Notes under the pieces: generated by a model | Told to the model about the DNA's origin: nothing | The model's database searches: none | The model's input: the letters and a program-made list of their open reading frames with translations, nothing else | Shown here: positions 1 to 57,887 of the stretch, piece after piece | Numbering within the stretch: position 1 is the first letter of the stretch | How the letters are laid out: the number at the start of each line of letters is the position of its first letter | Origin: Candidatus Saccharimonadota bacterium | Lineage (GTDB): Bacteria; Patescibacteriota; Saccharimonadia; Saccharimonadales; Saccharimonadaceae | Length of the DNA stretch: 57,887 bases | Direction: 5' to 3' | Assembly: GCA_017447485.1 (NCBI GenBank) | Contig: JAFSNI010000009.1 | Location: 1-57,887, forward strand | Program-made: the position numbers and the translations under genes

Positions 1-71
1 TCGGTGGCGTCGGCCCCTTAACCGTCACCTGTCTTTTCGATCACGTCCTCCAATCCGCCAAACGATGACCC

Positions 72-100
72 TTGCTTTCATGTAGCTTTTATGTTATAAT
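72..100 (+). promoter_or_regulatory. Promoter of the lipoprotein gene
   Basis: The -35 box is TTGCTT at 72-77 and the -10 box is TATAAT at 95-100, with a 17-base spacer and a TG dinucleotide one base before the -10. It leaves a leader of about 40 bases carrying the ribosome binding site AGGAGG at 136-141, 7 bases before the ATG. Bases 1-71 show no gene that I can support. Confidence 0.8.
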
Positions 101-148
101 TAAAATAATAGCTTCCGCTATGTACATTAATTTTTAGGAGGATACGTT

Positions 149-1024
149 ATGAATAAGAAAGTTCTATCCCTAATTGTGCTTTTCGCGATTTTGATGACTA
201 CGCTCTGCGGCTGCGACGGCAAATCAAGTAGCGCCGTCAGTCAAGACAACGCAACTGGCACCAATCAGACTGAGCAAACTCTGCCTGACCCTGCAAATGT
301 TCACACGGTAATTAGCACCCCAACTCCAGAGCCAGAGCCAACCCCAGAGCCCACCCCCTCCGTTGAGGTAGAGTGGCAAACTTTGACCTATCAATGGGAA
401 GACAACAATGGCTATCAGTTCGAAGCGACCATCAAAATCAGTCCTTGGATCAACACCAAGAACACGGATTATGTTACCGCCGCTTGGAACGAAGTCGGAA
501 GTGGCAAAACATTGCCGTCAGATGACTCCAAAAGTTGGGGAAATGCTCCGAGTTCCGATGACTACTATCGCCCAGTCGATAACGCTACCGACGTTTACTA
601 CTGCATCGGAAATGTTACAATTAAGAACCTCACAACTGGCTGGGACATCACAGCCTCAGCTCCAGTCAAGTCAAACCCACTTTGGTTTTCTGCTTGTCAA
701 CCCGAAACAAACCCGGCATATTACAAGCAACATCCAAACACCTTTGATTACCTCAAGAGCAGTACAATCAGTAAAGTTTTTTACGGCGATGGAGAAAAGA
801 GAAATTCAACCTGGGCATGTCTTACCCCGCAATACACTTCAAACAAATGGGGGCCCGTTCCGTTCGTCTTCGCGCATTTCGACAGCAAAGCTCCCGCCAA
901 TCCTGACGGAAAATATATTTCCGAAATCACAGACACATATTTCTGTGTCAACACCAACAACAATTGGATATGGGACAAAGAAATGAGCGAGCTCTCAACG
1001 CTGAAACTGAGCATCGTGGAATAA
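149..1024 (+). CDS. Secreted lipoprotein of unknown function
   Basis: The 291-residue product begins with a lipoprotein signal: a Lys-rich start, a hydrophobic stretch and the lipobox LCGC around residues 19-22, so it should be lipid-anchored on the outer face of the cytoplasmic membrane. Residues about 25-75 are Ser/Thr/Gln-rich and end in a repeated Pro-Glu-Thr linker (TPEPEPTPEP), typical of a flexible spacer. The remaining roughly 210 residues form a Trp- and Tyr-rich soluble domain that I do not recognise. It is transcribed alone, with its own consensus promoter, a strong ribosome binding site (AGGAGG at 136-141) and a terminator. Its use of a ribosome binding site groups it with the other exported or highly expressed genes here rather than with the leaderless ones. 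Function is unknown; the lipoprotein call is well supported. Confidence 0.85.
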   Translation: MNKKVLSLIVLFAILMTTLCGCDGKSSSAVSQDNATGTNQTEQTLPDPANVHTVISTPTPEPEPTPEPTPSVEVEWQTLTYQWEDNNGYQFEATIKISPWINTKNTDYVTAAWNEVGSGKTLPSDDSKSWGNAPSSDDYYRPVDNATDVYYCIGNVTIKNLTTGWDITASAPVKSNPLWFSACQPETNPAYYKQHPNTFDYLKSSTISKVFYGDGEKRNSTWACLTPQYTSNKWGPVPFVFAHFDSKAPANPDGKYISEITDTYFCVNTNNNWIWDKEMSELSTLKLSIVE

Positions 1025-1030
1025 CCTCCT

Positions 1031-1060
1031 AAAAACGCCCCGCTAGCCGAGGCGTTTTTT
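1031..1060. terminator. Bidirectional terminator
   Basis: The inverted repeat AAAAACGCC / GGCGTTTTTT encloses an 11-base loop. It has a T run on both strands and lies between the convergent lipoprotein gene and the large minus-strand membrane-protein gene, so it can end both transcripts. Confidence 0.85.
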
Positions 1061-4000
1061 CTATGCTTGTGGCGGAACTTGTGGTGGCTGCGGGTTATTA
1101 GCCCCCGCTCCAGTTGAACCAGTCCCTGAATTGAATCCAGGATTTCTACGCAAATATTCCTGTTCCGCCGCAACCCTATTCGCATCATTCGCTGAAGCAT
1201 TCGGATTTGTCGCAATATCGAGCAAAGTCTCATCTCCCAACCCCCTTATATCAATGGTTGCTCCAGCTCCAACATTCCCCCCAGCAGCCCCAGCTGCCGC
1301 CCTGACATCTAAGCTAGCTCCTGCCGCATTTACTCCAGCCACCGCATTCTCACCGCGCACACTCCCTGCTGCTCCATCAACCATCGCTTTATATTCAGCC
1401 TCTCGCCCAGCAAGTTTATAGATATTTTCGGCCTTAGTAGTATCCCATACACCAGTTCTACCACGATTCTCAATAGTCTCATTAGCGAGCTGCCGAATAC
1501 GAGTAACTTCACCCTCACCCATAGTCCCAGATGCCATCAACTCGTTGAGTTCCGTTAACGATGAATTCTTGGTGCCGACTAGCTCCTGACTATTTGTTAC
1601 ATAATTATTCAAAGCCCTATCAATATTGCGTTCTTCATAGGTCGAACCATCCTCGCGAGTTCTAGTTGCAGACCCGCTTCGCCACGCAGAGTACTTGGCC
1701 TCAGGCGTCGCGCCATCCTTACCATATTCCCTGTTATATTGCGCAGCAAATTCAAAGCCCATAGGTGTAGACGAACGATACATTCCACTATTCTCACCGG
1801 TCGCTATCTCCTTCATAACCGAAGCCAACATTTTCGAATTATAGCCTTTTGCTACATCTGATATCTCACCAGTCTTGCTATCATATCCAGTAATTTTTTT
1901 ACTCAAGAAACCAGCTGCCGTATCCTTTCTACGACCCGCAATTCGTGCTACTGCCACCGCACCAGATTTATCTCCGTCCGCCATATACTGATCAAACATG
2001 GAATAAAGTTTTTCTTCATCCTCACCATTCCTCGTTTCATTATTAATCAAGGTCATATAATCTGCTAGCTCATCCTTTTCTGCTCGTTTTTGCTGGCCCA
2101 ACACAGCTGCCTGGAATCCAATACCGTTCAAACTATCTTCGCGATTTCTCGTGTCCTGGTTTTTTAAATACTGCGCTCTCGCCCTGGCCATGCCACGCTT
2201 TCCGCCCCGCAAAGCCTTACCGACCCCAGTAAGTTTTCGCTCTTTACCGTCCCGATCAATCCCGGCTTTAACCCGCGTTCTAAACTCCGAAGCACGTTCT
2301 TTTGAATCCTTCATCGCATTAGAACCCTGAATTCGCTTCGCCGTTCCACCACGCAACCGATTCCCAAGCCCAGAAATCTTTGCTCCCAAATTCCCCATCG
2401 CCGCAAGTGAAGATTTCAATAAAGTAGGAATAAATAAATATGGCACCGCTTGCACGACCATCGCGCTTAGCGCAAAACCCATTTGCAAATTACTATCCGC
2501 GCTAGCCGCCAAATTACCAAATATTTTTCCAATGAAATCACCCGCACCAATCACTAATCCACAGAGTGGATAAACTAGCAAAAGTCCTTTCATCAAATCC
2601 AGCCATCGCTTGAAAAACTTTTCAGCATTTGGTAAAAGATACATCAAAATCGCTATTGGTGCAATCACAACACAAACCACCACTCCAGCCTGACGCACAA
2701 TTAGCACGACAAACAGCACTATTATCGAAATCACAACAGACAACAAAGCAATCAACAACGTCAAAATCGCGCCCAAACCACCGGAGCTTAAAATCATAAT
2801 TCCAGCCGCCGCCAAAACACCAGTCCCACCAACCACCAAATACTGAGTCAAAGAAGCATCACCACTAGACGTAGGAGCGTTCAATGTCGGCCCCATTGCA
2901 CTCAAAAGGTTTTTTAACCCACTACCAACAATGTTGCTCACGTCAACCGCAAGTTCACAAATTATGTAGCTTAAATTCATCACAATTGCACCAACTATAA
3001 GCTTTGGTAAAATCCGCTTAATTCCGTAATTATCTATACCAACACCAGTAATTTGTGAGAAAATCACAATCAGAAGCATTATAATAAAACCTACATTCGC
3101 AATATTCCGAATAGTTCCCCAAGCTTCTCTTACGCCATTATTGTCGTCCGTAAATATAGACGACCGGATTTGCAAAAAGTTTTCTTCAATCCATTCATAA
3201 GCTGCCGATCCAACTTTCGCCAACCCTGACGTAATCGGGCACACAATCCACCCCAGCACTCCCGCACCATTATAGCACGCATCGATAGTTCCGCTATCCA
3301 CATTGTCAATAAACCCTGGGTCCGTGCTTGGTGTGTCATAGCTGTCCACATTTATCACAAGGCCGTCGATATTCACACACTGGTACACTTTCCCATCTTC
3401 ATCATCTTCTGAACCAGATGACTCTACATAATCACCACTACTAACAATCCTATTAATCTCTTCAATATTCTTCTTAGCATCATTAACTGCATCTTCTGGA
3501 GAATCCGGATCATCAACAATCTCTTGCAATTTAGTCTTCAGCTCTTGCCAGCCATTGTTCCCTTCAGATGTCTTGGCATCTTTACATGCATCGTTCAAAT
3601 CAGCCAAAATAATATTTTCATACCCGCCAGTTCGATTCGCAATCGCAATACCATTACCAGTTACCTGCAGTGCAGAAATACGACTAAGCAAACCCGTACA
3701 ACTATTAGCAGTATTATCACTCGACAACGAGTATGTCCACGATTTATTACTGTTAACATGATAATAATAATTTTGAGCAATAACTTTATTCTCAGTCTTA
3801 TCATATTCAGTAATTTTATAATAGTCAGTTCCGCTAGTCTTATTCTTCTTAGTCACCCTATCCGCATCGCATTTCAAATTAAAATCAGTAATGTAGTTAA
3901 AATATCCGTCCACATTATTAAAGTTCCCCAATTCATCATAAGTCGGCAAATACGGGTTTTCTGATTTTTTGCTATTATACCAATTCGTATAAATATTTTT

Positions 4001-4597
4001 AAACTGCTCCGCTGCATCACTTGAACGAATATACACCCCGGAATCATTAAAACTATTACAGTTTTTATCTTCAGCGTAAGTATAATAAAGACTAGACTCG
4101 CTCGCATATGACAACGTAGCCCTTTGCACCAAACGGTGGTATCCGCCATTACACATCATGTCCTCTGCGATATTTAGGCCAGTCAAACTAGCAAACAACT
4201 GCAAGATATTCTGACCACCACCATCTTGTTTACACCAAATAGCCCCATCGTCCCCACCGTTACCCTGAATCTTATCTTCAACCCACAACGCCGTAGTAAT
4301 AGTTGTATTAGTCAGCCCAGTCAACCCGCCATCAAAGATGTCGCTTCCAGTTTTCACAGCATCAGCACTTATAGCGGAATCATTAGATTTTATGTGTGAT
4401 ATGCATTTTTTCAAAGTATTCGCCACCACGTTAATACGTGATGCCTCAAGCAACTGATTATAAATATCATCTCGCGACGCCGACACCCTAACTGAACTAG
4501 CCATCACACTAAGCGGCGCCGCAACAGAAATTACAGCAGCCAAAATAGCGACAAGTGATGATGACAATATTTTCTTAATCCTGTTCCGCATCGTCAC
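1061..4597 (-). CDS. VirB6/TrbL-like polytopic membrane protein
   Basis: This 1178-residue protein has a signal sequence (cleavage probably near residues 33-35, VMASS), a soluble extracytoplasmic domain to about residue 440 with several Cys, a block of about six to eight membrane segments between residues 500 and 745, and a long charged C-terminal domain ending in Ala/Gly- and Pro-rich sequence. The membrane core, with a long hydrophobic double segment and an RWLDLMKGLLL-type stretch near residue 665, resembles the VirB6/TrbL channel components of type IV secretion as they appear in CPR genomes; this is a fold-level resemblance, not a proven homology. The ATG lies inside the 3' end of the upstream gene (23-base overlap), so translation is probably coupled. 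A partner role in DNA or protein transfer across the envelope is an inference, because VirB4 and VirD4 are not in the window. Confidence 0.6.
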   Translation of the reverse strand: MTMRNRIKKILSSSLVAILAAVISVAAPLSVMASSVRVSASRDDIYNQLLEASRINVVANTLKKCISHIKSNDSAISADAVKTGSDIFDGGLTGLTNTTITTALWVEDKIQGNGGDDGAIWCKQDGGGQNILQLFASLTGLNIAEDMMCNGGYHRLVQRATLSYASESSLYYTYAEDKNCNSFNDSGVYIRSSDAAEQFKNIYTNWYNSKKSENPYLPTYDELGNFNNVDGYFNYITDFNLKCDADRVTKKNKTSGTDYYKITEYDKTENKVIAQNYYYHVNSNKSWTYSLSSDNTANSCTGLLSRISALQVTGNGIAIANRTGGYENIILADLNDACKDAKTSEGNNGWQELKTKLQEIVDDPDSPEDAVNDAKKNIEEINRIVSSGDYVESSGSEDDEDGKVYQCVNIDGLVINVDSYDTPSTDPGFIDNVDSGTIDACYNGAGVLGWIVCPITSGLAKVGSAAYEWIEENFLQIRSSIFTDDNNGVREAWGTIRNIANVGFIIMLLIVIFSQITGVGIDNYGIKRILPKLIVGAIVMNLSYIICELAVDVSNIVGSGLKNLLSAMGPTLNAPTSSGDASLTQYLVVGGTGVLAAAGIMILSSGGLGAILTLLIALLSVVISIIVLFVVLIVRQAGVVVCVVIAPIAILMYLLPNAEKFFKRWLDLMKGLLLVYPLCGLVIGAGDFIGKIFGNLAASADSNLQMGFALSAMVVQAVPYLFIPTLLKSSLAAMGNLGAKISGLGNRLRGGTAKRIQGSNAMKDSKERASEFRTRVKAGIDRDGKERKLTGVGKALRGGKRGMARARAQYLKNQDTRNREDSLNGIGFQAAVLGQQKRAEKDELADYMTLINNETRNGEDEEKLYSMFDQYMADGDKSGAVAVARIAGRRKDTAAGFLSKKITGYDSKTGEISDVAKGYNSKMLASVMKEIATGENSGMYRSSTPMGFEFAAQYNREYGKDGATPEAKYSAWRSGSATRTREDGSTYEERNIDRALNNYVTNSQELVGTKNSSLTELNELMASGTMGEGEVTRIRQLANETIENRGRTGVWDTTKAENIYKLAGREAEYKAMVDGAAGSVRGENAVAGVNAAGASLDVRAAAGAAGGNVGAGATIDIRGLGDETLLDIATNPNASANDANRVAAEQEYLRRNPGFNSGTGSTGAGANNPQPPQVPPQA

Positions 4598-5492
4598 CTT
4601 CTCCTATAGCTGCATACAAATTGTCAAAATAATACATCACCGATCCAACCTCACCGTAGTTAATCTCACCAACATTGGCAATATAAACCTGAAAAATGGC
4701 AGGATTAGCCACGTCAATATTCTCTTGCAATGCCAACAGCTCTGCCATTATACTATTGCAAACGACAGTTTCAGCATTTGCACAATTGCTTTCACTATAT
4801 CTGCTAATTAACGTAGCTCTGGAATTGTAATATGATTGGATCTCTTCGGCCAAACTTGTCGCACTAACGCCATACCCAGAAAGAATCTCTTGCGCAGACG
4901 ACAAATTTCGTGAAACTTGATAAAGTCTCGTTGTTAAAGTAGCGAAACTGCGATATTTTTCGAGATCATTCAAGACAGCATTCTTTAGTCCCTCATAATT
5001 TTCCTCTAAATTCGTTTCGGCAACCGTACCAGAAAGCTCCGGCCCACTTGCTAATCTTTCGTTCAATTTCTCCAGGGCCGAAATGCCATCATTCAAAGCA
5101 GCCACATTCAAATCCAACTCGTCTTGTGAGCTAATCACGAAATCGGCAATCGAAGCCTCTCCGCTATAAATATACCTCACGGCCGAAACAAGATTAGCTA
5201 TCGGCTCTTTATTTTCATTCAAGATTGTGTAAAAATCTGCGTTCTTGCTATCCTCGGTTCCGCCATCGCCGTTCCGACTATTCATTAGCGCTATCACCAC
5301 TCCAATGATAATCGCTACAATCGCCACCCCCAAAATCACCGCCCAAATCCACTTCTTCCCCCTCTTCGCCACTCCCCCACCAAACATCACTGGTTCGCCA
5401 GAATCCCCGCCCGACGAAATCACCGAGCCAGAACCACCAGTCCCACCCGAAACACCAAAACTACCAAAAGAATCATTGTATGACGGATTCAT
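4575..5492 (-). CDS. Single-pass membrane protein, partner of VirB6-like protein
   Basis: The 305-residue protein has a Gly/Ser-rich cytoplasmic N-terminus (residues 1-40), a basic KRGKK patch, one strong membrane segment at about 48-70, and a mostly helical extracellular domain of some 230 residues with two Cys near residue 240. I do not recognise a family. It is the first gene of a two-gene minus-strand operon with the VirB6/TrbL-like protein, overlapping it by 23 bases, so it is likely a structural partner of that complex. The promoter is TGATATAAT at 5499-5507 (reverse), with exactly six bases between TATAAT and the ATG, so the mRNA is probably leaderless. Confidence 0.7.
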   Translation of the reverse strand: MNPSYNDSFGSFGVSGGTGGSGSVISSGGDSGEPVMFGGGVAKRGKKWIWAVILGVAIVAIIIGVVIALMNSRNGDGGTEDSKNADFYTILNENKEPIANLVSAVRYIYSGEASIADFVISSQDELDLNVAALNDGISALEKLNERLASGPELSGTVAETNLEENYEGLKNAVLNDLEKYRSFATLTTRLYQVSRNLSSAQEILSGYGVSATSLAEEIQSYYNSRATLISRYSESNCANAETVVCNSIMAELLALQENIDVANPAIFQVYIANVGEINYGEVGSVMYYFDNLYAAIGEGDDAEQD

Positions 5493-5527
5493 ACTCCAAT
5501 TATATCATAACCATTTTCAAAAATCAC

Positions 5528-5561
5528 AAAAATGAGCCAGACTTTCGTCTAGCTCATTTTT
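5528..5561 (-). terminator. Terminator of the DUF11 surface-protein gene
   Basis: The hairpin has arms AAAAATGAGC and GCTCATTTTT with an inner GAC/GTC pairing and a T run on the minus strand. It is placed 40 bases after the stop codon of the surface-protein gene and just upstream of the promoter of the next gene. Confidence 0.85.
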
Positions 5562-5600
5562 CTTAAGCCACCCAAACGCCAATAGCGTAAAGCGGTCTAA

Positions 5601-6842
5601 TTACATTAACTTTTTGCGGCTAGCAATAAAGTAACCAAGCGCAGTTGTCAAAGCGCCCGCACCAAGTGCGGCACCTGCAACTTCACCAGCACCAGTCTCA
5701 ACAATTTTGGTTGGCGTTGGTTCTGGGTCCTTTGGATCTTCCTTCTTACAGGTTTCATCGTCACGAACCACCATCACCGAAGCGTCATCCTTAAACACAC
5801 CAGAGTTAACCGTAGCCGAAGCCCAGTTCACAAGTTGGTTGCTACCACAAGCGAGCGACTTGTTTACAACTTTCGCCGTAAAGCGAACGTAAGCGTTACC
5901 CTTCGCAGCATAGCTACCAATGTTAATACCGGTCGTAGTAACCGTATCATCAGTAACTTTCACGCCACTCTGATAATTCGAGTTGTAAAGCATCGTCGAG
6001 CCTTTAACGTATTCCATATTCGTTGGCAAAATGTCACGAATCATCACGTTGTTAGCTTGTGCATCCGCCAAGTTCTTATACTCGATTTGGTACTCAACTT
6101 CGTCACCAATCTTCGCGTCAACCGATTCGTTCCAGCCTTTTTCGCCTTTAATCCGAACTGTCTTCGAAAGCTTCGTGGTCACCGAAGTATGAACCTTAAC
6201 CTGAATCGTCACTTGACCATCATATTCATAACAGCCAGGGATTTTACCATTCAAAGCTTCATAGCCCAAAGTTGCACCAGCAGAAGTAATCACGTTGTCC
6301 GTAATTTTTACCGAACCCATTTTCGTGTTCGTATAAGTTGCCGAACCCGCGACGTATTCAATATAGAAATCTTCGCTAGAAGTCAACTTTACTTCGTCCC
6401 AAATCCGGCCTGGATTTGCGTTCGAAGAGTTAAGATAACCAATAATCGTTTGTTCTTTTGCTACCGTAGTCGGAAGCGAGAAATACGCCATCACGTTTTC
6501 CGCTATCGCCGCAGTCCCTTTCGGGTTGTTGTTGTGAACATAAAGACGAATCGTATAAGTTTCGCCATCTTTCACAGCGATAGAATCCGCATTCCAGGTA
6601 GTCGAAGTAGAAGAGCTCAGCTTCGCACCCACGAAATTGCGTTCATCGCCAATTTTACCGTTAGTAATTGAGTTAAAAGTAATGGTATTTCCCAGTGCTC
6701 CTGCGTTAATTTGCGCAAGCGTATAGGTTTTCCGACCATTCGCGGAATCGCCCCAAGCGAGAACATTCGCTGGAACCATTGTCGCACCAGCCACAATCAA
6801 CGCAGCCGACGCGCTTAAAATAGTTTTATAAACTTTATTCAT
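5601..6842 (-). CDS. Surface protein with DUF11 domain and sortase-like tail
   Basis: The 413-residue protein carries a signal peptide (residues 1-29, NVLA before the cut), a beta-rich region of about 200 residues, and a DUF11-type repeat at roughly 228-345 (start KGWNESVDAKIGDEVEYQI; Asp-Ile-Leu-Pro near its middle). A Glu/Pro/Thr spacer follows, then the C-terminal motif ETGAG at residues 382-386, a hydrophobic stretch and the basic tail ASRKK. This layout is that of a cell-wall or surface-anchored protein processed by a sortase-like enzyme, although the motif is not canonical LPXTG and no sortase is in the window. It has its own ribosome binding site (AAGGAG, 7 bases before the ATG) and a terminator, so it is a single-gene unit. 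A role in contact with a host bacterium is plausible but only inferred. Confidence 0.75.
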   Translation of the reverse strand: MNKVYKTILSASAALIVAGATMVPANVLAWGDSANGRKTYTLAQINAGALGNTITFNSITNGKIGDERNFVGAKLSSSTSTTWNADSIAVKDGETYTIRLYVHNNNPKGTAAIAENVMAYFSLPTTVAKEQTIIGYLNSSNANPGRIWDEVKLTSSEDFYIEYVAGSATYTNTKMGSVKITDNVITSAGATLGYEALNGKIPGCYEYDGQVTIQVKVHTSVTTKLSKTVRIKGEKGWNESVDAKIGDEVEYQIEYKNLADAQANNVMIRDILPTNMEYVKGSTMLYNSNYQSGVKVTDDTVTTTGINIGSYAAKGNAYVRFTAKVVNKSLACGSNQLVNWASATVNSGVFKDDASVMVVRDDETCKKEDPKDPEPTPTKIVETGAGEVAGAALGAGALTTALGYFIASRKKLM

Positions 6843-6952
6843 AATTTCTCCTTCAAAAATTAATAAATATAATAGTTGTTTCTTGCTAGCCGAATTGTTA
6901 ATATTCGTCTATTAAAACAACCGAATCGTCTCAAATCTCAAATCTTGGGTGA

Positions 6953-6983
6953 AGCCCGGCAACCGAAGTTGCCGGACTTTTTT
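6953..6983 (+). terminator. Hairpin with plus-strand T run, no obvious gene
   Basis: The arms CCGGCAAC and GTTGCCGG around CGAA are followed by CTTTTTT on the plus strand. No supported plus-strand gene precedes it; both neighbours are on the minus strand. On the minus strand the loop is the stable tetraloop C(UUCG)G but without a T run. It is either the end of an unrecognised short plus-strand RNA or a structural hairpin after the gene ending at 7049. The remaining bases of 6843-7048 hold no gene that I can see. Confidence 0.5.
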
Positions 6984-7048
6984 GCTAAGGTACTTGGGCC
7001 GTCCCGCCCACGGGCTCCACCGCTAGAGATATGCCTATATAGTATCTA

Positions 7049-8935
7049 TCAATCCGGGGGACCTCCCCACTCGGTCCCAACCGGATCGTCAGATGTTAAC
7101 GTTGAACCGCCGACATTGCTGTCGACGTTTGTATTGTGAGTTGGCGTACCAGCATCAATGCCGCCGTTTCCCGTGCCGCTTTCGGCATTGGAATCGACGT
7201 TCGTGCCACCGCCATTATTCGTTCCGGGCGGAGTATAGCTCGGAGTATTCGGGTCGCCACCGGTCTTCTGACCTTCGTTGACTTCCTTCAACTCCTGCAT
7301 CTCCTGCTGATATTCCTCATAGGTATCAAACACCGAGTTGTTCGGGTTTTCCTCCGAGGAATACATCGCCCCTACACCATTATTGGTGCTTCCTCCCGGC
7401 CCCGGATTATCGTTTCCGCCAACCGGAGTTCCCTGATTCGGGTTCTTGTTGTAGGGCGGATCGTACGGGTCATCCGGGTCATCAGGCGGGTCACTCGGCG
7501 GATCTCCGCCACCAGGCTTGCCCGGGTCACCGCCCGAGGGCTTACCTGGGTCCGGGTCTCCACCAGACGGTTTACCAGGATCCGGATTTCCACCCGAAGG
7601 TTTACCAGGATCCGTCGGCGTCGGAGTCGGCTTATTCGGATTAGTCTGAGCCGGGATGTTCATCACCTTGCTCACGTTTGTGGGCTGATACCCACAGTCG
7701 ATTCGATAAGACACCGTCTTAAGCTCACCCTTAATGTTAAAGGTGTATTTCAAGAAGTATCCATCGTGGTCGAGAGTTTCCATGACGATGACGTCAGGCA
7801 CATGATCCGTCGTGTACGGATTCATATACATCTGGTCATCGAGGCCACTCTTCACCTTCACCACTTCAACCTTTTCAGCCGAATCCAGGAAAGTGAAAAA
7901 TGCCGCCAGCGTTTGAGCGTAAGCCGTCTTATTATTCATCCAGCGAACCTTCGCCGAATTAATCGTAGAGGCCCATTCGCCTTTGCACTCGTCATAGAAC
8001 TCACCCAGGTAGCGGGTTTTCACGTTGGCATCCAGCCAAGCCATATCACCAGCGCCCAGCGCCGGATCATAACTTAACCTCGTGCGGAAGTCTTTTTCGA
8101 TCTCCTCGACCGAAACCAGCGCAATCAGTTCATCTTCGGTTTTACCCGCGATGTCCTTCAGCGTTAAAACTCCGCTTGCCACGCGCGCCGTTGCGAGCTC
8201 CTCAAGCGGATTCGGACCGAAGTTATAATCATTCTTCGCATCCTCATCCGCAATCATACTGATGTTATAAAAATACCACCAGTTGCTCGTCTTTACCGGC
8301 TGTTCCTCCACTACCGTGGTAGCTTCCGTGTTCGTCTTCTTACCCCAGTTCCAGTCAATAGCTTTCCAATTAATCCCGCCCCAGATAATCTGTGCGAGCA
8401 AGGAAAGAATTGCCAGTCCCAGAGCGATCCACCTTAAGACTCCGTAAACTTTGCGCTTGTTGACGCTGTCCGCGCTTTCATGCTTCGCAAAAAACAAAGC
8501 AATCAGTAAGAACCAGCCAAACGCCGTCGACAGAATCCCCGGCAGAGTCTTGAAAAACGAAACCCAGAATGCGCTTTTGACTATCTCCGCTACACCCGCG
8601 CCAGCACTTGCCAGCACGATTATCGCCGGGATCGACATCAGCGTGAACAGGAACCATTCCTTCCACTCATCCGCGTACTTAAAGAACCACCCCGCGATGT
8701 GAACCAGCGCGGCGATTATTAAGACGAGGCTGAGCACCGACCAGCCACCTTTCGGAGCCAAGAAGCAGGAAAGCCCTACCGCCAGCCCCAAGGCCGCCGC
8801 CTGAATCCAACCCTTCTTACCCGTACGGGAAAGGAAGGGCGCTTCGACTTCTGCACCGTGATTGAGCACATGCTCACTTATCGCGGCCAGAAAGCCTGTC
8901 CATAAAAATACGATAATTGACGATATCAGCAACAT
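7049..8935 (-). CDS. Multi-pass membrane protein with Pro/Gly-rich tail
   Basis: The 628-residue product has about six or seven membrane segments in its first 190 residues, a soluble domain to about residue 395 with two Cys, then a long low-complexity tail built of PDPGKPSGG-type units followed by an Asn/Gly-rich stretch that continues to the C-terminus. I do not recognise a family. A longer reading frame extends to 9016, but the start at 8935 is preferred because GGAGG at 8943-8948 (reverse) lies 8 bases before it. The gene is richer in GC than its neighbours and uses Pro/Gly codons such as CCG and GGC. Its promoter is a copy of that of the coiled-coil gene at 9214-9726, so the two belong together and were probably acquired from another lineage; that origin is an inference. 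Confidence 0.7.
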   Translation of the reverse strand: MLLISSIIVFLWTGFLAAISEHVLNHGAEVEAPFLSRTGKKGWIQAAALGLAVGLSCFLAPKGGWSVLSLVLIIAALVHIAGWFFKYADEWKEWFLFTLMSIPAIIVLASAGAGVAEIVKSAFWVSFFKTLPGILSTAFGWFLLIALFFAKHESADSVNKRKVYGVLRWIALGLAILSLLAQIIWGGINWKAIDWNWGKKTNTEATTVVEEQPVKTSNWWYFYNISMIADEDAKNDYNFGPNPLEELATARVASGVLTLKDIAGKTEDELIALVSVEEIEKDFRTRLSYDPALGAGDMAWLDANVKTRYLGEFYDECKGEWASTINSAKVRWMNNKTAYAQTLAAFFTFLDSAEKVEVVKVKSGLDDQMYMNPYTTDHVPDVIVMETLDHDGYFLKYTFNIKGELKTVSYRIDCGYQPTNVSKVMNIPAQTNPNKPTPTPTDPGKPSGGNPDPGKPSGGDPDPGKPSGGDPGKPGGGDPPSDPPDDPDDPYDPPYNKNPNQGTPVGGNDNPGPGGSTNNGVGAMYSSEENPNNSVFDTYEEYQQEMQELKEVNEGQKTGGDPNTPSYTPPGTNNGGGTNVDSNAESGTGNGGIDAGTPTHNTNVDSNVGGSTLTSDDPVGTEWGGPPD

Positions 8936-8962
8936 ATTCGTTACCTCCTTTTTAATTTTTTC

Positions 8963-9038
8963 GGGGGCAACGCCCCCAATGTGTGGGGGAGTTACTATAA
9001 TAGGCATATATATCAACAGGTTTCTTGATTGAAACCTG
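8963..9038 (-). promoter_or_regulatory. Structured 5' leader with alternative hairpins
   Basis: The leader is about 150 bases, between the promoter at 9095-9123 and the ATG at 8935. It contains a perfect 8-base-pair hairpin at 9017-9038 (CAGGTTTC / GAAACCTG, 6-base loop). Nearer the gene, one run of five G (minus-strand sense, 8973-8977) can pair either with five C at 8985-8989 upstream or with five C at 8963-8967 downstream, giving two mutually exclusive hairpins 15 bases before the ribosome binding site. The stable downstream form is GGGGGC / GCCCCC with a 3-base loop. A regulatory switch is inferred. Confidence 0.5.
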
Positions 9039-9094
9039 AGATGATTCGGTTGTTAATGGGCCTCTGTTTCAACGCATCGTCCCAGACTGATTCC

Positions 9095-9123
9095 ATTATA
9101 GCACACATCATCATTTTTGTCAA
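9095..9123 (-). promoter_or_regulatory. Strong promoter, copy 1
   Basis: On the minus strand the -35 is perfect TTGACA (9118-9123), the spacer is 17 bases and the -10 is perfect TATAAT (9095-9100), with an extended TGC before it. The surrounding 35 bases (9094-9128) match 9791-9825 except in a 6-base core. Confidence 0.9.
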
Positions 9124-9161
9124 TAGCATTATCACTTTATTGCACTTATGTCTAAAACATG

Positions 9162-9190
9162 AAAAAACCCAGCTGGCTGCTGGGTTTTTC
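9162..9190 (-). terminator. Terminator of the coiled-coil gene
   Basis: The inverted repeat AAAAACCCAGC / GCTGGGTTTTT has a short loop and a T run on the minus strand. It is placed 24 bases after the stop codon at 9214. Confidence 0.88.
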
Positions 9191-9213
9191 GGGGGGTAAG
9201 AGATGGGGTAGTA

Positions 9214-9726
9214 TCAAAGGATCGCACCGAGGATTTCCTGACGCTCAGCCGTAGTCTCGGCCACATCGCGCAGGTATTTCCTCGCCTCGATCAACTCGTC
9301 CGCCTTGCGAACGACTTTGGTGCGCTCCTCAGGGAGCAGGTATTCAGAGATGATTTCTCTGCCGCCGGCTTCCGCCGCGCTCGCCGCCTTGACGTCCTTG
9401 GCCTTACCGGCAACCACAGTGGCGCGCTTCTCAGCTTCCGTCAGCTTCTTTCTGGTTTCCGTCAGCTCGTCCTTTACGGACTTCAGTTCCGCACGGGCGT
9501 CGTCGCGCTCCTTGCGCGCCTCATCACGCTCCTTGCGGACCTTGTCGCTGCCGTCCGCAGACTCCTTCTTCAGAATCTGCAGCTCCTTCTCGGCCTTCTC
9601 GGCCCTGGCGCGCAGGCTGTTAGCCTCAGCGCGGGCCTTACTCAGGTCCTCGGCCATCGCCTTCAGTTTCTCCTGCAGCTCCTCGATTGTGGGTTTCGGG
9701 CTATCCTCATACGGTTTCTTTGACAT
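9214..9726 (-). CDS. Coiled-coil protein of unknown function
   Basis: The 170-residue protein is almost entirely Lys/Glu/Ala/Arg helix; residues about 15-110 form a heptad-like coiled coil with repeated ARKERDDARAEL-type units, and there is no signal peptide or membrane segment. The start at 9726 is chosen because GGGAGG lies 8 bases upstream; a longer frame to 9780 has no such site. The gene is strikingly GC-rich: I count 41 G or C in the 60 bases 9481-9540, well above nearby housekeeping genes. It has a promoter almost identical to that of the Pro/Gly-rich membrane protein next to it, and a strong terminator. Together these suggest a transferred two-gene unit. No function can be assigned; a structural or scaffolding role is only a guess. 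Confidence 0.7.
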   Translation of the reverse strand: MSKKPYEDSPKPTIEELQEKLKAMAEDLSKARAEANSLRARAEKAEKELQILKKESADGSDKVRKERDEARKERDDARAELKSVKDELTETRKKLTEAEKRATVVAGKAKDVKAASAAEAGGREIISEYLLPEERTKVVRKADELIEARKYLRDVAETTAERQEILGAIL

Positions 9727-9791
9727 TTTACATGCCTCCCTTCTAAAATGTACATTGGTTTTTGGCAATACAAAATCCAACCAATACCCTC

Positions 9792-9820
9792 ATTATAGCA
9801 CACAAGCTTATTTTTGTCAA
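9792..9820 (-). promoter_or_regulatory. Strong promoter, copy 2
   Basis: On the minus strand the boxes are perfect TTGACA (9815-9820) and TATAAT (9792-9797) with a 17-base spacer and an extended TGC before the -10. It drives the coiled-coil gene through a leader of about 60 bases and is a near copy of the promoter at 9095-9123. Confidence 0.9.
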
Positions 9821-9846
9821 TAGCAACAACATAAAACCAACAAAAA

Positions 9847-9921
9847 TGGTGCGGGTAGAGAGAATCGAACTCTCATCTCAAGTTTGGAAAACTTGCATAC
9901 TAACCACTGTACTATACCCGC
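9847..9921 (-). tRNA. tRNA-Gly (UCC)
   Basis: The cloverleaf has acceptor GCGGGTA/TACCCGC, anticodon stem CAAGT/ACTTG and loop TTTCCAA, giving anticodon UCC. The discriminator is A and CCA is encoded, followed by a T run. Confidence 0.95.
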
Positions 9922-9936
9922 AACAAATTTTAAAAC

Positions 9937-10014
9937 TGGGGCGAGATACCAGGATCGAACTGGTGACCTTCTGGACCACAATCAGACGCTCTAACCATCT
10001 GAGCTAATCTCGCC
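9937..10014 (-). tRNA. tRNA-His (GUG)
   Basis: The acceptor is GCGAGAT/ATCTCGC with an encoded extra G at position -1 opposite C73, the hallmark of tRNA-His, and CCA is encoded. The anticodon loop TTGTGGT gives GUG. The base pair at the bottom of the anticodon stem (31-39) is A-C, a mismatch. It lies 15 bases upstream of tRNA-Gly on the same strand, so the two are probably one transcript. Confidence 0.95.
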
Positions 10015-10040
10015 ATGTTATATATTATACACTCTATTCC

Positions 10041-10478
10041 CTAGTTCGGCAAGAGCAAAAACGCCACCGTCCCCGCCGCCGCCCCTAGGATAATCGTGAT
10101 GATAATCGCCACCACCATCCCCATTTTCGAGTCTTTTTCCGGCTTGTTGATAATCGTCACCGGCTTCGACGGCTTTTCGGCTACCTCTGGTACTACTACC
10201 TTTTTCGGGTACACATTCTTCGACAGCGGCCGCTTCGTCACTTTCTCCGTATTTACAAACCGCGCCTTCGGCACTTCAAACGCCCCCACATTAGCTCTTT
10301 TTGCACTACTAGTATTCGTCACACCAGCCCGCGCTCGCTCGCGCTTCATCTCAAACATCTCACTGATTTCCAGCTCGCTCACCTCTTTACGCGCACCAGT
10401 AGCAACCTTCTTCTTGGCTGGCTTGGCTGGCGCCAGCTTCGGTGTCACCGGCACGAAATCCATGTATTTTTTATTCAT
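10041..10478 (-). CDS. Tail-anchored membrane protein of unknown function
   Basis: The 145-residue protein is a basic, Lys/Ala/Pro/Val-rich and probably unstructured cytoplasmic region followed by a single C-terminal membrane segment (about residues 121-142, MGMVVAIIITIILGAAAGTV) with almost nothing after it. This is the layout of a tail-anchored protein. It overlaps the tpiA stop codon by four bases (ATGA), so it is translated from the tpiA message. The family is unknown to me, and its link to glycolysis may be only positional. Confidence 0.7.
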   Translation of the reverse strand: MNKKYMDFVPVTPKLAPAKPAKKKVATGARKEVSELEISEMFEMKRERARAGVTNTSSAKRANVGAFEVPKARFVNTEKVTKRPLSKNVYPKKVVVPEVAEKPSKPVTIINKPEKDSKMGMVVAIIITIILGAAAGTVAFLLLPN

Positions 10479-11245
10479 GATCTCACTCTCTTTGCTATCT
10501 CCAGTATATCAGCAAATTCACTCAAAATCAAGCTCGCCCCGCCAATAAGCAAACCATTAACTCCCGGCACCGTCAAATACGCCCCTGCGTTCGACGGGTT
10601 CACGCTCCCACCGAAAAGCACCGGCATATTTTCCGCCACTTTTTCGCCATAAATCTCTTCCAAGGTCTTCCGAATCAGTTTCACCACTTCAGCCACCTCG
10701 TCCGGCGACGCAATTTTCGCGTTTTTCCCGCTTGAAATCGCCCACACCGGTTCATATGCAATCAAAACCTTGTCAATATCTTCTTCCGACACATCCCGAA
10801 GACCCCCGAGCAGCTGGTCCCGAATCACATCCGCCGTCTCCCCAAACGACCGCTCACTTTCTGTCTCCCCAATGCACAAAATCGGCGTAATCTTATTTCG
10901 CACCGCCGCTTCCATCTTTTTCGCCACCATTTTATCATCTTCGCCAAAGATATACCGCCGCTCCGAATGCCCAATAATACAATAATCCACCACGCCTCGA
11001 AGTTGCGAAAACGACGTCTCTCCCGTAAAAGCCCCATAATCTCGATAAAACGCATTTTGTGCCGCGAGCTTCATCTTGTGCCGGTCAATTTGCAAAGAAA
11101 GCGGCTGCAAAGCAATCGTACTTGGCGCCACTACTACCTCAACATCCCTATAATTCGGCAACTTTTTCTGCAATTTATGGAGATAGATCGAGGCCTCGCC
11201 CACATTAAAGTTTAACTTCCAGTTACCCACGATAAAAGTTTTCAT
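10475..11245 (-). CDS. tpiA: Triosephosphate isomerase
   Basis: This 256-residue cytoplasmic enzyme interconverts dihydroxyacetone phosphate and glyceraldehyde 3-phosphate. The family signatures are all present: GNWKLN near the start (catalytic Lys at residue 11), GHSERR near residue 93 (catalytic His), AYEPVWAI near residue 163 (catalytic Glu followed by the flexible loop) and GGSVNPSNA near residue 212 (phosphate binding). Length is normal. The start codon lies within a 20-base palindrome shared with the divergent HAD gene and six bases from its -10 box, so the mRNA is probably leaderless. The neighbouring aldolase fusion makes its substrates. Confidence 0.97.
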   Translation of the reverse strand: MKTFIVGNWKLNFNVGEASIYLHKLQKKLPNYRDVEVVVAPSTIALQPLSLQIDRHKMKLAAQNAFYRDYGAFTGETSFSQLRGVVDYCIIGHSERRYIFGEDDKMVAKKMEAAVRNKITPILCIGETESERSFGETADVIRDQLLGGLRDVSEEDIDKVLIAYEPVWAISSGKNAKIASPDEVAEVVKLIRKTLEEIYGEKVAENMPVLFGGSVNPSNAGAYLTVPGVNGLLIGGASLILSEFADILEIAKRVRS

Positions 11246-11262
11246 GATATAATTATATCATG
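11243..11262. promoter_or_regulatory. Palindromic divergent promoter
   Basis: The 20 bases CATGATATAATTATATCATG are a perfect palindrome. They contain an extended -10 (TGATATAAT) on each strand, the two TATAAT boxes overlapping by two bases, and each strand's ATG ends the palindrome. Each -10 is six bases from its own start codon. No good -35 is visible on either side. Confidence 0.85.
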
Positions 11263-12018
11263 AAAAAAGTTTTAGCATTCGATATTGACCAAACTTTAAA
11301 CGTGGCCAAAACGCCAATCACCGATGACATCGCCGATTTACTCGTCAAATGTCTCGACCATTTCGAAATTTGTCCGATTTCCGGCCAAAAATTCGACCAA
11401 TTTTTAATTCAAATTGTCGATCGGCTCAAAAACCCAACTCCAGAACAACTAAAGCACCTCCATCTTTTCGTCGCCCAAGGCACTCAGTATTACCGCTATA
11501 ACGGCGAAAAATGGGAACAAGTTTATAATTACCCTCTGACCGACGAACAAGTCGCGAAAATTAGTCAAACCATTGAACAAGCTGCGAAAGAGCTCGGTTT
11601 CTGGGAGGAGGATAAATTGCAACCTGGCGATGAGATCATTGAAAATCGCCTTTCCCAAGTCACCTTCTCCGCCCTCGGTCAAAAGGCCGGTACCGAAGCC
11701 AAATACGCCTGGGATCCAGATTGCAAAAAGCGTGAAAAAATCGTCGCCCGTTGTAAAGAACTTGCTCCTGAATTCGACTACGAAATTGGCGGCACAACCT
11801 CAATTAATGCTATCACTCCTGGGATGAATAAAGTTTTCGGTATGACCCATCTTCTTGAAGAATTAAACGTCAAAAAAGAAGATATCCTCTATTTCGGCGA
11901 CATGACCCAACCTGGCGGCAATGACTATCCAGTCGTAAAGATGGGCATCGACACTATCACCGTCCGCAACCACGAAGACACCGCCTACGCCTTGCGTGGC
12001 ATCCTCGGTGTGCTATAA
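11260..12018 (+). CDS. HAD-family phosphatase, phosphomannomutase-like
   Basis: The 252-residue protein belongs to the HAD superfamily with a type IIB cap. The nucleophile motif is DIDQTLN at residues 8-14 (first Asp nucleophile, second Asp acid/base), and FGDMTQPGGNDYP near residue 214 carries the metal-binding Asp residues. A stretch near residue 132 (LSQVTFSALGQKA, then WDPD) closely resembles the eukaryotic phosphomannomutase family and related archaeal/bacterial HAD enzymes. It may therefore act on hexose phosphates, as a mutase or phosphatase; sequence alone does not decide. It is divergent from tpiA and shares its palindromic promoter; the aldolase fusion follows after a 7-base gap. 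The leaderless-type spacing of six bases supports this ATG. Confidence 0.8.
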   Translation: MKKVLAFDIDQTLNVAKTPITDDIADLLVKCLDHFEICPISGQKFDQFLIQIVDRLKNPTPEQLKHLHLFVAQGTQYYRYNGEKWEQVYNYPLTDEQVAKISQTIEQAAKELGFWEEDKLQPGDEIIENRLSQVTFSALGQKAGTEAKYAWDPDCKKREKIVARCKELAPEFDYEIGGTTSINAITPGMNKVFGMTHLLEELNVKKEDILYFGDMTQPGGNDYPVVKMGIDTITVRNHEDTAYALRGILGVL

Positions 12019-12019
12019 T
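11992..12019 (+). promoter_or_regulatory. Promoter of the aldolase fusion gene
   Basis: TTGCGT at 11992-11997, a 16-base spacer and TATAAT at 12014-12019 preceded by TGC. It lies inside the end of the HAD gene, with six bases to the ATG at 12026, so it gives a leaderless transcript and fixes the start codon. Confidence 0.75.
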
Positions 12020-12025
12020 ATACTT

Positions 12026-13810
12026 ATGATTTTAATCGTGGGCAATATCTTAAAAGACGTATACTTGAGCCTCGACTCTCGTACCGAACCTTTTGAAACC
12101 GACAAAAACGGCACCAAGTGGCTCGATTTTAGTTTTGACACCAGCAGCCATCACTATTTTTACCGCAATAGTAGCTTCGGTGGCGCCGCCGTTTCCCTCG
12201 AAGTCTTCAAAAACCTCGGCCTTGAAGCCGAAATCTGCGCTTCTGATTTTACTTTTGATGAAACCGGCCCTTCCCGCACTCTCGCCTCCGAATATCGCTA
12301 TATCCTTACTTCTGAGGACAGCGTCAGTTATTTAGTCCCCACCGTCCCAGTTAATACCGCTTTTACACCACCAGTCTCCGAGCCCAACTACCTTTACATT
12401 GACCGCTCTGCCCATCTCTCTAGAGCCACTGCCGAAAACATTACAGCCTATCTCTCGTCACACCCTGAAGTCAAGTTAATTTTATATCTCAAAAACGTCG
12501 CCAATTTTCCTCACTCAAACCTCATCGACCTCGCAGAGCTTATTCTTTCTGAAGATTCTTCAGCGAATTTAGATTACGATCGCACCGTCTTTATTTCTGA
12601 CCGCAATCTTTCCTACAAAAACATTGTCGAGCCAATTTCCATTGAGCGCATCGACAAACTCACTCACCTATCAGCTTATTCCATCGCTGCCGCCACTATC
12701 ATTGGAAAATTTTTGCTCGGCGAAACCGTTGAAAATTCGCTCAAAATGGCCCGTCTCAACGTTGAAAACTCCAACCTTGATTCCACACTAACCCTTCATG
12801 AACTAGACGCTCTGCAAAAATCCGGTGGCGACGAAAGTTTAGAGCTTATCGCGGCTACCTTAATGGCATCAAAAAAAGGCATTCTCGCCGCCGACGAATC
12901 TGGTGGTTCCATCAAAAAGAAATTCGAACAACTAAACATCCCTGACACCTTCGAAAATCGCCACGATTATCGCAACATTTTCTTCACGACCAACAATATT
13001 GAAAATTATCTAAACGGAGTCATTCTTTTCGACGAAACCGCCCGCGATTCTATGGACACCGGCGAAGGGATTCCAGATTTTCTCATTAGCAAATGCATTA
13101 TGCCCGGCATTAAAGTTGACCGAGGTCTCGAAAACTTCCCAGATTCCGACGAAACTTTTACTAAAGGACTAGAAGATTTGCCCAAACGCCTCCGCGAATA
13201 TCGCGAAATGGGGCTTCGCTTCGCTAAATGGCGCGCCGCTTTCAATCTCGACCCCCTCAAGTCTATTCCTTCCGACCACGCCATTTCCGAAAATTGTCGC
13301 ATTCTGGCTGAATATGCCCTTGACTGCCAGTATGCTGGCCTTGTGCCAATCGTCGAACCGGAAGTTGTTTATGATGGCGATTATTCCATCGACGAAAACG
13401 CTGCCGCTACTGGAAAAATTCTCGACCGACTGGTTGAAGAACTCAAAAACTATGGCGTCAATCTCTCGGCCTGCATCATTAAATGTAATATGGTCCTAGC
13501 CGGTAAGAGATACCACACCAAGTCCACTCCAGAAGAAGTCGGTCGTGCCACCGCTGAGGTCTTGAAGTCTCACGTACCCAAAGAAATCGCCGGCATCGTC
13601 TTCCTCTCTGGCGGCCAAACCCCTGAACAAGCCACCGAAAATCTCGCCAAAATTATTAAAAACGGCCCGTTTCCGTGGCCACTCACCTTCAGTTTTGCCC
13701 GCGCCCTTCAAGACCCTGCCCTCTACGCCTGGTCCGGCAACGACAACAACCTCGAAAAAGCCCGCCAAGCTTTTCTTGACAGGCTTATCGCAAATACTAA
13801 AGTATTATAA
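12026..13810 (+). CDS. PfkB-like domain fused to class I fructose-bisphosphate aldolase
   Basis: The 594-residue protein has two parts. Residues about 1-265 follow the ribokinase/PfkB fold: GNILKD at the start, GGAAVSLEVFKNLGL near residue 51, and a C-terminal helix region. The GAGD motif that carries the catalytic Asp in PfkB kinases is replaced by a sequence around LSAYSIAA (near residue 218), so kinase activity is doubtful. Residues about 270-594 are a class I aldolase: ADES near residue 288, FAKWR near residue 394, the Schiff-base Lys in IIKCNMV near residue 487, and LSGGQTPEQA near residue 527. It should cleave fructose 1,6-bisphosphate in the cytoplasm; the extra domain may bind a sugar phosphate or nucleotide and regulate it. 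The start is set by the promoter at 12014-12019; a longer frame from 11996 would place the -10 box inside the coding region. Confidence 0.9.
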   Translation: MILIVGNILKDVYLSLDSRTEPFETDKNGTKWLDFSFDTSSHHYFYRNSSFGGAAVSLEVFKNLGLEAEICASDFTFDETGPSRTLASEYRYILTSEDSVSYLVPTVPVNTAFTPPVSEPNYLYIDRSAHLSRATAENITAYLSSHPEVKLILYLKNVANFPHSNLIDLAELILSEDSSANLDYDRTVFISDRNLSYKNIVEPISIERIDKLTHLSAYSIAAATIIGKFLLGETVENSLKMARLNVENSNLDSTLTLHELDALQKSGGDESLELIAATLMASKKGILAADESGGSIKKKFEQLNIPDTFENRHDYRNIFFTTNNIENYLNGVILFDETARDSMDTGEGIPDFLISKCIMPGIKVDRGLENFPDSDETFTKGLEDLPKRLREYREMGLRFAKWRAAFNLDPLKSIPSDHAISENCRILAEYALDCQYAGLVPIVEPEVVYDGDYSIDENAAATGKILDRLVEELKNYGVNLSACIIKCNMVLAGKRYHTKSTPEEVGRATAEVLKSHVPKEIAGIVFLSGGQTPEQATENLAKIIKNGPFPWPLTFSFARALQDPALYAWSGNDNNLEKARQAFLDRLIANTKVL

Positions 13811-14482
13811 TTATTCTTCAGTCTTTTCTTCTTCCGGCTTCGAACCATTATCAGCCGGCACGTCCGCCGCTTCCATCGTCGGTTCTTCCGCTTCCGCCTC
13901 ACGCGCCGCTGCTTCTGCCGCTGGGTCATAAAGCGATGCCACCACCTGCTCTTTGTCCAGTTCCTTATCGGCTAGCTCAACGCCACCAGGTAAAACAATG
14001 TCCGCAATCGTAAGTTTATCATCCACATTCACCAGCTTGCCCGCATCAATCTCAAGCTCTTTTGGCAAATCCGCCGGCTTCGCTTTCACGTCAATCTCTT
14101 CCAGCGCCTGTGTCATCGCAAAATGATAGAGTTTCGACGCATCGCTCGCCTCAAAGTTCACAATCACAATCGGCGTCGTCGCCTCCACCACCTCGTTCGC
14201 CGAAATCGCTTGAAATTCAATGTTGATAATTCTTCGGCTCACTGGATCAACTGCAACATCTTTCACAATCGCAAGTTGTTTCTTTCCAGCCACGTCCAAA
14301 TCAATCGGGGAATGATAACCCGCCAAGTTCAAAACTTTTTCCGTCGCCACATATTCCGAAGCTGCAAGCACCGGCTCTTTTCCACCATAAATCACCGACG
14401 GAATCAACCCCGCCGCCCGGAGAGCCTTCAACTTTTTACCAGTAACTTCACGCTTATCAAGCGCCAACTTATATTCAGCCAT
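13811..14482 (-). CDS. rplY: Ribosomal protein bL25 (CTC type)
   Basis: The 223-residue protein is the long CTC form of bL25, which binds 5S rRNA. Residues 1-90 form the L25 domain (LDKREVTGKKLKALRAAGLIPSVIYG near the start), residues about 95-185 the CTC beta domain with DLPKELEID, and the last 40 residues are a Glu/Ala-rich acidic tail. It is translated from an AAAGGA ribosome binding site 8 bases before the ATG, unlike most housekeeping genes here. Its stop codon abuts that of the aldolase fusion on the opposite strand with no visible terminator between them. Confidence 0.95.
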   Translation of the reverse strand: MAEYKLALDKREVTGKKLKALRAAGLIPSVIYGGKEPVLAASEYVATEKVLNLAGYHSPIDLDVAGKKQLAIVKDVAVDPVSRRIINIEFQAISANEVVEATTPIVIVNFEASDASKLYHFAMTQALEEIDVKAKPADLPKELEIDAGKLVNVDDKLTIADIVLPGGVELADKELDKEQVVASLYDPAAEAAAREAEAEEPTMEAADVPADNGSKPEEEKTEE

Positions 14483-14548
14483 TTTATTTCCTTTTTCTAC
14501 TTATTTATTATATTTTATCACCAAAAAGCTAAACTGTAAAGATATCGC

Positions 14549-15409
14549 TTATTCGGATTCTTTGCCACTCACCGTCAAAGCCGGCGCTACGTCAGTTATT
14601 TCAATCTTATAAGTATTAGTCGCCACGTCAAACTCACCACTCGTCGCCGTAATCTCATCCAGCTCAAATCCCTCTTCCAGTGTTACGTTAATCTCATATT
14701 CTTCGCCATATACCAGCATCGCTTTTTCACCTGTCGCCGCAATCGTCACCGCTGGTTCCGCCTCGCCCGCAAGCGTAAACGTCACGCTCTCCACCCCAGT
14801 CTCTTCCGCAAATTCCACCGGCACCTCATACGCCGTCGGGTTCGCCACTGCTGTTAAAATTAAAGTGTTTGTATATTTCCCCGCCGGATATTCATAATCC
14901 GCTCTTATTCCCACTGCAATCGTATAATCATTCGTTCCGCTGGTCTTCACATTATCAATCAACATCGTCGAAAGCACCGGCAAATATTTCGTATTTTCCA
15001 CCGAATTATATTTATTCGGCTTAATCCCCCACATATTATTATAAGCACCAGAATTAAACGTCGCCCCATCTATTGCTGCCCCAATCGAACCCAGCGCGTA
15101 AGTCGTCGTATTCCCACCTTTCGTCACCACGTTCACCAATTTTGTCGCTAGCTCCCCCTCATTTCCGGTCGTAAAACTCAAGTCATATCCCGTATAATTA
15201 TCCGTCGAAACGCTAAAACTCGCCGAAGTATTCCCAGCATCCTCTGTCGATGCGAACACCCCTTCCACCGATGGCGTAATCGCTACGCTCGCGCCATTAT
15301 TCACCGTCACCGTCAATTCTTCAGCATAAGCCCCCTTGTTCATCCCCACCGCTACAAGCGTTAAGAAAAACGCTGCGCTACAAGAAAATATTTTTAGACC
15401 TTTTCTCAT
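14549..15409 (-). CDS. Secreted protein of unknown function
   Basis: The 286-residue protein has a signal peptide (residues 1-29, GAYA before the cut) and then Thr/Ala/Val-rich beta sequence. It starts with a region close to secreted CPR proteins of the type SASFSVSTDNYTGYDL and ends in a separate acidic beta domain from about residue 190. There is no membrane anchor or sorting motif after the signal, so it may be released or held by other surface proteins. It is probably a single-gene unit: TAAAAT lies six bases before the ATG (leaderless spacing), and there is no clear terminator downstream. I cannot assign a function. Confidence 0.75.
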   Translation of the reverse strand: MRKGLKIFSCSAAFFLTLVAVGMNKGAYAEELTVTVNNGASVAITPSVEGVFASTEDAGNTSASFSVSTDNYTGYDLSFTTGNEGELATKLVNVVTKGGNTTTYALGSIGAAIDGATFNSGAYNNMWGIKPNKYNSVENTKYLPVLSTMLIDNVKTSGTNDYTIAVGIRADYEYPAGKYTNTLILTAVANPTAYEVPVEFAEETGVESVTFTLAGEAEPAVTIAATGEKAMLVYGEEYEINVTLEEGFELDEITATSGEFDVATNTYKIEITDVAPALTVSGKESE

Positions 15410-15452
15410 ACCACCATTTTACCACGACCATTTTGAATCGTCTAGTGGTTTT

Positions 15453-15893
15453 CTAAATTTTCTTCACTTTCACCATGGCTGCCCTCAGCACTTGGTCACC
15501 ATAATAATACCCCGGCCGGAGCGTTTCTTCCACCACCTCTTTTTCTCCATCGCCCTCCACCATCACCGCGTCAAACAAATCCGGATTAAACTCCGTCCCC
15601 GCTTCCGACTGAATCTTACCGAGGCCTAATTCTTTCAGCGCCTTCTCTAAAGATTTCTTCAACGGCGCTAGCTCTTTTTCATAAGTCACCATCGCCCGAT
15701 CTAAATCATCTAGGAGTGGCAAAATTTTATAAACCGTCGCCAGTCTCGTTGCATTTTTTTCATTCTCTTTTTGCATCTCAACCTGCTTCCGATAATTCTC
15801 AAAATCCGCCCGCGTCCGTTGCAAATCATTCACTAGCTCCGCAATTTTCTCTTCACTTTTATCTTTTTTTGCTTCTTTCATTTTCTCCTCCAT
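15453..15893 (-). CDS. grpE: Nucleotide exchange factor GrpE
   Basis: The 146-residue protein is GrpE, which releases ADP from DnaK. It shows the helical coiled-coil region (LQRTRADFENYRKQ near residue 24), the four-helix part (LLDDLDRAMV near residue 60) and the C-terminal beta-wing (FNPDLFDAVM near residue 101, VLRAAMVKV at the end). It is shorter than the E. coli protein because the N-terminal tail is small. It follows hrcA directly (TAA then ATG); an alternative start at 15881 has GGAGG at a better distance, so the first four residues are uncertain. As part of the hrcA operon it falls under the CIRCE operator at 16622-16648; its partner dnaK is 24 kb away under the same regulator. Confidence 0.95.
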   Translation of the reverse strand: MEEKMKEAKKDKSEEKIAELVNDLQRTRADFENYRKQVEMQKENEKNATRLATVYKILPLLDDLDRAMVTYEKELAPLKKSLEKALKELGLGKIQSEAGTEFNPDLFDAVMVEGDGEKEVVEETLRPGYYYGDQVLRAAMVKVKKI

Positions 15894-16604
15894 TTACAAA
15901 ATCCCTTCTAACATCTCACCCGCATGTTTCACTAGCGCCATCACTCGCGCATAATTTTGCCGCGTCGGCCCCAGCACCCCAATATAGCTCCGGTCCGAAA
16001 ACGGCGATTTAAACCGCGAAATAATTAGCGACACTTCCGAACTTTTCCCAATCGGATTCTCGTGCCCAATAAAAATATTCAACGCTTCTCCTGGCGCCGC
16101 TTCCCGCAGCCACGGCTCCAAATTATCCAAAAGCCGAGCCACCGCCTGCACCCGCCGCGTATCGCCAAATTCCGGTTGCGTAAAAAGCCTCGTCAATCCC
16201 GCAAGATAAAGCTGCCCATCAATCGTCGCGAGTCCCAAGTTCCCCGTCAGCTCCACCAACGCATCCACCGCTCCCCGAATCGCCGTGTCCGCCCGCGACT
16301 GCGAAGACACCCGCACCTCTAGCGCGTGCATTCCCCGCTCTTCGTTTCTCGGCTCCACCTCTCGCTCTATCTCTAGATTGTTCACATAAAACCGGTAACC
16401 CGCATCCGTCGGCACTCGTCCCGCCGAAGTATGCGGCTGCGCAATCAACCCCAAAGCTTCCAATCTCGCCATCTCCGCTCGCACCGTCGCCGGCGACACC
16501 CCAAAAAGCTTCGCCATCGTCACGCTCCCCACCGGCGCCGCCGTTTCGGCATACTCCTCAATAATTTGACATAAAATTTGCTTTTGTCGCTCGGTAATTT
16601 CCAT
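15894..16604 (-). CDS. hrcA: Heat-inducible transcription repressor HrcA
   Basis: The 236-residue repressor binds CIRCE operators and controls chaperone genes. Residues about 1-75 hold the winged helix (QILCQIIEEYAETAAPVGS, then VSPATVRAEMARLEALGLI and PHTSAGRVPT), followed by the GAF-like dimer domain. IGHENP near residue 175 and the GVLGPTRQNYARV stretch near the end are typical. The start is set at 16604, five codons after the first possible ATG, because that upstream ATG overlaps the promoter -10 box TATAAT (16611-16616, reverse) and the six-base gap to 16604 matches the leaderless genes in this window. The CIRCE site overlapping the promoter indicates autoregulation. grpE follows in the same operon; dnaJ is absent from the window. 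Confidence 0.96.
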   Translation of the reverse strand: MEITERQKQILCQIIEEYAETAAPVGSVTMAKLFGVSPATVRAEMARLEALGLIAQPHTSAGRVPTDAGYRFYVNNLEIEREVEPRNEERGMHALEVRVSSQSRADTAIRGAVDALVELTGNLGLATIDGQLYLAGLTRLFTQPEFGDTRRVQAVARLLDNLEPWLREAAPGEALNIFIGHENPIGKSSEVSLIISRFKSPFSDRSYIGVLGPTRQNYARVMALVKHAGEMLEGIL

Positions 16605-16610
16605 AATCTC

Positions 16611-16648
16611 ATTATACAAAATTAGCGCTCAAATTGCAAGAGTGCCAG
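16611..16648 (-). promoter_or_regulatory. hrcA promoter with CIRCE operator
   Basis: The CIRCE element is TTAGCGCTC-9 bases-GAGTGCCAG at 16622-16648, with three mismatches to the consensus TTAGCACTC-N9-GAGTGCTAA. The -35 TTGCAA (16634-16639, reverse) lies inside it, the spacer is 17 bases, and the -10 TATAAT is at 16611-16616. Bound HrcA would block the promoter directly. Confidence 0.85.
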
Positions 16649-16677
16649 CTTCGCTAGTTTTATTTTAACCACTAGCC

Positions 16678-16706
16678 TTTACATTTTCAAAAAAGTGTGC
16701 TATAAT
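16678..16706 (+). promoter_or_regulatory. Promoter of the 77-residue protein gene
   Basis: TTTACA at 16678-16683, a 17-base spacer and TATAAT at 16701-16706 preceded by GTGTGC. The transcript has a leader of about 90 bases with two hairpins: 16720-16744 (10 pairs including one G-U, loop TTAGT) and 16762-16777 (GCCAG/CTGGC), then AAGGAGG at 16788-16794 before the ATG. Confidence 0.85.
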
Positions 16707-16802
16707 AAATTTAACCCGTGCGAACGGAATTAGTTTCTGTTCGCCAGGAACCCCACAACCCGCCAGTTCAATCTGGCCGTACTTTCAAAAGGAGGATCTG
16801 TT

Positions 16803-17036
16803 ATGTCAAAAATCGTAAAGAGACAGAAAACCATTCACTACAAGAACAAGAAATTCATCGGAATCCTGAGAAATAGTGTCTTGACCGTCAAGACCACTCA
16901 AACTGCCCAGGGGCAAATGCTTCTGGCTGGCGTCTATGACGTCGCCAAAGCCACTTGGAGCGATGGCAATCGCAAAGCTCCGCTCCCCAGAGCTGTTCGC
17001 GATGAATTCGAGAAAGCCTTCGGGCTCACTCGTTGA
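16803..17036 (+). CDS. Small basic protein of unknown function
   Basis: The 77-residue protein is basic at the N-terminus (KRQKTIHYKNKKF) and then shows a beta-like stretch followed by an amphipathic end. There is no signal or membrane segment, so it should be cytoplasmic. I do not recognise it. Several facts argue that it is real and well expressed: a near-consensus promoter, a structured 90-base leader, the strong ribosome binding site AAGGAGG 8 bases before the ATG, and a strong terminator 19 bases after the TGA stop. It is a single-gene unit between hrcA and the adenylate-kinase-like gene. Confidence 0.75.
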   Translation: MSKIVKRQKTIHYKNKKFIGILRNSVLTVKTTQTAQGQMLLAGVYDVAKATWSDGNRKAPLPRAVRDEFEKAFGLTR

Positions 17037-17054
17037 CATATACCTCCCTCTCGC

Positions 17055-17090
17055 AGGCCCTGGGACTTTACCCCCTCCCAGGGCTTTTTT
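17055..17090 (+). terminator. Terminator of the 77-residue protein gene
   Basis: Nine-base-pair stem GCCCTGGGA / TCCCAGGGC with an 11-base loop and a run of six T. The last bases run into the promoter of the next gene. Confidence 0.9.
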
Positions 17091-17106
17091 ATGCTATAAT
17101 GATTCC

Positions 17107-17736
17107 ATGGAAGCGAAAATCTCAACCATCAAAAACTGGCTCGGCACCGGTTCAATCAACATCTTCGGACTCCCTATGTCCGGCAAAGACACTCAAGGCC
17201 TTCGCCTCGCCGAAGCTCTTGGCGCCGAATTTCTTTCCTCCGGCATCATCATCCGCGCCAAAGAAACCGAAGTCCACAAAGGCTATTCCGACCACGGTGC
17301 CCTCATCCCCACCGACGTTTTTTATGAATGGGTCTTACCTTATTTCGCAAAGCCAGAACTCGCAAGTTCCCCGCTTATCCTCTCTTCTATCGGCCGCTGG
17401 TTCGGCGAAGAAGACGCCGTCATGAATTCTGCTAAAACCGCCAACCATGAAATTAAAGCCGTCATCCTTCTCAATATTTCCGAAGCCGATGTCGAATCCC
17501 GTTTTGAAGCCGCCAAGACTCTCGGCGACCGTGGCGACCGCAAGGACGATAAAGATCTTGAGACTTTCCGCACCCGCTTACTCGAATTCCGCACCAAGAC
17601 CATCCCCGTTTTACAGCACTATAAATCCCTCGGTCTTCTCGTCAACGTCAATGGCGACCAACCTCGCAACGCTGTCTATGCCGAAATTATCGACCGGCTT
17701 TACCAAAAAGCTACTTCCGCCCCAGTAGCCGCTTAA
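17107..17736 (+). CDS. Adenylate-kinase-like nucleoside monophosphate kinase
   Basis: The 209-residue protein has a P-loop of the adenylate kinase type at residues 19-28 (FGLPMSGKDTQ; the usual second Gly-Lys-Gly is Gly-Lys-Asp), a segment LSSIGRW near residue 97 in the position of the nucleotide-binding core, and a region EARFE-like with RGDRKDDKD near residue 140 that could correspond to the lid arginines. It probably transfers phosphate between ATP and a nucleoside monophosphate. A longer frame from 16936 runs through the previous gene and its terminator; the true ATG at 17107 is six bases after TATAAT (17095-17100), the leaderless pattern. Its 3' end overlaps the convergent surface-protein gene by 26 bases. 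Confidence 0.8.
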   Translation: MEAKISTIKNWLGTGSINIFGLPMSGKDTQGLRLAEALGAEFLSSGIIIRAKETEVHKGYSDHGALIPTDVFYEWVLPYFAKPELASSPLILSSIGRWFGEEDAVMNSAKTANHEIKAVILLNISEADVESRFEAAKTLGDRGDRKDDKDLETFRTRLLEFRTKTIPVLQHYKSLGLLVNVNGDQPRNAVYAEIIDRLYQKATSAPVAA

Positions 17737-19135
17737 AGAACCGCCCTACCTCCTTTCTGTATTCATATATTACATACACCAGGCCTAGCCCCACTACTCC
17801 TAGTACTGCATAAATCGCTACAAAAGCCGATTTTTCTTCTTGCTGCGCCGTCGCCTGCTCGTTCAAGTCATATTCTGCCCCATCATTCTCCACCACCTTC
17901 CGGCACCGTCCCGTCGGCGCATATAAATAATATCCCTCCTGGCAAACCTTTTCCGTCTCCGTCTCAATCTTTTTGCACCGCCCCGTCAACGGATTCAAAT
18001 ATTGCCCTTCCGCACAAGTCTTTTCCACTATCTCCGTCACCTTCACACAATTTCCCGTCTCCTCGTTGATCACCTTCCCCTCTTCGCAAGTCTTATATTC
18101 TTGATAAACATTCGCCTCTCCTGGCGTCACCGCATAGGTCGTCTGCCAAATTTCCTCCCCCTCCTCATCATACCCAAACCATGCATATGCCATCCCTTTC
18201 TTTTGCCCGTTCGGATAGTTCAACTCGTCCACCACCGCCTCATCCGCATCAACAATCTCTAACGTGTTAAAGTTCGTTGGATTTTTCGTCAACCTAAAAT
18301 CCTCCGCCATCACTACAAAATACTCTTCCGGCTTTACAATTCCAGTTAGCGGATAAAATTTATTTTTATATTTCAAGTGGCAACCGTCCAAAAGCACTTG
18401 TTCCGCCCCTGCGTTATAAAGCTCCACAAATTGTTCCGTTTGCGTCTCCGCATAATAGCTCAAAATCTCCGAAAATTGCAAACCCCGACACTGACTCTCA
18501 ACCTCTCCATACCCCTCATCGGGTTTTTCTTCATGTTTTTCAACATATTCTTCGATGTAATTTTCCGCTTCATAAACCGGCTCATATTCTTCCAAACGTT
18601 CAAACTCACCCATCTCCACATTTCGTACCAAAGTTGTCGGCGTATTCTTCGAAAATGTCGACAAACATCCATCTTTCCCAGTCCAACAAACCGTGTCCAA
18701 AACCTCTTCGCCTCGCCAAAGCTCCAACTTTGCATTCATTGCTAAAGTTTTCTTGTAAGTCAGATTGGCTAGCTCACTCCCCGGCGAGCTAGCCAAACGA
18801 AGGAGAATTACCTCACCAGCCAGATAACTGTTCTCGGGAAATTCAACTATCACCGTCTCATTCCCGCTTGTATTAGTATAGCGCACAGTTACGCTGGCGA
18901 GCGAAATCATGTCATCGGAGTCCCCACCGCGGGCAATCTCAAACATCTCTCCGACATTATTTATTCCATCTATCACATATCCAGGATTCACCGATTTAAA
19001 ATATAGCTCCGGCAAAGCTTGGCTTTCTTCTGCCAAAAATTCTTCTGCTAGCACTCTGCTAGTGCCAGCAAACTTTACAAAACCGCTCACCACCATCGCG
19101 AAAATTATTATAAAAAATTTCAAATATTTTTTCAT
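17711..19135 (-). CDS. Surface protein with two lamin-tail domains and a membrane anchor
   Basis: The 474-residue protein has a signal sequence (MKKYLKFF start, residues 1-30), a first lamin-tail (LTD) beta domain at about 35-155, a Glu-rich spacer, a second LTD domain at about 205-345 (FSEILSYYAETQTEQFVELYNAG at its start), and three tandem Cys repeats of about 24 residues each of the form C-x-EG-x(8)-TG-x-C-K. One membrane segment near residues 435-455 and a basic tail end the protein. The anchor is C-terminal, so the bulk faces outwards. The start is set at 19135 because TTGCAT-17-TAGTGT lies just upstream and the next Met is at the expected signal-peptide start. Function is unknown; adhesion or nucleic-acid contact are guesses from the LTD fold. 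Confidence 0.75.
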   Translation of the reverse strand: MKKYLKFFIIIFAMVVSGFVKFAGTSRVLAEEFLAEESQALPELYFKSVNPGYVIDGINNVGEMFEIARGGDSDDMISLASVTVRYTNTSGNETVIVEFPENSYLAGEVILLRLASSPGSELANLTYKKTLAMNAKLELWRGEEVLDTVCWTGKDGCLSTFSKNTPTTLVRNVEMGEFERLEEYEPVYEAENYIEEYVEKHEEKPDEGYGEVESQCRGLQFSEILSYYAETQTEQFVELYNAGAEQVLLDGCHLKYKNKFYPLTGIVKPEEYFVVMAEDFRLTKNPTNFNTLEIVDADEAVVDELNYPNGQKKGMAYAWFGYDEEGEEIWQTTYAVTPGEANVYQEYKTCEEGKVINEETGNCVKVTEIVEKTCAEGQYLNPLTGRCKKIETETEKVCQEGYYLYAPTGRCRKVVENDGAEYDLNEQATAQQEEKSAFVAIYAVLGVVGLGLVYVIYEYRKEVGRFFKRLLGRK

Positions 19136-19206
19136 GTCCCCGACACTAGCAAAAGTCTTTAGAAAATGCAACCCCCCACTTCAAAAAATCGTGTTATAAT
19201 TAAAAC

Positions 19207-19911
19207 ATGAGCATCATCATCTCTGTAATTATTTTAATTCTGTCTATGCTTATTTCTTTTTTTATGCAGCTCACGCCTGGCACTTTTGCGCTTTTTTATC
19301 ATTACGCTCTTGGTAAAACTACCGCCAAAAAGGCCGACGATCGCAGTCTCAGCTTTATTCTCGGTGTCGAAATTTTCACCGTCGTCATTTGGCTACTAAT
19401 TTACTCGCTTGTCCTTCTATTTTTCTATCATTTTCCTCACTCTACTAACATCTTCTTCTGTGTCGCGTCCGCCATTTTTCTCATCGAAGCCTTACTCGCC
19501 TTTTTCTTCTATTATCGCAAAGGCAAATCCACCGCGCTTTTCATCCCTCGGCGCGTCGCGAGCAGCATCCTTTCTCACATCAAAAAGCTCAAAAACCGTT
19601 CCGACTGCATCATTCTCGGCGCTTTTATCGGTTTTTTTGAACTCATCTTCACTCTCCCGCTCTACATCATCTCCGCCAGCATTTTCGTCAACTTCAACTT
19701 CTTGCCCCACGTTGCCATTATTATCATATATATAATACTGTCTATTCTTCCTCTCTTTCTCATCCGCAGCGCTTTTCGTTTTGGCCACAACCTCGCCGAC
19801 ATCCAGCGTTTTCGCGCCAAAATCAAACTTCCCGTCCGTTTAGTTTTTCTCATCAGCTTTATTCTACTTTCACTCGCCACTATTTATTTAGGAGTCTTCT
19901 ATCATGGATGA
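19207..19911 (+). CDS. Six-helix membrane protein of a redox operon
   Basis: The 234-residue protein has about six membrane segments (near residues 3-25, 45-72, 80-102, 138-160, 165-187 and 210-232) and no large soluble domain. It looks like a LysE/CcdA/DsbD-type small transporter fold, but no diagnostic motif is visible, so no substrate can be named. It is the first gene of a three-gene operon: its last codons overlap the next gene (ATGGATGA), which is followed after two bases by an FAD oxidoreductase. A role in moving electrons or a small molecule for that enzyme is an inference. The start is six bases after TATAAT (19195-19200). Confidence 0.6.
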   Translation: MSIIISVIILILSMLISFFMQLTPGTFALFYHYALGKTTAKKADDRSLSFILGVEIFTVVIWLLIYSLVLLFFYHFPHSTNIFFCVASAIFLIEALLAFFFYYRKGKSTALFIPRRVASSILSHIKKLKNRSDCIILGAFIGFFELIFTLPLYIISASIFVNFNFLPHVAIIIIYIILSILPLFLIRSAFRFGHNLADIQRFRAKIKLPVRLVFLISFILLSLATIYLGVFYHG

Positions 19912-20143
19912 AAAAACTACAAAATCCTTACGCCAAGAATTAAAACTTCACTCTAGAGCCCTCGGCATCCCAGAAGGTTCCGCCAAAATTTTCATCGATG
20001 AAACCATTAAGTCCGTCGACCAGTCCTTAAACGGCAAAGCCATTATCACTTCCACCGATTTCACCCGCCTCGTTATTAAAACCCTCAAAAAATACAATAA
20101 AGATTTTGCTTATGTTTATCAAAATCGTGATACAATAATATAA
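19904..20143 (+). CDS. Small protein of unknown function
   Basis: The 79-residue protein has no signal or membrane segment and is mostly helical. The C-terminal half (ITSTDFTRLVIKTLKKYN near residue 47, then FAYVYQNRDTII) faintly resembles an ATP-cone, but I would not assign that fold from sequence alone. It is translationally coupled to the membrane protein upstream (8-base overlap) and ends two bases before the FAD oxidoreductase, so it very probably works with both. It may regulate or bridge them. The frame is tightly packed between two clear genes and has normal codon use, so it is likely real. Confidence 0.7.
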   Translation: MDEKTTKSLRQELKLHSRALGIPEGSAKIFIDETIKSVDQSLNGKAIITSTDFTRLVIKTLKKYNKDFAYVYQNRDTII

Positions 20144-20145
20144 AG

Positions 20146-21504
20146 ATGGGTAAAAAGTTTGATTTCGACTACACTATTATCGGCAGTGGCCCGGCTGGCA
20201 CTACCGCTGCTTTAATTCTTGCCAAAAACAAGAAAAAGAAAGTTGCTATTGTCGAAGGCAAAAATTATGGTGGCAACAATTTGAACACACGCGACATCCC
20301 TTATGCCGTCAGCCTTAACTTTGCGCACAATTTTTATAATCTTAAAGATTCGCCAGAACTTGTTGGCCAAGAACTCCATTATAATTTTCCCTCCATCGCC
20401 TCGCATCAAGACAAAGTTATTAGCTCTTTTGGCAACAAAAAACTTTATGAAGCTGCTAGCATTACCTGCTTAGATGGATTTGCCAATTTCCTCGATGCCA
20501 ACACTATTGCCATCGGCAATAAAAAAATCTCTTCCGACTTCTTCATCCTGGCCACCGGCGCCGAGTTAAACACTACCCATATCGTCGGTTTAGATACCGT
20601 AGATTACTACACCCCAGACACTATCATTAAAATCCGCCGCTTGCCAAAGTTCATTCTCGTCGTTGGCGGTGGCTCTACCGGTTGCGAAATCGCCGAATAC
20701 TTTGCTAAACTCGGCACTAAAGTCATTCTCATGGAAAGCGAAAGCCGCATCTTGCCAAAGGAAGACATCGAAACCAGCGATTCCCTCCGGGATTATTTTG
20801 AACGCGAACTCGGCATTATGATCATGGAAAATTGCAAAGTGGTTGAAATCACTAATGATAATAATTCCAAACGTGTCGTCTTCGCCACTGACGGTCACGA
20901 AAAAATGGTCCATATTGATTGCGTTGTCCTCGCCACCGGTTCCCGACCTTGCACAAATTACGGTCTTGAAAACGCTGGCGTTAAGTTTAACAAATCCGGC
21001 ATCATCGTTGATAAATATTTCCAAACCTCTGCCCGCAACATTTTTGCCATTGGCGATTGCACCAGCAACAACTCTTCAACCGAACGCGCCGAATATGAAG
21101 CTTCTGTCCTTGCTGACAACCTTACCCATAAAGCCAAAACTCCTATTATCCATAGCGGCTTTGCCCGTATCACTGCCACCGAGCCAGAAATCGCCGTAGT
21201 TGGTAAAACTGAAGCTACTTTGCTCAAAAATAAAACTAAATATCGTAAAGCCATTGTTTATCTAAAGGATCTTCCAGCTAGCAAAATCTATCATCAAAAT
21301 TACGGTTTTGTCAAAATCATCACTAACGCTAGTGGCAACATCGTCGGCGCTGCCATCATGGCTCCGCACGCCTCAGCCATGATTGCTGAACTAGCCGTCG
21401 CCGTGCGTCATCGTCTCACTGCCCTTGAAATCGCTAGCACCCCACACGTTGCCAATAGTTTTAGCTATGCTATTAAATTAGCCGCCAAACAACTCGCCAA
21501 ATAA
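20146..21504 (+). CDS. FAD/NAD-dependent oxidoreductase lacking the redox disulfide
   Basis: The 452-residue protein is a pyridine nucleotide-disulfide oxidoreductase by fold. An FAD-binding GSGPAG sits at residues 13-18, an NAD(P)H-binding GGGSTG near residue 174, a second FAD motif IFAIGD near residue 302, and the dimerisation domain from about residue 335. The active-site pair CxxxxC expected in the GGTCVNVGCVPSK position is absent: here the sequence reads YGGNNLNTRDIP. So it cannot work as a lipoamide, mercuric or glutathione reductase of the usual kind; an oxidase, diaphorase or coenzyme-specific role is possible. It is last in an operon with a membrane protein and a small helical protein and ends shortly before the strong hairpin at 21521. 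Confidence 0.8.
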   Translation: MGKKFDFDYTIIGSGPAGTTAALILAKNKKKKVAIVEGKNYGGNNLNTRDIPYAVSLNFAHNFYNLKDSPELVGQELHYNFPSIASHQDKVISSFGNKKLYEAASITCLDGFANFLDANTIAIGNKKISSDFFILATGAELNTTHIVGLDTVDYYTPDTIIKIRRLPKFILVVGGGSTGCEIAEYFAKLGTKVILMESESRILPKEDIETSDSLRDYFERELGIMIMENCKVVEITNDNNSKRVVFATDGHEKMVHIDCVVLATGSRPCTNYGLENAGVKFNKSGIIVDKYFQTSARNIFAIGDCTSNNSSTERAEYEASVLADNLTHKAKTPIIHSGFARITATEPEIAVVGKTEATLLKNKTKYRKAIVYLKDLPASKIYHQNYGFVKIITNASGNIVGAAIMAPHASAMIAELAVAVRHRLTALEIASTPHVANSFSYAIKLAAKQLAK

Positions 21505-21520
21505 AAATAAAAGCCCTTAA

Positions 21521-21566
21521 ACCAAAATCAGTCTAGATTAGGGGGGTAATCTAGACTGATTTTGGT
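21521..21566. terminator. Perfect 20-base-pair hairpin at the tRNA-fMet 3' end
   Basis: The two 20-base arms are exact inverse complements around GGGGGG (loop of six). The right arm includes the discriminator base and CCA of tRNA-fMet. It probably ends transcription from both sides, but there is no long T run directly after the stem on either strand, so its role is less certain than that of the other terminators. Confidence 0.6.
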
Positions 21567-21639
21567 GGCGGGGGTTCGATTTGAACGAACGACCTTTTGG
21601 TTATGAGCCAAACGAGCTACCAGGCTGCTCTACCCCGCG
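21563..21639 (-). tRNA. Initiator tRNA-fMet (CAU)
   Basis: The anticodon loop CTCATAA gives CAU. Initiator hallmarks are present: an unpaired C1-C72 at the end of the acceptor (CGCGGGG / CCCCGCC) and the A11-U24 pair in the D stem. CCA is encoded. The usual three consecutive G-C pairs in the anticodon stem are reduced to U-A, G-C, G-C (TTTGG/CCAAA). Confidence 0.9.
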
Positions 21640-21688
21640 ACGGGTTATAACCTCCCCATTATACACCCGTCGCTCTGCTTTGTCAACT

Positions 21689-24487
21689 TTAGTAATCGTA
21701 GTCCATCGAATCGGTGCAAGTCTTCTTTTCGAACAACCGTCCGTCTTTATACGCAAAGACATTCCAATACTTACAAGAAGTACTTGGCAAACTGCTTGAA
21801 TAGAATTTCTTCTCCCCAATATATGGACCTGAAACCGTAATAGTTATATCAGTACCTATTGTGCCAAAGCTGCTCCAGTTCTTCATTGAATAATAATAGT
21901 TTTTGCCACCTAGCGTATTAATCGTAAACTTTTCGTAATATCTCCCGTTAATACTACCGCGCCCATCACCAGCACCAGTAATCAAAGAATAGGTCACGCC
22001 ATTATATGTCACTGGTATATTCGTAGTTCCCCAGTTCGCATCTTTATAAACACTACTTCCAGGTTGCGAAAGTTTCATGTATGAGTCGTAATCGTAATTA
22101 TTTGTCCACTCCGCCAAAATCGTAATTTCCTCATTTTGCATCGTCCAAACCGCATACAGAATCATATCGCCCGTCACTTCAACTTCCCCACCTGGCGCAT
22201 ACATCGCCGTTGTCGCTGAAGACGAAGTCGACCAGCCCAAGAACCGATACCCAGACCGCGACGGCTCCGCTGTCGTAATATAGCATTTAGAAATCAACGA
22301 AATATAACAAGCCTGATCATACGGCTCCCAGCTCCCACCGTTTGCGTCATATTCAATCTTGTTTGGTCTCCCCGTCCAAGTTGGCCGGATGTCTTGAGTA
22401 TTTTTCAACTTCTCAATTACTGTGTCGCCCATCGACAGCGTATATCCAGAAACTTCATTTGCAATCACCTCAACTTTTGTATCCACCGCCACCAACTGAT
22501 AAAAGTCAGTCACGTTGCTAGCTTCTATCGCATTGTCTAAATAAACACTAAACGTAAACCCCTCTCGCCCGCTTGGATAGTTTACACCATGCACCGTCGG
22601 GTTCACATCCACTGTATAAACACAAGTTCCTTGCCAGGTTGGCGTCAATGTTAAATTACTCGTCACCGTCTTTTCCACCGTGCTGCTATAACACCCGCTT
22701 CTATTTTTCGGCACTATCTTCACCACCGTCCCATACGGCACCGCTTCGTTATAATAATCCAACACGTTCTCTCGCGTCAAAGTCCCATTCAAATAGACAT
22801 TAAACGTAAAGCCTCGCATGCCGTTTGCATAAGTTACTCCACTCACCACTGGGTTAACGTCAACAGTATAGCTTCTCACTGTCCAAGTTGGGCGCACTGT
22901 CGTGTCTTCAGCCAATACAAACTCATATGCCCCATCCGGCGATGTATAACCGTCCACACTATTCGGCACTATCCGCACCTCTGAACCACTATCTACATTC
23001 TTGGAATATGTATTAACATTCCCCGCCACTAACCTTCCATCCACATAAACGTTAAACGTAAAGCCAGCTTTCCCGGTACGATATTCTGTCCCGCTTATTA
23101 TCGGATAAACCGTCAACTTATTTTGATAATTCACCGCACCGGCCGGCACATTATCTACCCAGTTTTGTTGCTCCGTCGTCACTGTCATATTCTTTGAAAG
23201 TGGCGCCGTGTAGCCGCTGTTTCCGCCTAATACCTGTATCGCATACATCGGATATGCAAAAGTCGAATCCGTCGCTTCAAGCCGCATCTCCACCCGCCGG
23301 TACAAATCATTCGCTCGCCCCGTCGAGTCAATCACCACCTGCACCCCATCCGTCATCGCAACATTCGAAGTCGTTGATGAACCGTCTGTATTTGTTTGGC
23401 TAGAGCACGGATTCCCATCCGCACAGAAAAACTCTAGCGAAAAATCCGTATCTGGTTGTTCATACGGCAACCCAACCACAAACATAAAAGTCTCATCACT
23501 CCGATCACCCCCAATCGGCTTCGGCAGCTTCATTTCTACCGAACAAAGAAATTCGTCACTCCCATTTGGGTTACAATAAACCGCATATGGCAAATCCTTC
23601 ATGTGGTCATTCGTACTTGCAATTTGCGCCGCCGTTATCTTATTGACCGAACCGCTTAAAAGGCCAATATAATTATTCGCGCTAGAAGTTGACGCCGCGC
23701 TCCTGCTATCAGTCGGCACAAAATACATCGTTGCCCGGTCCGTTCGCCCATCAGTAGTTTTTCCATTTAACTGTTCCAAAGTAAACGTGTTCGCCGTTTG
23801 AATTAATCCTACCGAAATCGTCGGCGGCGTTGCTACTTTTGTGGACTTCAAAGACTGGAAAGTCACACGATAAGTCGTCGACAAGAAATTCGTAAAATTA
23901 AAAATTCCACCTTCACGGTTAGAATACCAACTAATTTTCACTGTCTCAATATCTGAAGCCCTCACCCCACTACTAAGATTTACTTTCACAATTTGATATA
24001 AATTCGACGAAGACAGACTCGCTCGGTAATCATTCAAACTTGTTTGAATCATCACGCAAGTATAAGCCTCATTGATATTATTCGAAGACCCGCCATCCGT
24101 AGTTGTAGTTTCTTGTATCAAAACCTCGCCGCTATCAGTCTTATCAAGCCGCCCTAACATATGCCCCACCATGTCACAATTTGGATGTTTCATATAATAA
24201 ACAATGTCTTGGCAAGTCACGCTAGTCCCACCAGTTAAGGCATCTGGATAACTTGGCTGTTTTTCAAGACACGCCCGATAGTTCGCATACGCCAGTTTTG
24301 CGTCTTCCACACCCGCCAGTGCTGCATCATAAGCCGATTGTGACAAATCATCATTGCTTGTCCTTGAAATTTCTGAAATAATCACAATCGCAAAACTCGA
24401 TGCCACCACCACCAAAATCAAAGTCGCAAACGCCACAATGTAAAACGATGCTGCCCCTTTTTTAAATTTTTCTTTCAGTTTTTTCAT
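21689..24487 (-). CDS. PilX-like minor pilin/adhesin with InlB-type repeat
   Basis: The 932-residue protein starts with a basic tail and a long hydrophobic helix (residues about 13-38, ASFYIVAFATLILVVVA), then ISRTSNDDLSQSAYDAALAGVEDAK, the arrangement of the PilX N-terminus. Soluble beta domains follow. Residues about 456-706 hold three tandem repeats of about 84 residues, each with GFTFNVY or GFTFSVY and ending in RPTW, TPTW or RPTW. Residues 708-782 match the InlB/Listeria-Bacteroides repeat (IEYDANGGSW, then GYRFLGWS, then YAVWT). A C-terminal Tyr/Gly-rich domain of about 145 residues completes it. It is the third gene of an operon with two pseudopilins, so it is probably a pilus-tip or surface adhesin for attachment to the host bacterium; that role is inferred. 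Confidence 0.75.
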   Translation of the reverse strand: MKKLKEKFKKGAASFYIVAFATLILVVVASSFAIVIISEISRTSNDDLSQSAYDAALAGVEDAKLAYANYRACLEKQPSYPDALTGGTSVTCQDIVYYMKHPNCDMVGHMLGRLDKTDSGEVLIQETTTTDGGSSNNINEAYTCVMIQTSLNDYRASLSSSNLYQIVKVNLSSGVRASDIETVKISWYSNREGGIFNFTNFLSTTYRVTFQSLKSTKVATPPTISVGLIQTANTFTLEQLNGKTTDGRTDRATMYFVPTDSRSAASTSSANNYIGLLSGSVNKITAAQIASTNDHMKDLPYAVYCNPNGSDEFLCSVEMKLPKPIGGDRSDETFMFVVGLPYEQPDTDFSLEFFCADGNPCSSQTNTDGSSTTSNVAMTDGVQVVIDSTGRANDLYRRVEMRLEATDSTFAYPMYAIQVLGGNSGYTAPLSKNMTVTTEQQNWVDNVPAGAVNYQNKLTVYPIISGTEYRTGKAGFTFNVYVDGRLVAGNVNTYSKNVDSGSEVRIVPNSVDGYTSPDGAYEFVLAEDTTVRPTWTVRSYTVDVNPVVSGVTYANGMRGFTFNVYLNGTLTRENVLDYYNEAVPYGTVVKIVPKNRSGCYSSTVEKTVTSNLTLTPTWQGTCVYTVDVNPTVHGVNYPSGREGFTFSVYLDNAIEASNVTDFYQLVAVDTKVEVIANEVSGYTLSMGDTVIEKLKNTQDIRPTWTGRPNKIEYDANGGSWEPYDQACYISLISKCYITTAEPSRSGYRFLGWSTSSSATTAMYAPGGEVEVTGDMILYAVWTMQNEEITILAEWTNNYDYDSYMKLSQPGSSVYKDANWGTTNIPVTYNGVTYSLITGAGDGRGSINGRYYEKFTINTLGGKNYYYSMKNWSSFGTIGTDITITVSGPYIGEKKFYSSSLPSTSCKYWNVFAYKDGRLFEKKTCTDSMDYDY

Positions 24488-24491
24488 ATCA

Positions 24492-25439
24492 TTATTCCCC
24501 GCTCGCTTGTACGGCGAAATTAAATTTATTTATTGCACAATAATCAAAGTTTTCAATTTCATAATCATTCGGCGTCGCACAAGTTTTTCCGTTCGCCATA
24601 ATATCAATCCCACCGCCGACCGTTCCCAAAATAAACGAACCGGAATAAAACAGGCTATTATCTTCCGTGCTGAGAGCCGGCCTCACAATCAAAAGTTCAT
24701 AAAGGGTCAGATTCCCCTCCGTGTTAGATGAAATCAAATATTCTGGCGCTTCCAGTAACATCCCATCGCCAATTTTACTAATATCAAACGTATATGAAAT
24801 TCCACCGTCTGGTATTGCATATTTCCTCGATTCGGTTTCAGTCGAATCATAATTTGGATTAATCGCCGCCACGCAAACCGCTCGCGTAGTATCTCTAACC
24901 TTCAAAAGTTTAAACGGCTCATCATTACCAATCGTTTCTACGCTCCCATCAGCTTTTTTATACGTCAATCTTGCCCAAGAGTCACTCTTCCCGCTGAACT
25001 CTGCATCCGGCGAATCAAAATAACCACTATTCCAAATATAAGAATATGAGCCCGTACAAAACGCGCCATAAATTGGAATATGCGAATAAGTATTATACGT
25101 ACTCGCTCGTTTTTTTACTTTCACTGTTGTGTATTTTGTCACTGACACAAAATTAAATGCCTCATCCGCCTCGCAATTTGCTCGCTCAACCGGATTTTTA
25201 TAAACTATTGCGCAAGTCGAAGTTAACATCTTCCCAGACGAATTCTGAAGCGCCAGCCTAAAATCATCTACCAGCGACATCCCCAAGGTGTTTACTTGGT
25301 TCAAAATCAACCCTCTTTGATAAGCGCCGATCGTATTGCTAATTATCAACGTAATTGCGAGCGCCAAAATCGTCACAAAAACTAGCGAGAGCGATATTTC
25401 AATCAAAGTAAAACCGTCGCGGTAAGACCTAATTCTCAT
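24492..25439 (-). CDS. Type IV pseudopilin
   Basis: The 315-residue protein starts with a prepilin motif: MRIRSYRDGFTLIEISL, with cleavage expected after Gly and a conserved Glu at +5, followed by a hydrophobic helix. A globular beta domain with several Cys follows. The start at 25439 is preferred over a longer frame to 25475 because TGGTATAAT is six bases upstream and the prepilin leader then has its normal length. It overlaps or abuts the pseudopilins on either side and belongs to the same minus-strand pilin cluster. The prepilin peptidase and the assembly ATPase are not adjacent; the ATPase is at 34-35.7 kb. Confidence 0.85.
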   Translation of the reverse strand: MRIRSYRDGFTLIEISLSLVFVTILALAITLIISNTIGAYQRGLILNQVNTLGMSLVDDFRLALQNSSGKMLTSTCAIVYKNPVERANCEADEAFNFVSVTKYTTVKVKKRASTYNTYSHIPIYGAFCTGSYSYIWNSGYFDSPDAEFSGKSDSWARLTYKKADGSVETIGNDEPFKLLKVRDTTRAVCVAAINPNYDSTETESRKYAIPDGGISYTFDISKIGDGMLLEAPEYLISSNTEGNLTLYELLIVRPALSTEDNSLFYSGSFILGTVGGGIDIMANGKTCATPNDYEIENFDYCAINKFNFAVQASGE

Positions 25440-25465
25440 ACTATTATTATACCATAACCGCGTTA

Positions 25466-26281
25466 TTATAAGCATTTATTATTCGTGTCATCTTGGTTTA
25501 TCAAATCCACGCCCGACGCATTTCTCGCATTACTCACTAGCCGCACATTACGTCGAATATCCGCTTTTGAATTAACACCATTCGGATTCACGCAAAAATT
25601 TATTTCACCAGCCCCAAAACTACTTAGATTATTTTTTAACATGTTCCTCACGGTCGTAAAGTTCTTTGTATTATTTGCAGTATATACAGTTCTATTCACT
25701 TGAATCACAGTTCCACTTATCAAAGTCGTAATCGTCCCCGACCGCGGATGCCTCACCACCAAAATCGAACCTTTATATGGTGTTCCGTTCGTCTTTGAAG
25801 CATCGTCAATCGCCGCTCCCCAAGTTGGAATGTATTCTTGCACATTACCAGCAAACCTCACACTTACTGTTTTACCAGCCACATCTTTATCTTCAATCAC
25901 AACATTTGCATTTAGCGCCTTCAAAGTTTCCGCCACCGCCCCCGTCCCAATACTCGCGCTGTCCCCCACCACATCATAAACATAGATTCTTTGTTCGCTC
26001 TCCGGAATCTTTGTCGTTCCATCCAACCCATATGTCTGCCCAAACGAAACCAGTTTTCCATAAATCGCGTAATCGCTTCTCCCATCTCCTGGGCTCTGCG
26101 GGTTACTCACTTCCGAATATACAGTTCGCAAGAACTCCACATAATTTTGCACCGAATCTTTAAACCTCTGCGCCGCAATCGAACTCTGCGTCCCCGCAAT
26201 AATACCAATCAGAAGAAGCCCCGATATCGCCAAAAAAAGCGACGCTTCAATCAAAGTAAAACCGCGCTTCAATCTTCTCAT
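25466..26281 (-). CDS. Type IV pseudopilin
   Basis: The 271-residue protein opens with MRRLKRGFTLIEASL, a prepilin leader of six residues before the Gly-Phe cleavage site with Glu at +5, then a hydrophobic helix and a soluble domain. It is the first gene of the pilin operon (upstream of the pseudopilin at 24492-25439 and the PilX-like protein), driven by TGGTATAAT six bases before the ATG, so its mRNA should be leaderless. The stop of this gene lies about 25 bases past the start of the next one, so reading frames are close to overlapping. It is likely a minor pilin of the same pilus. Confidence 0.85.
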   Translation of the reverse strand: MRRLKRGFTLIEASLFLAISGLLLIGIIAGTQSSIAAQRFKDSVQNYVEFLRTVYSEVSNPQSPGDGRSDYAIYGKLVSFGQTYGLDGTTKIPESEQRIYVYDVVGDSASIGTGAVAETLKALNANVVIEDKDVAGKTVSVRFAGNVQEYIPTWGAAIDDASKTNGTPYKGSILVVRHPRSGTITTLISGTVIQVNRTVYTANNTKNFTTVRNMLKNNLSSFGAGEINFCVNPNGVNSKADIRRNVRLVSNARNASGVDLINQDDTNNKCL

Positions 26282-26303
26282 AGTCCCATTATACCATAAG
26301 TAT

Positions 26304-26735
26304 TTAATGATTCGGCATTAGATACATCATCCATTTTTCAAAATTACTATATTCTTTTTCTTCCTTACCAGCTGTTACTACTTTGTGTTTGTTCTTTGCC
26401 TCTTCCGAATTCTCCGGCAAATACACCATGTGCTCTCCCGGAAGCTGCTTGTTTGCATTTTTCCGCGCCAACAGCTCCTGATATTCATCCGACTTATAAT
26501 ATTCGTTTTCAAGCTCTGCCGCTTCCACTTCAACTTTCAAAAGCTCTAAACTTTTTCTTTCTTTATTCAGCCGCTCCGTCAATTCAAAATTCCGCGTCAT
26601 TGCTTTAACCGACTGATAGGTCCACGTCAGACACATCACCACCGCCACCAAAAAGACGATATTTTCTATCGTCAAAAAATCATGTTTCAGTTTATACTTT
26701 AACCTCCGAATCTTTGCACCTAATCCTATCATCAT
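26304..26735 (-). CDS. FtsB/DivIC-like septum protein
   Basis: The protein of about 143 residues has a short basic cytoplasmic start, one membrane segment (about residues 24-42, IVFLVAVVMCLTWTYQ in part) and a coiled coil rich in Leu/Glu/Lys (LNKERKSLELLKVEVEAAE) followed by a disordered tail. This is the layout of FtsB/DivIC, which helps assemble the division septum with FtsL and FtsQ; the family call is by architecture, not by a strict motif. A Met at 26744 is also in frame but its first base is the terminal A of the tRNA-Ile gene, so a start at 26735 or 26732 is more likely. It has no separate promoter and appears to share the tRNA-Ile transcript. Confidence 0.7.
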   Translation of the reverse strand: MMIGLGAKIRRLKYKLKHDFLTIENIVFLVAVVMCLTWTYQSVKAMTRNFELTERLNKERKSLELLKVEVEAAELENEYYKSDEYQELLARKNANKQLPGEHMVYLPENSEEAKNKHKVVTAGKEEKEYSNFEKWMMYLMPNH

Positions 26736-26743
26736 CCACCTCA

Positions 26744-26820
26744 TGGTCGGGGTACTTGGATTTGAACCAAGGACACTGCGTGTATAAGACGCATGCTCTA
26801 ACCAACTGAGCTATACCCCG
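26744..26820 (-). tRNA. tRNA-Ile (UAU)
   Basis: Acceptor CGGGGTA/TACCCCG, anticodon stem TGCGT/ACGCA and loop CTTATAC give the anticodon UAU, which reads AUA directly. CCA is encoded. The promoter TGGTATAAT is 8 bases upstream. Most bacteria use a CAU-anticodon tRNA modified to lysidine for AUA. Confidence 0.9.
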
Positions 26821-26838
26821 CTCTTATAATTATACCAC

Positions 26839-26872
26839 AAAAAGGAGCGCTACATCGCTATAGTGCTCCTTT
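26839..26872 (-). terminator. Terminator of the 67-residue protein gene
   Basis: Stem of about 12 pairs (AAAGGAGC / GCTCCTTT plus an inner GCTA/TAGT) with a T run on the minus strand, 24 bases after the stop codon at 26897. The T run reads into the tRNA-Ile promoter region. Confidence 0.85.
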
Positions 26873-26896
26873 GCACCTAATTAACTTGCGCGCTGG

Positions 26897-27100
26897 TTAT
26901 TTTTTCTTGAGGGTCAAGAAACCATTGCGTGGATTTTCACAAACCATACGATCTGCTGGTAAATCACATGGGGTACCCTTGCCGCCTTTTTCGTCTTTAG
27001 TGAAGAAATAGATGGTTTGAGGTTTGCCACCACGAAGAGTTACTTCAGATTTATGAAGGTAGTATTTTACTCCCTTGCCATTGGTATGTTCGTAAGCCAT
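26897..27100 (-). CDS. Small conserved protein of unknown function
   Basis: The 67-residue protein is basic and beta-rich, with KGVKYYLHKSEVTLRGGK near the start, a PADRM motif near residue 46 and the C-terminus NPRNGFLTLKKK. It has no signal or membrane segment. I believe similar short proteins occur in other Saccharibacteria, but I cannot name the family. It is a well-supported gene: TTGACA-17-TAAGAT promoter, AAGGAGG ribosome binding site 8 bases before the ATG, and a strong terminator. High expression is likely, so it may be a ribosome- or nucleic-acid-associated protein; this is a guess. Confidence 0.8.
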   Translation of the reverse strand: MAYEHTNGKGVKYYLHKSEVTLRGGKPQTIYFFTKDEKGGKGTPCDLPADRMVCENPRNGFLTLKKK

Positions 27101-27131
27101 TTAAGCTTCCTCCTTAAGTTAATATAATTCT

Positions 27132-27160
27132 ATCTTATGACCCCGAGAGATAATTGTCAA
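27132..27160 (-). promoter_or_regulatory. Promoter of the 67-residue protein gene
   Basis: On the minus strand TTGACA (27155-27160), a 17-base spacer and TAAGAT (27132-27137), followed by a leader of about 30 bases with AAGGAGG. Confidence 0.85.
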
Positions 27161-27176
27161 GGGGTTTTCCTCAAAA

Positions 27177-27875
27177 TCACACGAATAATAATGACAACCT
27201 TAATATAATAAAGATAAGAAATCTAATCAAAATTACAACAATTATAATTAAAGTAATCAAAATCATGAAACCAGTTAGCGTTGGCGCCCATATCGGTGAA
27301 GCATAATTCCGCCGATAAAGTTCAGTTGACGGCAGAGTCGCCACGAGCTTATCTTGCAAGTCCTCCGCCGCTGGATATTTTTGGATTTCCGTCACCATAC
27401 AATTTATATATTCTGCTGAATTCCAACTCCAACCGTTCTGATATGCTAACGCCCGGCACTTCTCTCCCGCCAAACCATAGATATTACCATATGGATTTTT
27501 ATCATCTACTATAGTATTTTCCGCTTCTTCTAAAGCTTTTGTCGCATCCCTCAAATATTTATGCTCTAAATAAAACGGCCCAGTTCCGAACGTTACTCTC
27601 TGCACGCCATTTTCTTCCACCACATTCACCACAATATTTGAAAACACAAACTCCTTCAGTTCAGTTAGCGCTGCCGCAAGTTTTTCGTCATCTTCTTCCA
27701 TATCCGCGGTCAAGACGTTATCTCTGAACTCCGCCATCCTAACATGATCTAGTCTGAGTAGTGTCGCGTCCAAAAACAAAAGCGGCAACAACATAATAAT
27801 CAGCACCCAAGTTTTTATTTTTACACGCCACTTGCGCTTTCTCACAAATTCTTTAATTTTTTCGCCCACCTTCAT
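27177..27875 (-). CDS. Two-pass membrane protein of unknown function
   Basis: The 232-residue protein has a basic N-terminus (KEFVRKRKWRVKIKT), one membrane segment at about residues 25-45, an extracytoplasmic domain of about 150 residues with two Cys and a helical C-terminal region, and a second, very hydrophobic membrane segment at the C-terminus (about 205-230, with ILITLIIIVVILIRF). I do not recognise a family. It begins three bases after the aspS stop codon, so it is the last gene of the aspS transcript. The lack of an obvious ribosome binding site fits translational coupling to aspS. Confidence 0.65.
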   Translation of the reverse strand: MKVGEKIKEFVRKRKWRVKIKTWVLIIMLLPLLFLDATLLRLDHVRMAEFRDNVLTADMEEDDEKLAAALTELKEFVFSNIVVNVVEENGVQRVTFGTGPFYLEHKYLRDATKALEEAENTIVDDKNPYGNIYGLAGEKCRALAYQNGWSWNSAEYINCMVTEIQKYPAAEDLQDKLVATLPSTELYRRNYASPIWAPTLTGFMILITLIIIVVILIRFLIFIILRLSLLFV

Positions 27876-27878
27876 TTT

Positions 27879-29675
27879 TTATTCTTCCGGAATTATCGCA
27901 AGATGCGCCTCATCAAGCTGTATTTGATCAACTTCAGACGGCGAATTCATCATCAGGTCCACACCATTCCCATTCTTCGGAAATGCCACAATATCACGAA
28001 TATTCTCTTCGTTTTCCAAAATCATAAAAATCCGGTCCAGCCCCGGCGCCGCTCCCGCATGCGGTGGCGCTCCGAATTTAAACGCCGAAAGCATCCCGCC
28101 AAATCTCGCTTCAACGTATTCATTGTTATAACCCAAAATATTAAACACCTTATACATAATTTCCGGATTATAATTTCTCACCGCACCGCTCGCCACTTCA
28201 TAACCGTTCATCACCATGTCATACTGGTCTGCCACAATCGCAAGCTTCTCTTCCACACTCTCCGCTTTTTCTAGCGCCTCTAGCCCACCTTTCGGCATCG
28301 AAAACGGATTGTGCCCAAAATCTAATTTTTTGTTCTTCTCATCCCATTCATAAAACGGAAAGTCCACAATCCAACAAAGCGCGACCTCATCCGGATTTTT
28401 CAACCCAAATTTATCCGCAAACGAAATCCGAAGTTGCCCAAGAACTTTATTTACTTTATCACGTTCATCCGCGCCAAAGAACACTGCATCGCCTTCCTTC
28501 GCGCCAGTTTTCTCGCGCACTGCTTTAATCTCCGCTTCGCTCATGAACTTCAAAATCGGCGATTTTTCTCCCTCGGCTGTATATAATATATATGCTAGTC
28601 CGCCCGCACCCAACTTCCGCGCTTGTTCCGTAAACTCATCAATCTCGCGTCGCGTCAGCTCCGCCCCGCCTTTCACACACAAAGCCTTCACGCATGGCTG
28701 CTTAAACACCTTGAAATCCGTTTCCGAAAATACCTCGGTCAAATCAATCAGCTCCATTCCATAGCGAAGGTCTGGTTTATCAACACCATAAGTATCCATC
28801 GCTACCGTAAATGGCAACCTTGGTACTGTCTCTCCTTCTGGAATGTATTTCTTCGCCACTTCGCTTTTCAAAACCAACTTCTTCCCCGCAAATTCCGTCG
28901 CCAACTTCTCATACAAAGGCTGAATCGTCTTCCGAACCACTTCGCCGTCTTCCACGAAAGACATTTCAAAATCCAGCTGGTAAAAATCACCATACAACCG
29001 ATCCGCCCGTGGATCCTCATCGCGAAAACACGGTGCAATCTGAAAATATTTTTCTACACCGCCTACCATCAGAAGCTGTTTAAATTGTTGTGGCGCTTGC
29101 GGCAACGCATAAAACTTCCCTGGATGCAGCCGCGATGGCACCAAGAAATCCCGCGCCCCCTCCGGCGATGAATTAGCGAGTATCGGCGTCGTAACCTCGG
29201 TAAAGCCGTTATCATACATATAATTTCTAATAAACCGATAAAACTCGCTTCGCCGCGCCAACCGTTTCTGCATCGACGGCCGCCGCAGGTCCAGGTAGCG
29301 ATATTTTAACCGCATTTCTTCCGAAGATTGCAGGCCATCATCATGCGTATTTACCGGCAACGGATCCGAGCGGTTCAAAAGTACTAAATCCGACACCACA
29401 AGTTCAATCTTGCCCGTCGGAATGTTCGGGTTGACGAGCTCCGGCTCGCGTTCCCGCAATTTCCCGACCGCTCTCAAAACAAATTCATCCCTCACACTCT
29501 CGGCTAGTTTAAACGCCGCCTCGTTTTCTGGCGTCACCACTAGCTGAATAATCCCATGATTATCCCGAAGATCAATAAAAATCAGTCCACCATGGTCACG
29601 ACGGCTATTAACCCATCCCGCCACTTCCACTTCTTTGCCTAAAAAATCATTTAATTTATCGGTAAAAACTCTCAT
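27879..29675 (-). CDS. aspS: Aspartyl-tRNA synthetase
   Basis: The 598-residue class II synthetase charges tRNA-Asp. Domains in order: an OB-fold anticodon-binding domain (residues 1-105, with DLRDNHGIIQLV), the catalytic core starting at about residue 135 with motif 1, motif 2 (FRDED, near residue 217) and motif 3 (the G-x-G-x-x-R-type GAAPGLDRI near residue 544), and the bacterial insertion (GAD) domain between. It is long, as bacterial AspRS is. Whether it also charges tRNA-Asn cannot be judged without the rest of the genome. TATAAT at the expected leaderless spacing (six bases) lies before the ATG at 29675, with TGA before it. A membrane-protein gene follows in the same operon. Confidence 0.97.
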   Translation of the reverse strand: MRVFTDKLNDFLGKEVEVAGWVNSRRDHGGLIFIDLRDNHGIIQLVVTPENEAAFKLAESVRDEFVLRAVGKLREREPELVNPNIPTGKIELVVSDLVLLNRSDPLPVNTHDDGLQSSEEMRLKYRYLDLRRPSMQKRLARRSEFYRFIRNYMYDNGFTEVTTPILANSSPEGARDFLVPSRLHPGKFYALPQAPQQFKQLLMVGGVEKYFQIAPCFRDEDPRADRLYGDFYQLDFEMSFVEDGEVVRKTIQPLYEKLATEFAGKKLVLKSEVAKKYIPEGETVPRLPFTVAMDTYGVDKPDLRYGMELIDLTEVFSETDFKVFKQPCVKALCVKGGAELTRREIDEFTEQARKLGAGGLAYILYTAEGEKSPILKFMSEAEIKAVREKTGAKEGDAVFFGADERDKVNKVLGQLRISFADKFGLKNPDEVALCWIVDFPFYEWDEKNKKLDFGHNPFSMPKGGLEALEKAESVEEKLAIVADQYDMVMNGYEVASGAVRNYNPEIMYKVFNILGYNNEYVEARFGGMLSAFKFGAPPHAGAAPGLDRIFMILENEENIRDIVAFPKNGNGVDLMMNSPSEVDQIQLDEAHLAIIPEE

Positions 29676-29695
29676 ACATATATTATATCACTTTT

Positions 29696-30181
29696 TTAGC
29701 CAATTAGATAGTCCAGTAGCATCTCCACCGTAAAAAATCCTGCTAGCTGATCAACGCTATCTAAAACCAAAAAATAATACCCGTTCGTCCGTATAATTTC
29801 TTCCACCGCAAATTTCAAACTGTCTTTCGTGCGTAAATAATTCACCCTTCTATCAATATATTTTTCTGCTTTCTCAGTTTTCTTAATCGAAAGGTCATTT
29901 AATGCTTCCGTGCTCAACACCCCGATCACTTTCTCTTTTGCATTAATCACGGGGAAATTTTTAAAACCAGATTTATAAAGTTTATCCAAAGTCAGCGGCC
30001 CAAGTATCTCATCCTGCCCCACAAAAACCATTTTACTTTTTTCTATCATCAAATCAATCACTCTACGCTCTTCAAAACTCATTACCGCCGCAATCCTCTG
30101 TCTATCTTTCTCACTAATCACAGACCTCGGCGTCAACTGGATAATTTTTATGAAATCCTCTAAACTTTTCGGTATTTCCAT
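29696..30181 (-). CDS. CBS-domain protein
   Basis: The 161-residue protein contains a pair of CBS repeats (about residues 40-98 and 108-160), with FPVINAKEKVIGVLS in the first and TNGYYFLVLDSVDQLAGFFT in the second. CBS pairs bind adenine nucleotides and regulate enzymes or transporters. A short N-terminal helical part (KSLEDFIKII) precedes them. There is no transmembrane or catalytic domain, so it is a free-standing regulator of unknown partner, possibly of a transporter. The -10 TGATATAAT is nine bases before the ATG, slightly more than the usual six, and the gene is divergent from the DsbA-like gene. Confidence 0.8.
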   Translation of the reverse strand: MEIPKSLEDFIKIIQLTPRSVISEKDRQRIAAVMSFEERRVIDLMIEKSKMVFVGQDEILGPLTLDKLYKSGFKNFPVINAKEKVIGVLSTEALNDLSIKKTEKAEKYIDRRVNYLRTKDSLKFAVEEIIRTNGYYFLVLDSVDQLAGFFTVEMLLDYLIG

Positions 30182-30212
30182 GTTAAAATCATTATATCAC
30201 AAAGGAGTTTTT

Positions 30213-30989
30213 ATGAAAAAATACAAAGGGTTTTCCGTCGCTGGGGCTATCGGAATCATTGCAGTCGTAGCTTTTCTAATTATTGCAGGTTTTCTAGTCA
30301 TTGACGGTAACAATAAAGCCACTAATTATAACGATTATGATTTCTATTCCGTTATCGAACCTGATGAACATAACGGTTACATCGGCGATAATGTCAAAGG
30401 CGACCCTCAAGCTCCCGTTTTGATCTTCGAATACGCTGATTTTCAATGCCCAGGCTGCGCCAGCATCAATCCTCGCGTCAACTCCGCCATCGAGAAAGCT
30501 GATGGCAAACTCGCCATCGTCTATCGTAATTTCATTTTAAGTTATCATCAAAACGGCACCGCTGCCGCTTCCGCCGCTCAAGCCGCCGGCTTGCAAGGTT
30601 ATTACAAAGCCTACGCCGACAAGCTCTTTAGCGAACAGGCCGAGTGGGAATATGCTTCCGCCTCTGAACGCACCGCTCTCTTCCAAAAATACTTTACCGA
30701 AGTTTCAAATGGCGAAGGTGACCTCGAAAAATTCAACTCCGATCTCGCTTCTGAAAATGTCTCCAAAAAGATTAGCTTCGACATGGGCATCGCGAAACGC
30801 GTTGATATCGCTAGCACCCCAGCTTTTTATATCGATGGTCAACTCATTGATTGGAGCAATCGAGAAGGTGGGTCTATCACCATCAATAATCAAACTATTA
30901 CCTGGGAGACAAATCTCACCGGCGAACAATTTGAAGATCTTCTCATCCGCATCGCCAAAGCCAAGCTCGGCGAAGATATCTCCGAATAA
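30213..30989 (+). CDS. DsbA/BdbD-like thiol-disulfide oxidoreductase
   Basis: The 258-residue protein has a short basic N-terminus, one membrane anchor (about residues 8-33, GAIGIIAVVAFLIIAGF) and a thioredoxin-like domain with the active site CPGC at about residues 84-87 in the frame EYADFQCPGC. A long helical insertion follows, then a conserved STPAFYIDGQ (the cis-Pro region) near residue 200. This layout (Thioredoxin_4 family) catalyses disulfide formation outside the membrane, so it fits the Cys-containing exported proteins of the window. The start at 30213 is chosen for its ribosome binding site AAAGGAG 6 bases upstream; a longer frame from 30150 crosses the divergent gene's start. It is a single-gene unit with a strong bidirectional terminator. 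Confidence 0.9.
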   Translation: MKKYKGFSVAGAIGIIAVVAFLIIAGFLVIDGNNKATNYNDYDFYSVIEPDEHNGYIGDNVKGDPQAPVLIFEYADFQCPGCASINPRVNSAIEKADGKLAIVYRNFILSYHQNGTAAASAAQAAGLQGYYKAYADKLFSEQAEWEYASASERTALFQKYFTEVSNGEGDLEKFNSDLASENVSKKISFDMGIAKRVDIASTPAFYIDGQLIDWSNREGGSITINNQTITWETNLTGEQFEDLLIRIAKAKLGEDISE

Positions 30990-31015
30990 AAACAAGCCCC
31001 ACGGGGCTTGTTTTT
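30988..31015. terminator. Bidirectional terminator
   Basis: Arms AAAAACAAGCCCC and GGGGCTTGTTTTT with T runs on both strands. It ends the DsbA-like gene on the plus strand and the small 31014-31106 unit on the minus strand. Confidence 0.95.
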
Positions 31016-31106
31016 ATATTTCGATAAACTCTTGCCATTCAGCTGGAGCTATCTTAAGTTGTTTTGACTTACGTATTTCCATACGTTTGAGTCGTTTGAT
31101 ACGCAT
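31014..31106 (-). CDS. Possible 30-residue Lys/Arg-rich protein
   Basis: The frame begins MRIKRLKRMEIRKSKQLK, continues with a Trp-containing end and stops at TAA inside the flanking terminator. The N-terminal half is very basic. AAGGAG (31119-31124, reverse) lies 12 bases before the ATG, long but possible. The start codon sits in the loop of a small hairpin (GATAC/GTATC). The unit has its own promoter, a structured leader and a shared terminator, so something is transcribed here; whether it acts as a protein or an RNA is open. The alternative start MEIRKSKQ at residue 9 would lack the basic head. Confidence 0.45.
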   Translation of the reverse strand: MRIKRLKRMEIRKSKQLKIAPAEWQEFIEI

Positions 31107-31131
31107 GTATCAGATTTTCTCCTTAATGTCT

Positions 31132-31221
31132 TATCGTTCACGACCTAGAGGCCCATCCTCGCACTTGGGAAATTTTACGAACGATAGTATCTATTCTATC
31201 AAACATTTAAAAACGTTGCAA
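31132..31221 (-). promoter_or_regulatory. Promoter and structured leader of the small unit
   Basis: On the minus strand TTGCAA (31216-31221), a 17-base spacer and TAGAAT (31193-31198). The transcript leader is closed by an exact 8-base-pair stem (31132-31139 with 31179-31186) around 39 bases that include CCCA/TGGG and GAGG/CCTC pairing options. This resembles a compact regulatory RNA; no known riboswitch class is recognised. Confidence 0.6.
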
Positions 31222-31230
31222 GCATAATTT

Positions 31231-32424
31231 TTATTTCTTCAGAAATTTTGGACGAAAACTTTCAAAGTTAATTGCGTTCTTTTGGAAAGTTATTACCGCG
31301 AGTCTAATTGCAATCACAGCGCAAATTGTCACCTCAATCAGACCAATTGTAAACTCCACCGTCCCGAGCGTCCCGAAGCTACTTCTCAACATCAACGCAA
31401 TCGGCGCGCTTAAAGGAAAATATGTCAAGAAATATACAATCGCTCCCGGCTCTGACAGCATAAAAAGTTGCATAAAATACATCGGAAACACCATCGCAAT
31501 AATCGCTGGCCCAATAAACGACGATGCATCTCGCGCCGTCGATACCAGCGACCCTACAAACACACAAGTTCCCGCATACAAAAACACCGATGCGACAAAC
31601 AATATCAAATTCATTGTAATCGCCACCGGATCAATCTCAATCGAATTCAGTATCATGCTAACCATTGCATTGTCGCGATTTAAAAACACTAAAATCAAAA
31701 TCGGCACCACTAAAACCACAATTTGGATTACTCCTAGCACCAACATCGCAATAATTTTCCCGATAATCAAATGCTTTGACGAAACCGCCGTCAGAATCAT
31801 CTCCGAAATCCGATTTTCCTTTTCTTCCACCGTCGCCATCAAAAACCGATTTCCAAACAACGCAATAAACATAAAGAATACTACTAGAATCGCAATCGGG
31901 ATCACCGCTTTACCCAGCGCATTCGCGTCTTCCCCGTCCGCTGCTAGTTTGTTATCTACCACTTCAAAATCCCCCATCAGTGAAATCACATCCACTGGCG
32001 CCACTTTCATCGCTGCATTTTGCGCCAAAATCCCCTTGATAATATTCCCATCATAATTGAAAAGATCCAGCCCTTCCGAAATATGATAAAAATCCACTTT
32101 CTTACTTTCTACAAAATCCGCCGGAATGTAAAAATACAAATCCGCCTCGCCATTTTTCACCATCTGGATTCCATATTCTTTATCACCATTTATTATATAC
32201 TGCCCCATCTCTGGACCCAAAATCCCCGCCTCATCCGTAATCGCCATTTTCGTATTCTCGTCAAGCGTCGGATTCATATTAACGTCTTCACTTCCAAACA
32301 CAAAACTTATAAAATAAATCCCGCCGATAAAAAGCGGTATCAAAATCGCCGCCGCCCAAAACGCCGGCTTCTTAAGCTGCCGTACAATTTCGAATTTTGC
32401 TACTTTTCCAATCATATTATTCAT
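31231..32424 (-). CDS. ABC transporter permease (NatB/ABC-2 type)
   Basis: The 397-residue protein has a membrane segment near residue 22, a large extracytoplasmic domain to about residue 175, then five or six membrane segments (about 180-390). This is the ABC-2/NatB exporter permease layout. The start at 32424 is preferred: GGAGGTG lies just upstream within the end of the ATPase gene, and the ATG overlaps the ATPase stop (ATGAATAA). The ATPase partner is 32417-33139. Substrate is unknown; Na+ or antibiotic export are typical for this family. No terminator is seen after the gene. Confidence 0.85.
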   Translation of the reverse strand: MNNMIGKVAKFEIVRQLKKPAFWAAAILIPLFIGGIYFISFVFGSEDVNMNPTLDENTKMAITDEAGILGPEMGQYIINGDKEYGIQMVKNGEADLYFYIPADFVESKKVDFYHISEGLDLFNYDGNIIKGILAQNAAMKVAPVDVISLMGDFEVVDNKLAADGEDANALGKAVIPIAILVVFFMFIALFGNRFLMATVEEKENRISEMILTAVSSKHLIIGKIIAMLVLGVIQIVVLVVPILILVFLNRDNAMVSMILNSIEIDPVAITMNLILFVASVFLYAGTCVFVGSLVSTARDASSFIGPAIIAMVFPMYFMQLFMLSEPGAIVYFLTYFPLSAPIALMLRSSFGTLGTVEFTIGLIEVTICAVIAIRLAVITFQKNAINFESFRPKFLKK

Positions 32425-33139
32425 CTTCACCTCCATAAATCTCTACAAAGATTTGATCCAGCGTCTTTCCGCCAAACTCTTTTTTAATTTCCGCAATCGA
32501 TCCATACGCGCGCGCTTTACCGTCCTTCAACAAAATCGCCCGGTCGCACAACTTCTCCACCTCGTCCATATAATGCGTAATCAAAATCACCGCCGCTCCC
32601 TTTTGATGTAGCTCATCAATAATCTCCATCAAAAGTTTCCGATTCATCGGGTCGAAACCTTTCGTCGGCTCATCCAAAACCAAAAGTTTCGGATTCCCCA
32701 TAATCGTAATCCCGAGCTGGATTTTTTGCTGTTGCCCGCCCGACAACTTTTCCACTTTTTCGTTTACTTTATCAAGCAGCCCCACCCGCTTCAGGTATTT
32801 CATCGACCACTCGCGCGGATTTTTCAGCCCCTTAAGTTCACCAAAATAGATCATCGTATCAATCACGGTCTCTTTCCGATAAAGCCCCCGCTCCTCCGGT
32901 AAATAACCAACCACTACCGACGAGTCTTCCGGGTCATATTTCTTCCCATCGATCAAAAGCTCCCCCGCCGTTGGCCTATAAAATCCAAGCAGTGCCCGGA
33001 GCGTCGTCGTCTTCCCCGACCCATTTGACCCGAGCAACCCAAATATTTCCCCTTTCTTCACTTCAAAACTTAAGTCCGAAATCACGATCTTATTCCCGAA
33101 CCTCATTTTGAAGTTTTTAACCTCAACAATATTCTTCAT
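32417..33139 (-). CDS. ABC transporter ATP-binding protein
   Basis: The 240-residue protein is a NatA-type ATPase. Walker A is GSNGSGKTTT at residues 38-47, the signature motif LSGGQQQKIQLG near residue 135, Walker B LLVLDEPT near residue 155 and the H-loop His near residue 190 (LITHYMDE). It powers the ABC-2 permease encoded by the downstream gene, with which it overlaps. TATAATAATATATATG places the -10 about seven bases before the ATG, close to the leaderless pattern. The substrate cannot be told from this protein. Confidence 0.92.
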   Translation of the reverse strand: MKNIVEVKNFKMRFGNKIVISDLSFEVKKGEIFGLLGSNGSGKTTTLRALLGFYRPTAGELLIDGKKYDPEDSSVVVGYLPEERGLYRKETVIDTMIYFGELKGLKNPREWSMKYLKRVGLLDKVNEKVEKLSGGQQQKIQLGITIMGNPKLLVLDEPTKGFDPMNRKLLMEIIDELHQKGAAVILITHYMDEVEKLCDRAILLKDGKARAYGSIAEIKKEFGGKTLDQIFVEIYGGEDE

Positions 33140-33164
33140 ATATATTATTATATAACAAAAAAAG

Positions 33165-33239
33165 TGGTAGAGCCAGCTGGAATCGAACCAGCATCGCAGA
33201 CTTAGAGGGTCTGGGTCCTATCCGTTGAACGATGGCTCC
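33165..33239 (-). tRNA. tRNA-Arg (UCU)
   Basis: Anticodon stem CAGAC/GTCTG and loop CCTCTAA give anticodon UCU. The acceptor GGAGCCA/TGGCTCT has a G1-U72 wobble; CCA is encoded. The -10 TATAAT lies in the end of the methyltransferase gene. Confidence 0.93.
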
Positions 33240-33258
33240 ACCTTCTATATATTATACA

Positions 33259-34008
33259 CTAATTCTCTGGCTTACGCAATTTGTAATAAATCGACGGCGC
33301 AAACCTAATCGGCGCCAACGCTTTCTGCGCCGAATCTTCCATTTTTACTAACCGATTCGTCCCAATCATCTTCTTAAGCGCCTTACTCCGAAAATTCGAT
33401 ACCGACAAAACCCTCTCGCACCTAAATCCGGTCTTCTCAAAAATCTCTTCCACATATTTCGGATGATAATTATAAAACCCGTCTTTAGAAATTTCTTTAT
33501 AATTTGCTACCTTCTTATCAAACGGATTCACTTTACTTCGCCCCGTCACAAATCGCGCCATCTTCGGCAAAGTTCTTTTATTCGCGACTTCAATCACGGC
33601 CACCCCACCCGGTTTCAAAACCCGGTAAAGTTCCGCGACCGCCTTTTTCATATCCTTCAAATGATGCGTCACGCGAACCATCATCAAACCGTCAAGTTCT
33701 CCATCCTTAAACGGCAAATCATAAATGTCCCCTGCTTTCGTCTCAATCTTATCACCATAAATCTCTTTCGCCTGCTCCAGCTCAGTTTTCGAATAATCAA
33801 ACAAATAAATCTTGTGTGCCCGTTTCAAATATTCATTCGCCAGCCGCCCATATCCCCCACCAATATCCGCGAACTTCTCCATCCGCTTTGGCAAAAGCTT
33901 CCGAATCGCCATCCGATCTGCCTGATCCTCATACTGACGATCTGCATTTTCCCAGAACTCCTTTTTATAGTCATAACCATTATAGTCAGAAATAACTTTT
34001 TCACTCAT
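33259..34008 (-). CDS. SAM-dependent methyltransferase
   Basis: The 249-residue protein has a class I methyltransferase fold: motif I ADIGGGYGRLA near residue 47, an acidic residue at the end of strand 2 (LFDYSK), motif post-I near residue 95 (PFKDGELDGLMMVRVTHH), and YRVLKPGGVAVIEVANK near residue 123, typical of the type 11 family. The C-terminal part is a helical cap that decides substrate. It has no membrane segment. Substrate is unknown; glycan or quinone-like lipids are common for this family. The start is six bases after TGATATAAT, the leaderless pattern, and the pilus ATPase gene ends just upstream. Confidence 0.85.
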   Translation of the reverse strand: MSEKVISDYNGYDYKKEFWENADRQYEDQADRMAIRKLLPKRMEKFADIGGGYGRLANEYLKRAHKIYLFDYSKTELEQAKEIYGDKIETKAGDIYDLPFKDGELDGLMMVRVTHHLKDMKKAVAELYRVLKPGGVAVIEVANKRTLPKMARFVTGRSKVNPFDKKVANYKEISKDGFYNYHPKYVEEIFEKTGFRCERVLSVSNFRSKALKKMIGTNRLVKMEDSAQKALAPIRFAPSIYYKLRKPEN

Positions 34009-34015
34009 AGCTCTA

Positions 34016-35710
34016 TTATATCACACGTGCTACTTCTTCGAGCGTAGTTTCGCCTTTAAGTGCCGCTATCACGCCTTTTTGCTCCAATGTCAACATCCCA
34101 TTCTTTCTCGCCGTTTCCTCAATCGCCGCCGTATTAATATCAGCCACATCACCACGAATATATTTCGCAATATCTTCATCCACCACCATTTGTTCCATCA
34201 AAACCATCCGCCCACTGTATCCAAACGGATCCGCCTTCGTCTGCACTGGATCATAAAGCACTATATTATTAAAATCAAAATCCAACATTTCCTTTTCCAC
34301 CGCTCGGTCTAATTTTGTCTCGGCTTCACCTCGCGGTTTTGCCACCCGGATACCTTTCAATAATTTCAAATCAACATCTTTCAAAACTTCACGAATATAT
34401 TTTGCTTCTGCTTCCGTCGCTCGCCGCGCTTTTCTACTATCCGACAGCTTTCGCACCAATCTCTGTGCCACAATCAAGCGAATCGAACTCGCAAAAATCG
34501 GATTCACGCCAATCAAATCAATCATCCTCGCAAACGCCGCTGCTGTCGAGTTCGCGTGGAACGACGACAACACCAAATGCCCCGTAATCGAAGCCTGAAT
34601 CGCCGTCTTCGCCGTATCGGCATCACGAATCTCCCCCACCATCACTACATCCGGGTCTAGCCGCAACACCGAGCGCAACCCTTCCGCAAACGAACCCCCC
34701 GCGTTCGTGTTGATTGGAATTTGCGAAATGCCAGTAATTCCATATTCAATCGGGTCTTCAAGCGTAATAATTTTCCGCTCCGAAGTGTTTAGAGCGTTCA
34801 ACATCGAGTATAGCGTCGTTGATTTTCCTGACCCCGTCGGCCCCACCATTAACACTAGTCCCCGCGGATGCGACACAACCTCATCAATCGCCACTCTTTC
34901 TTCATACGACAAGCCCAAAAGGTCTAAATTAAGTAACGACTCATCAAAGTTAAACAACCTCAGCACTGCATCTTGCCCATACATCGTCGGAATCGTCTCC
35001 ACGCGAATATTCAGTGTATGTGTCGCCCCACCTCTTACTACTTCTTTTTGCATATGGCCAGATTGCGGTTTATTTGATGCCGTCGAGACATTCGCCCGTG
35101 ACGAAAGTTCACCCATAAAAATCCGATATCTATCCTTATCAATATTCGCCACCGGGTGCAACATTCCATCTACCCGCATCCGAATCCGAATTTCTCCCCG
35201 CAAATTCTCAATATGAATATCGCTTGCCGCCAATTTATCTGCCTGGTCAATCAAAAAGTCAAAGATTTTTTCTGTCGAAACCTGCGCCAGCGTCCGCGAC
35301 ACACTTGCTATTGTTTTTGAATCCCCCTCACCTGCAATTTTAATGTCATCGTAATGTATCTCTTTCGGCGGATCATATCTTAACATAAAAACTCTGTAGG
35401 CCGAATTTGAAATCAAGAAAAAGTCCACTTTTTCACCTTCATCCGCATATTCCTGCCGCATTTTCTGAATCAAAGTCCGCGGCGTTTGACTCGTCACCAT
35501 GAACTGATAATGCTCATCCGCACCGCCTTTATGTAGCGGCAAAATAAAATTCTTGTGCATTTCTTGAACTTCTAGCAGTCCCATCGTTAATGGCACATTC
35601 TCCTCAAACGCTCGCGTATCTAAATATGGCAGACCGAGTATCCTCGCCCGCTCCGCTGTCGACTTTTCTTCATTTTCCCTACGTTTGTTTTGAATTTCCC
35701 GTTCATCCAT
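34016..35710 (-). CDS. pilB: Type IV pilus assembly ATPase (PilB/GspE type)
   Basis: The 564-residue protein has an N-terminal region of about 150 residues of the GspE_N type, then the ATPase core: Walker A GPTGSGKSTT near residue 290, Asp box LEDPIEYG near residue 320, Walker B VVMVGEIRD near residue 352 and the His box SSFHANS near residue 375. It supplies energy for extending the pilus from the cytoplasmic face. The usual four-Cys zinc motif found in many PilB/GspE proteins is missing from the expected C-terminal position. The pilin genes it should serve are at 21.7-26.3 kb and 38.1 kb. The -10 TATAAT is seven bases upstream of the ATG. Confidence 0.9.
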   Translation of the reverse strand: MDEREIQNKRRENEEKSTAERARILGLPYLDTRAFEENVPLTMGLLEVQEMHKNFILPLHKGGADEHYQFMVTSQTPRTLIQKMRQEYADEGEKVDFFLISNSAYRVFMLRYDPPKEIHYDDIKIAGEGDSKTIASVSRTLAQVSTEKIFDFLIDQADKLAASDIHIENLRGEIRIRMRVDGMLHPVANIDKDRYRIFMGELSSRANVSTASNKPQSGHMQKEVVRGGATHTLNIRVETIPTMYGQDAVLRLFNFDESLLNLDLLGLSYEERVAIDEVVSHPRGLVLMVGPTGSGKSTTLYSMLNALNTSERKIITLEDPIEYGITGISQIPINTNAGGSFAEGLRSVLRLDPDVVMVGEIRDADTAKTAIQASITGHLVLSSFHANSTAAAFARMIDLIGVNPIFASSIRLIVAQRLVRKLSDSRKARRATEAEAKYIREVLKDVDLKLLKGIRVAKPRGEAETKLDRAVEKEMLDFDFNNIVLYDPVQTKADPFGYSGRMVLMEQMVVDEDIAKYIRGDVADINTAAIEETARKNGMLTLEQKGVIAALKGETTLEEVARVI

Positions 35711-35756
35711 ACTACATATTATACCATAAGCGATTTTATTTTTACGCTTAATATGC

Positions 35757-35762
35757 TAAAAT
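35757..35762 (+). promoter_or_regulatory. -10 box of the 34-residue gene
   Basis: TAAAAT at 35757-35762 preceded by TGC, with exactly six bases (35763-35768) to the ATG at 35769. The -35 region is only weakly matched. Confidence 0.65.
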
Positions 35763-35768
35763 ATACCC

Positions 35769-35873
35769 ATGGCAAGAAAAATCACATTACGTCCGGTTGC
35801 AAAACAAAATCGGAATAATAATCATAAACACAGCGATAAGCGCAAACATCCACGTTTGAAAAATGGTCGCTAA
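35769..35873 (+). CDS. 34-residue highly basic protein
   Basis: The reading frame encodes MARKITLRPVAKQNRNNN, then His/Lys/Arg-rich sequence ending KHPRLKNGR, 34 residues in all, with no acidic residue except one Asp. Size and charge resemble the small ribosomal proteins, but I do not recognise a known one. It has the same six-base -10 spacing as the leaderless genes, a clean stop and a terminator directly after it. It lies between the pilus ATPase gene and tRNA-Ser, on the opposite strand to both. I judge it a real but overlooked gene. Confidence 0.65.
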   Translation: MARKITLRPVAKQNRNNNHKHSDKRKHPRLKNGR

Positions 35874-35900
35874 AAAATAAAGCCCTCTGGGCTTATTTTT
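35874..35900. terminator. Bidirectional terminator
   Basis: The inverted repeat AATAAAGCCC / GGGCTTATT has a short loop and T runs on both strands. It serves the 34-residue gene (plus) and tRNA-Ser (minus). Confidence 0.85.
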
Positions 35901-35901
35901 T

Positions 35902-35987
35902 TGGCGGAAGGGACAAGATTCGAACTTGCGGTACTTTCGTACGCTGGTTTTCAAGACCAGTGCCATCAACCACTCGGCCACCCTTCC
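35902..35987 (-). tRNA. tRNA-Ser (UGA)
   Basis: Long variable arm typical of tRNA-Ser, anticodon stem CTGGT/ACCAG and loop CTTGAAA giving UGA, acceptor GGAAGGG/CCCTTCC, discriminator G and encoded CCA. Confidence 0.95.
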
Positions 35988-36005
35988 ACCATATATTATA
36001 TCATA

Positions 36006-36707
36006 TTATTCTGCGTTCGTGTAGGTATTCACCACGTCATCGAGGTCGTCCACTGCACCAAGTAACTTTTCTAGTTTCTCTGCGTTTTCACCTTCAACTG
36101 GCACATACGAATTTGGCACGTACTGAAGCTCTGCGCTAGTCACGGTCATTCCAGCATCAACTAGCGTTTGTCGCACTTTCATCAAATCCGAAGCGGCCGT
36201 ATAAATCACCGTCGATTCGTCTTCGTCCACGACGTCTTCTGCACCTGCATCAAGCGCCGCCATCATCGCTTCGTCACCTTTCTCCGAAATCTCAATCACG
36301 CCTTTTCTTGAAAATTGGAACATCACCGAACCTGGTTCCGCCATCCGCCCGCCATTCTTATCAAGTGTATGTCGCACTTCTGGCATCGTCCGATTTTTAT
36401 TGTCCGTCGCCACTTCAATCACAATCCCAACGCCCCCCGGCCCATAAGCCTCATAAACCTCTTCAATCAGCGCCGCCGCCGACTTATCCGCCACCCGCGC
36501 AATCGCCCTCTCAATATTCGCCTTCGGCATATTCGCAAGCCGCGCTTTTTCAAGCACCATCGCAAGGCTCGGGTTCATCGCTGGATCTGTCCCTGCCCGT
36601 GCCGCAATCGCAATCTGATTCCCAATCTTTGTAAAAAGTGCCCCTCTTTTTGCGTCAACCACAGCCTTCTGCCGTTTGGTCGTCGCCCATTTACTGTGTC
36701 CTGACAT
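36006..36707 (-). CDS. yebC: YebC/PmpR family protein
   Basis: The 233-residue protein is a full YebC: it starts MSGHSKWATTKRQKAVVDAKRG, has GGVGIVIEVATDNKNRT near residue 90 and FQFSRKGVIE near residue 130. The family acts as a transcription regulator and, as shown for some members, in relieving ribosome stalling. A GGAG ribosome binding site lies 10 bases before the ATG at 36707, so it can be made on its own. The frame upstream is open, in phase with the ComEC-like gene, so a fusion product is also possible; see the next entry. Confidence 0.9.
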   Translation of the reverse strand: MSGHSKWATTKRQKAVVDAKRGALFTKIGNQIAIAARAGTDPAMNPSLAMVLEKARLANMPKANIERAIARVADKSAAALIEEVYEAYGPGGVGIVIEVATDNKNRTMPEVRHTLDKNGGRMAEPGSVMFQFSRKGVIEISEKGDEAMMAALDAGAEDVVDEDESTVIYTAASDLMKVRQTLVDAGMTVTSAELQYVPNSYVPVEGENAEKLEKLLGAVDDLDDVVNTYTNAE

Positions 36708-37772
36708 TTTATTTTGCTCCAAAAAATTATTTGCTTGTCTTAATTTTACCACTTTTCTCCGAATAAGTCCAATCAGAAACGGCCCAAGCACCACTATATA
36801 TAATATATATACCCACATTTGATATTTCTCAATCTTTATCAGAAATTGTGTCCACTCTCCAAATAGTTCAACTATAAAAATATGAAAATCCAGTAGTTTT
36901 GTTGCGCACCAGGAGATGATTGTCCCTAAACCAGGTATGTCCGCTAAAACTCCTGTCAAAAATGTTAGCCCCATTGCATAAGGCAACGTCGGCAGAATCA
37001 ATAAATTTGCCAGCACCGAAATTAAAGAAATCTGTCCAAAATAATATAATGTGATTGGCAAAGTCATCAATGTAGCCGAAATCGTCGTGATAATCATCGA
37101 CGCGATAAACCCTGGCTTCTTTTTGCCGTAGAAAAATCGCGTGACTTTCGGCCCTAAAATCATAATCCCGATAAACGACGCGAATGATAATAACCACCCT
37201 AAATTAGTAATAAAATCTGGATTGATCAAAAGCGTCCCCGCTGCCGTTAACAGAATAATTCGCCACGGCGCCATTTTTCGCCCAAAATACCAAGTTATCA
37301 GCGTTAAAACACTCATCACCCCCGCGCGCAAAATCGATGGCGTCCACCCCACCATCGCCATGAATAACACAATCAAGACTCCCGAAAATAGTACTCCCGC
37401 AAATCGCGATATTTTTCCGAATATCTTTTTCGCAATCTCCACTAAAATTGCTAGGTGTGCCCCGCTTGCCACTACGATGTGCGTCAGCCCCACCGCCCGC
37501 AAGCTTTCCGATAAATCTTTAGGCAGCCCCGCTTTTAGTCCTAACAAATACGACAACCCTAGCTTCGCTTCCGTTTCTGGGACTATGCTCTCAATCCTTC
37601 CTGCAAACCAATCTCGCGCTGAAAACATTATGTCGCTTAACCCAAAATCTTCTATTTCGCTACTATTTTCGCCAGTTCCGATGATGACCGCCCTTAAAAT
37701 TGCCCAAATAATTACTCCACTAGCCGCCCAAACTAAAAGCCACGACGGATGGATCTTTCGCCAAAATTTCAT
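36006..37772 (-). CDS. comEC: ComEC-like channel in frame with YebC
   Basis: The open frame encodes 588 residues. Residues 1-355 are the ComEC/Rec2 competence domain: an initial membrane segment, the conserved LGLKAGLPKDLSESLRAVGLTH-type sequence near residue 80 with a following GAHLAILVE motif, and about ten membrane segments, but no metallo-beta-lactamase domain at the C-terminus. It would pass single-stranded DNA through the membrane. Residues 356-588 are YebC. The junction contains a T6 run (36721-36726); one more T would end ComEC at a TAA placed one base before the yebC ATG, so a real fusion, a slip in the sequence or programmed slippage all remain possible. TATACT is five bases before the start codon. 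Confidence 0.8.
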   Translation of the reverse strand: MKFWRKIHPSWLLVWAASGVIIWAILRAVIIGTGENSSEIEDFGLSDIMFSARDWFAGRIESIVPETEAKLGLSYLLGLKAGLPKDLSESLRAVGLTHIVVASGAHLAILVEIAKKIFGKISRFAGVLFSGVLIVLFMAMVGWTPSILRAGVMSVLTLITWYFGRKMAPWRIILLTAAGTLLINPDFITNLGWLLSFASFIGIMILGPKVTRFFYGKKKPGFIASMIITTISATLMTLPITLYYFGQISLISVLANLLILPTLPYAMGLTFLTGVLADIPGLGTIISWCATKLLDFHIFIVELFGEWTQFLIKIEKYQMWVYILYIVVLGPFLIGLIRRKVVKLRQANNFLEQNKMSGHSKWATTKRQKAVVDAKRGALFTKIGNQIAIAARAGTDPAMNPSLAMVLEKARLANMPKANIERAIARVADKSAAALIEEVYEAYGPGGVGIVIEVATDNKNRTMPEVRHTLDKNGGRMAEPGSVMFQFSRKGVIEISEKGDEAMMAALDAGAEDVVDEDESTVIYTAASDLMKVRQTLVDAGMTVTSAELQYVPNSYVPVEGENAEKLEKLLGAVDDLDDVVNTYTNAE

Positions 37773-37838
37773 GCGAGAGTATAGTCACAAATCATCAAAA
37801 ATTTCAACCCCCTACTAGGAAATCACCCGGAATTATGC

Positions 37839-37844
37839 TATAAT
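37839..37844 (+). promoter_or_regulatory. -10 box of the tRNA-Arg pair
   Basis: TATAAT with TGC before it, eight bases before the 5' end of tRNA-Arg(UCG). The two tRNA-Arg genes are one base apart and share this promoter. Confidence 0.75.
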
Positions 37845-37852
37845 ATGAGAAT

Positions 37853-37929
37853 GCACCGGTAGCTCAGTGGATTAGAGCATCTGTCTTCGGAACAGAGGGT
37901 CGTAGGTTCGAATCCTATCCGGTGTACCA
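37853..37929 (+). tRNA. tRNA-Arg (UCG)
   Basis: Anticodon stem TCTGT/ACAGA and loop CTTCGGA give anticodon UCG. Acceptor GCACCGG/CCGGTGT (G1-U72 wobble), CCA encoded. Read as anticodon positions 34-36 = T, C, G. Confidence 0.92.
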
Positions 37930-37930
37930 C

Positions 37931-38007
<77 letters not shown>

Positions 38008-38018
38008 TAAAAGTGTGG

Positions 38019-38024
38019 TATAAT
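38019..38024 (+). promoter_or_regulatory. -10 box of tRNA-Met
   Basis: TATAAT at 38019-38024 preceded by TGG, nine bases before the 5' end of tRNA-Met. It also serves the pseudopilin gene that follows the tRNA. Confidence 0.75.
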
Positions 38025-38033
38025 AATACACAT

Positions 38034-38110
38034 GGTACCGTAGCTCAGATGGTTAGAGCGTGGGACTCATAAGCCCAAGGTCACTGGTTCGATCCCAGTC
38101 GGTACTACCA
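38034..38110 (+). tRNA. tRNA-Met (CAU), elongator
   Basis: Loop CTCATAA gives CAU. The acceptor GGTACCG/CGGTACT is fully paired apart from a G1-U72 wobble, so it lacks the initiator C1-C72 mismatch. A lysidine-type tRNA-Ile with CAU cannot be fully excluded, but the presence of tRNA-Ile(UAU) makes that unlikely. CCA is encoded. The pseudopilin gene starts 13 bases after it. Confidence 0.88.
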
Positions 38111-38123
38111 AAATCACAAGATT

Positions 38124-38516
38124 ATGACAAACAAAAAAGGTTTCACTATTATTGAACTCGTCATCGTAGCGGTTTTTGCATCGCTACTTTTTATTTTATT
38201 TTTCGTCCAAAAAACCAATCTCGACGCCATGGAACGTGACGAAGATCGTAAAATTGCCATTAACGCCATGTATTACGCCCTCGAGGAAAGCTTTTACAAA
38301 GACCACGGCTACTACCCATCTGAAATTAGCGAGGAAAACATCACCGTTATCGACCCGGCCCTCTGGACCGACCCGAATGGTTTTAATCTCGGCGACCCTC
38401 TTGGCTCTTATTTCTACGAACCTGCCGATTGCGACGCCAAAAACCACTGCAAAAAATACATTCTAAAAGCCAACCTCGAAAAAGAAGACACCTACATCAA
38501 GGTCAATCGCAATTAA
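38124..38516 (+). CDS. Type IV pseudopilin
   Basis: The 130-residue protein starts MTNKKGFTIIELVIV, a five-residue prepilin leader before GF with Glu at +5, then a hydrophobic helix and a short globular domain with four Cys near the end (DCDAKNHCKKY region). It should be a major or minor pilin subunit for the same pilus as the cluster at 24-26 kb. There is no own promoter or ribosome binding site; it begins 13 bases after tRNA-Met and is probably cotranscribed with it. Its stop codon overlaps that of the convergent gene at 38513. Confidence 0.85.
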   Translation: MTNKKGFTIIELVIVAVFASLLFILFFVQKTNLDAMERDEDRKIAINAMYYALEESFYKDHGYYPSEISEENITVIDPALWTDPNGFNLGDPLGSYFYEPADCDAKNHCKKYILKANLEKEDTYIKVNRN

Positions 38517-39085
38517 TCTTTCTTTTCTTTGCCTTTTGCTTCAGTAATCAATTTTGACACAGCTCGCAATTCTTCTGGCGCTATATCTGAATATTGAAAA
38601 GTATAAGTCGTTTCATCGCCCACCGTAGAAAGCCTAAAAGTTCCATATCCAAAGATTTTTTGCATCAAGCCATTCTGATGAAAACTCGCATCTTCAATCG
38701 ACGGCAAGTCAATCACGTTCACGCTTGTCGCCATCGGCGATTTCATCACCATCTGTATGGCATGCTTATTCGTAAGAAAAAGCCGATTCCCACGATAGAC
38801 CACAAACGCCACCACTCCGATCAGCAGCGCCGTCACTATTAGACAAGCCAAAATAATATACATGAAGTTCCGCCCCATCTCGTCTATCATATTTTGTCCC
38901 AAGATAATCATCAAAAACGCAAACAAAATCAAAGCCAATCCGCCTGCCACACCCCCAAAAATCAAAAACAGACACACTTTTGCGCGCGAAAACGCAAATT
39001 CCACATATTCATCATCTTCAAGTTTTAAAAATGGGAAATCCTTCTTGCTTCTTGCGTGTCGGATTTTGGCCAAACCTTCGTCCAT
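38513..39085 (-). CDS. Membrane protein with bacterial PH-like domain
   Basis: The 190-residue protein has a charged N-terminus, two membrane segments (about residues 30-55 and 65-90) and a C-terminal beta domain of the bPH_2/YdbS type with NRLFLTNKHAIQMV near residue 100 and a Tyr-rich strand near residue 160. Such proteins are often found in operons for membrane or envelope homeostasis. The start at 39085 has AAAGGAG 6 bases upstream; a GTG six bases earlier is in frame but overlaps that site. It lies directly upstream of the ruvB stop in the same orientation, yet has its own ribosome binding site. Confidence 0.75.
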   Translation of the reverse strand: MDEGLAKIRHARSKKDFPFLKLEDDEYVEFAFSRAKVCLFLIFGGVAGGLALILFAFLMIILGQNMIDEMGRNFMYIILACLIVTALLIGVVAFVVYRGNRLFLTNKHAIQMVMKSPMATSVNVIDLPSIEDASFHQNGLMQKIFGYGTFRLSTVGDETTYTFQYSDIAPEELRAVSKLITEAKGKEKKD

Positions 39086-39103
39086 TGTCACTCCTTTCTA
39101 CTA

Positions 39104-40123
39104 TTATAACTTATTTTTAAATTTTTGCAAATGTTCTCTCCCCTTTTCTGTTACCACCCTCCCCTTAGGCGTCCTAGCCAGCAACCCCAGTTGTAAAAGA
39201 TACGGCTCATAAAAATCCTCAATCGTCGTCGCTTCATCCCCAGTGAGCGCCGCAATCGTCGTCAGCCCCACTGGCCGATTCTCGTAATTTTCCCACATCA
39301 GCCTCAGCATATTCCTATCCGCCGGGTCCAGTCCCAAATAATCAATCTCCATCAAAGCCAAGGCATCACTCGCGAGCTTCGTATCAATAATTCCATCCCC
39401 ATTCACGTCCGCGTAGTCCCTTACCCGCTTAAAAATCCGGTTCGCAATCCTCGGCGTCAGCCGCGACCGCTCCGCAAGCAGCGTCGTCGCTTCCGGTAAA
39501 ATCTTCGTATTAAGAATCCTCGCCGTCCGCTTAATAATCTGCTCAATTTCCGGCTCCTTATAGTACTCCAAGCGGTGAATAATCCCAAACCTGTCTCTTA
39601 AAGGCCCCGCCAGCGACCCCGTCCTCGTCGTCGCCCCAATCACCGTAAAATGCGGCAGGTCCAGCCGCACACTCCTCGCCGCCGGCCCCTTTCCAATCAC
39701 AATATCGAGTTTATAATCTTCCATCGCCGAGTACAAAACTTCTTCCACCGCCCGGCGCAGCCGATGAATCTCGTCAATAAATAGCACATCGCCATCCTTC
39801 AAATTCGTCAAAATCGACGCGAGGTCCCCCGCCCGCTCAATCGCCGGCCCGCTCGTCACCCTGAGCGACGCCCCAAGTTCATGTGCAATCACCCCCGCCA
39901 TCGTCGTCTTACCAAGCCCCGGCGGACCATATAATAATATATGGTCGAGCGTCGACCCGTCCGCCCGCTTTTTTACTGCATCGATTGCCAGCTTCAGATT
40001 CTTCTTCAAATGCTCCTGACCCACATATTCAGCAAACGACGTCGGCCTAAGCGACACTTCCATTTGCTCTTCTTCCGTATCATTCGCCGCCATCGTCGGC
40101 TCCACTAACCTCTCAATTGCCAT
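39104..40123 (-). CDS. ruvB: Holliday junction helicase RuvB
   Basis: The 339-residue AAA+ motor drives branch migration with RuvA. Walker A is GPPGLGKTT near residue 66, Walker B FIDEIHRL near residue 110, sensor 1 GATTR near residue 158 and the arginine finger region (GPLRDRFG near residue 171), with the C-terminal winged helix last. Length is normal. The start is six bases after TGATATAAT, so the mRNA is probably leaderless. It is divergent from dnaK, with a 13-base inverted repeat (40138-40187) between them. ruvA and ruvC are not adjacent. Confidence 0.97.
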   Translation of the reverse strand: MAIERLVEPTMAANDTEEEQMEVSLRPTSFAEYVGQEHLKKNLKLAIDAVKKRADGSTLDHILLYGPPGLGKTTMAGVIAHELGASLRVTSGPAIERAGDLASILTNLKDGDVLFIDEIHRLRRAVEEVLYSAMEDYKLDIVIGKGPAARSVRLDLPHFTVIGATTRTGSLAGPLRDRFGIIHRLEYYKEPEIEQIIKRTARILNTKILPEATTLLAERSRLTPRIANRIFKRVRDYADVNGDGIIDTKLASDALALMEIDYLGLDPADRNMLRLMWENYENRPVGLTTIAALTGDEATTIEDFYEPYLLQLGLLARTPKGRVVTEKGREHLQKFKNKL

Positions 40124-40137
40124 ACTGCTATTATATC

Positions 40138-40187
40138 ATAAAACTTTTTCTAATTTTTCACCTAAAGCAAGCGTGAAAAAGTTTTAT
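40138..40187. repeat. 13-base inverted repeat between ruvB and dnaK
   Basis: ATAAAACTTTTTC (40138-40150) and GAAAAAGTTTTAT (40175-40187) are exact inverse complements around a 24-base loop. It overlaps the ruvB promoter region and ends four bases before the first CIRCE element. It could be an operator or a leader hairpin. Confidence 0.65.
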
Positions 40188-40190
40188 GAA

Positions 40191-40265
40191 TTAGCACTAT
40201 TGACAAACGAGTGCTAATTTGCTACAATAGAGGAAGAATTAGCACTCGCATAACTAGAGTGCTAG
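40191..40265 (+). promoter_or_regulatory. dnaK promoter with two CIRCE operators
   Basis: CIRCE 1 at 40191-40217 is TTAGCACTA-9-GAGTGCTAA (one mismatch). CIRCE 2 at 40239-40265 is TTAGCACTC-9-GAGTGCTAG (one mismatch). TTGACA at 40200-40205 lies in the spacer of CIRCE 1 and TACAAT is at 40223-40228, spacer 17. The tandem operators flank the start of transcription, so HrcA control is very likely. Confidence 0.95.
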
Positions 40266-40281
40266 AAAAAGGAGATAAAAT

Positions 40282-42168
40282 ATGTCAAAAATCATTGGTA
40301 TTGACCTCGGCACCACCAACTCAGCGTTTGCTTATATGGTTGCCGGCAAACCAGAAGTTATTACTAACAGCGAGGGCGACCGCACCACCCCTTCGGTCGT
40401 CGCCGTCACGAAAAAAGGCGAGCGCCTGGTCGGTAAAGTTGCTCAGCGCCAACGCGTTACTAACCCAAAAAACACCATTTATGGCATTAAACGTTTGATT
40501 GGGCGCAAGTTTACAGATAAGGAAGTCCAGCACGACCTCGAGATTTCCCCATATAAGATTGTAAAAAAGGGGAATGGCGTCGCCGTTGAAATGGACGGCA
40601 AAGAATACACGCCAGAAGAAATCAGCGCCATGGTGCTCAGTAAAATCAAAGCCGACGCCGAGGCTTTCCTTGGCGAGCCGGTCACTGAGGCGATTATTAC
40701 CGTTCCGGCCTACTTCGACGATTCTCAGCGCCAAGCTACCAAAGATGCCGGTAAAATCGCTGGCCTCGAAGTTAAGCGTATCATTAACGAGCCGACCGCA
40801 GCCGCTCTCGCTTACGGTCTCGAGTCCAAAAAAGACGAAAAAATCGTCGTCTTCGACCTCGGTGGCGGTACTTTCGATGTCTCTATTCTCGAGCTCGGCG
40901 ACGGCGTCTTCGAAGTGATGTCCACCAACGGCGATACCCACCTCGGCGGCGAAGATTTCGACAACATTCTCGTCAACTTCCTCGTTGACGAATTCAAGAA
41001 GGAATCTGGTATCGACATTAAGGGCGATGCTGCCGCGATGCAACGCGTTAAAGATGAGGCTGAAAAGGCGAAAAAGGAACTCTCGAGCAGCACTTCTACC
41101 GACATTAACCTTCCGTTCCTCTCTGCCGATGCTGATGGTCCAAAACATTTTGAATACACTTTGACCCGCGCCAAGCTCGAAGAGCTCGTCAGTTCCCTTC
41201 TCGACCGCCTCGCTGGCCCAGTTGAAAAGGCTCTGAAAGACGCCAAGCTCACTACTAAAGATATCGACGAAATCGTCATGGTCGGCGGCATGACTCGTAT
41301 GCCAGCCGTTGTCGAAAAAGTTAAGTCTATCTTCGGCAAAGACCCAATGCAAGGTGTAAACCCAGACGAAGTCGTAGCCGTCGGCGCAGCGATTCAGGGC
41401 GGCGTACTTCAAGGCGACGTCAAAGATGTGCTTCTTCTCGATGTCACTCCACTGACGTTAGGTATCGAGACCATGGGCGGCGTCCGCACTCCGCTTATCG
41501 ATCGTAACACCACTATTCCGACCAGCAAATCCGAAGTCTTCTCTACCGCTTCTGACAATCAACCGCAGGTCGAGATTCACGTCCTCCAAGGCGAACGCGA
41601 ATTTGCCGCCGACAACAAATCTCTCGGCCGCTTTATTCTCGATGGTATCGCGCCGGCGCCACGCGGTGTACCACAAATTGAAGTTACCTTTAACCTCGAC
41701 GCCAACGGCATTTTGAACGTTACCGCCAAGGACAAGGGAACCGGCAAAGAGCAGTCGATTACCATTCAAAACTCCGGCAACATGAGCAAGGATGATATCG
41801 AGAAGGCCCGCAAGGAAGCCGAAATGCACGCCGACGAAGACAAGAAGAAGAAAGACACTATCGACGCCAAGAATCATCTTGAAAACACAATTTATCAGGC
41901 CGAAAAAATGCCAGATGAATACAAAGACAAGATTTCTGACGACGACAAAGAAACTATCAAAAAAGCCGTCGAAGAGGCCAAAAAAGTTCTGAACGATTCC
42001 GATGCGGACAAGGAAAAACTAGAGGCCGCCACCAAGGAGCTCTCTGATAAAATTATGCCAATAGGCGCAAAAATGTATCAGGAAGCCGCCAAAGACTCGT
42101 CCAAGTCCGACGACAACAAATCGTCCGACAAAGACGAACCGGTCGAAGGCGAAGTTGTCGATAAATAA
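40282..42168 (+). CDS. dnaK: Chaperone DnaK
   Basis: The 628-residue Hsp70 has an N-terminal nucleotide-binding domain with the phosphate loop GIDLGTTNS (residues 4-12), the second ATP signature [11 protein letters not shown] near residue 190 and [10 protein letters not shown] near residue 335. The substrate domain follows ([18 protein letters not shown] region near residue 435) and an acidic Lys/Ser/Asp tail. Ribosome binding site AAGGAG is 8 bases before the ATG at 40282. The twin CIRCE operators place it under HrcA, while grpE sits with hrcA; dnaJ is not in the window. Confidence 0.98.
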
Positions 42169-42185
42169 TATGTTATAATAGGGGT

Positions 42186-42941
42186 ATGAAAATCATTATC
42201 CCTGAACTCAAAAACTCAATCGTCGCCGAAGCTACAAAAACCTTCCCTGACATTGAGTTTTTTGATGCCGAAAATCTCGACGCAGCCGCCAAAGCCCTCG
42301 CCGAGGGAAGCGTCGACTCCATGATTTCCGGCCTCGATTATTCCTCTCGCGACGTTCTCCTCGCCTACAAAAACTACATCCCGCTAAAATCGCAATTCTT
42401 TTCCAGCTGTTTTGTCTGTGAGAGGGAAGACAAACATTTCGTCCTCGCCGACGGTGGCGTCAACAAAGCCCCCGATGCCGAAAAATTCTACTGTATTGTC
42501 GAAGATTCCGCCACAACTTTTGAAACATATTACGGGGAACAACCAAAAATCGCCATGCTTTCCTACTCGACCTACGGTTCTGGCGGCAAAAATCCCGACC
42601 TCAAAAAAATCCATTCCGTCATCGCAAAAATCAAAGCCAACCATCCCGGCTGGCTAATTGACGGCGAGATGCAGCTCGACGCCGCCGTTAATCCGCGCGT
42701 CGCCGCCAAGAAAACTCCCGGTTCCCCTCTAAAAGGCTCCGCCAACGTTCTCATCGTTCCCGACCTCAATTCCGGCAACATCCTCTACAAATCCCTCGAG
42801 CAATTCGCCGGCTTTACTATCGCTGGCCCGATTATCCAGGGCTTCGACATTCCCCTCGCCGATCTTTCCCGCGGCAGCACAGCGCCCGACACGGCCCTAA
42901 CCATCAAAGTCATTAAAAAACTTTACGAAAGGAAATCATGA
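42186..42941 (+). CDS. Phosphotransacetylase-like protein
   Basis: The 251-residue protein matches the C-terminal PTA/PTB domain: MLSYSTYGSGG near residue 120, WLIDGEMQLDAAVNP near residue 151, GSANVLIVPDLNSGNILYK near residue 180 and GPIIQGFDIPLADLSRGS near residue 210. These are the coenzyme A and phosphate-binding stretches of phosphate acetyltransferase. It is shorter than the usual 320-residue domain and has lost part of the N-terminal half, so activity is plausible but not certain. A -10 TGTTATAAT lies six bases before the ATG. Its last bases overlap the glmM start (ATGA), so both are on one transcript. Confidence 0.75.
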   Translation: MKIIIPELKNSIVAEATKTFPDIEFFDAENLDAAAKALAEGSVDSMISGLDYSSRDVLLAYKNYIPLKSQFFSSCFVCEREDKHFVLADGGVNKAPDAEKFYCIVEDSATTFETYYGEQPKIAMLSYSTYGSGGKNPDLKKIHSVIAKIKANHPGWLIDGEMQLDAAVNPRVAAKKTPGSPLKGSANVLIVPDLNSGNILYKSLEQFAGFTIAGPIIQGFDIPLADLSRGSTAPDTALTIKVIKKLYERKS

Positions 42942-44269
42942 AACATTTTGGTACCGACGGCATCAGGCAAGCCGCCGAAAAGTTCACTCCCGACTTTCTA
43001 AACTCCGTCGCCGCCGGCCTCGCCGACTACGCCTTCGATTTAATTCCCGACCGCCCCGCCAAAGTTCTCATCGGTGGCGACACCCGCGAATCGACCGAAT
43101 GGATTTTACAAGACCTCGGTGCCGCCCTCGAATCCCTCGGCTTCGAATACGCCTCCGTCGGTGTCCTGCCCACTCCAGCCATTAACTACTGTTTTTACGA
43201 AATGGGCTTCGACTTCGCTATCGACGTCACGGCCTCGCACAACCCTTACACCGACAACGGCATCAAAATCTTCGAACGCGGCCGCACTTCCGGCATCAAA
43301 CTGACCGAGCCCGGCGTCGCCACCATCGAAAAAGCCCTCGAAGACAAGGAAACCATCAGTCTAATCTCCCCTACCCTCCGTGAAGATTCCCACGACGAAG
43401 CCCTCGCCCTCTATAAAGAACATCTACTAAGCTACGTCGGCGATGCAGACTTTTCAAAACTCCACCTCGGCATAGACTGCGCCAACGGCGCCACTTCCGT
43501 CATCAACAAAACCGTTTTCGAGCATTACGGCGCCACCGTCGAACTTATCAACGCCGACCAAAATTATGGAGAGGGCATCAACGCAAATTGCGGCTCCACT
43601 CATCTTGAACAACTCGCCGAGCTCGTCAAATCCCACCATCTCGATTTCGGCATCGCTTACGACGGCGACGGCGACCGCTGCCTCCTCGTCGACCACGAAG
43701 GAAACACTGTCGACGGCGACGAAATTATCGCCGCCCTCGCAAATTACTTAGGCCTCGACGCCATCGCCACTACCGTCATGGCAAACCAAGGCCTCCTGAA
43801 TTGGGCCGCAGAGAATCATATCAAAACCGAAATTACCGCCGTCGGCGATTCCAACGTCGCTGAAGCTATGCGCCTTCACGACATTAAAATCGGCGGGGAA
43901 CAATCCGGCCACATTATTTTACCAAACGAAGCCACCGGCGACGGCATTTTAACCAGCCTCATGATCGCAAAAGCCACCACCGGCTCCTCTACTTCCCTCG
44001 CCAACCTCGCCAAAATCATCACTAAGTTCCCTCAGATTATTCTTAATATGCCCGCCACGCCCGAGCAAAAAGAAAATCTAAAATCTCTCGACTCCGCCAA
44101 AAATCTTTTGCTAGACTTCAGCAAAAAGTTAGAATCCGTCTCCGGCCGCTTGCTCGTCCGCCCGTCCGGCACCGAAAATCTTATTCGCATCACTATGTGG
44201 GGAAACAACGAAGCCGCTATTACGGCTCTCGCAAGCGAACTAAAAGAAAAACTCGAGGAGACTTTATGA
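42938..44269 (+). CDS. glmM: Phosphoglucosamine mutase
   Basis: The 443-residue enzyme converts glucosamine 6-phosphate to glucosamine 1-phosphate for cell-wall and glycan precursors. It starts FGTDGIR, has the phosphoserine loop TASHNPYTDNGIK near residue 93 (active-site Ser), the Mg-binding DGDGDR near residue 230 and GEQSGH near residue 310, and the phosphate-binding RPSGTE at the C-terminal domain near residue 405. It belongs to the same pathway as GlmS, encoded 6 kb away. It overlaps the upstream phosphotransacetylase-like gene by four bases and the GNAT gene downstream also by four (TTATGA). Confidence 0.96.
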   Translation: MKHFGTDGIRQAAEKFTPDFLNSVAAGLADYAFDLIPDRPAKVLIGGDTRESTEWILQDLGAALESLGFEYASVGVLPTPAINYCFYEMGFDFAIDVTASHNPYTDNGIKIFERGRTSGIKLTEPGVATIEKALEDKETISLISPTLREDSHDEALALYKEHLLSYVGDADFSKLHLGIDCANGATSVINKTVFEHYGATVELINADQNYGEGINANCGSTHLEQLAELVKSHHLDFGIAYDGDGDRCLLVDHEGNTVDGDEIIAALANYLGLDAIATTVMANQGLLNWAAENHIKTEITAVGDSNVAEAMRLHDIKIGGEQSGHIILPNEATGDGILTSLMIAKATTGSSTSLANLAKIITKFPQIILNMPATPEQKENLKSLDSAKNLLLDFSKKLESVSGRLLVRPSGTENLIRITMWGNNEAAITALASELKEKLEETL

Positions 44270-44706
44270 AAATCACACGCCTTACCACTTATACAGAAGA
44301 AACCGCAAATAGAATCCGCGAGCTTCTCGTCCAATTATCCCGCAGCGGCAAAGATCGCGGCGAAATCCCACGCGAGTGGTTCGACGAACTCATCAGTTCT
44401 CCATATCACGACATGCTCCTCGCCCTCGACGATAATGACAAAATCATCGGCATCGCCACCCTCTCTATCATCATGGGGCCTATCGTCCGGAAGAACGCCT
44501 ATCTCGAAGACTTCGTCACCGACGAATCCGTCCGTGGCCGAGGCATCGGCTCCAAACTTTGGGACGCTATGCTAGACTGGGCCAAAGAAAAAGGCTGCGC
44601 GGAGCTCAACTTTACCTCCGGCCAAGGCCGCGAAGCCGCTTGGCGCTTTTACCAGGGAAAAGGCGCCGAGATTTACGACACCAACTTCTTCCGCAAAACT
44701 ATATAA
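44266..44706 (+). CDS. GNAT family acetyltransferase
   Basis: The 146-residue protein has the GNAT core: a VTDESVRGRGIGSKLWDAMLDWA stretch near residue 83 (acetyl-CoA pyrophosphate loop Arg-Gly-x-Gly-Ile-Gly) and FTSGQGREAAWRFYQGKGAE near residue 117. It is cytoplasmic; substrate unknown. It overlaps the glmM stop, so it may act on amino sugars or related metabolites, but GNAT proteins are too diverse to be sure. The 3' end overlaps the convergent polymerase gene by 34 bases. Confidence 0.85.
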   Translation: MKITRLTTYTEETANRIRELLVQLSRSGKDRGEIPREWFDELISSPYHDMLLALDDNDKIIGIATLSIIMGPIVRKNAYLEDFVTDESVRGRGIGSKLWDAMLDWAKEKGCAELNFTSGQGREAAWRFYQGKGAEIYDTNFFRKTI

Positions 44707-46055
44707 ATCACTGGCGGCAGTAAATAAATCTGCAGAGCATTCACCATCCCCGAGAAAAACATCAACGAAACCCCATAGGAAACCATCAGTGACAAAATTA
44801 TTATACTCACCGGGTTTTTTCTTATGTTTTTCAGAATCATCAAAACTACAATTATCACAATAATTACCCCAACAATTCCCGTTTCGAGCAGTAAACTCGC
44901 GTATTCGTTCTGTACAATTTCCTTCGGCGAACCCGTCAGCCCCGCATCATACATCGCCTGCCCCGCCCCACCAATCCCGACGCCAAGCATCATCGTCCTA
45001 AAATCTCGCGACCAAACTTTTACTGCATTTTCCGTCAACTCCATCCGCACATTCGTAGATTCCTCCACATACCCATCAAACACCGCCTCATTTTCATCGC
45101 GCTCCACCGCCTCGTCATCGCCAATATTATCATTAACTTCTTCGTCAGTCCCCGCCCTTATGTCAATAATCCCCAGCGACAAATGATTCAAAACTTTCGA
45201 CACCCCCGAAATATAAGTATCATTCGTCGGCGACACCTGCGCCAAAACCCCCTGCAAATTTAGCGTAAACACAAAAGAGAGAACCACCACCCCCCACATC
45301 ATCGCAATTTTCTTAAACCCAATTTTTTTTACAAACAGCGCCACACTCATAAAAATCAGCCCAACCACAAACGCATAAATCGCCCCGCGCGAAAACGTCA
45401 AAAACAGCGCCGCCACAAAAATAAATAATAATAGATATTTTCTATTTTTAAGCACAAAATAACCGCTAATCAAAACTGGTGCCAGCAACAAATTTCCCAT
45501 AAACTGCGGCTCTATCGCAAACCCATTCGGATGCGGAAACCCAAACATTTGATACACGCACCCCAGACAAAGCAGCGTCACTTCTCGCGACGCCCCCAAA
45601 ACATCCATCACACATTGCGCCACACACCACAAGCAAATCAAAACCGATGAGGCCAAAAACACCTTCAAAAAAACATAAGAAAAACCCCGTTCATCATAAA
45701 ATTTTTCCCGTAAACTCAAAATCACATAAACTGCAAACAAAACCAGCCACAAAATCCCGCAAGTCAAAACCCCCCGCACTAAATTTTCCGACCAAATCAA
45801 ACTCAACGTTGCAAAAGTGGGGAATAGTAGCCCCCACCACCAACGCCGCACCCCACTAAACAACTTCTTCTCAAAAACCAAAATCAAAAACCCGATAAAA
45901 TCAAAAACTAAAAGCCACAAAATCGGCAGGGAAAGCTCAAAGTTCATCGTTTCAGAACTGCCCAACGAAATCACCGGATAATACGAAAAAAACAATACTG
46001 CGGGCAAAACATAAATCAAGCCCCGCAAAATCCTATTTAACTTTTTCATGCACAA
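44673..46055 (-). CDS. O-antigen ligase/polymerase-like membrane protein
   Basis: The 460-residue protein has about 11 to 12 membrane segments and a large loop between about residues 290 and 370, with the WaaL/Wzy-type features SRGAIYAFVVGLIF near residue 225 and GVGIGGAGQAMY near residue 360. Enzymes of this family polymerise or ligate polysaccharide units at the outer membrane face. The first in-frame Met (46055) is followed by MKKLNR at residue 3 and the two are equally possible. It ends the three-gene glycan cluster and shares 23 bases with the preceding glycosyltransferase gene. Confidence 0.75.
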   Translation of the reverse strand: MCMKKLNRILRGLIYVLPAVLFFSYYPVISLGSSETMNFELSLPILWLLVFDFIGFLILVFEKKLFSGVRRWWWGLLFPTFATLSLIWSENLVRGVLTCGILWLVLFAVYVILSLREKFYDERGFSYVFLKVFLASSVLICLWCVAQCVMDVLGASREVTLLCLGCVYQMFGFPHPNGFAIEPQFMGNLLLAPVLISGYFVLKNRKYLLLFIFVAALFLTFSRGAIYAFVVGLIFMSVALFVKKIGFKKIAMMWGVVVLSFVFTLNLQGVLAQVSPTNDTYISGVSKVLNHLSLGIIDIRAGTDEEVNDNIGDDEAVERDENEAVFDGYVEESTNVRMELTENAVKVWSRDFRTMMLGVGIGGAGQAMYDAGLTGSPKEIVQNEYASLLLETGIVGVIIVIIVVLMILKNIRKNPVSIIILSLMVSYGVSLMFFSGMVNALQIYLLPPVIYIVLRKKLVS

Positions 46056-47199
46056 ATCCCATCAATTCTGCATCAAATCTTTTTCCGTCAAACTCTTTCG
46101 CCGTTCTCGAAACTTTCCCACGCTCAAACTTCATTTTCTCAAATTTTTTCATCGCAAAAACCAACGACTTCACATTCTGTTTATCGAACAAGACACCATT
46201 CACGCCGTCTTTCACATAATCTCGCACCCCGCCTTCACGAAAAGCAATCACCGGACACCCCGCCGCTAGCGCCTCCACCGGAGCAATGCCAAATGGCTCC
46301 AGGCTAGGGAACAAATACCCCTTCGCTCGCGCCAAATATTCTGCAAGCTCCGCCTTATCCATTAATGGCAAAAACCGCACAAACTCCGACCCTCTCGCCA
46401 TCTTCACTAACTTTTTGTGCTCTGGTCCCTCGCCAATCACAAGTAGCGGTCGTTCCAGTTCTAAACATGCTCGTATCGCAAGGTCCAGCCTCTTCCAAGT
46501 CACTTGCCGGCTCGTCACCACATAAAAGTTTTCCACAGACTTTTCCACAACGCCCCGTGACTTATCTCGCAATGCCACGCCCGTCACTTCCCTCTTCGTC
46601 GCCATTTGCTTTTTTAGAGTTTTTATTGCAAAATCAGAAATCTCCACCGGCGGATGAATCACCGTCGCTTCCCTCCTGTAATATTTTCGGATTAGCTCCT
46701 TTGCGTAATCGCTAATCGTCACAAAGAAGTCAACCTTCTCCGCAGCCCTAAAGTCCGCCTTTCGGAGTGGCTTTACTAGCAGCCTAAAGAAAAACCTCAC
46801 CGCCGCATTCATTTTATTAAAGCCCGGATCCTTAATATACTCATCGTGCATCTGCCAATAATACTGCGTCGGCACATGACAATACGAAATATGCACCCCA
46901 TCCGGCGCCGAAACTGCTTTTGCTTCCGCCCCGGTCACTGAAATCACCAAATCATATCCAGATAAATTCAAATGCGAAAAGTATATCTGCCGGAACGGCC
47001 CCAAAATTCTTCGCCACGTCGCCGGAAAAATCTGCATCCAACCAGTCCTAATATCCGCGTCCTTAAACCAGCTAATTCCCTTCGGATCATATTTTGACGT
47101 ATAAATCGGCGCCTCTGGAAATAACTTGTGCACTTCTAGAAGCACCTTTTCCGCTCCGCCCACGTTAGTCAACCAGTCACAAACCAAAGCTACTTTCAT
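46033..47199 (-). CDS. Glycosyltransferase family 4 protein
   Basis: The 388-residue protein has a two-domain GT-B layout: N-terminal acceptor domain with KVALVCDWLTNVGGAEKVLLE near the start and a C-terminal donor domain with VIGEGPEHKKLVKMA near residue 252, FLPLMDKAELAEYLARAKGYLFPSLEPFGI and PVEALAAGCPVIAF (the Glu-x7-Glu signature) near residue 305. It transfers a sugar from a nucleotide donor to the growing glycan on a lipid carrier. The start overlaps the previous stop (ATGA), so the gene is in the sugar-transferase operon. Confidence 0.93.
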   Translation of the reverse strand: MKVALVCDWLTNVGGAEKVLLEVHKLFPEAPIYTSKYDPKGISWFKDADIRTGWMQIFPATWRRILGPFRQIYFSHLNLSGYDLVISVTGAEAKAVSAPDGVHISYCHVPTQYYWQMHDEYIKDPGFNKMNAAVRFFFRLLVKPLRKADFRAAEKVDFFVTISDYAKELIRKYYRREATVIHPPVEISDFAIKTLKKQMATKREVTGVALRDKSRGVVEKSVENFYVVTSRQVTWKRLDLAIRACLELERPLLVIGEGPEHKKLVKMARGSEFVRFLPLMDKAELAEYLARAKGYLFPSLEPFGIAPVEALAAGCPVIAFREGGVRDYVKDGVNGVLFDKQNVKSLVFAMKKFEKMKFERGKVSRTAKEFDGKRFDAELMGFVHEKVK

Positions 47200-48620
47200 T
47201 TTGCACCGTCCCGTTTTAAAACCGCCACAATCGTTTTAAAGAAAATCTGCACATCAAGCATCAGCGACCAGTTCATCACATAATATATATCCAGCGCCCT
47301 ACGTTCTTCAAACGAAATATCCCGCCGCCCTGAAACTTGCGCAAAACCTGTTAAGCCAGTTTTCACCGCCAAAATCAAAGACCGGTCGCCGTAATTTTCT
47401 AGTTCTCCCGGGAGTAGCGACCTCGGCCCAATCAAAGAGATGTCGCCCTTCAAAATATTAAATAGTTGCGGCAATTCGTCAATCGACGTCTTCCGCAAGA
47501 ACCGCCCCACTTTTGTAATTCTCGGATCATTCTTCATATAATCACCGTCCGCTCGATATTTTTTAATTAACTCTGGCTTCCCCATTTTCAGAAACGCTTC
47601 TTCCGCTGTCATTCCGCTATATTCAGGATTCATCGTCCTGAACTTATAGCATTTGTATTTTTTGTTGTGTTTTGTCAATCTCTCATCCGAATAAATCGGC
47701 GAATGATGAATATCGGACAACTTTAAGATCAACCACACAATTCCCATCGGAATCGCCGCAATCACAATCGCCACCAACGAAAACACAATATCAAACAATC
47801 TTTTCACTACCGCCGCCCCACCCGTCAGTGGTGTTAACCGCACCAGCACCGCCGGCGTATTCCCCACCAGCTCCATCTCGCCGAAATGCGAAGAAAGCGC
47901 TGTCTCGCTCGGTACGAAATAATACATCATGTGTTTTTCAATCGCTTTCCGAAAGACCTGTTCCGTCCCACTCTCATCCGTCTGAAAAATCACATCTGCC
48001 CGCTTATGTTTCATCGCGTCTTCTAGCGTCGCATATTTCAATTTCATTAAATCATTCGGAATATATTTTTTATCTGCCACAATCCCCACCAACCGATAAC
48101 CACTCTCTGGCTGCGACGTAATATAATCCGCTAGGTATTCCGTGTTTTTGTGCTCTCCCACAATCACCACGCGTTTTGTCCCATAATTTTTCTTAAAAAT
48201 CTGCCGCGCAAAAAACCTCACCATCACTCGCTCAATCATCAAAAACACGAACGAAAGTGCCACGCTTGTAATCGCCACCACCCTCACCGGAAAAATATTC
48301 TCTCCCGTAAAGTAATCATAAACAATCAAAGCCCCAACGCTCAAAATCGCCGCGAGCATCACTCGCCAAATTTCCGGCAACCGTGATTTATTTAAAAACA
48401 CTGACTTTTTATAAAGCCCCAGCGCCGCTAGTATTACCAAAAGAATCGGCACCAGCCACACAATCGTCATCGTGAATTCATAAAGTTGCGACTCAAACTC
48501 ATATGGACGCGGGTCGACGTGCACTCGGATAAAATACGCCATCGCAAACGACAACACCAATGCCAGTCCGTCGCCCACTATCAGCGCCAACCGTAAAACA
48601 AAATCAGATTTCCTCTGCAT
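47196..48620 (-). CDS. Undecaprenyl-phosphate sugar phosphotransferase
   Basis: The 474-residue protein starts glycan synthesis on the lipid carrier. It has four membrane segments in the N-terminal 110 residues, a Rossmann-like CoA-binding type domain (RVVIVGEHKNTEYLADYI near residue 145), a fifth membrane segment near residue 280, and the catalytic C-terminal bac_transf domain with KCYKFRTM (near residue 322) and DELPQLFNILKGDISLIGPR (near residue 390). TAAAAT lies six bases before the ATG, within the end of glmS, so transcription probably starts here as a leaderless message. Confidence 0.93.
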   Translation of the reverse strand: MQRKSDFVLRLALIVGDGLALVLSFAMAYFIRVHVDPRPYEFESQLYEFTMTIVWLVPILLVILAALGLYKKSVFLNKSRLPEIWRVMLAAILSVGALIVYDYFTGENIFPVRVVAITSVALSFVFLMIERVMVRFFARQIFKKNYGTKRVVIVGEHKNTEYLADYITSQPESGYRLVGIVADKKYIPNDLMKLKYATLEDAMKHKRADVIFQTDESGTEQVFRKAIEKHMMYYFVPSETALSSHFGEMELVGNTPAVLVRLTPLTGGAAVVKRLFDIVFSLVAIVIAAIPMGIVWLILKLSDIHHSPIYSDERLTKHNKKYKCYKFRTMNPEYSGMTAEEAFLKMGKPELIKKYRADGDYMKNDPRITKVGRFLRKTSIDELPQLFNILKGDISLIGPRSLLPGELENYGDRSLILAVKTGLTGFAQVSGRRDISFEERRALDIYYVMNWSLMLDVQIFFKTIVAVLKRDGAK

Positions 48621-48629
48621 ACTTTAATT

Positions 48630-50453
48630 TTACTCTACCGTAACAGATTTCGCAAGATTTCTCGGTTGGTCAACATTATAACCCTTCGCCGTTGTCATAT
48701 AATATGCGAAGAGTTGCGAAACCAAATTCATCAAAATTGGCGCAAACAGTTTAATCTCACCCGGAATCTCAATCACATCATCCACCTCGAGCGCAAAATC
48801 CGTATTCGTCACCACAATCATATGTCCTCCACGCGCCAAAACTTCCTGCACATTTGAAATCGCCTTATCATAAAGCGCACCCTCTGGCACCAAAGCCAGC
48901 TCAAAGAACCGATCATCAATCAGCGCCAACGGCCCATGCTTCAATTCCCCGAATGCATAAGCATTCGCATCCACATAAGAAATCTCCTTCAGCTTCAATG
49001 CCCCCTCCATCGCTGTCGGATAAGCTATGTCTCGCCCCAAATAAATCGCGTGCTCGTAATTCTTATACTTTTTTGAGATTTTTTGAACTTTTTTATCCAC
49101 GGATTGTAATGTTTTACCAATCATTTCTGGCAATTTCGCAATTTCCTCCACATACGGCCGCAAAGTTCCTGGCTTTGCGCCTTTCGCCTGCGCAATCGTC
49201 AGACCAAACATCACCATTGCAATCACTTGCGACGTAAACGCCTTAGTCGATGCCACTGAAATCTCCGGCCCCACATGCACATACGTCCCGCCATCCACTT
49301 CACGCGCAATCGTCGAGCCAATCGCATTCACAATCCCGATCGTCTTCGTTCCCTGCTTCTTAATTTCGCGAAGACACGCAAGGGTATCCGCCGTTTCTCC
49401 CGACTGCGACACAATCAGTGCCACCGAATCTTCCGGAATATACGCATTCCGATAACGATATTCTGAAGCAATTACAGTCTCCACCGTAATCTCCGGTGTA
49501 AACTGCTCAATATAATATGACGCGAGAAGTCCCGCATGATACGCCGTTCCACAACCCACAATAATCAAATGCTTAATTTTCCGAAGCTCCGCCTCAGATA
49601 AACCTGGCCCACCCAATCTCACAGTACCTTGTTCCAAATTTACTCGCCCACGCAGAGTCTCCGCTAGCGACAACGGCTGCTCCATAATTTCTTTTAGCAA
49701 GAAATGTTCATATCCGCCCTTCTGAATCGCCGCAAGATTCGTCTCAATCTCTTCCACCTTTGCCGACACTGGCTCCGCATTTAGCGTCTTAATCTCAACA
49801 CTATTCTTCGTAATTCTCGCCACTTCCCCATCGTTCAAATAAATCGCTTGCTTCGTGTGTCCGACCAAAGCCGACGCGTCCGAAGCAATCAAGGTTTCAT
49901 CATGCCCCACACCAATCACGAGCGGCGACCCGCTTCTCGCCACCACAATTTCCTCCGGATTTTTCGTCGAAACCACTGCAATCCCATAAGTTCCCTTCAC
50001 GAGCTTCAGGGCTTGCACCACCGCATTCGTTAGCGGATACTTCCCCTCCGCGTAGAACGAATTAACTAGCGCCGCCAAAACTTCCGTGTCCGTTTCGGAT
50101 TTAAACTCATGTTCCGTTAAATGTTCTTTCAGCTCCTTATAATTCTCAATGATGCCATTATGCACCAAATAAATTGCTCCCGCCCGATGCGGATGTGCGT
50201 TCGCCTCACTCGGCTCACCATGCGTCGCCCAACGCGTATGCCCAATTCCAATCTTATCTTCACGTTTATTCTCGGCCAACTTTTCTTCCAAGTTTGAGAT
50301 CTTTCCCTTCGCTCGAAGTAACGTCGCCCCACCATCTGTGTCTAAAGTGACAATCCCCGCCGAATCATATCCACGGTATTCCAAACGCTTTAAACCGGAA
50401 ATCAAAAAATCTTGTGCATTTTTATTACCAACATAACCCACAATTCCACACAT
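48630..50453 (-). CDS. glmS: Glucosamine-6-phosphate synthase
   Basis: The 607-residue enzyme makes glucosamine 6-phosphate from fructose 6-phosphate and glutamine. Cys2 is the nucleophile (MCGIVGYVGN), GHTRWATHGEP near residue 73 and the glutamine loop (LVHNGIIENY near residue 96) belong to the glutaminase domain; two SIS domains with SQSGETADTL near residue 349 and the C-terminal AKSVTVE form the isomerase. A ribosome binding site AAGGAGG lies 10 bases upstream. TGTTATAAT gives a short leader of about 25 bases; no glmS ribozyme is present in that space. It is divergent from none and feeds GlmM and the glycan cluster. Confidence 0.97.
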   Translation of the reverse strand: MCGIVGYVGNKNAQDFLISGLKRLEYRGYDSAGIVTLDTDGGATLLRAKGKISNLEEKLAENKREDKIGIGHTRWATHGEPSEANAHPHRAGAIYLVHNGIIENYKELKEHLTEHEFKSETDTEVLAALVNSFYAEGKYPLTNAVVQALKLVKGTYGIAVVSTKNPEEIVVARSGSPLVIGVGHDETLIASDASALVGHTKQAIYLNDGEVARITKNSVEIKTLNAEPVSAKVEEIETNLAAIQKGGYEHFLLKEIMEQPLSLAETLRGRVNLEQGTVRLGGPGLSEAELRKIKHLIIVGCGTAYHAGLLASYYIEQFTPEITVETVIASEYRYRNAYIPEDSVALIVSQSGETADTLACLREIKKQGTKTIGIVNAIGSTIAREVDGGTYVHVGPEISVASTKAFTSQVIAMVMFGLTIAQAKGAKPGTLRPYVEEIAKLPEMIGKTLQSVDKKVQKISKKYKNYEHAIYLGRDIAYPTAMEGALKLKEISYVDANAYAFGELKHGPLALIDDRFFELALVPEGALYDKAISNVQEVLARGGHMIVVTNTDFALEVDDVIEIPGEIKLFAPILMNLVSQLFAYYMTTAKGYNVDQPRNLAKSVTVE

Positions 50454-50495
50454 CTTGTGTCCTCCTTAATTGTAAGTATATTATAACACGAAAAC

Positions 50496-51140
50496 TTATT
50501 TATATACCCAGCCTAAAGCTTGGTAAAAATTATGCGCCGTTGGCAAACCTAAATTCTTTAATGTTAAATTCGTAATATCATCCACCACCGCCAAAGTAAA
50601 CAGCGTAATCGCTAGCGTCAAAAACGCTCTTTTGCTCATTTTTAGCGAAATTTTCACTACCCACGGAAGTAGCAAATACATCAAAAGTAGCGCTCCAATC
50701 CCAAAAATCGCCGCACTCGCCGGGCACACAAACCCATTAATATTTCCCCAGCCAAACCAAGCATGGCTATAATCCCAATATCTCGTTTCGTTCCCCACTG
50801 TATAAACAGCCCAGCCTGCAAAAAGTTCCAAAAGTCCACAAGCCAATGCCGAAGCTAAAAACACCACCCACGGGTATTTCTTCAATTTATGGCTCACCAG
50901 CATAATAATTAAAGCACCATAAGCATAAATATTCATCCACGGAAGTAAGTTCCCGCCTTTAATATACAAATGTTGGAAACCGCCCTCAATCTCCGCCAGT
51001 AAAAACTCCCATACCCAGCCCGCAAATCCAGTCAAAACCACAATCAAGAGCACGATGCCCACTTTTTGATAAGTTTTAAGTTCCAACTTGTTATCCAGAT
51101 ACTTTTTCCGAAAATCTTTTTTAGTCATTTTCTCAACCAT
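50496..51140 (-). CDS. Putative membrane protein, CmpB/DUF1113 family
   Basis: The 214-residue protein has six membrane segments. The pattern GWVWEFLL near residue 40, a Gly/Asn-rich loop, IYAYGALI near residue 70 and RYWDYSHAWFGWGNINGFVCP near residue 120 matches the family once annotated as putative ABC transporter type IV (CmpB). Its function is not known. The start at 51140 is preferred over 51146 because TGATATAAT is six bases before it. It is separated from glmS by 42 bases and appears to be a single-gene unit; no terminator is visible. Confidence 0.75.
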   Translation of the reverse strand: MVEKMTKKDFRKKYLDNKLELKTYQKVGIVLLIVVLTGFAGWVWEFLLAEIEGGFQHLYIKGGNLLPWMNIYAYGALIIMLVSHKLKKYPWVVFLASALACGLLELFAGWAVYTVGNETRYWDYSHAWFGWGNINGFVCPASAAIFGIGALLLMYLLLPWVVKISLKMSKRAFLTLAITLFTLAVVDDITNLTLKNLGLPTAHNFYQALGWVYK

Positions 51141-51292
51141 AATCATATTATATCAAAGTATAACGGCAATTCTTAAAGCACATCGCCATTGCCTCCTTCA
51201 CCTTATATCACCATTATACCACAACCCACAGGCAGAATTTCATCTCTCACACCAATATCTGCTATAATAATATTAATTAACGGAAGCAAAAT

Positions 51293-51760
51293 ATGTATCA
51301 AAAAAAGTTCATGGAAACCGCCATCGAAGAAGCTAGGATTGGCATAACAAACAGCCACGGCGGACCTTTTGGTGCAGTCATCGTAAAAAACAGCGCAGTC
51401 ATCGCCTCCAGCCACAACTGCGTATTAAAAAATAACGATTCCACTTGCCATGGTGAAATCGACGCCATCAGAAAAGCTGAACAAAAACTCGGCACTTACG
51501 ACTTATCCGGCTGCGAGCTCTACACTACCAGCGAGCCTTGTCTCATGTGCCTCGCCGCCATTCTCTGGGCTAATATTAACAAAGTTTATTACGGTTGCTC
51601 CATAGAAGATAGCGCGAGAATCGGTTTCCGCGACGCCAAATTCGACGCAATGCTCGGCGAACGCAATCATCTACCAGCAGACTTTCTCGAACAACGCGAC
51701 CGCGACCTCTGCCTCCAGCTTTTTGATGAATATAGTAATATGGACAAAACAATCTATTAA
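51293..51760 (+). CDS. Nucleoside/guanine deaminase
   Basis: The 155-residue protein belongs to the cytidine deaminase fold: zinc ligands CHGEI near residue 52 (His-Gly-Glu in place of His-Ala-Glu) and PCLMC near residue 82, with catalytic Glu in the first motif. GGPFGAVIV and TSEPCLMC resemble guanine deaminase of the GuaD type; tRNA adenosine deaminase (TadA) usually has HAE. So base deamination in purine salvage is the best guess. TGCTATAAT lies about 25 bases before the ATG, with a weak GGAAG ribosome binding site. Low GC content compared with genes to its left marks the start of the accessory region. Confidence 0.85.
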   Translation: MYQKKFMETAIEEARIGITNSHGGPFGAVIVKNSAVIASSHNCVLKNNDSTCHGEIDAIRKAEQKLGTYDLSGCELYTTSEPCLMCLAAILWANINKVYYGCSIEDSARIGFRDAKFDAMLGERNHLPADFLEQRDRDLCLQLFDEYSNMDKTIY

Positions 51761-51775
51761 GACCAGGTGCCCCTG

Positions 51776-52489
51776 TTATCTTCCTTCACTAAACTCTTTC
51801 CGAAAGTCTAGCCTAACTGCCTCAAATGAAAGTTTTTCTGTATCAATAATCATCATCCACTCCGTCCCAACTTTCTCTCCCCAATTCGTAGAAAACACGT
51901 CGGTAGAGACAATGCTATTTTTCTCCACAACATCTCTCATTGGAGTATGTCCAACAACCTGCGAATAACCATTCAGGATGTTCGGTAAAGTCAACCCGTC
52001 ATATTGCGACCTAGCCCAAAGCGGTGAATCACCACGCCAAAAAGCCGATAAATCCGGCCCGTTTATCTTCTCGACTAGTTTTTCAACCGTTCCGCAATCA
52101 GCGAGATCATTCTCATTAATGAATTCCTGGAATATCCCAGCATAAGAAAATATAACCCTGCCGTCAAGATGTGCAAATTTAGGACTAAAATTTTCACGAT
52201 AAAGATGAGCGTATTCTTTCCCCGCTCTAATATTACCAGTGACAGGCCTATCTAATATATATGATGCTTCATGATTTCCCCAAAGCCAAATCGTATTTAA
52301 GTGTTTATGGTAGAAAGCCAACATTCTAGCATTATGATTACGATATTGATCATCATAACAATAAAAATCATCTAGATTATCACCAAGCTGGACCGCATAA
52401 TCAACCTCGTTCTCGCGCGTAATTTTATCCGCCAAATCAAACATTTTCGGCTTAAGATGCGTATCCGGAATCACCAAAACTCTCGCCAT
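51776..52489 (-). CDS. Calcineurin-like metallophosphoesterase
   Basis: The 237-residue protein has the five metallophosphoesterase motifs: DTH at residue 9, GDNLDD at residue 36, GNHE near residue 71, a His in the middle region and GHTP near residue 183. It should hydrolyse a phosphoester with two bound metal ions; substrate unknown. TATAAT is six bases before the ATG (52489), the leaderless pattern. It is convergent with the deaminase gene, the two stop codons lying 16 bases apart. Confidence 0.9.
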   Translation of the reverse strand: MARVLVIPDTHLKPKMFDLADKITRENEVDYAVQLGDNLDDFYCYDDQYRNHNARMLAFYHKHLNTIWLWGNHEASYILDRPVTGNIRAGKEYAHLYRENFSPKFAHLDGRVIFSYAGIFQEFINENDLADCGTVEKLVEKINGPDLSAFWRGDSPLWARSQYDGLTLPNILNGYSQVVGHTPMRDVVEKNSIVSTDVFSTNWGEKVGTEWMMIIDTEKLSFEAVRLDFRKEFSEGR

Positions 52490-52588
52490 AAAATTATTAT
52501 AGTATTAATCCTCTCTTGCCGCATACGCATATACTTGATCAAACCGTTCTTGCTTGCATATAAATAACTCCCATGATAATCTAAAGAT

Positions 52589-53086
52589 ATGAAAGATATC
52601 ATACGAGATAAAATAATGCTAGATGAGTTACGTCATTCTTTTGATACTGCGTATTCGTCAGTAAAAAAATATACGACAAAAACTTTTACGGTTTTTGGAG
52701 CGGAATTGACATTGCTATTATTTTATATGTCAAGCAATGAGGCGCAAGAAATAAAAAAGTTATTCAAAGATACGAATAGCGGTTGGTACATATTTGCGCT
52801 AATAGCTCTGATAGCTTTTACAGCGTCTGCCATACTTTTTATACTAACCCTCGCGACAGACAGAAAATGGTGTTTTCCCCCAAACGAAGAAAAACTGCTA
52901 AGCAACCGTCAATACCAGACAATGACCGACGAGCACTTAGTTCAAGAGTTAATTGACGAGTATAATAGCAACATTGCACATTGCGTTAAAAAAGTGCATA
53001 GGATGAAAATACTATCAGATACTGGAACCTACATATTAATAAGTGGGATCGTCTGCCTATTGATTCTAAAAATGTTTGGAGTATAA
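52589..53086 (+). CDS. Three-helix membrane protein, low GC
   Basis: The 165-residue protein has membrane segments at about residues 33-52, 66-90 and 143-162, an N-terminal helix before the first one and a helical cytoplasmic loop between the last two. It is AT-rich (I count 19 G or C in the 60 bases 52621-52680), unlike the core genes. I see no known motif. The layout with a short membrane block and helical soluble parts recalls membrane effectors of phage-defence systems, but that is speculation. The ATG has a weak -10 GATAAT eight bases upstream and no ribosome binding site. Confidence 0.5.
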   Translation: MKDIIRDKIMLDELRHSFDTAYSSVKKYTTKTFTVFGAELTLLLFYMSSNEAQEIKKLFKDTNSGWYIFALIALIAFTASAILFILTLATDRKWCFPPNEEKLLSNRQYQTMTDEHLVQELIDEYNSNIAHCVKKVHRMKILSDTGTYILISGIVCLLILKMFGV

Positions 53087-53291
53087 TAAGCTTATGGTAT
53101 ATGTAATAGAATAGTTCATCGATTTCAACATTGTCATGTAGACACAAAGGGATGTTTTTACTAAGTAAAATCCGTAAGCAGATAAACAATAAGTCCCAGC
53201 TTTTTACTTGTGGCACAATGTATTAACCAGAATACGCCCCCCCGAAAAACGCCAACCCAAAATAGCATGATATTAACAAATAGCTCAACTA

Positions 53292-53849
53292 ATGCGCCAA
53301 ACCAAAGAAAGAACATCTATGTATAATGCAACCAGCTCAAATGACCACAAACAAAAAACCGCCATCAGGGCAAACATTATAGGTTCACTTATTGCGCTAT
53401 CCGTCACATTGTTAGCCATATTTCACAGTGATAACAAAATCCTAGGGCTTGAAATTATTCGTGAAAGTTTCGCAGAAAATATCATAAATTTTATCAAGTT
53501 AGCTCTAGGATTTTCGATATTTTCCGGCACAATTTTTATAATAACGGTAGGATATTTCAACGGTTTTAATTATAGTGAAAACTATCAAAGCAATATCAAA
53601 TTCATACAATCCTTGGTCTCAAGATGGCATAAATTCATAGCTTGGTCACATAAAAAATCATATAATTGTACAATTGGCACATTCATACTTTCATTCGCGG
53701 CCATCGTCATCAGCATAATCGCAAAAATTCTCGGAATTTATGGAGCTATTAGCGTTATTATAACAGCAGCAATTACTATAATTATAATGCTAATCATAAT
53801 CACCCCAATATTGATAAACAAATTCAAAAGGCACGACAAAAAATCTTAA
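53292..53849 (+). CDS. Four-helix membrane protein, low GC
   Basis: The 185-residue protein has membrane segments at about residues 28-48, 65-90, 125-147 and 150-175, the last two nearly continuous, with a positively charged tail (KFKRHDKKS). It is AT-rich like its neighbour. An alternative start MYNATSS at residue 10 is possible; no ribosome binding site marks either. I recognise no family. It sits beside another unknown membrane protein and upstream of a diverged repeat that flanks a defence-like module. The bases 53087-53291 before it hold no gene that I can support. Confidence 0.45.
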   Translation: MRQTKERTSMYNATSSNDHKQKTAIRANIIGSLIALSVTLLAIFHSDNKILGLEIIRESFAENIINFIKLALGFSIFSGTIFIITVGYFNGFNYSENYQSNIKFIQSLVSRWHKFIAWSHKKSYNCTIGTFILSFAAIVISIIAKILGIYGAISVIITAAITIIIMLIIITPILINKFKRHDKKS

Positions 53850-53880
53850 CTTTCCAGTTTTTCCACAGGTTACCCTGTTG

Positions 53881-54050
53881 ATGGGGAGCAACCAGAGATA
53901 CTTGCTCGGCTTTACATGGTGGTGGACTGGTGTCTGGAGCACCCTGAATACACGGCTAAACTGCGCGTGATACCTAAAAAAGATTATCCTTTAGTGCTAC
54001 CGTGCATATTCTGAAATACACATACAGGAACTGGGATTCGAACTTTTAGG
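53881..54050 (+). repeat. Diverged direct repeat, copy A
   Basis: Bases 53886-53930 match 56567-56612 closely (GACCAGA..ATACTT, then CATGG, GTGGACTGG), and 54015-54043 match 56616-56645 (ATACA.ATACAGG, then GATTCGAACTT). Between these matches copy A has about 85 extra bases. In one frame both copies read YLLGF/YLFGY..WTG and IHIQ..FEL, so they may be remnants of related genes. The rest of 53850-54226 is AT-rich with no gene visible. Confidence 0.55.
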
Positions 54051-54226
54051 GATTTCTAGCTCAGATGAAGCCGGAGAGGTCTAAAACAATGATAATAAAA
54101 AAATAAAAAATAACAATGTTAACAGCAAATCGCATCCAGTGATATGTAATTATATAATTAATACATTTCATTTATATCTATTATTGTAAGTAGCTTTCCA
54201 TAACCCTTTTTCCGCCTTTTTTATCA

Positions 54227-54751
54227 TTATTCCCCCTCTATCATATCAAGAATTCTAGCTAGCCACCTCGTCGAAGAGCTTAGCAAACTATCCAACTTCC
54301 TCTTATTAACCCACCTCTCCCACTCTACCCCATCATCCTCATGTTTCAAATGGCACAACTCTGCAAAAACCTTTTTTGCCTCCGCCGAAGAACGACATGC
54401 ACGATGTATTAATTTATCATCGCTCATCAACCTCACCAGCTCCATCTCCAAACATTTGTCCGATTCTAAACAAACAATCTCACTCACATCAGCCAATCTC
54501 CGTGCCTCCTTCACCGAATCCTCCCCACGGTCCAAGTCATATAACGCATACTTTTCATCAAAATCATGCATCAAATAATACTTTATCATCTGACGCACTT
54601 GTTCAGCTGGGTCCCCACCGTGCGCATTCCGGATCTTCACTTCTCGTCCCGGCAAGTGATATAAAGCATACAAATATTTCACAAAATTAGTATCCCTATC
54701 TCCCTCGCACCAAATACTAATCGTCGTCCTCAAAAAATGATTTTTATTCAT
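54227..54751 (-). CDS. RloB-like TOPRIM protein
   Basis: The 174-residue protein matches the RloB family: CEGDRDTNFVKYLY near residue 14, an Asp-x-Asp region near residue 72 (YDLDRGED), and CLESDKCLEMELVRL near residue 94, a variant of the family's S-x-PCFE motif. RloB has a TOPRIM-like fold and is the second gene of RloAB/AbiL phage-defence modules. It probably needs the ATPase encoded just upstream (54801-56033). The ribosome binding site TAAGGAG sits in the loop of a hairpin at 54753-54773. It is the last gene of the module. Confidence 0.8.
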   Translation of the reverse strand: MNKNHFLRTTISIWCEGDRDTNFVKYLYALYHLPGREVKIRNAHGGDPAEQVRQMIKYYLMHDFDEKYALYDLDRGEDSVKEARRLADVSEIVCLESDKCLEMELVRLMSDDKLIHRACRSSAEAKKVFAELCHLKHEDDGVEWERWVNKRKLDSLLSSSTRWLARILDMIEGE

Positions 54752-54752
54752 G

Positions 54753-54773
54753 GGTGGGCCTCCTTAGCCCACC
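54753..54773 (-). promoter_or_regulatory. Hairpin exposing the ribosome binding site of rloB
   Basis: Minus-strand arms GGTGGGC and GCCCACC form a perfect 7-base-pair stem; the loop TAAGGAG is the ribosome binding site of the RloB-like gene, whose ATG follows two bases after the stem. Confidence 0.6.
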
Positions 54774-54800
54774 ATTTTATCGTACTGCACCATATCGCCA

Positions 54801-56033
54801 TTAGCCCTCCATCTTCGGTACCGCACCGTATTTACCCGCCATATATTTTGCATAAAAATTATCGTGCGATTCCACACCTTTCATTGAATCAAGCCTCCAT
54901 GATTCTGTTGCTCCCTCCGCATTTCGCTCCGTCAATATAATCTGCTGTTTATCCAAAAAATTTAAAGTAGTATAATTATGCGAAGCCAAAATTAACTGTG
55001 TGCCATTCTTATTCACAGACGGCGACATGAACTGTTCCACCAGCAATTCATAGATATCTGGGTGAATAAATGCGTCCATGTCGTCAATTATTGCCACGCT
55101 GCCTTTTTCTCTAGATAAGATCCTCGCAATTTCATTTACCAGATAAACAATTCTATTCGTACCGGCCGATTCTTCAAAAGTCGGAAGCGAAAACTTTCTA
55201 CTATTATATTTGTGTTCAATCCCATACAACGTTAAGTCGTTTTTATTATTAGTCATGTTAAACTTTGCGACCCCATCAAAGCCAATATCTACTGATTCTA
55301 GAATTTTTCTACTAAGTTCACGGCCCAATTCATTCTCATCAATACTTTTCAACGCATCGTTCGCTAATTTACTAGTCGAAAATTCCGACTCCATATTTCC
55401 GAACGAAACCACATTTGTAAACATTCGTAACCAATAATCTTTAACTTCCCTCAAAAAACCGTCGACCTCATCCAAACTAGTATATAAATCAATAACGGTT
55501 CTAGTTTTGTTTTCCTTAGTTGCCAATATCGCACCGATATCTTTCACATCCTTAAGATTTTTAATCAAATCCGATATTTCTACAGTATAAGTATCGCTGT
55601 TCCAAAACCTCGAAAAAACCTTCTTTTTTGTTGCCCGCTCAGAAACCATACTCGTCAGAAATAACTTTTCATCATATATCATATCCCTATCAAAAGTGAT
55701 CGCATACTCATAAAGATTATCGCCTACAGAAAACTCTACCGAAATATAAGAAGATCTATCCGTATCCAAAACGTATGAAAAATATGGTAAAATTCCAGAC
55801 ACAACACCGCCAACCTGATTCATTAAAAATCTCACAAAAGCTAATACTCTCAAAATGTTAGTCTTACCAGATCCATTAGGACCGCCCACAAAAGCAACTT
55901 TTGTAACTTTTTTATTATATGGTGCATCAAGATATAATTCTGGCACCGTGATACTACCGCTCTTGGCAACAAAATTTATCTCCACCTCATCTTTTATTGA
56001 ATAAAAATTTTTTACCTTAAAATCATGTATCAT
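54801..56033 (-). CDS. AAA15/RloA-like ATPase
   Basis: The 410-residue protein is an OLD/AAA15-type ATPase: Walker A GPNGSGKTN at residues 51-59, a long middle region, the signature-like FEESAGTNRIVYLVNE near residue 286, Walker B VAIIDDMDAFIHP near residue 315 and the His switch LASHNYTTL near residue 348. It forms the first gene of an RloA-RloB (AbiL-like) pair, which acts as an abortive-infection system against phage in other bacteria. The promoter TTGATT-17-TAAAAT is six bases from the ATG, so the transcript starts at the start codon. The two genes are 49 bases apart. Confidence 0.85.
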   Translation of the reverse strand: MIHDFKVKNFYSIKDEVEINFVAKSGSITVPELYLDAPYNKKVTKVAFVGGPNGSGKTNILRVLAFVRFLMNQVGGVVSGILPYFSYVLDTDRSSYISVEFSVGDNLYEYAITFDRDMIYDEKLFLTSMVSERATKKKVFSRFWNSDTYTVEISDLIKNLKDVKDIGAILATKENKTRTVIDLYTSLDEVDGFLREVKDYWLRMFTNVVSFGNMESEFSTSKLANDALKSIDENELGRELSRKILESVDIGFDGVAKFNMTNNKNDLTLYGIEHKYNSRKFSLPTFEESAGTNRIVYLVNEIARILSREKGSVAIIDDMDAFIHPDIYELLVEQFMSPSVNKNGTQLILASHNYTTLNFLDKQQIILTERNAEGATESWRLDSMKGVESHDNFYAKYMAGKYGAVPKMEG

Positions 56034-56107
56034 AGTCTTATTTTACCAAATTCCACAAAATAAATCAACATTTCCGCAAAAAAATGCATAAAAATCGATT
56101 TATCGCT

Positions 56108-56259
56108 TGATTTAAAATCCGTGGCGTGCTAATATAATTCTAGGGAGGCCCCAAGATAGCCTCAGCACATAAAAACGCCCCTCAGCGGAAAACCGAAAGA
56201 CGTCTGACATTTAACCTATCCTTATGTCAGTTCTATTTTATAGTGAAAACTATGTGCTG
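56108..56259 (+). promoter_or_regulatory. Promoter and structured leader of the Cys-rich protein gene
   Basis: TTGATT at 56108-56113 and TAATAT at 56131-56136 (spacer 17) form the promoter. The leader of about 150 bases folds into: a 5-base-pair hairpin at 56145-56163, a 9-base-pair closing helix between 56163-56171 and 56251-56259 (CAGCACATA/TATGTGCTG), and inside it CTGACAT/ATGTCAG (56204-56230) and small CGG/CCG and CTAT/ATAG pairings. It resembles a multibranch regulatory RNA; no class is recognised. Confidence 0.6.
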
Positions 56260-56291
56260 TCAAGTAAGACACCGCTGGAGAAAAGGAAAAA

Positions 56292-56510
56292 ATGGAGGCG
56301 AAAGATTATTATCTAAACCTGCATGAACAACCTGAAGGCGAACATGAAATCCATATTAAAGGTTGTTTGTATTTTCCGGCCGCCGAAAACGCAGAGTATT
56401 TAGGAAGGTATTTTTATGCCGTAAATGCCCTGGCGGAGGCTAAACGTCGATATCCATCCTGGAACATCAATGGCTGTTGTCATTGTTGTGACGAAATCGA
56501 TACCGACTAA
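56292..56510 (+). CDS. Small Cys/His-rich protein
   Basis: The 72-residue protein contains HEIHIKGC, YLGRY and a C-terminal GCCHCCDE, a Cys/His pattern like a widespread family of about 60-residue proteins with H-x-H-x-x-x-C, YLG and NGC-x-x-CC; it may bind a metal. AAGGA lies 8 bases before the ATG, and a strong terminator follows after 6 bases. It is isolated between the defence module and the repeat B/lipase region and is preceded by a folded leader. I cannot name the function; metal response is a possibility, given the leader. Confidence 0.7.
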   Translation: MEAKDYYLNLHEQPEGEHEIHIKGCLYFPAAENAEYLGRYFYAVNALAEAKRRYPSWNINGCCHCCDEIDTD

Positions 56511-56515
56511 ACCTT

Positions 56516-56546
56516 AGCTATCTCGATTCTTCGAGGTAGCTTTTCT
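56516..56546 (+). terminator. Terminator of the Cys-rich protein gene
   Basis: Eleven-base-pair stem AGCTATCTCGA / TCGAGGTAGCT (one G-U pair) with loop TTCT, followed by TTTCTT. Confidence 0.9.
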
Positions 56547-56552
56547 TGACAT

Positions 56553-56648
56553 CCCAACTCGGTGAGTGGCGACCAGACATACTTATTCGGTTACGCATGG
56601 TTGTGGACTGGTAGTATACATATACAGGCAAAGAGATTCGAACTTAAT
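56553..56648 (+). repeat. Diverged direct repeat, copy B
   Basis: Shares with copy A (53881-54050) the segments around GACCAGACATACTT, CATGG-GTGGACTGG and ATACATATACAGG-GATTCGAACTT, but lacks the 85-base middle part of copy A. It lies between the small Cys-rich gene and the lipase gene. The two copies bracket the RloA-RloB module. Confidence 0.5.
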
Positions 56649-56665
56649 CCTAAACCAAATTTTAC

Positions 56666-57887
56666 TTAGCAACGCGACTTTTTCTTAATAACGTAGTGAC
56701 CAGTAAGAATCGCTAATGCCACAAGAAAAACAGTAACATCTAATTGAAAATTCGCAGTAGCGCTCTGTTCTACTCTAAATGCCGAACCAGAATTTGGAAC
56801 CTTTATGCCTTCTTCGGCTTCTTCGTTAGGAGTCGGAATGAGACTTTTTAGTATTGGCATAATACTTTCAGGAATATGACCAATGACAAGGTTCTCAGCG
56901 TTATCAATAAGAGTATAAGTATAGTAGAGCGAATAGTTCTCGCCGAATGTATTTTGGGTATAGATAGCATCAGCGATCAAAAATGGAGAGATAGCCTTAA
57001 CTAATTTTGGCAAGTTTTCCTTAAGGATTTCAAATTCTGTTTCACTAATGCTTGGAGCTTGACCAAGCTTAGTCTCGTAATCATCATATTGTCCTATGTA
57101 ACCAGTAAGGATTATAACTAGCTCATCGACCTCACTATCAGTTGCGGTACCTTTTAAGACCTTAACTAAATCAAGGTAAGCCGGAAAGCTAGCTAAATCG
57201 CCAGCATGGTTTGCTAATAAGTCATAGAAAGCATTTCCTGCTACCATACCAGCAAGACCATTGCTAGTGTCGCTAATAAACTCAGTAAAATCGCTTTGCT
57301 TATCTAGCGTTCTCACTTGGTATAATTTCATTACAGCCGATAATGGTTCCTTAATCTCGGTATCAAAGTATTCACGAGTCAGCCCATTATCAACTACAAA
57401 TTGCATCCAAGCATCCATATAGTCGCGGCCATTCATAGTACCAACCTGCTCTACAAGACCATCATTATTCAATAAGACATTAGCGGCAGTGGCTGGGTCG
57501 GCTAGTTCGGCAATGTTGATAACAGAAGTTGCAATTTTTAAATCAGCAGGATGTATTTCTTCGTAAATACCAGTATTATAGAATCCCCATAATCCCGGAA
57601 AGACATAACCGAGAAGTAAATCATTGCCATCTTTGACATCATGGATATTGGTATAACCTGGCTCGGTGAGACTAGCACGAGGCGCGCCAAAAGTATAGAC
57701 ATAAAAATCATCCGCCTTCATGTCGTAATCTAAAATATTTTCGTTTATCTTTTTAGCAACTAGATCAACTACCGCACCGCCACGAGAATAACCAACCATC
57801 CAAATTTTATAATCTGAAAGATGGTTAGTATAAATATATTCATCAAGCCTTTCCTTGATATACCCGGCCGATTCGCTAAAACCAGCA
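56666..57887 (-). CDS. Surface-anchored lipase-like protein (5' end cut by the window)
   Basis: The frame is open to the end of the window; 406 codons are visible. It contains the class 3 lipase motif GYSRGG (catalytic Ser) preceded by DYKIWMV, then an Asp region (DVKDGNDLL). A helical domain of unknown function follows, and the C-terminus is PNSGS, a hydrophobic segment of about 20 residues and KKKSRC, a sorting-signal-like layout. It should act on the outer surface, on lipids or esters. The start and signal peptide lie outside the window. The terminator is not visible in the short 3' space. Confidence 0.75.
   Translation of the reverse strand, partial: AGFSESAGYIKERLDEYIYTNHLSDYKIWMVGYSRGGAVVDLVAKKINENILDYDMKADDFYVYTFGAPRASLTEPGYTNIHDVKDGNDLLLGYVFPGLWGFYNTGIYEEIHPADLKIATSVINIAELADPATAANVLLNNDGLVEQVGTMNGRDYMDAWMQFVVDNGLTREYFDTEIKEPLSAVMKLYQVRTLDKQSDFTEFISDTSNGLAGMVAGNAFYDLLANHAGDLASFPAYLDLVKVLKGTATDSEVDELVIILTGYIGQYDDYETKLGQAPSISETEFEILKENLPKLVKAISPFLIADAIYTQNTFGENYSLYYTYTLIDNAENLVIGHIPESIMPILKSLIPTPNEEAEEGIKVPNSGSAFRVEQSATANFQLDVTVFLVALAILTGHYVIKKKSRC

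Follow-up and report, generated by a model that had tools for sequence, protein, structure and literature searches.

A probable bidirectional leaderless promoter within a palindrome between tpiA and a HAD-superfamily gene in Nanosyncoccus-like Saccharibacteria

In Gram-positive bacteria, extended -10 promoters of the TRTGn type can replace the -35 box. Promoters that serve both strands, as described by Warman, Grainger and colleagues, have overlapping -10 elements on opposite strands, produce divergent RNAs and are bound by polymerase in one direction at a time. The divergent start sites of these bidirectional promoters are 7-25 bp apart, and separations of 18, 10, and 23 bp are preferred in E. 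coli (PMC12825309, PMC10268837, with reference to Nat Microbiol 2021). The basal activity of five tested E. coli bidirectional promoters was too weak for competition, which was detected once one side was strongly activated (PMC12825309). Leaderless genes of the TA-led type carry the -10 hexamer some 10-12 bp upstream of their start codon (PMC3160421; for mycobacteria, PMC3898074), and in some low-GC genomes they also have an extended TG (PMC3160421; PMC3898074). Single leaderless genes are treated in PMC3160421, and the word "divergent" is absent from its text. In Mycobacterium tuberculosis, the promoters of the divergent genes lysG and lysE overlap, one of the transcripts is leaderless, and there is an inverted repeat at the centre; this repeat is a suggested regulator binding site, and binding of LysG to the intergenic region was demonstrated (PMC5648196). 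Bidirectional promoters and leaderless TA-led genes are already known, and the compact leaderless bidirectional variant appears to be new. The open-access literature, which is weak evidence in this respect, yielded no report of an interlocked leaderless pair with start codons as promoter parts and no description of gap quantisation, and no work was found there on start sites or leaderless bidirectional pairs in Saccharibacteria.

The window (the whole stretch of DNA that was analysed, 57,887 nucleotides) belongs to a tiny, parasitic gut bacterium of a genus of Nanosyncoccus-like Saccharibacteria, which includes Candidatus Nanosyncoccus alces and most relatives of which come from ruminant gut samples. 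Two divergent genes are considered here: tpiA, encoding a triosephosphate isomerase of 256 aa on the minus strand (10475-11245; Pfam TIM, PF00121, 8.5e-77), and a HAD-superfamily phosphomannomutase-like gene of 252 aa on the plus strand (11260-12018; PMM, PF03332, 8.9e-11; Hydrolase_3, PF08282, 7.1e-8). A perfect palindrome of 20 bases had been placed at 11243-11262 by the preliminary description, with no intergenic space between the two genes. The 20-mer CATGATATAATTATATCATG is present exactly there, and no second match with up to three mismatches was found anywhere in the window (0.01 expected from shuffles), but the perfect symmetry extends over 28 bp rather than 20 (11239-11266, TTTTCATGATATAATTATATCATGAAAA), and 14 bp separate the two start codons (11246-11259). 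No Shine-Dalgarno motif was found in this gap. The next longest perfect palindrome in the window is only 14 bp. At the given base composition, the chance expectation for the window is about 0.045 perfect palindromes of 20 bp and 0.00016 of 28 bp, and these values become 0.5 and 0.005 at an assumed A+T content of 75%.

Both strands at the palindrome read TGATATAAT, then six bases, and then ATGAAA. On the plus strand, the extended -10 of the HAD gene (11245-11253) is composed of TG at 11245-11246 and TATAAT at 11248-11253, and the start codon ATG follows after six bases at 11260-11262. On the minus strand, the mirror image is found: the extended -10 of tpiA (11252-11260) has its TG at 11260-11259 and its TATAAT at 11257-11252, and the ATG lies six bases further on at 11245-11243. 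Read in complement, the tpiA start codon constitutes bases -17 to -15 of the HAD promoter, and the base with which the HAD start codon opens doubles as the T of the TG in the tpiA promoter. The overlapping extended -10 boxes with an ATG on both strands, which had already been pointed out, were recovered, and the same geometry was found genome-wide, at other gene pairs and in relatives; the overlap of the hexamers themselves is limited to 2 bp. The shared -10 of a bacterial bidirectional promoter is thus present as TATAATTATA, in which positions 11252-11253 are common to both hexamers, and these two bases are retained in the relatives with a 14-nt tpiA/HAD gap. Both predicted directions of transcription lead into conserved ORFs. 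From the genus-wide -10 spacing, the start sites are predicted at 11245 for tpiA and at 11260 for the HAD gene, 15 bp apart.

This predicted separation falls inside the range of 7-25 bp that defines bidirectional promoters, but is not among the separations preferred in E. coli (18, 10, and 23 bp). The palindrome also differs from those promoters in that both -10 boxes are perfect consensus sequences with two bases in common and no -35 consensus, both predicted starts are start codons and hence leaderless, and the start codons supply promoter bases. As in the TA-led genes, a -10 hexamer at such a distance marks leaderless genes, but in the present case two such genes face each other in an interlocked arrangement, with a spacing that hardly departs from 6 nt. 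The genus consensus YATG at -17 to -14 resembles the TRTG element of the Gram-positive promoters, except that, where the gap is 14 nt, the element coincides with the complement of the opposite gene's start codon. In lysG-lysE the gap is 108 bp, and only one lysE promoter is leaderless (PMC5648196).

Taken as a whole, the tpiA/HAD palindrome is very probably a minimal bidirectional leaderless promoter, and the reading of its parts as promoter and start codon is well supported. On either strand, the A of the downstream ATG would be the first base transcribed by RNA polymerase. With exactly 14 nt between the start codons, the two modules would interlock through the last two bases of their hexamers, and each start codon, as CAT plus G on the other strand, would contribute positions -17 to -14 of the extended -10 to the promoter opposite it. 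Polymerase could bind these interlocked elements in one orientation or the other, but never in both at once, and the products would be two non-overlapping mRNAs, each with its AUG at the 5' end and presumably subject to leaderless initiation of translation. The sequences show the geometry, its recurrence and conservation, its restriction to the genus and its convergent origin; from the arrangement of the elements we infer transcription from both sides, the start sites and the leaderless mode of translation. Mutual exclusion of the polymerases is expected on steric grounds: the melted regions overlap, as do the footprints, and simultaneous engagement of both promoters would thus be excluded. 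The basal activity of the tested E. coli bidirectional promoters was too low for polymerase competition (PMC12825309), and therefore the exclusion may have little effect.

The module from which the palindrome is built is widespread in the genus. In 361 kb of the window's genome (323 ORFs), the spacing between a -10-like hexamer and ATG shows a sharp peak at 6 nt near gene starts (73 vs. 10 at internal ATGs), and the spacing found at the palindrome, which places the -10 for a start at the start codon, is this genome-wide peak. A 1.15-Mb sample drawn from seven genomes of the genus contains 223 TATAAT-N6-ATG sites. ORFs of at least 60 aa begin at 202 of them (91%), compared with 23% for ATGs in general. 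The 190 best sites, which open at least 100 aa, carry YATG at -17 to -14 and a pyrimidine at -1; TGn is present in 154 of them, a Shine-Dalgarno motif in none, and no -35 consensus was found among them beyond a weak T/A richness, the best matches to TTGACA being barely above shuffled sequence. The spacing from the extended -10 to the ATG is 6, 7, 8, and 9 nt in 154, 42, 18, and 13 cases, respectively, and neither GTG nor TTG is among the common +1 triplets with an extended -10. Over whole genomes, TGNTATAATN6ATG occurs 36-106 times (mean about 77) in each of 36 members of the genus; the corresponding range for 24 other families of the order is 1-13 (mean 6). Judged from these sequences, YATGnTATAAT-N6-ATG is the strict leaderless module of the genus and has no recognisable -35 box. 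Exact transcription start sites can thereby be predicted for many genes in a group for which no start-site map was found in the literature, and the annotation of start codons in genomes of the genus would improve. The same module is also seen downstream of the HAD gene on the plus strand (12014-12028), where a predicted leaderless promoter with TATAAT at 12014-12019 overlaps the HAD stop codon (12016-12018) and is followed by ATG 12026; for this next gene, which ends in a class-I aldolase domain, ATG 12026 is a better start than GTG 11996 (window 11996-12028).

The rigidity of the module restricts the spacing of divergent genes. By computation, TGnTATAAT-N6-ATG can be placed on both strands without conflict only at gaps of 0-3, 14, and at least 30 nt. 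At a gap of 14, the hexamers have AT in common, and one start codon, which reads CAT in complement, forms with the following G the extended -10 of the other promoter. At a gap of 30, the two TG elements have a central CATG in common, and all nine gap-30 sites, although retrieved with an unspecified centre, carry CATG there. A gap of 14 was found in 14 of 18 exact-leaderless divergent pairs within 80 nt, a share that is overstated because some of the contigs in the sample were picked for containing matches. The chances are about even that the rigid leaderless module quantises divergent gene spacing (0-3, 14, and at least 30 nt) and that the repeated collapse of pairs onto the interlocking 14 nt, with each start codon part of the opposite promoter, represents a genome-wide class of two-way promoters whose use is obligately either/or. 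The two-way promoter provides a concrete geometric rule by which, in ultra-small bacteria, the grammar of promoters is tied to leaderless translation and to the spacing of genes.

The dual module itself recurs at several gene pairs. The pattern CATNNTATAATTATANNATG has 27 sites in the 36 genomes of the genus and none in the 24 other families, and its reversed control gave no match. A stricter pattern matched 20 of 393 genomes of the order, of which 19 are in the genus and one outside, and outside the genus it was found in none of 380 genomes of the phylum. On these genome sequences, the 14-nt dual module is confined almost only to the Nanosyncoccus-like genus. In the window's genome it lies between tpiA and the HAD gene, ung and tdk, murC and tsaE, and spoU and a glutaredoxin gene, and the identical 20-mer is present at the second of these pairs (ung/tdk, C9:27474-27493). 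Wider forms are found between dnaG and an unknown gene and between lexA-like and LytR-like genes. In relatives, the dual module was also found between galE and a glycosyltransferase gene, between the genes for glycyl-tRNA synthetase and an ABC transporter, and between smpB and a glycosyltransferase gene. The names of the partners in relatives are presumed from the sequence, as are murC, prfA (see below), dnaG, and LytR-like.

A near copy of the palindrome was observed between a prfA-like gene and tRNA-Val (G000 C5:13160-13265, locus L072), and a shared promoter can therefore serve a protein gene and a tRNA. At the lexA-like/LytR-like site (G000 C17:26538-26558, locus L070), a 105-aa protein whose sole match is a LexA DNA-binding domain has the TATAATTATA core in common with the LytR-like gene, and similar 17/18-base forms are present in several relatives. 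A phage or mobile origin of the pattern was considered and rejected: the ten matches in viral contigs look like chance matches, none of them opening ORFs of at least 30 codons both ways.

Those viral matches do indicate that chance occurrences exist, and the odds of a palindrome are raised in A+T-rich intergenic DNA. It is nevertheless highly improbable that the tpiA/HAD palindrome is such an accident, with one real promoter and one fortuitous one, since conserved genes open at both of its start codons, 21 of 24 pattern-bearing loci in the genus have ORFs on both sides, the reversed control gave no match, and the gap-14 geometry was retained or regained across species. Even less probable, to an extreme degree, is a role as cruciform, RNA hairpin, terminator or repeat element. 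The inverted repeat is perfect and the same 20-mer stands at a second site, but neither predicted transcript contains the whole palindrome because both begin near its ends, a G+C-rich stem is lacking, and the copies differ where promoter and start codon impose nothing.

The orthologous loci in relatives provide further evidence on the two-way promoter. The HAD gene was located at 93 loci, and in 60 of these tpiA is divergent within 212 nt. The gaps of the 60 pairs are 14 (8), 16 (1), 30 (12), 33 (21), 35 (4), 36-51 (9), and 94-212 nt (5), so that 51 are at least 30 nt. The tpiA side reads TGnTATAAT-N6-ATG in all 60. At the eight 14-nt loci, the HAD hexamer is TATAAT in three and a one-base variant (TACAAT, TATCAT, or TATTAT) in five, the change always being outside the two shared bases; one side thus often departs from the symmetry, and the two directions therefore need not be equal. 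Conservation of the palindrome among other Saccharibacteria, proposed earlier as a check, holds for the 14-nt geometry, which is kept in some, but the palindrome is intact in only one scanned relative (L082/G004), the rest having imperfect symmetry or gaps of at least 30 nt. At murC/tsaE the gap is 14 in 13 of 15 divergent orthologous pairs, and the perfect core is lost on one side in five. The short-gap state requires at least six changes on the tree of both genes (tpiA and HAD), and a single clade was rejected (AU p 9e-6). The 14-nt state at tpiA/HAD thus appears to have arisen several times independently, and recombination could contribute to the tree conflict. In more distant members of the genus a divergent tpiA is absent, and tpiA often follows the HAD gene with a Shine-Dalgarno motif.

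These comparisons also bear on the proposal that a dimeric transcription factor co-regulates both genes with the palindrome as its operator. The dyad symmetry is perfect over 28 bp and an identical 20-mer is found at another gene pair, but such a function is very unlikely. The recurring sites have only the promoter bases in common, their n positions vary freely and their flanks are unrelated; the gene pairs are without common function; relatives lose the symmetry on one side, yet each promoter is kept (tpiA/HAD, murC/tsaE); and promoter plus start codon account for every base save the n pair and the Lys codons. Dyad symmetry was not conserved apart from the promoter elements, perfect 20-bp symmetry being found at just two of the eight gap-14 tpiA/HAD loci. 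The symmetry arises because two identical promoter modules face each other, and the palindrome is a by-product of these facing modules, not conserved for its own sake and with no sign of a regulator.

Somewhat less remote, although still unlikely, is that selection maintains the two-way promoter as a regulatory switch by which tpiA and the HAD gene are expressed in a mutually exclusive or balanced way, the modes of expression that the preliminary description had suggested. Both promoters should not be occupied simultaneously, the same geometry evolved several times at this pair, and in E. coli one direction can be repressed, and noise reduced, when the other is activated (PMC12825309). However, most relatives keep the divergent pair with gaps of at least 30 nt and separate -10 boxes, the partners elsewhere are unrelated housekeeping genes, and genome compaction together with the rigid module accounts for the geometry without a regulatory role. 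With or without such a role, the bidirectional leaderless promoter offers natural replicates, that is, the same housekeeping pair across species with interlocked (14 nt) or separate (at least 30 nt) promoters, and the effect of polymerase exclusion on expression and noise is therefore directly testable.

Two minor observations were made at the HAD gene of relatives. An ATT triplet occupies the predicted +1 to +3 positions directly before the HAD ATG; it is kept in 20 of 21 gap-33 species and was seen at L084, L085, L088, and other loci with gaps of 33, 35, 44, or 51 nt. The triplet may represent either a leader of 3 nt or a leaderless AUU start codon, and an ATT start of the HAD gene as a genus-wide rule was rejected, as just 2-3 cases were present in 1.15 Mb. 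At L115, the 14-nt partner of the HAD gene resembles the aldolase-domain gene (start MNILIVGN), which replaces tpiA, and the promoter geometry therefore persists despite a different neighbour.
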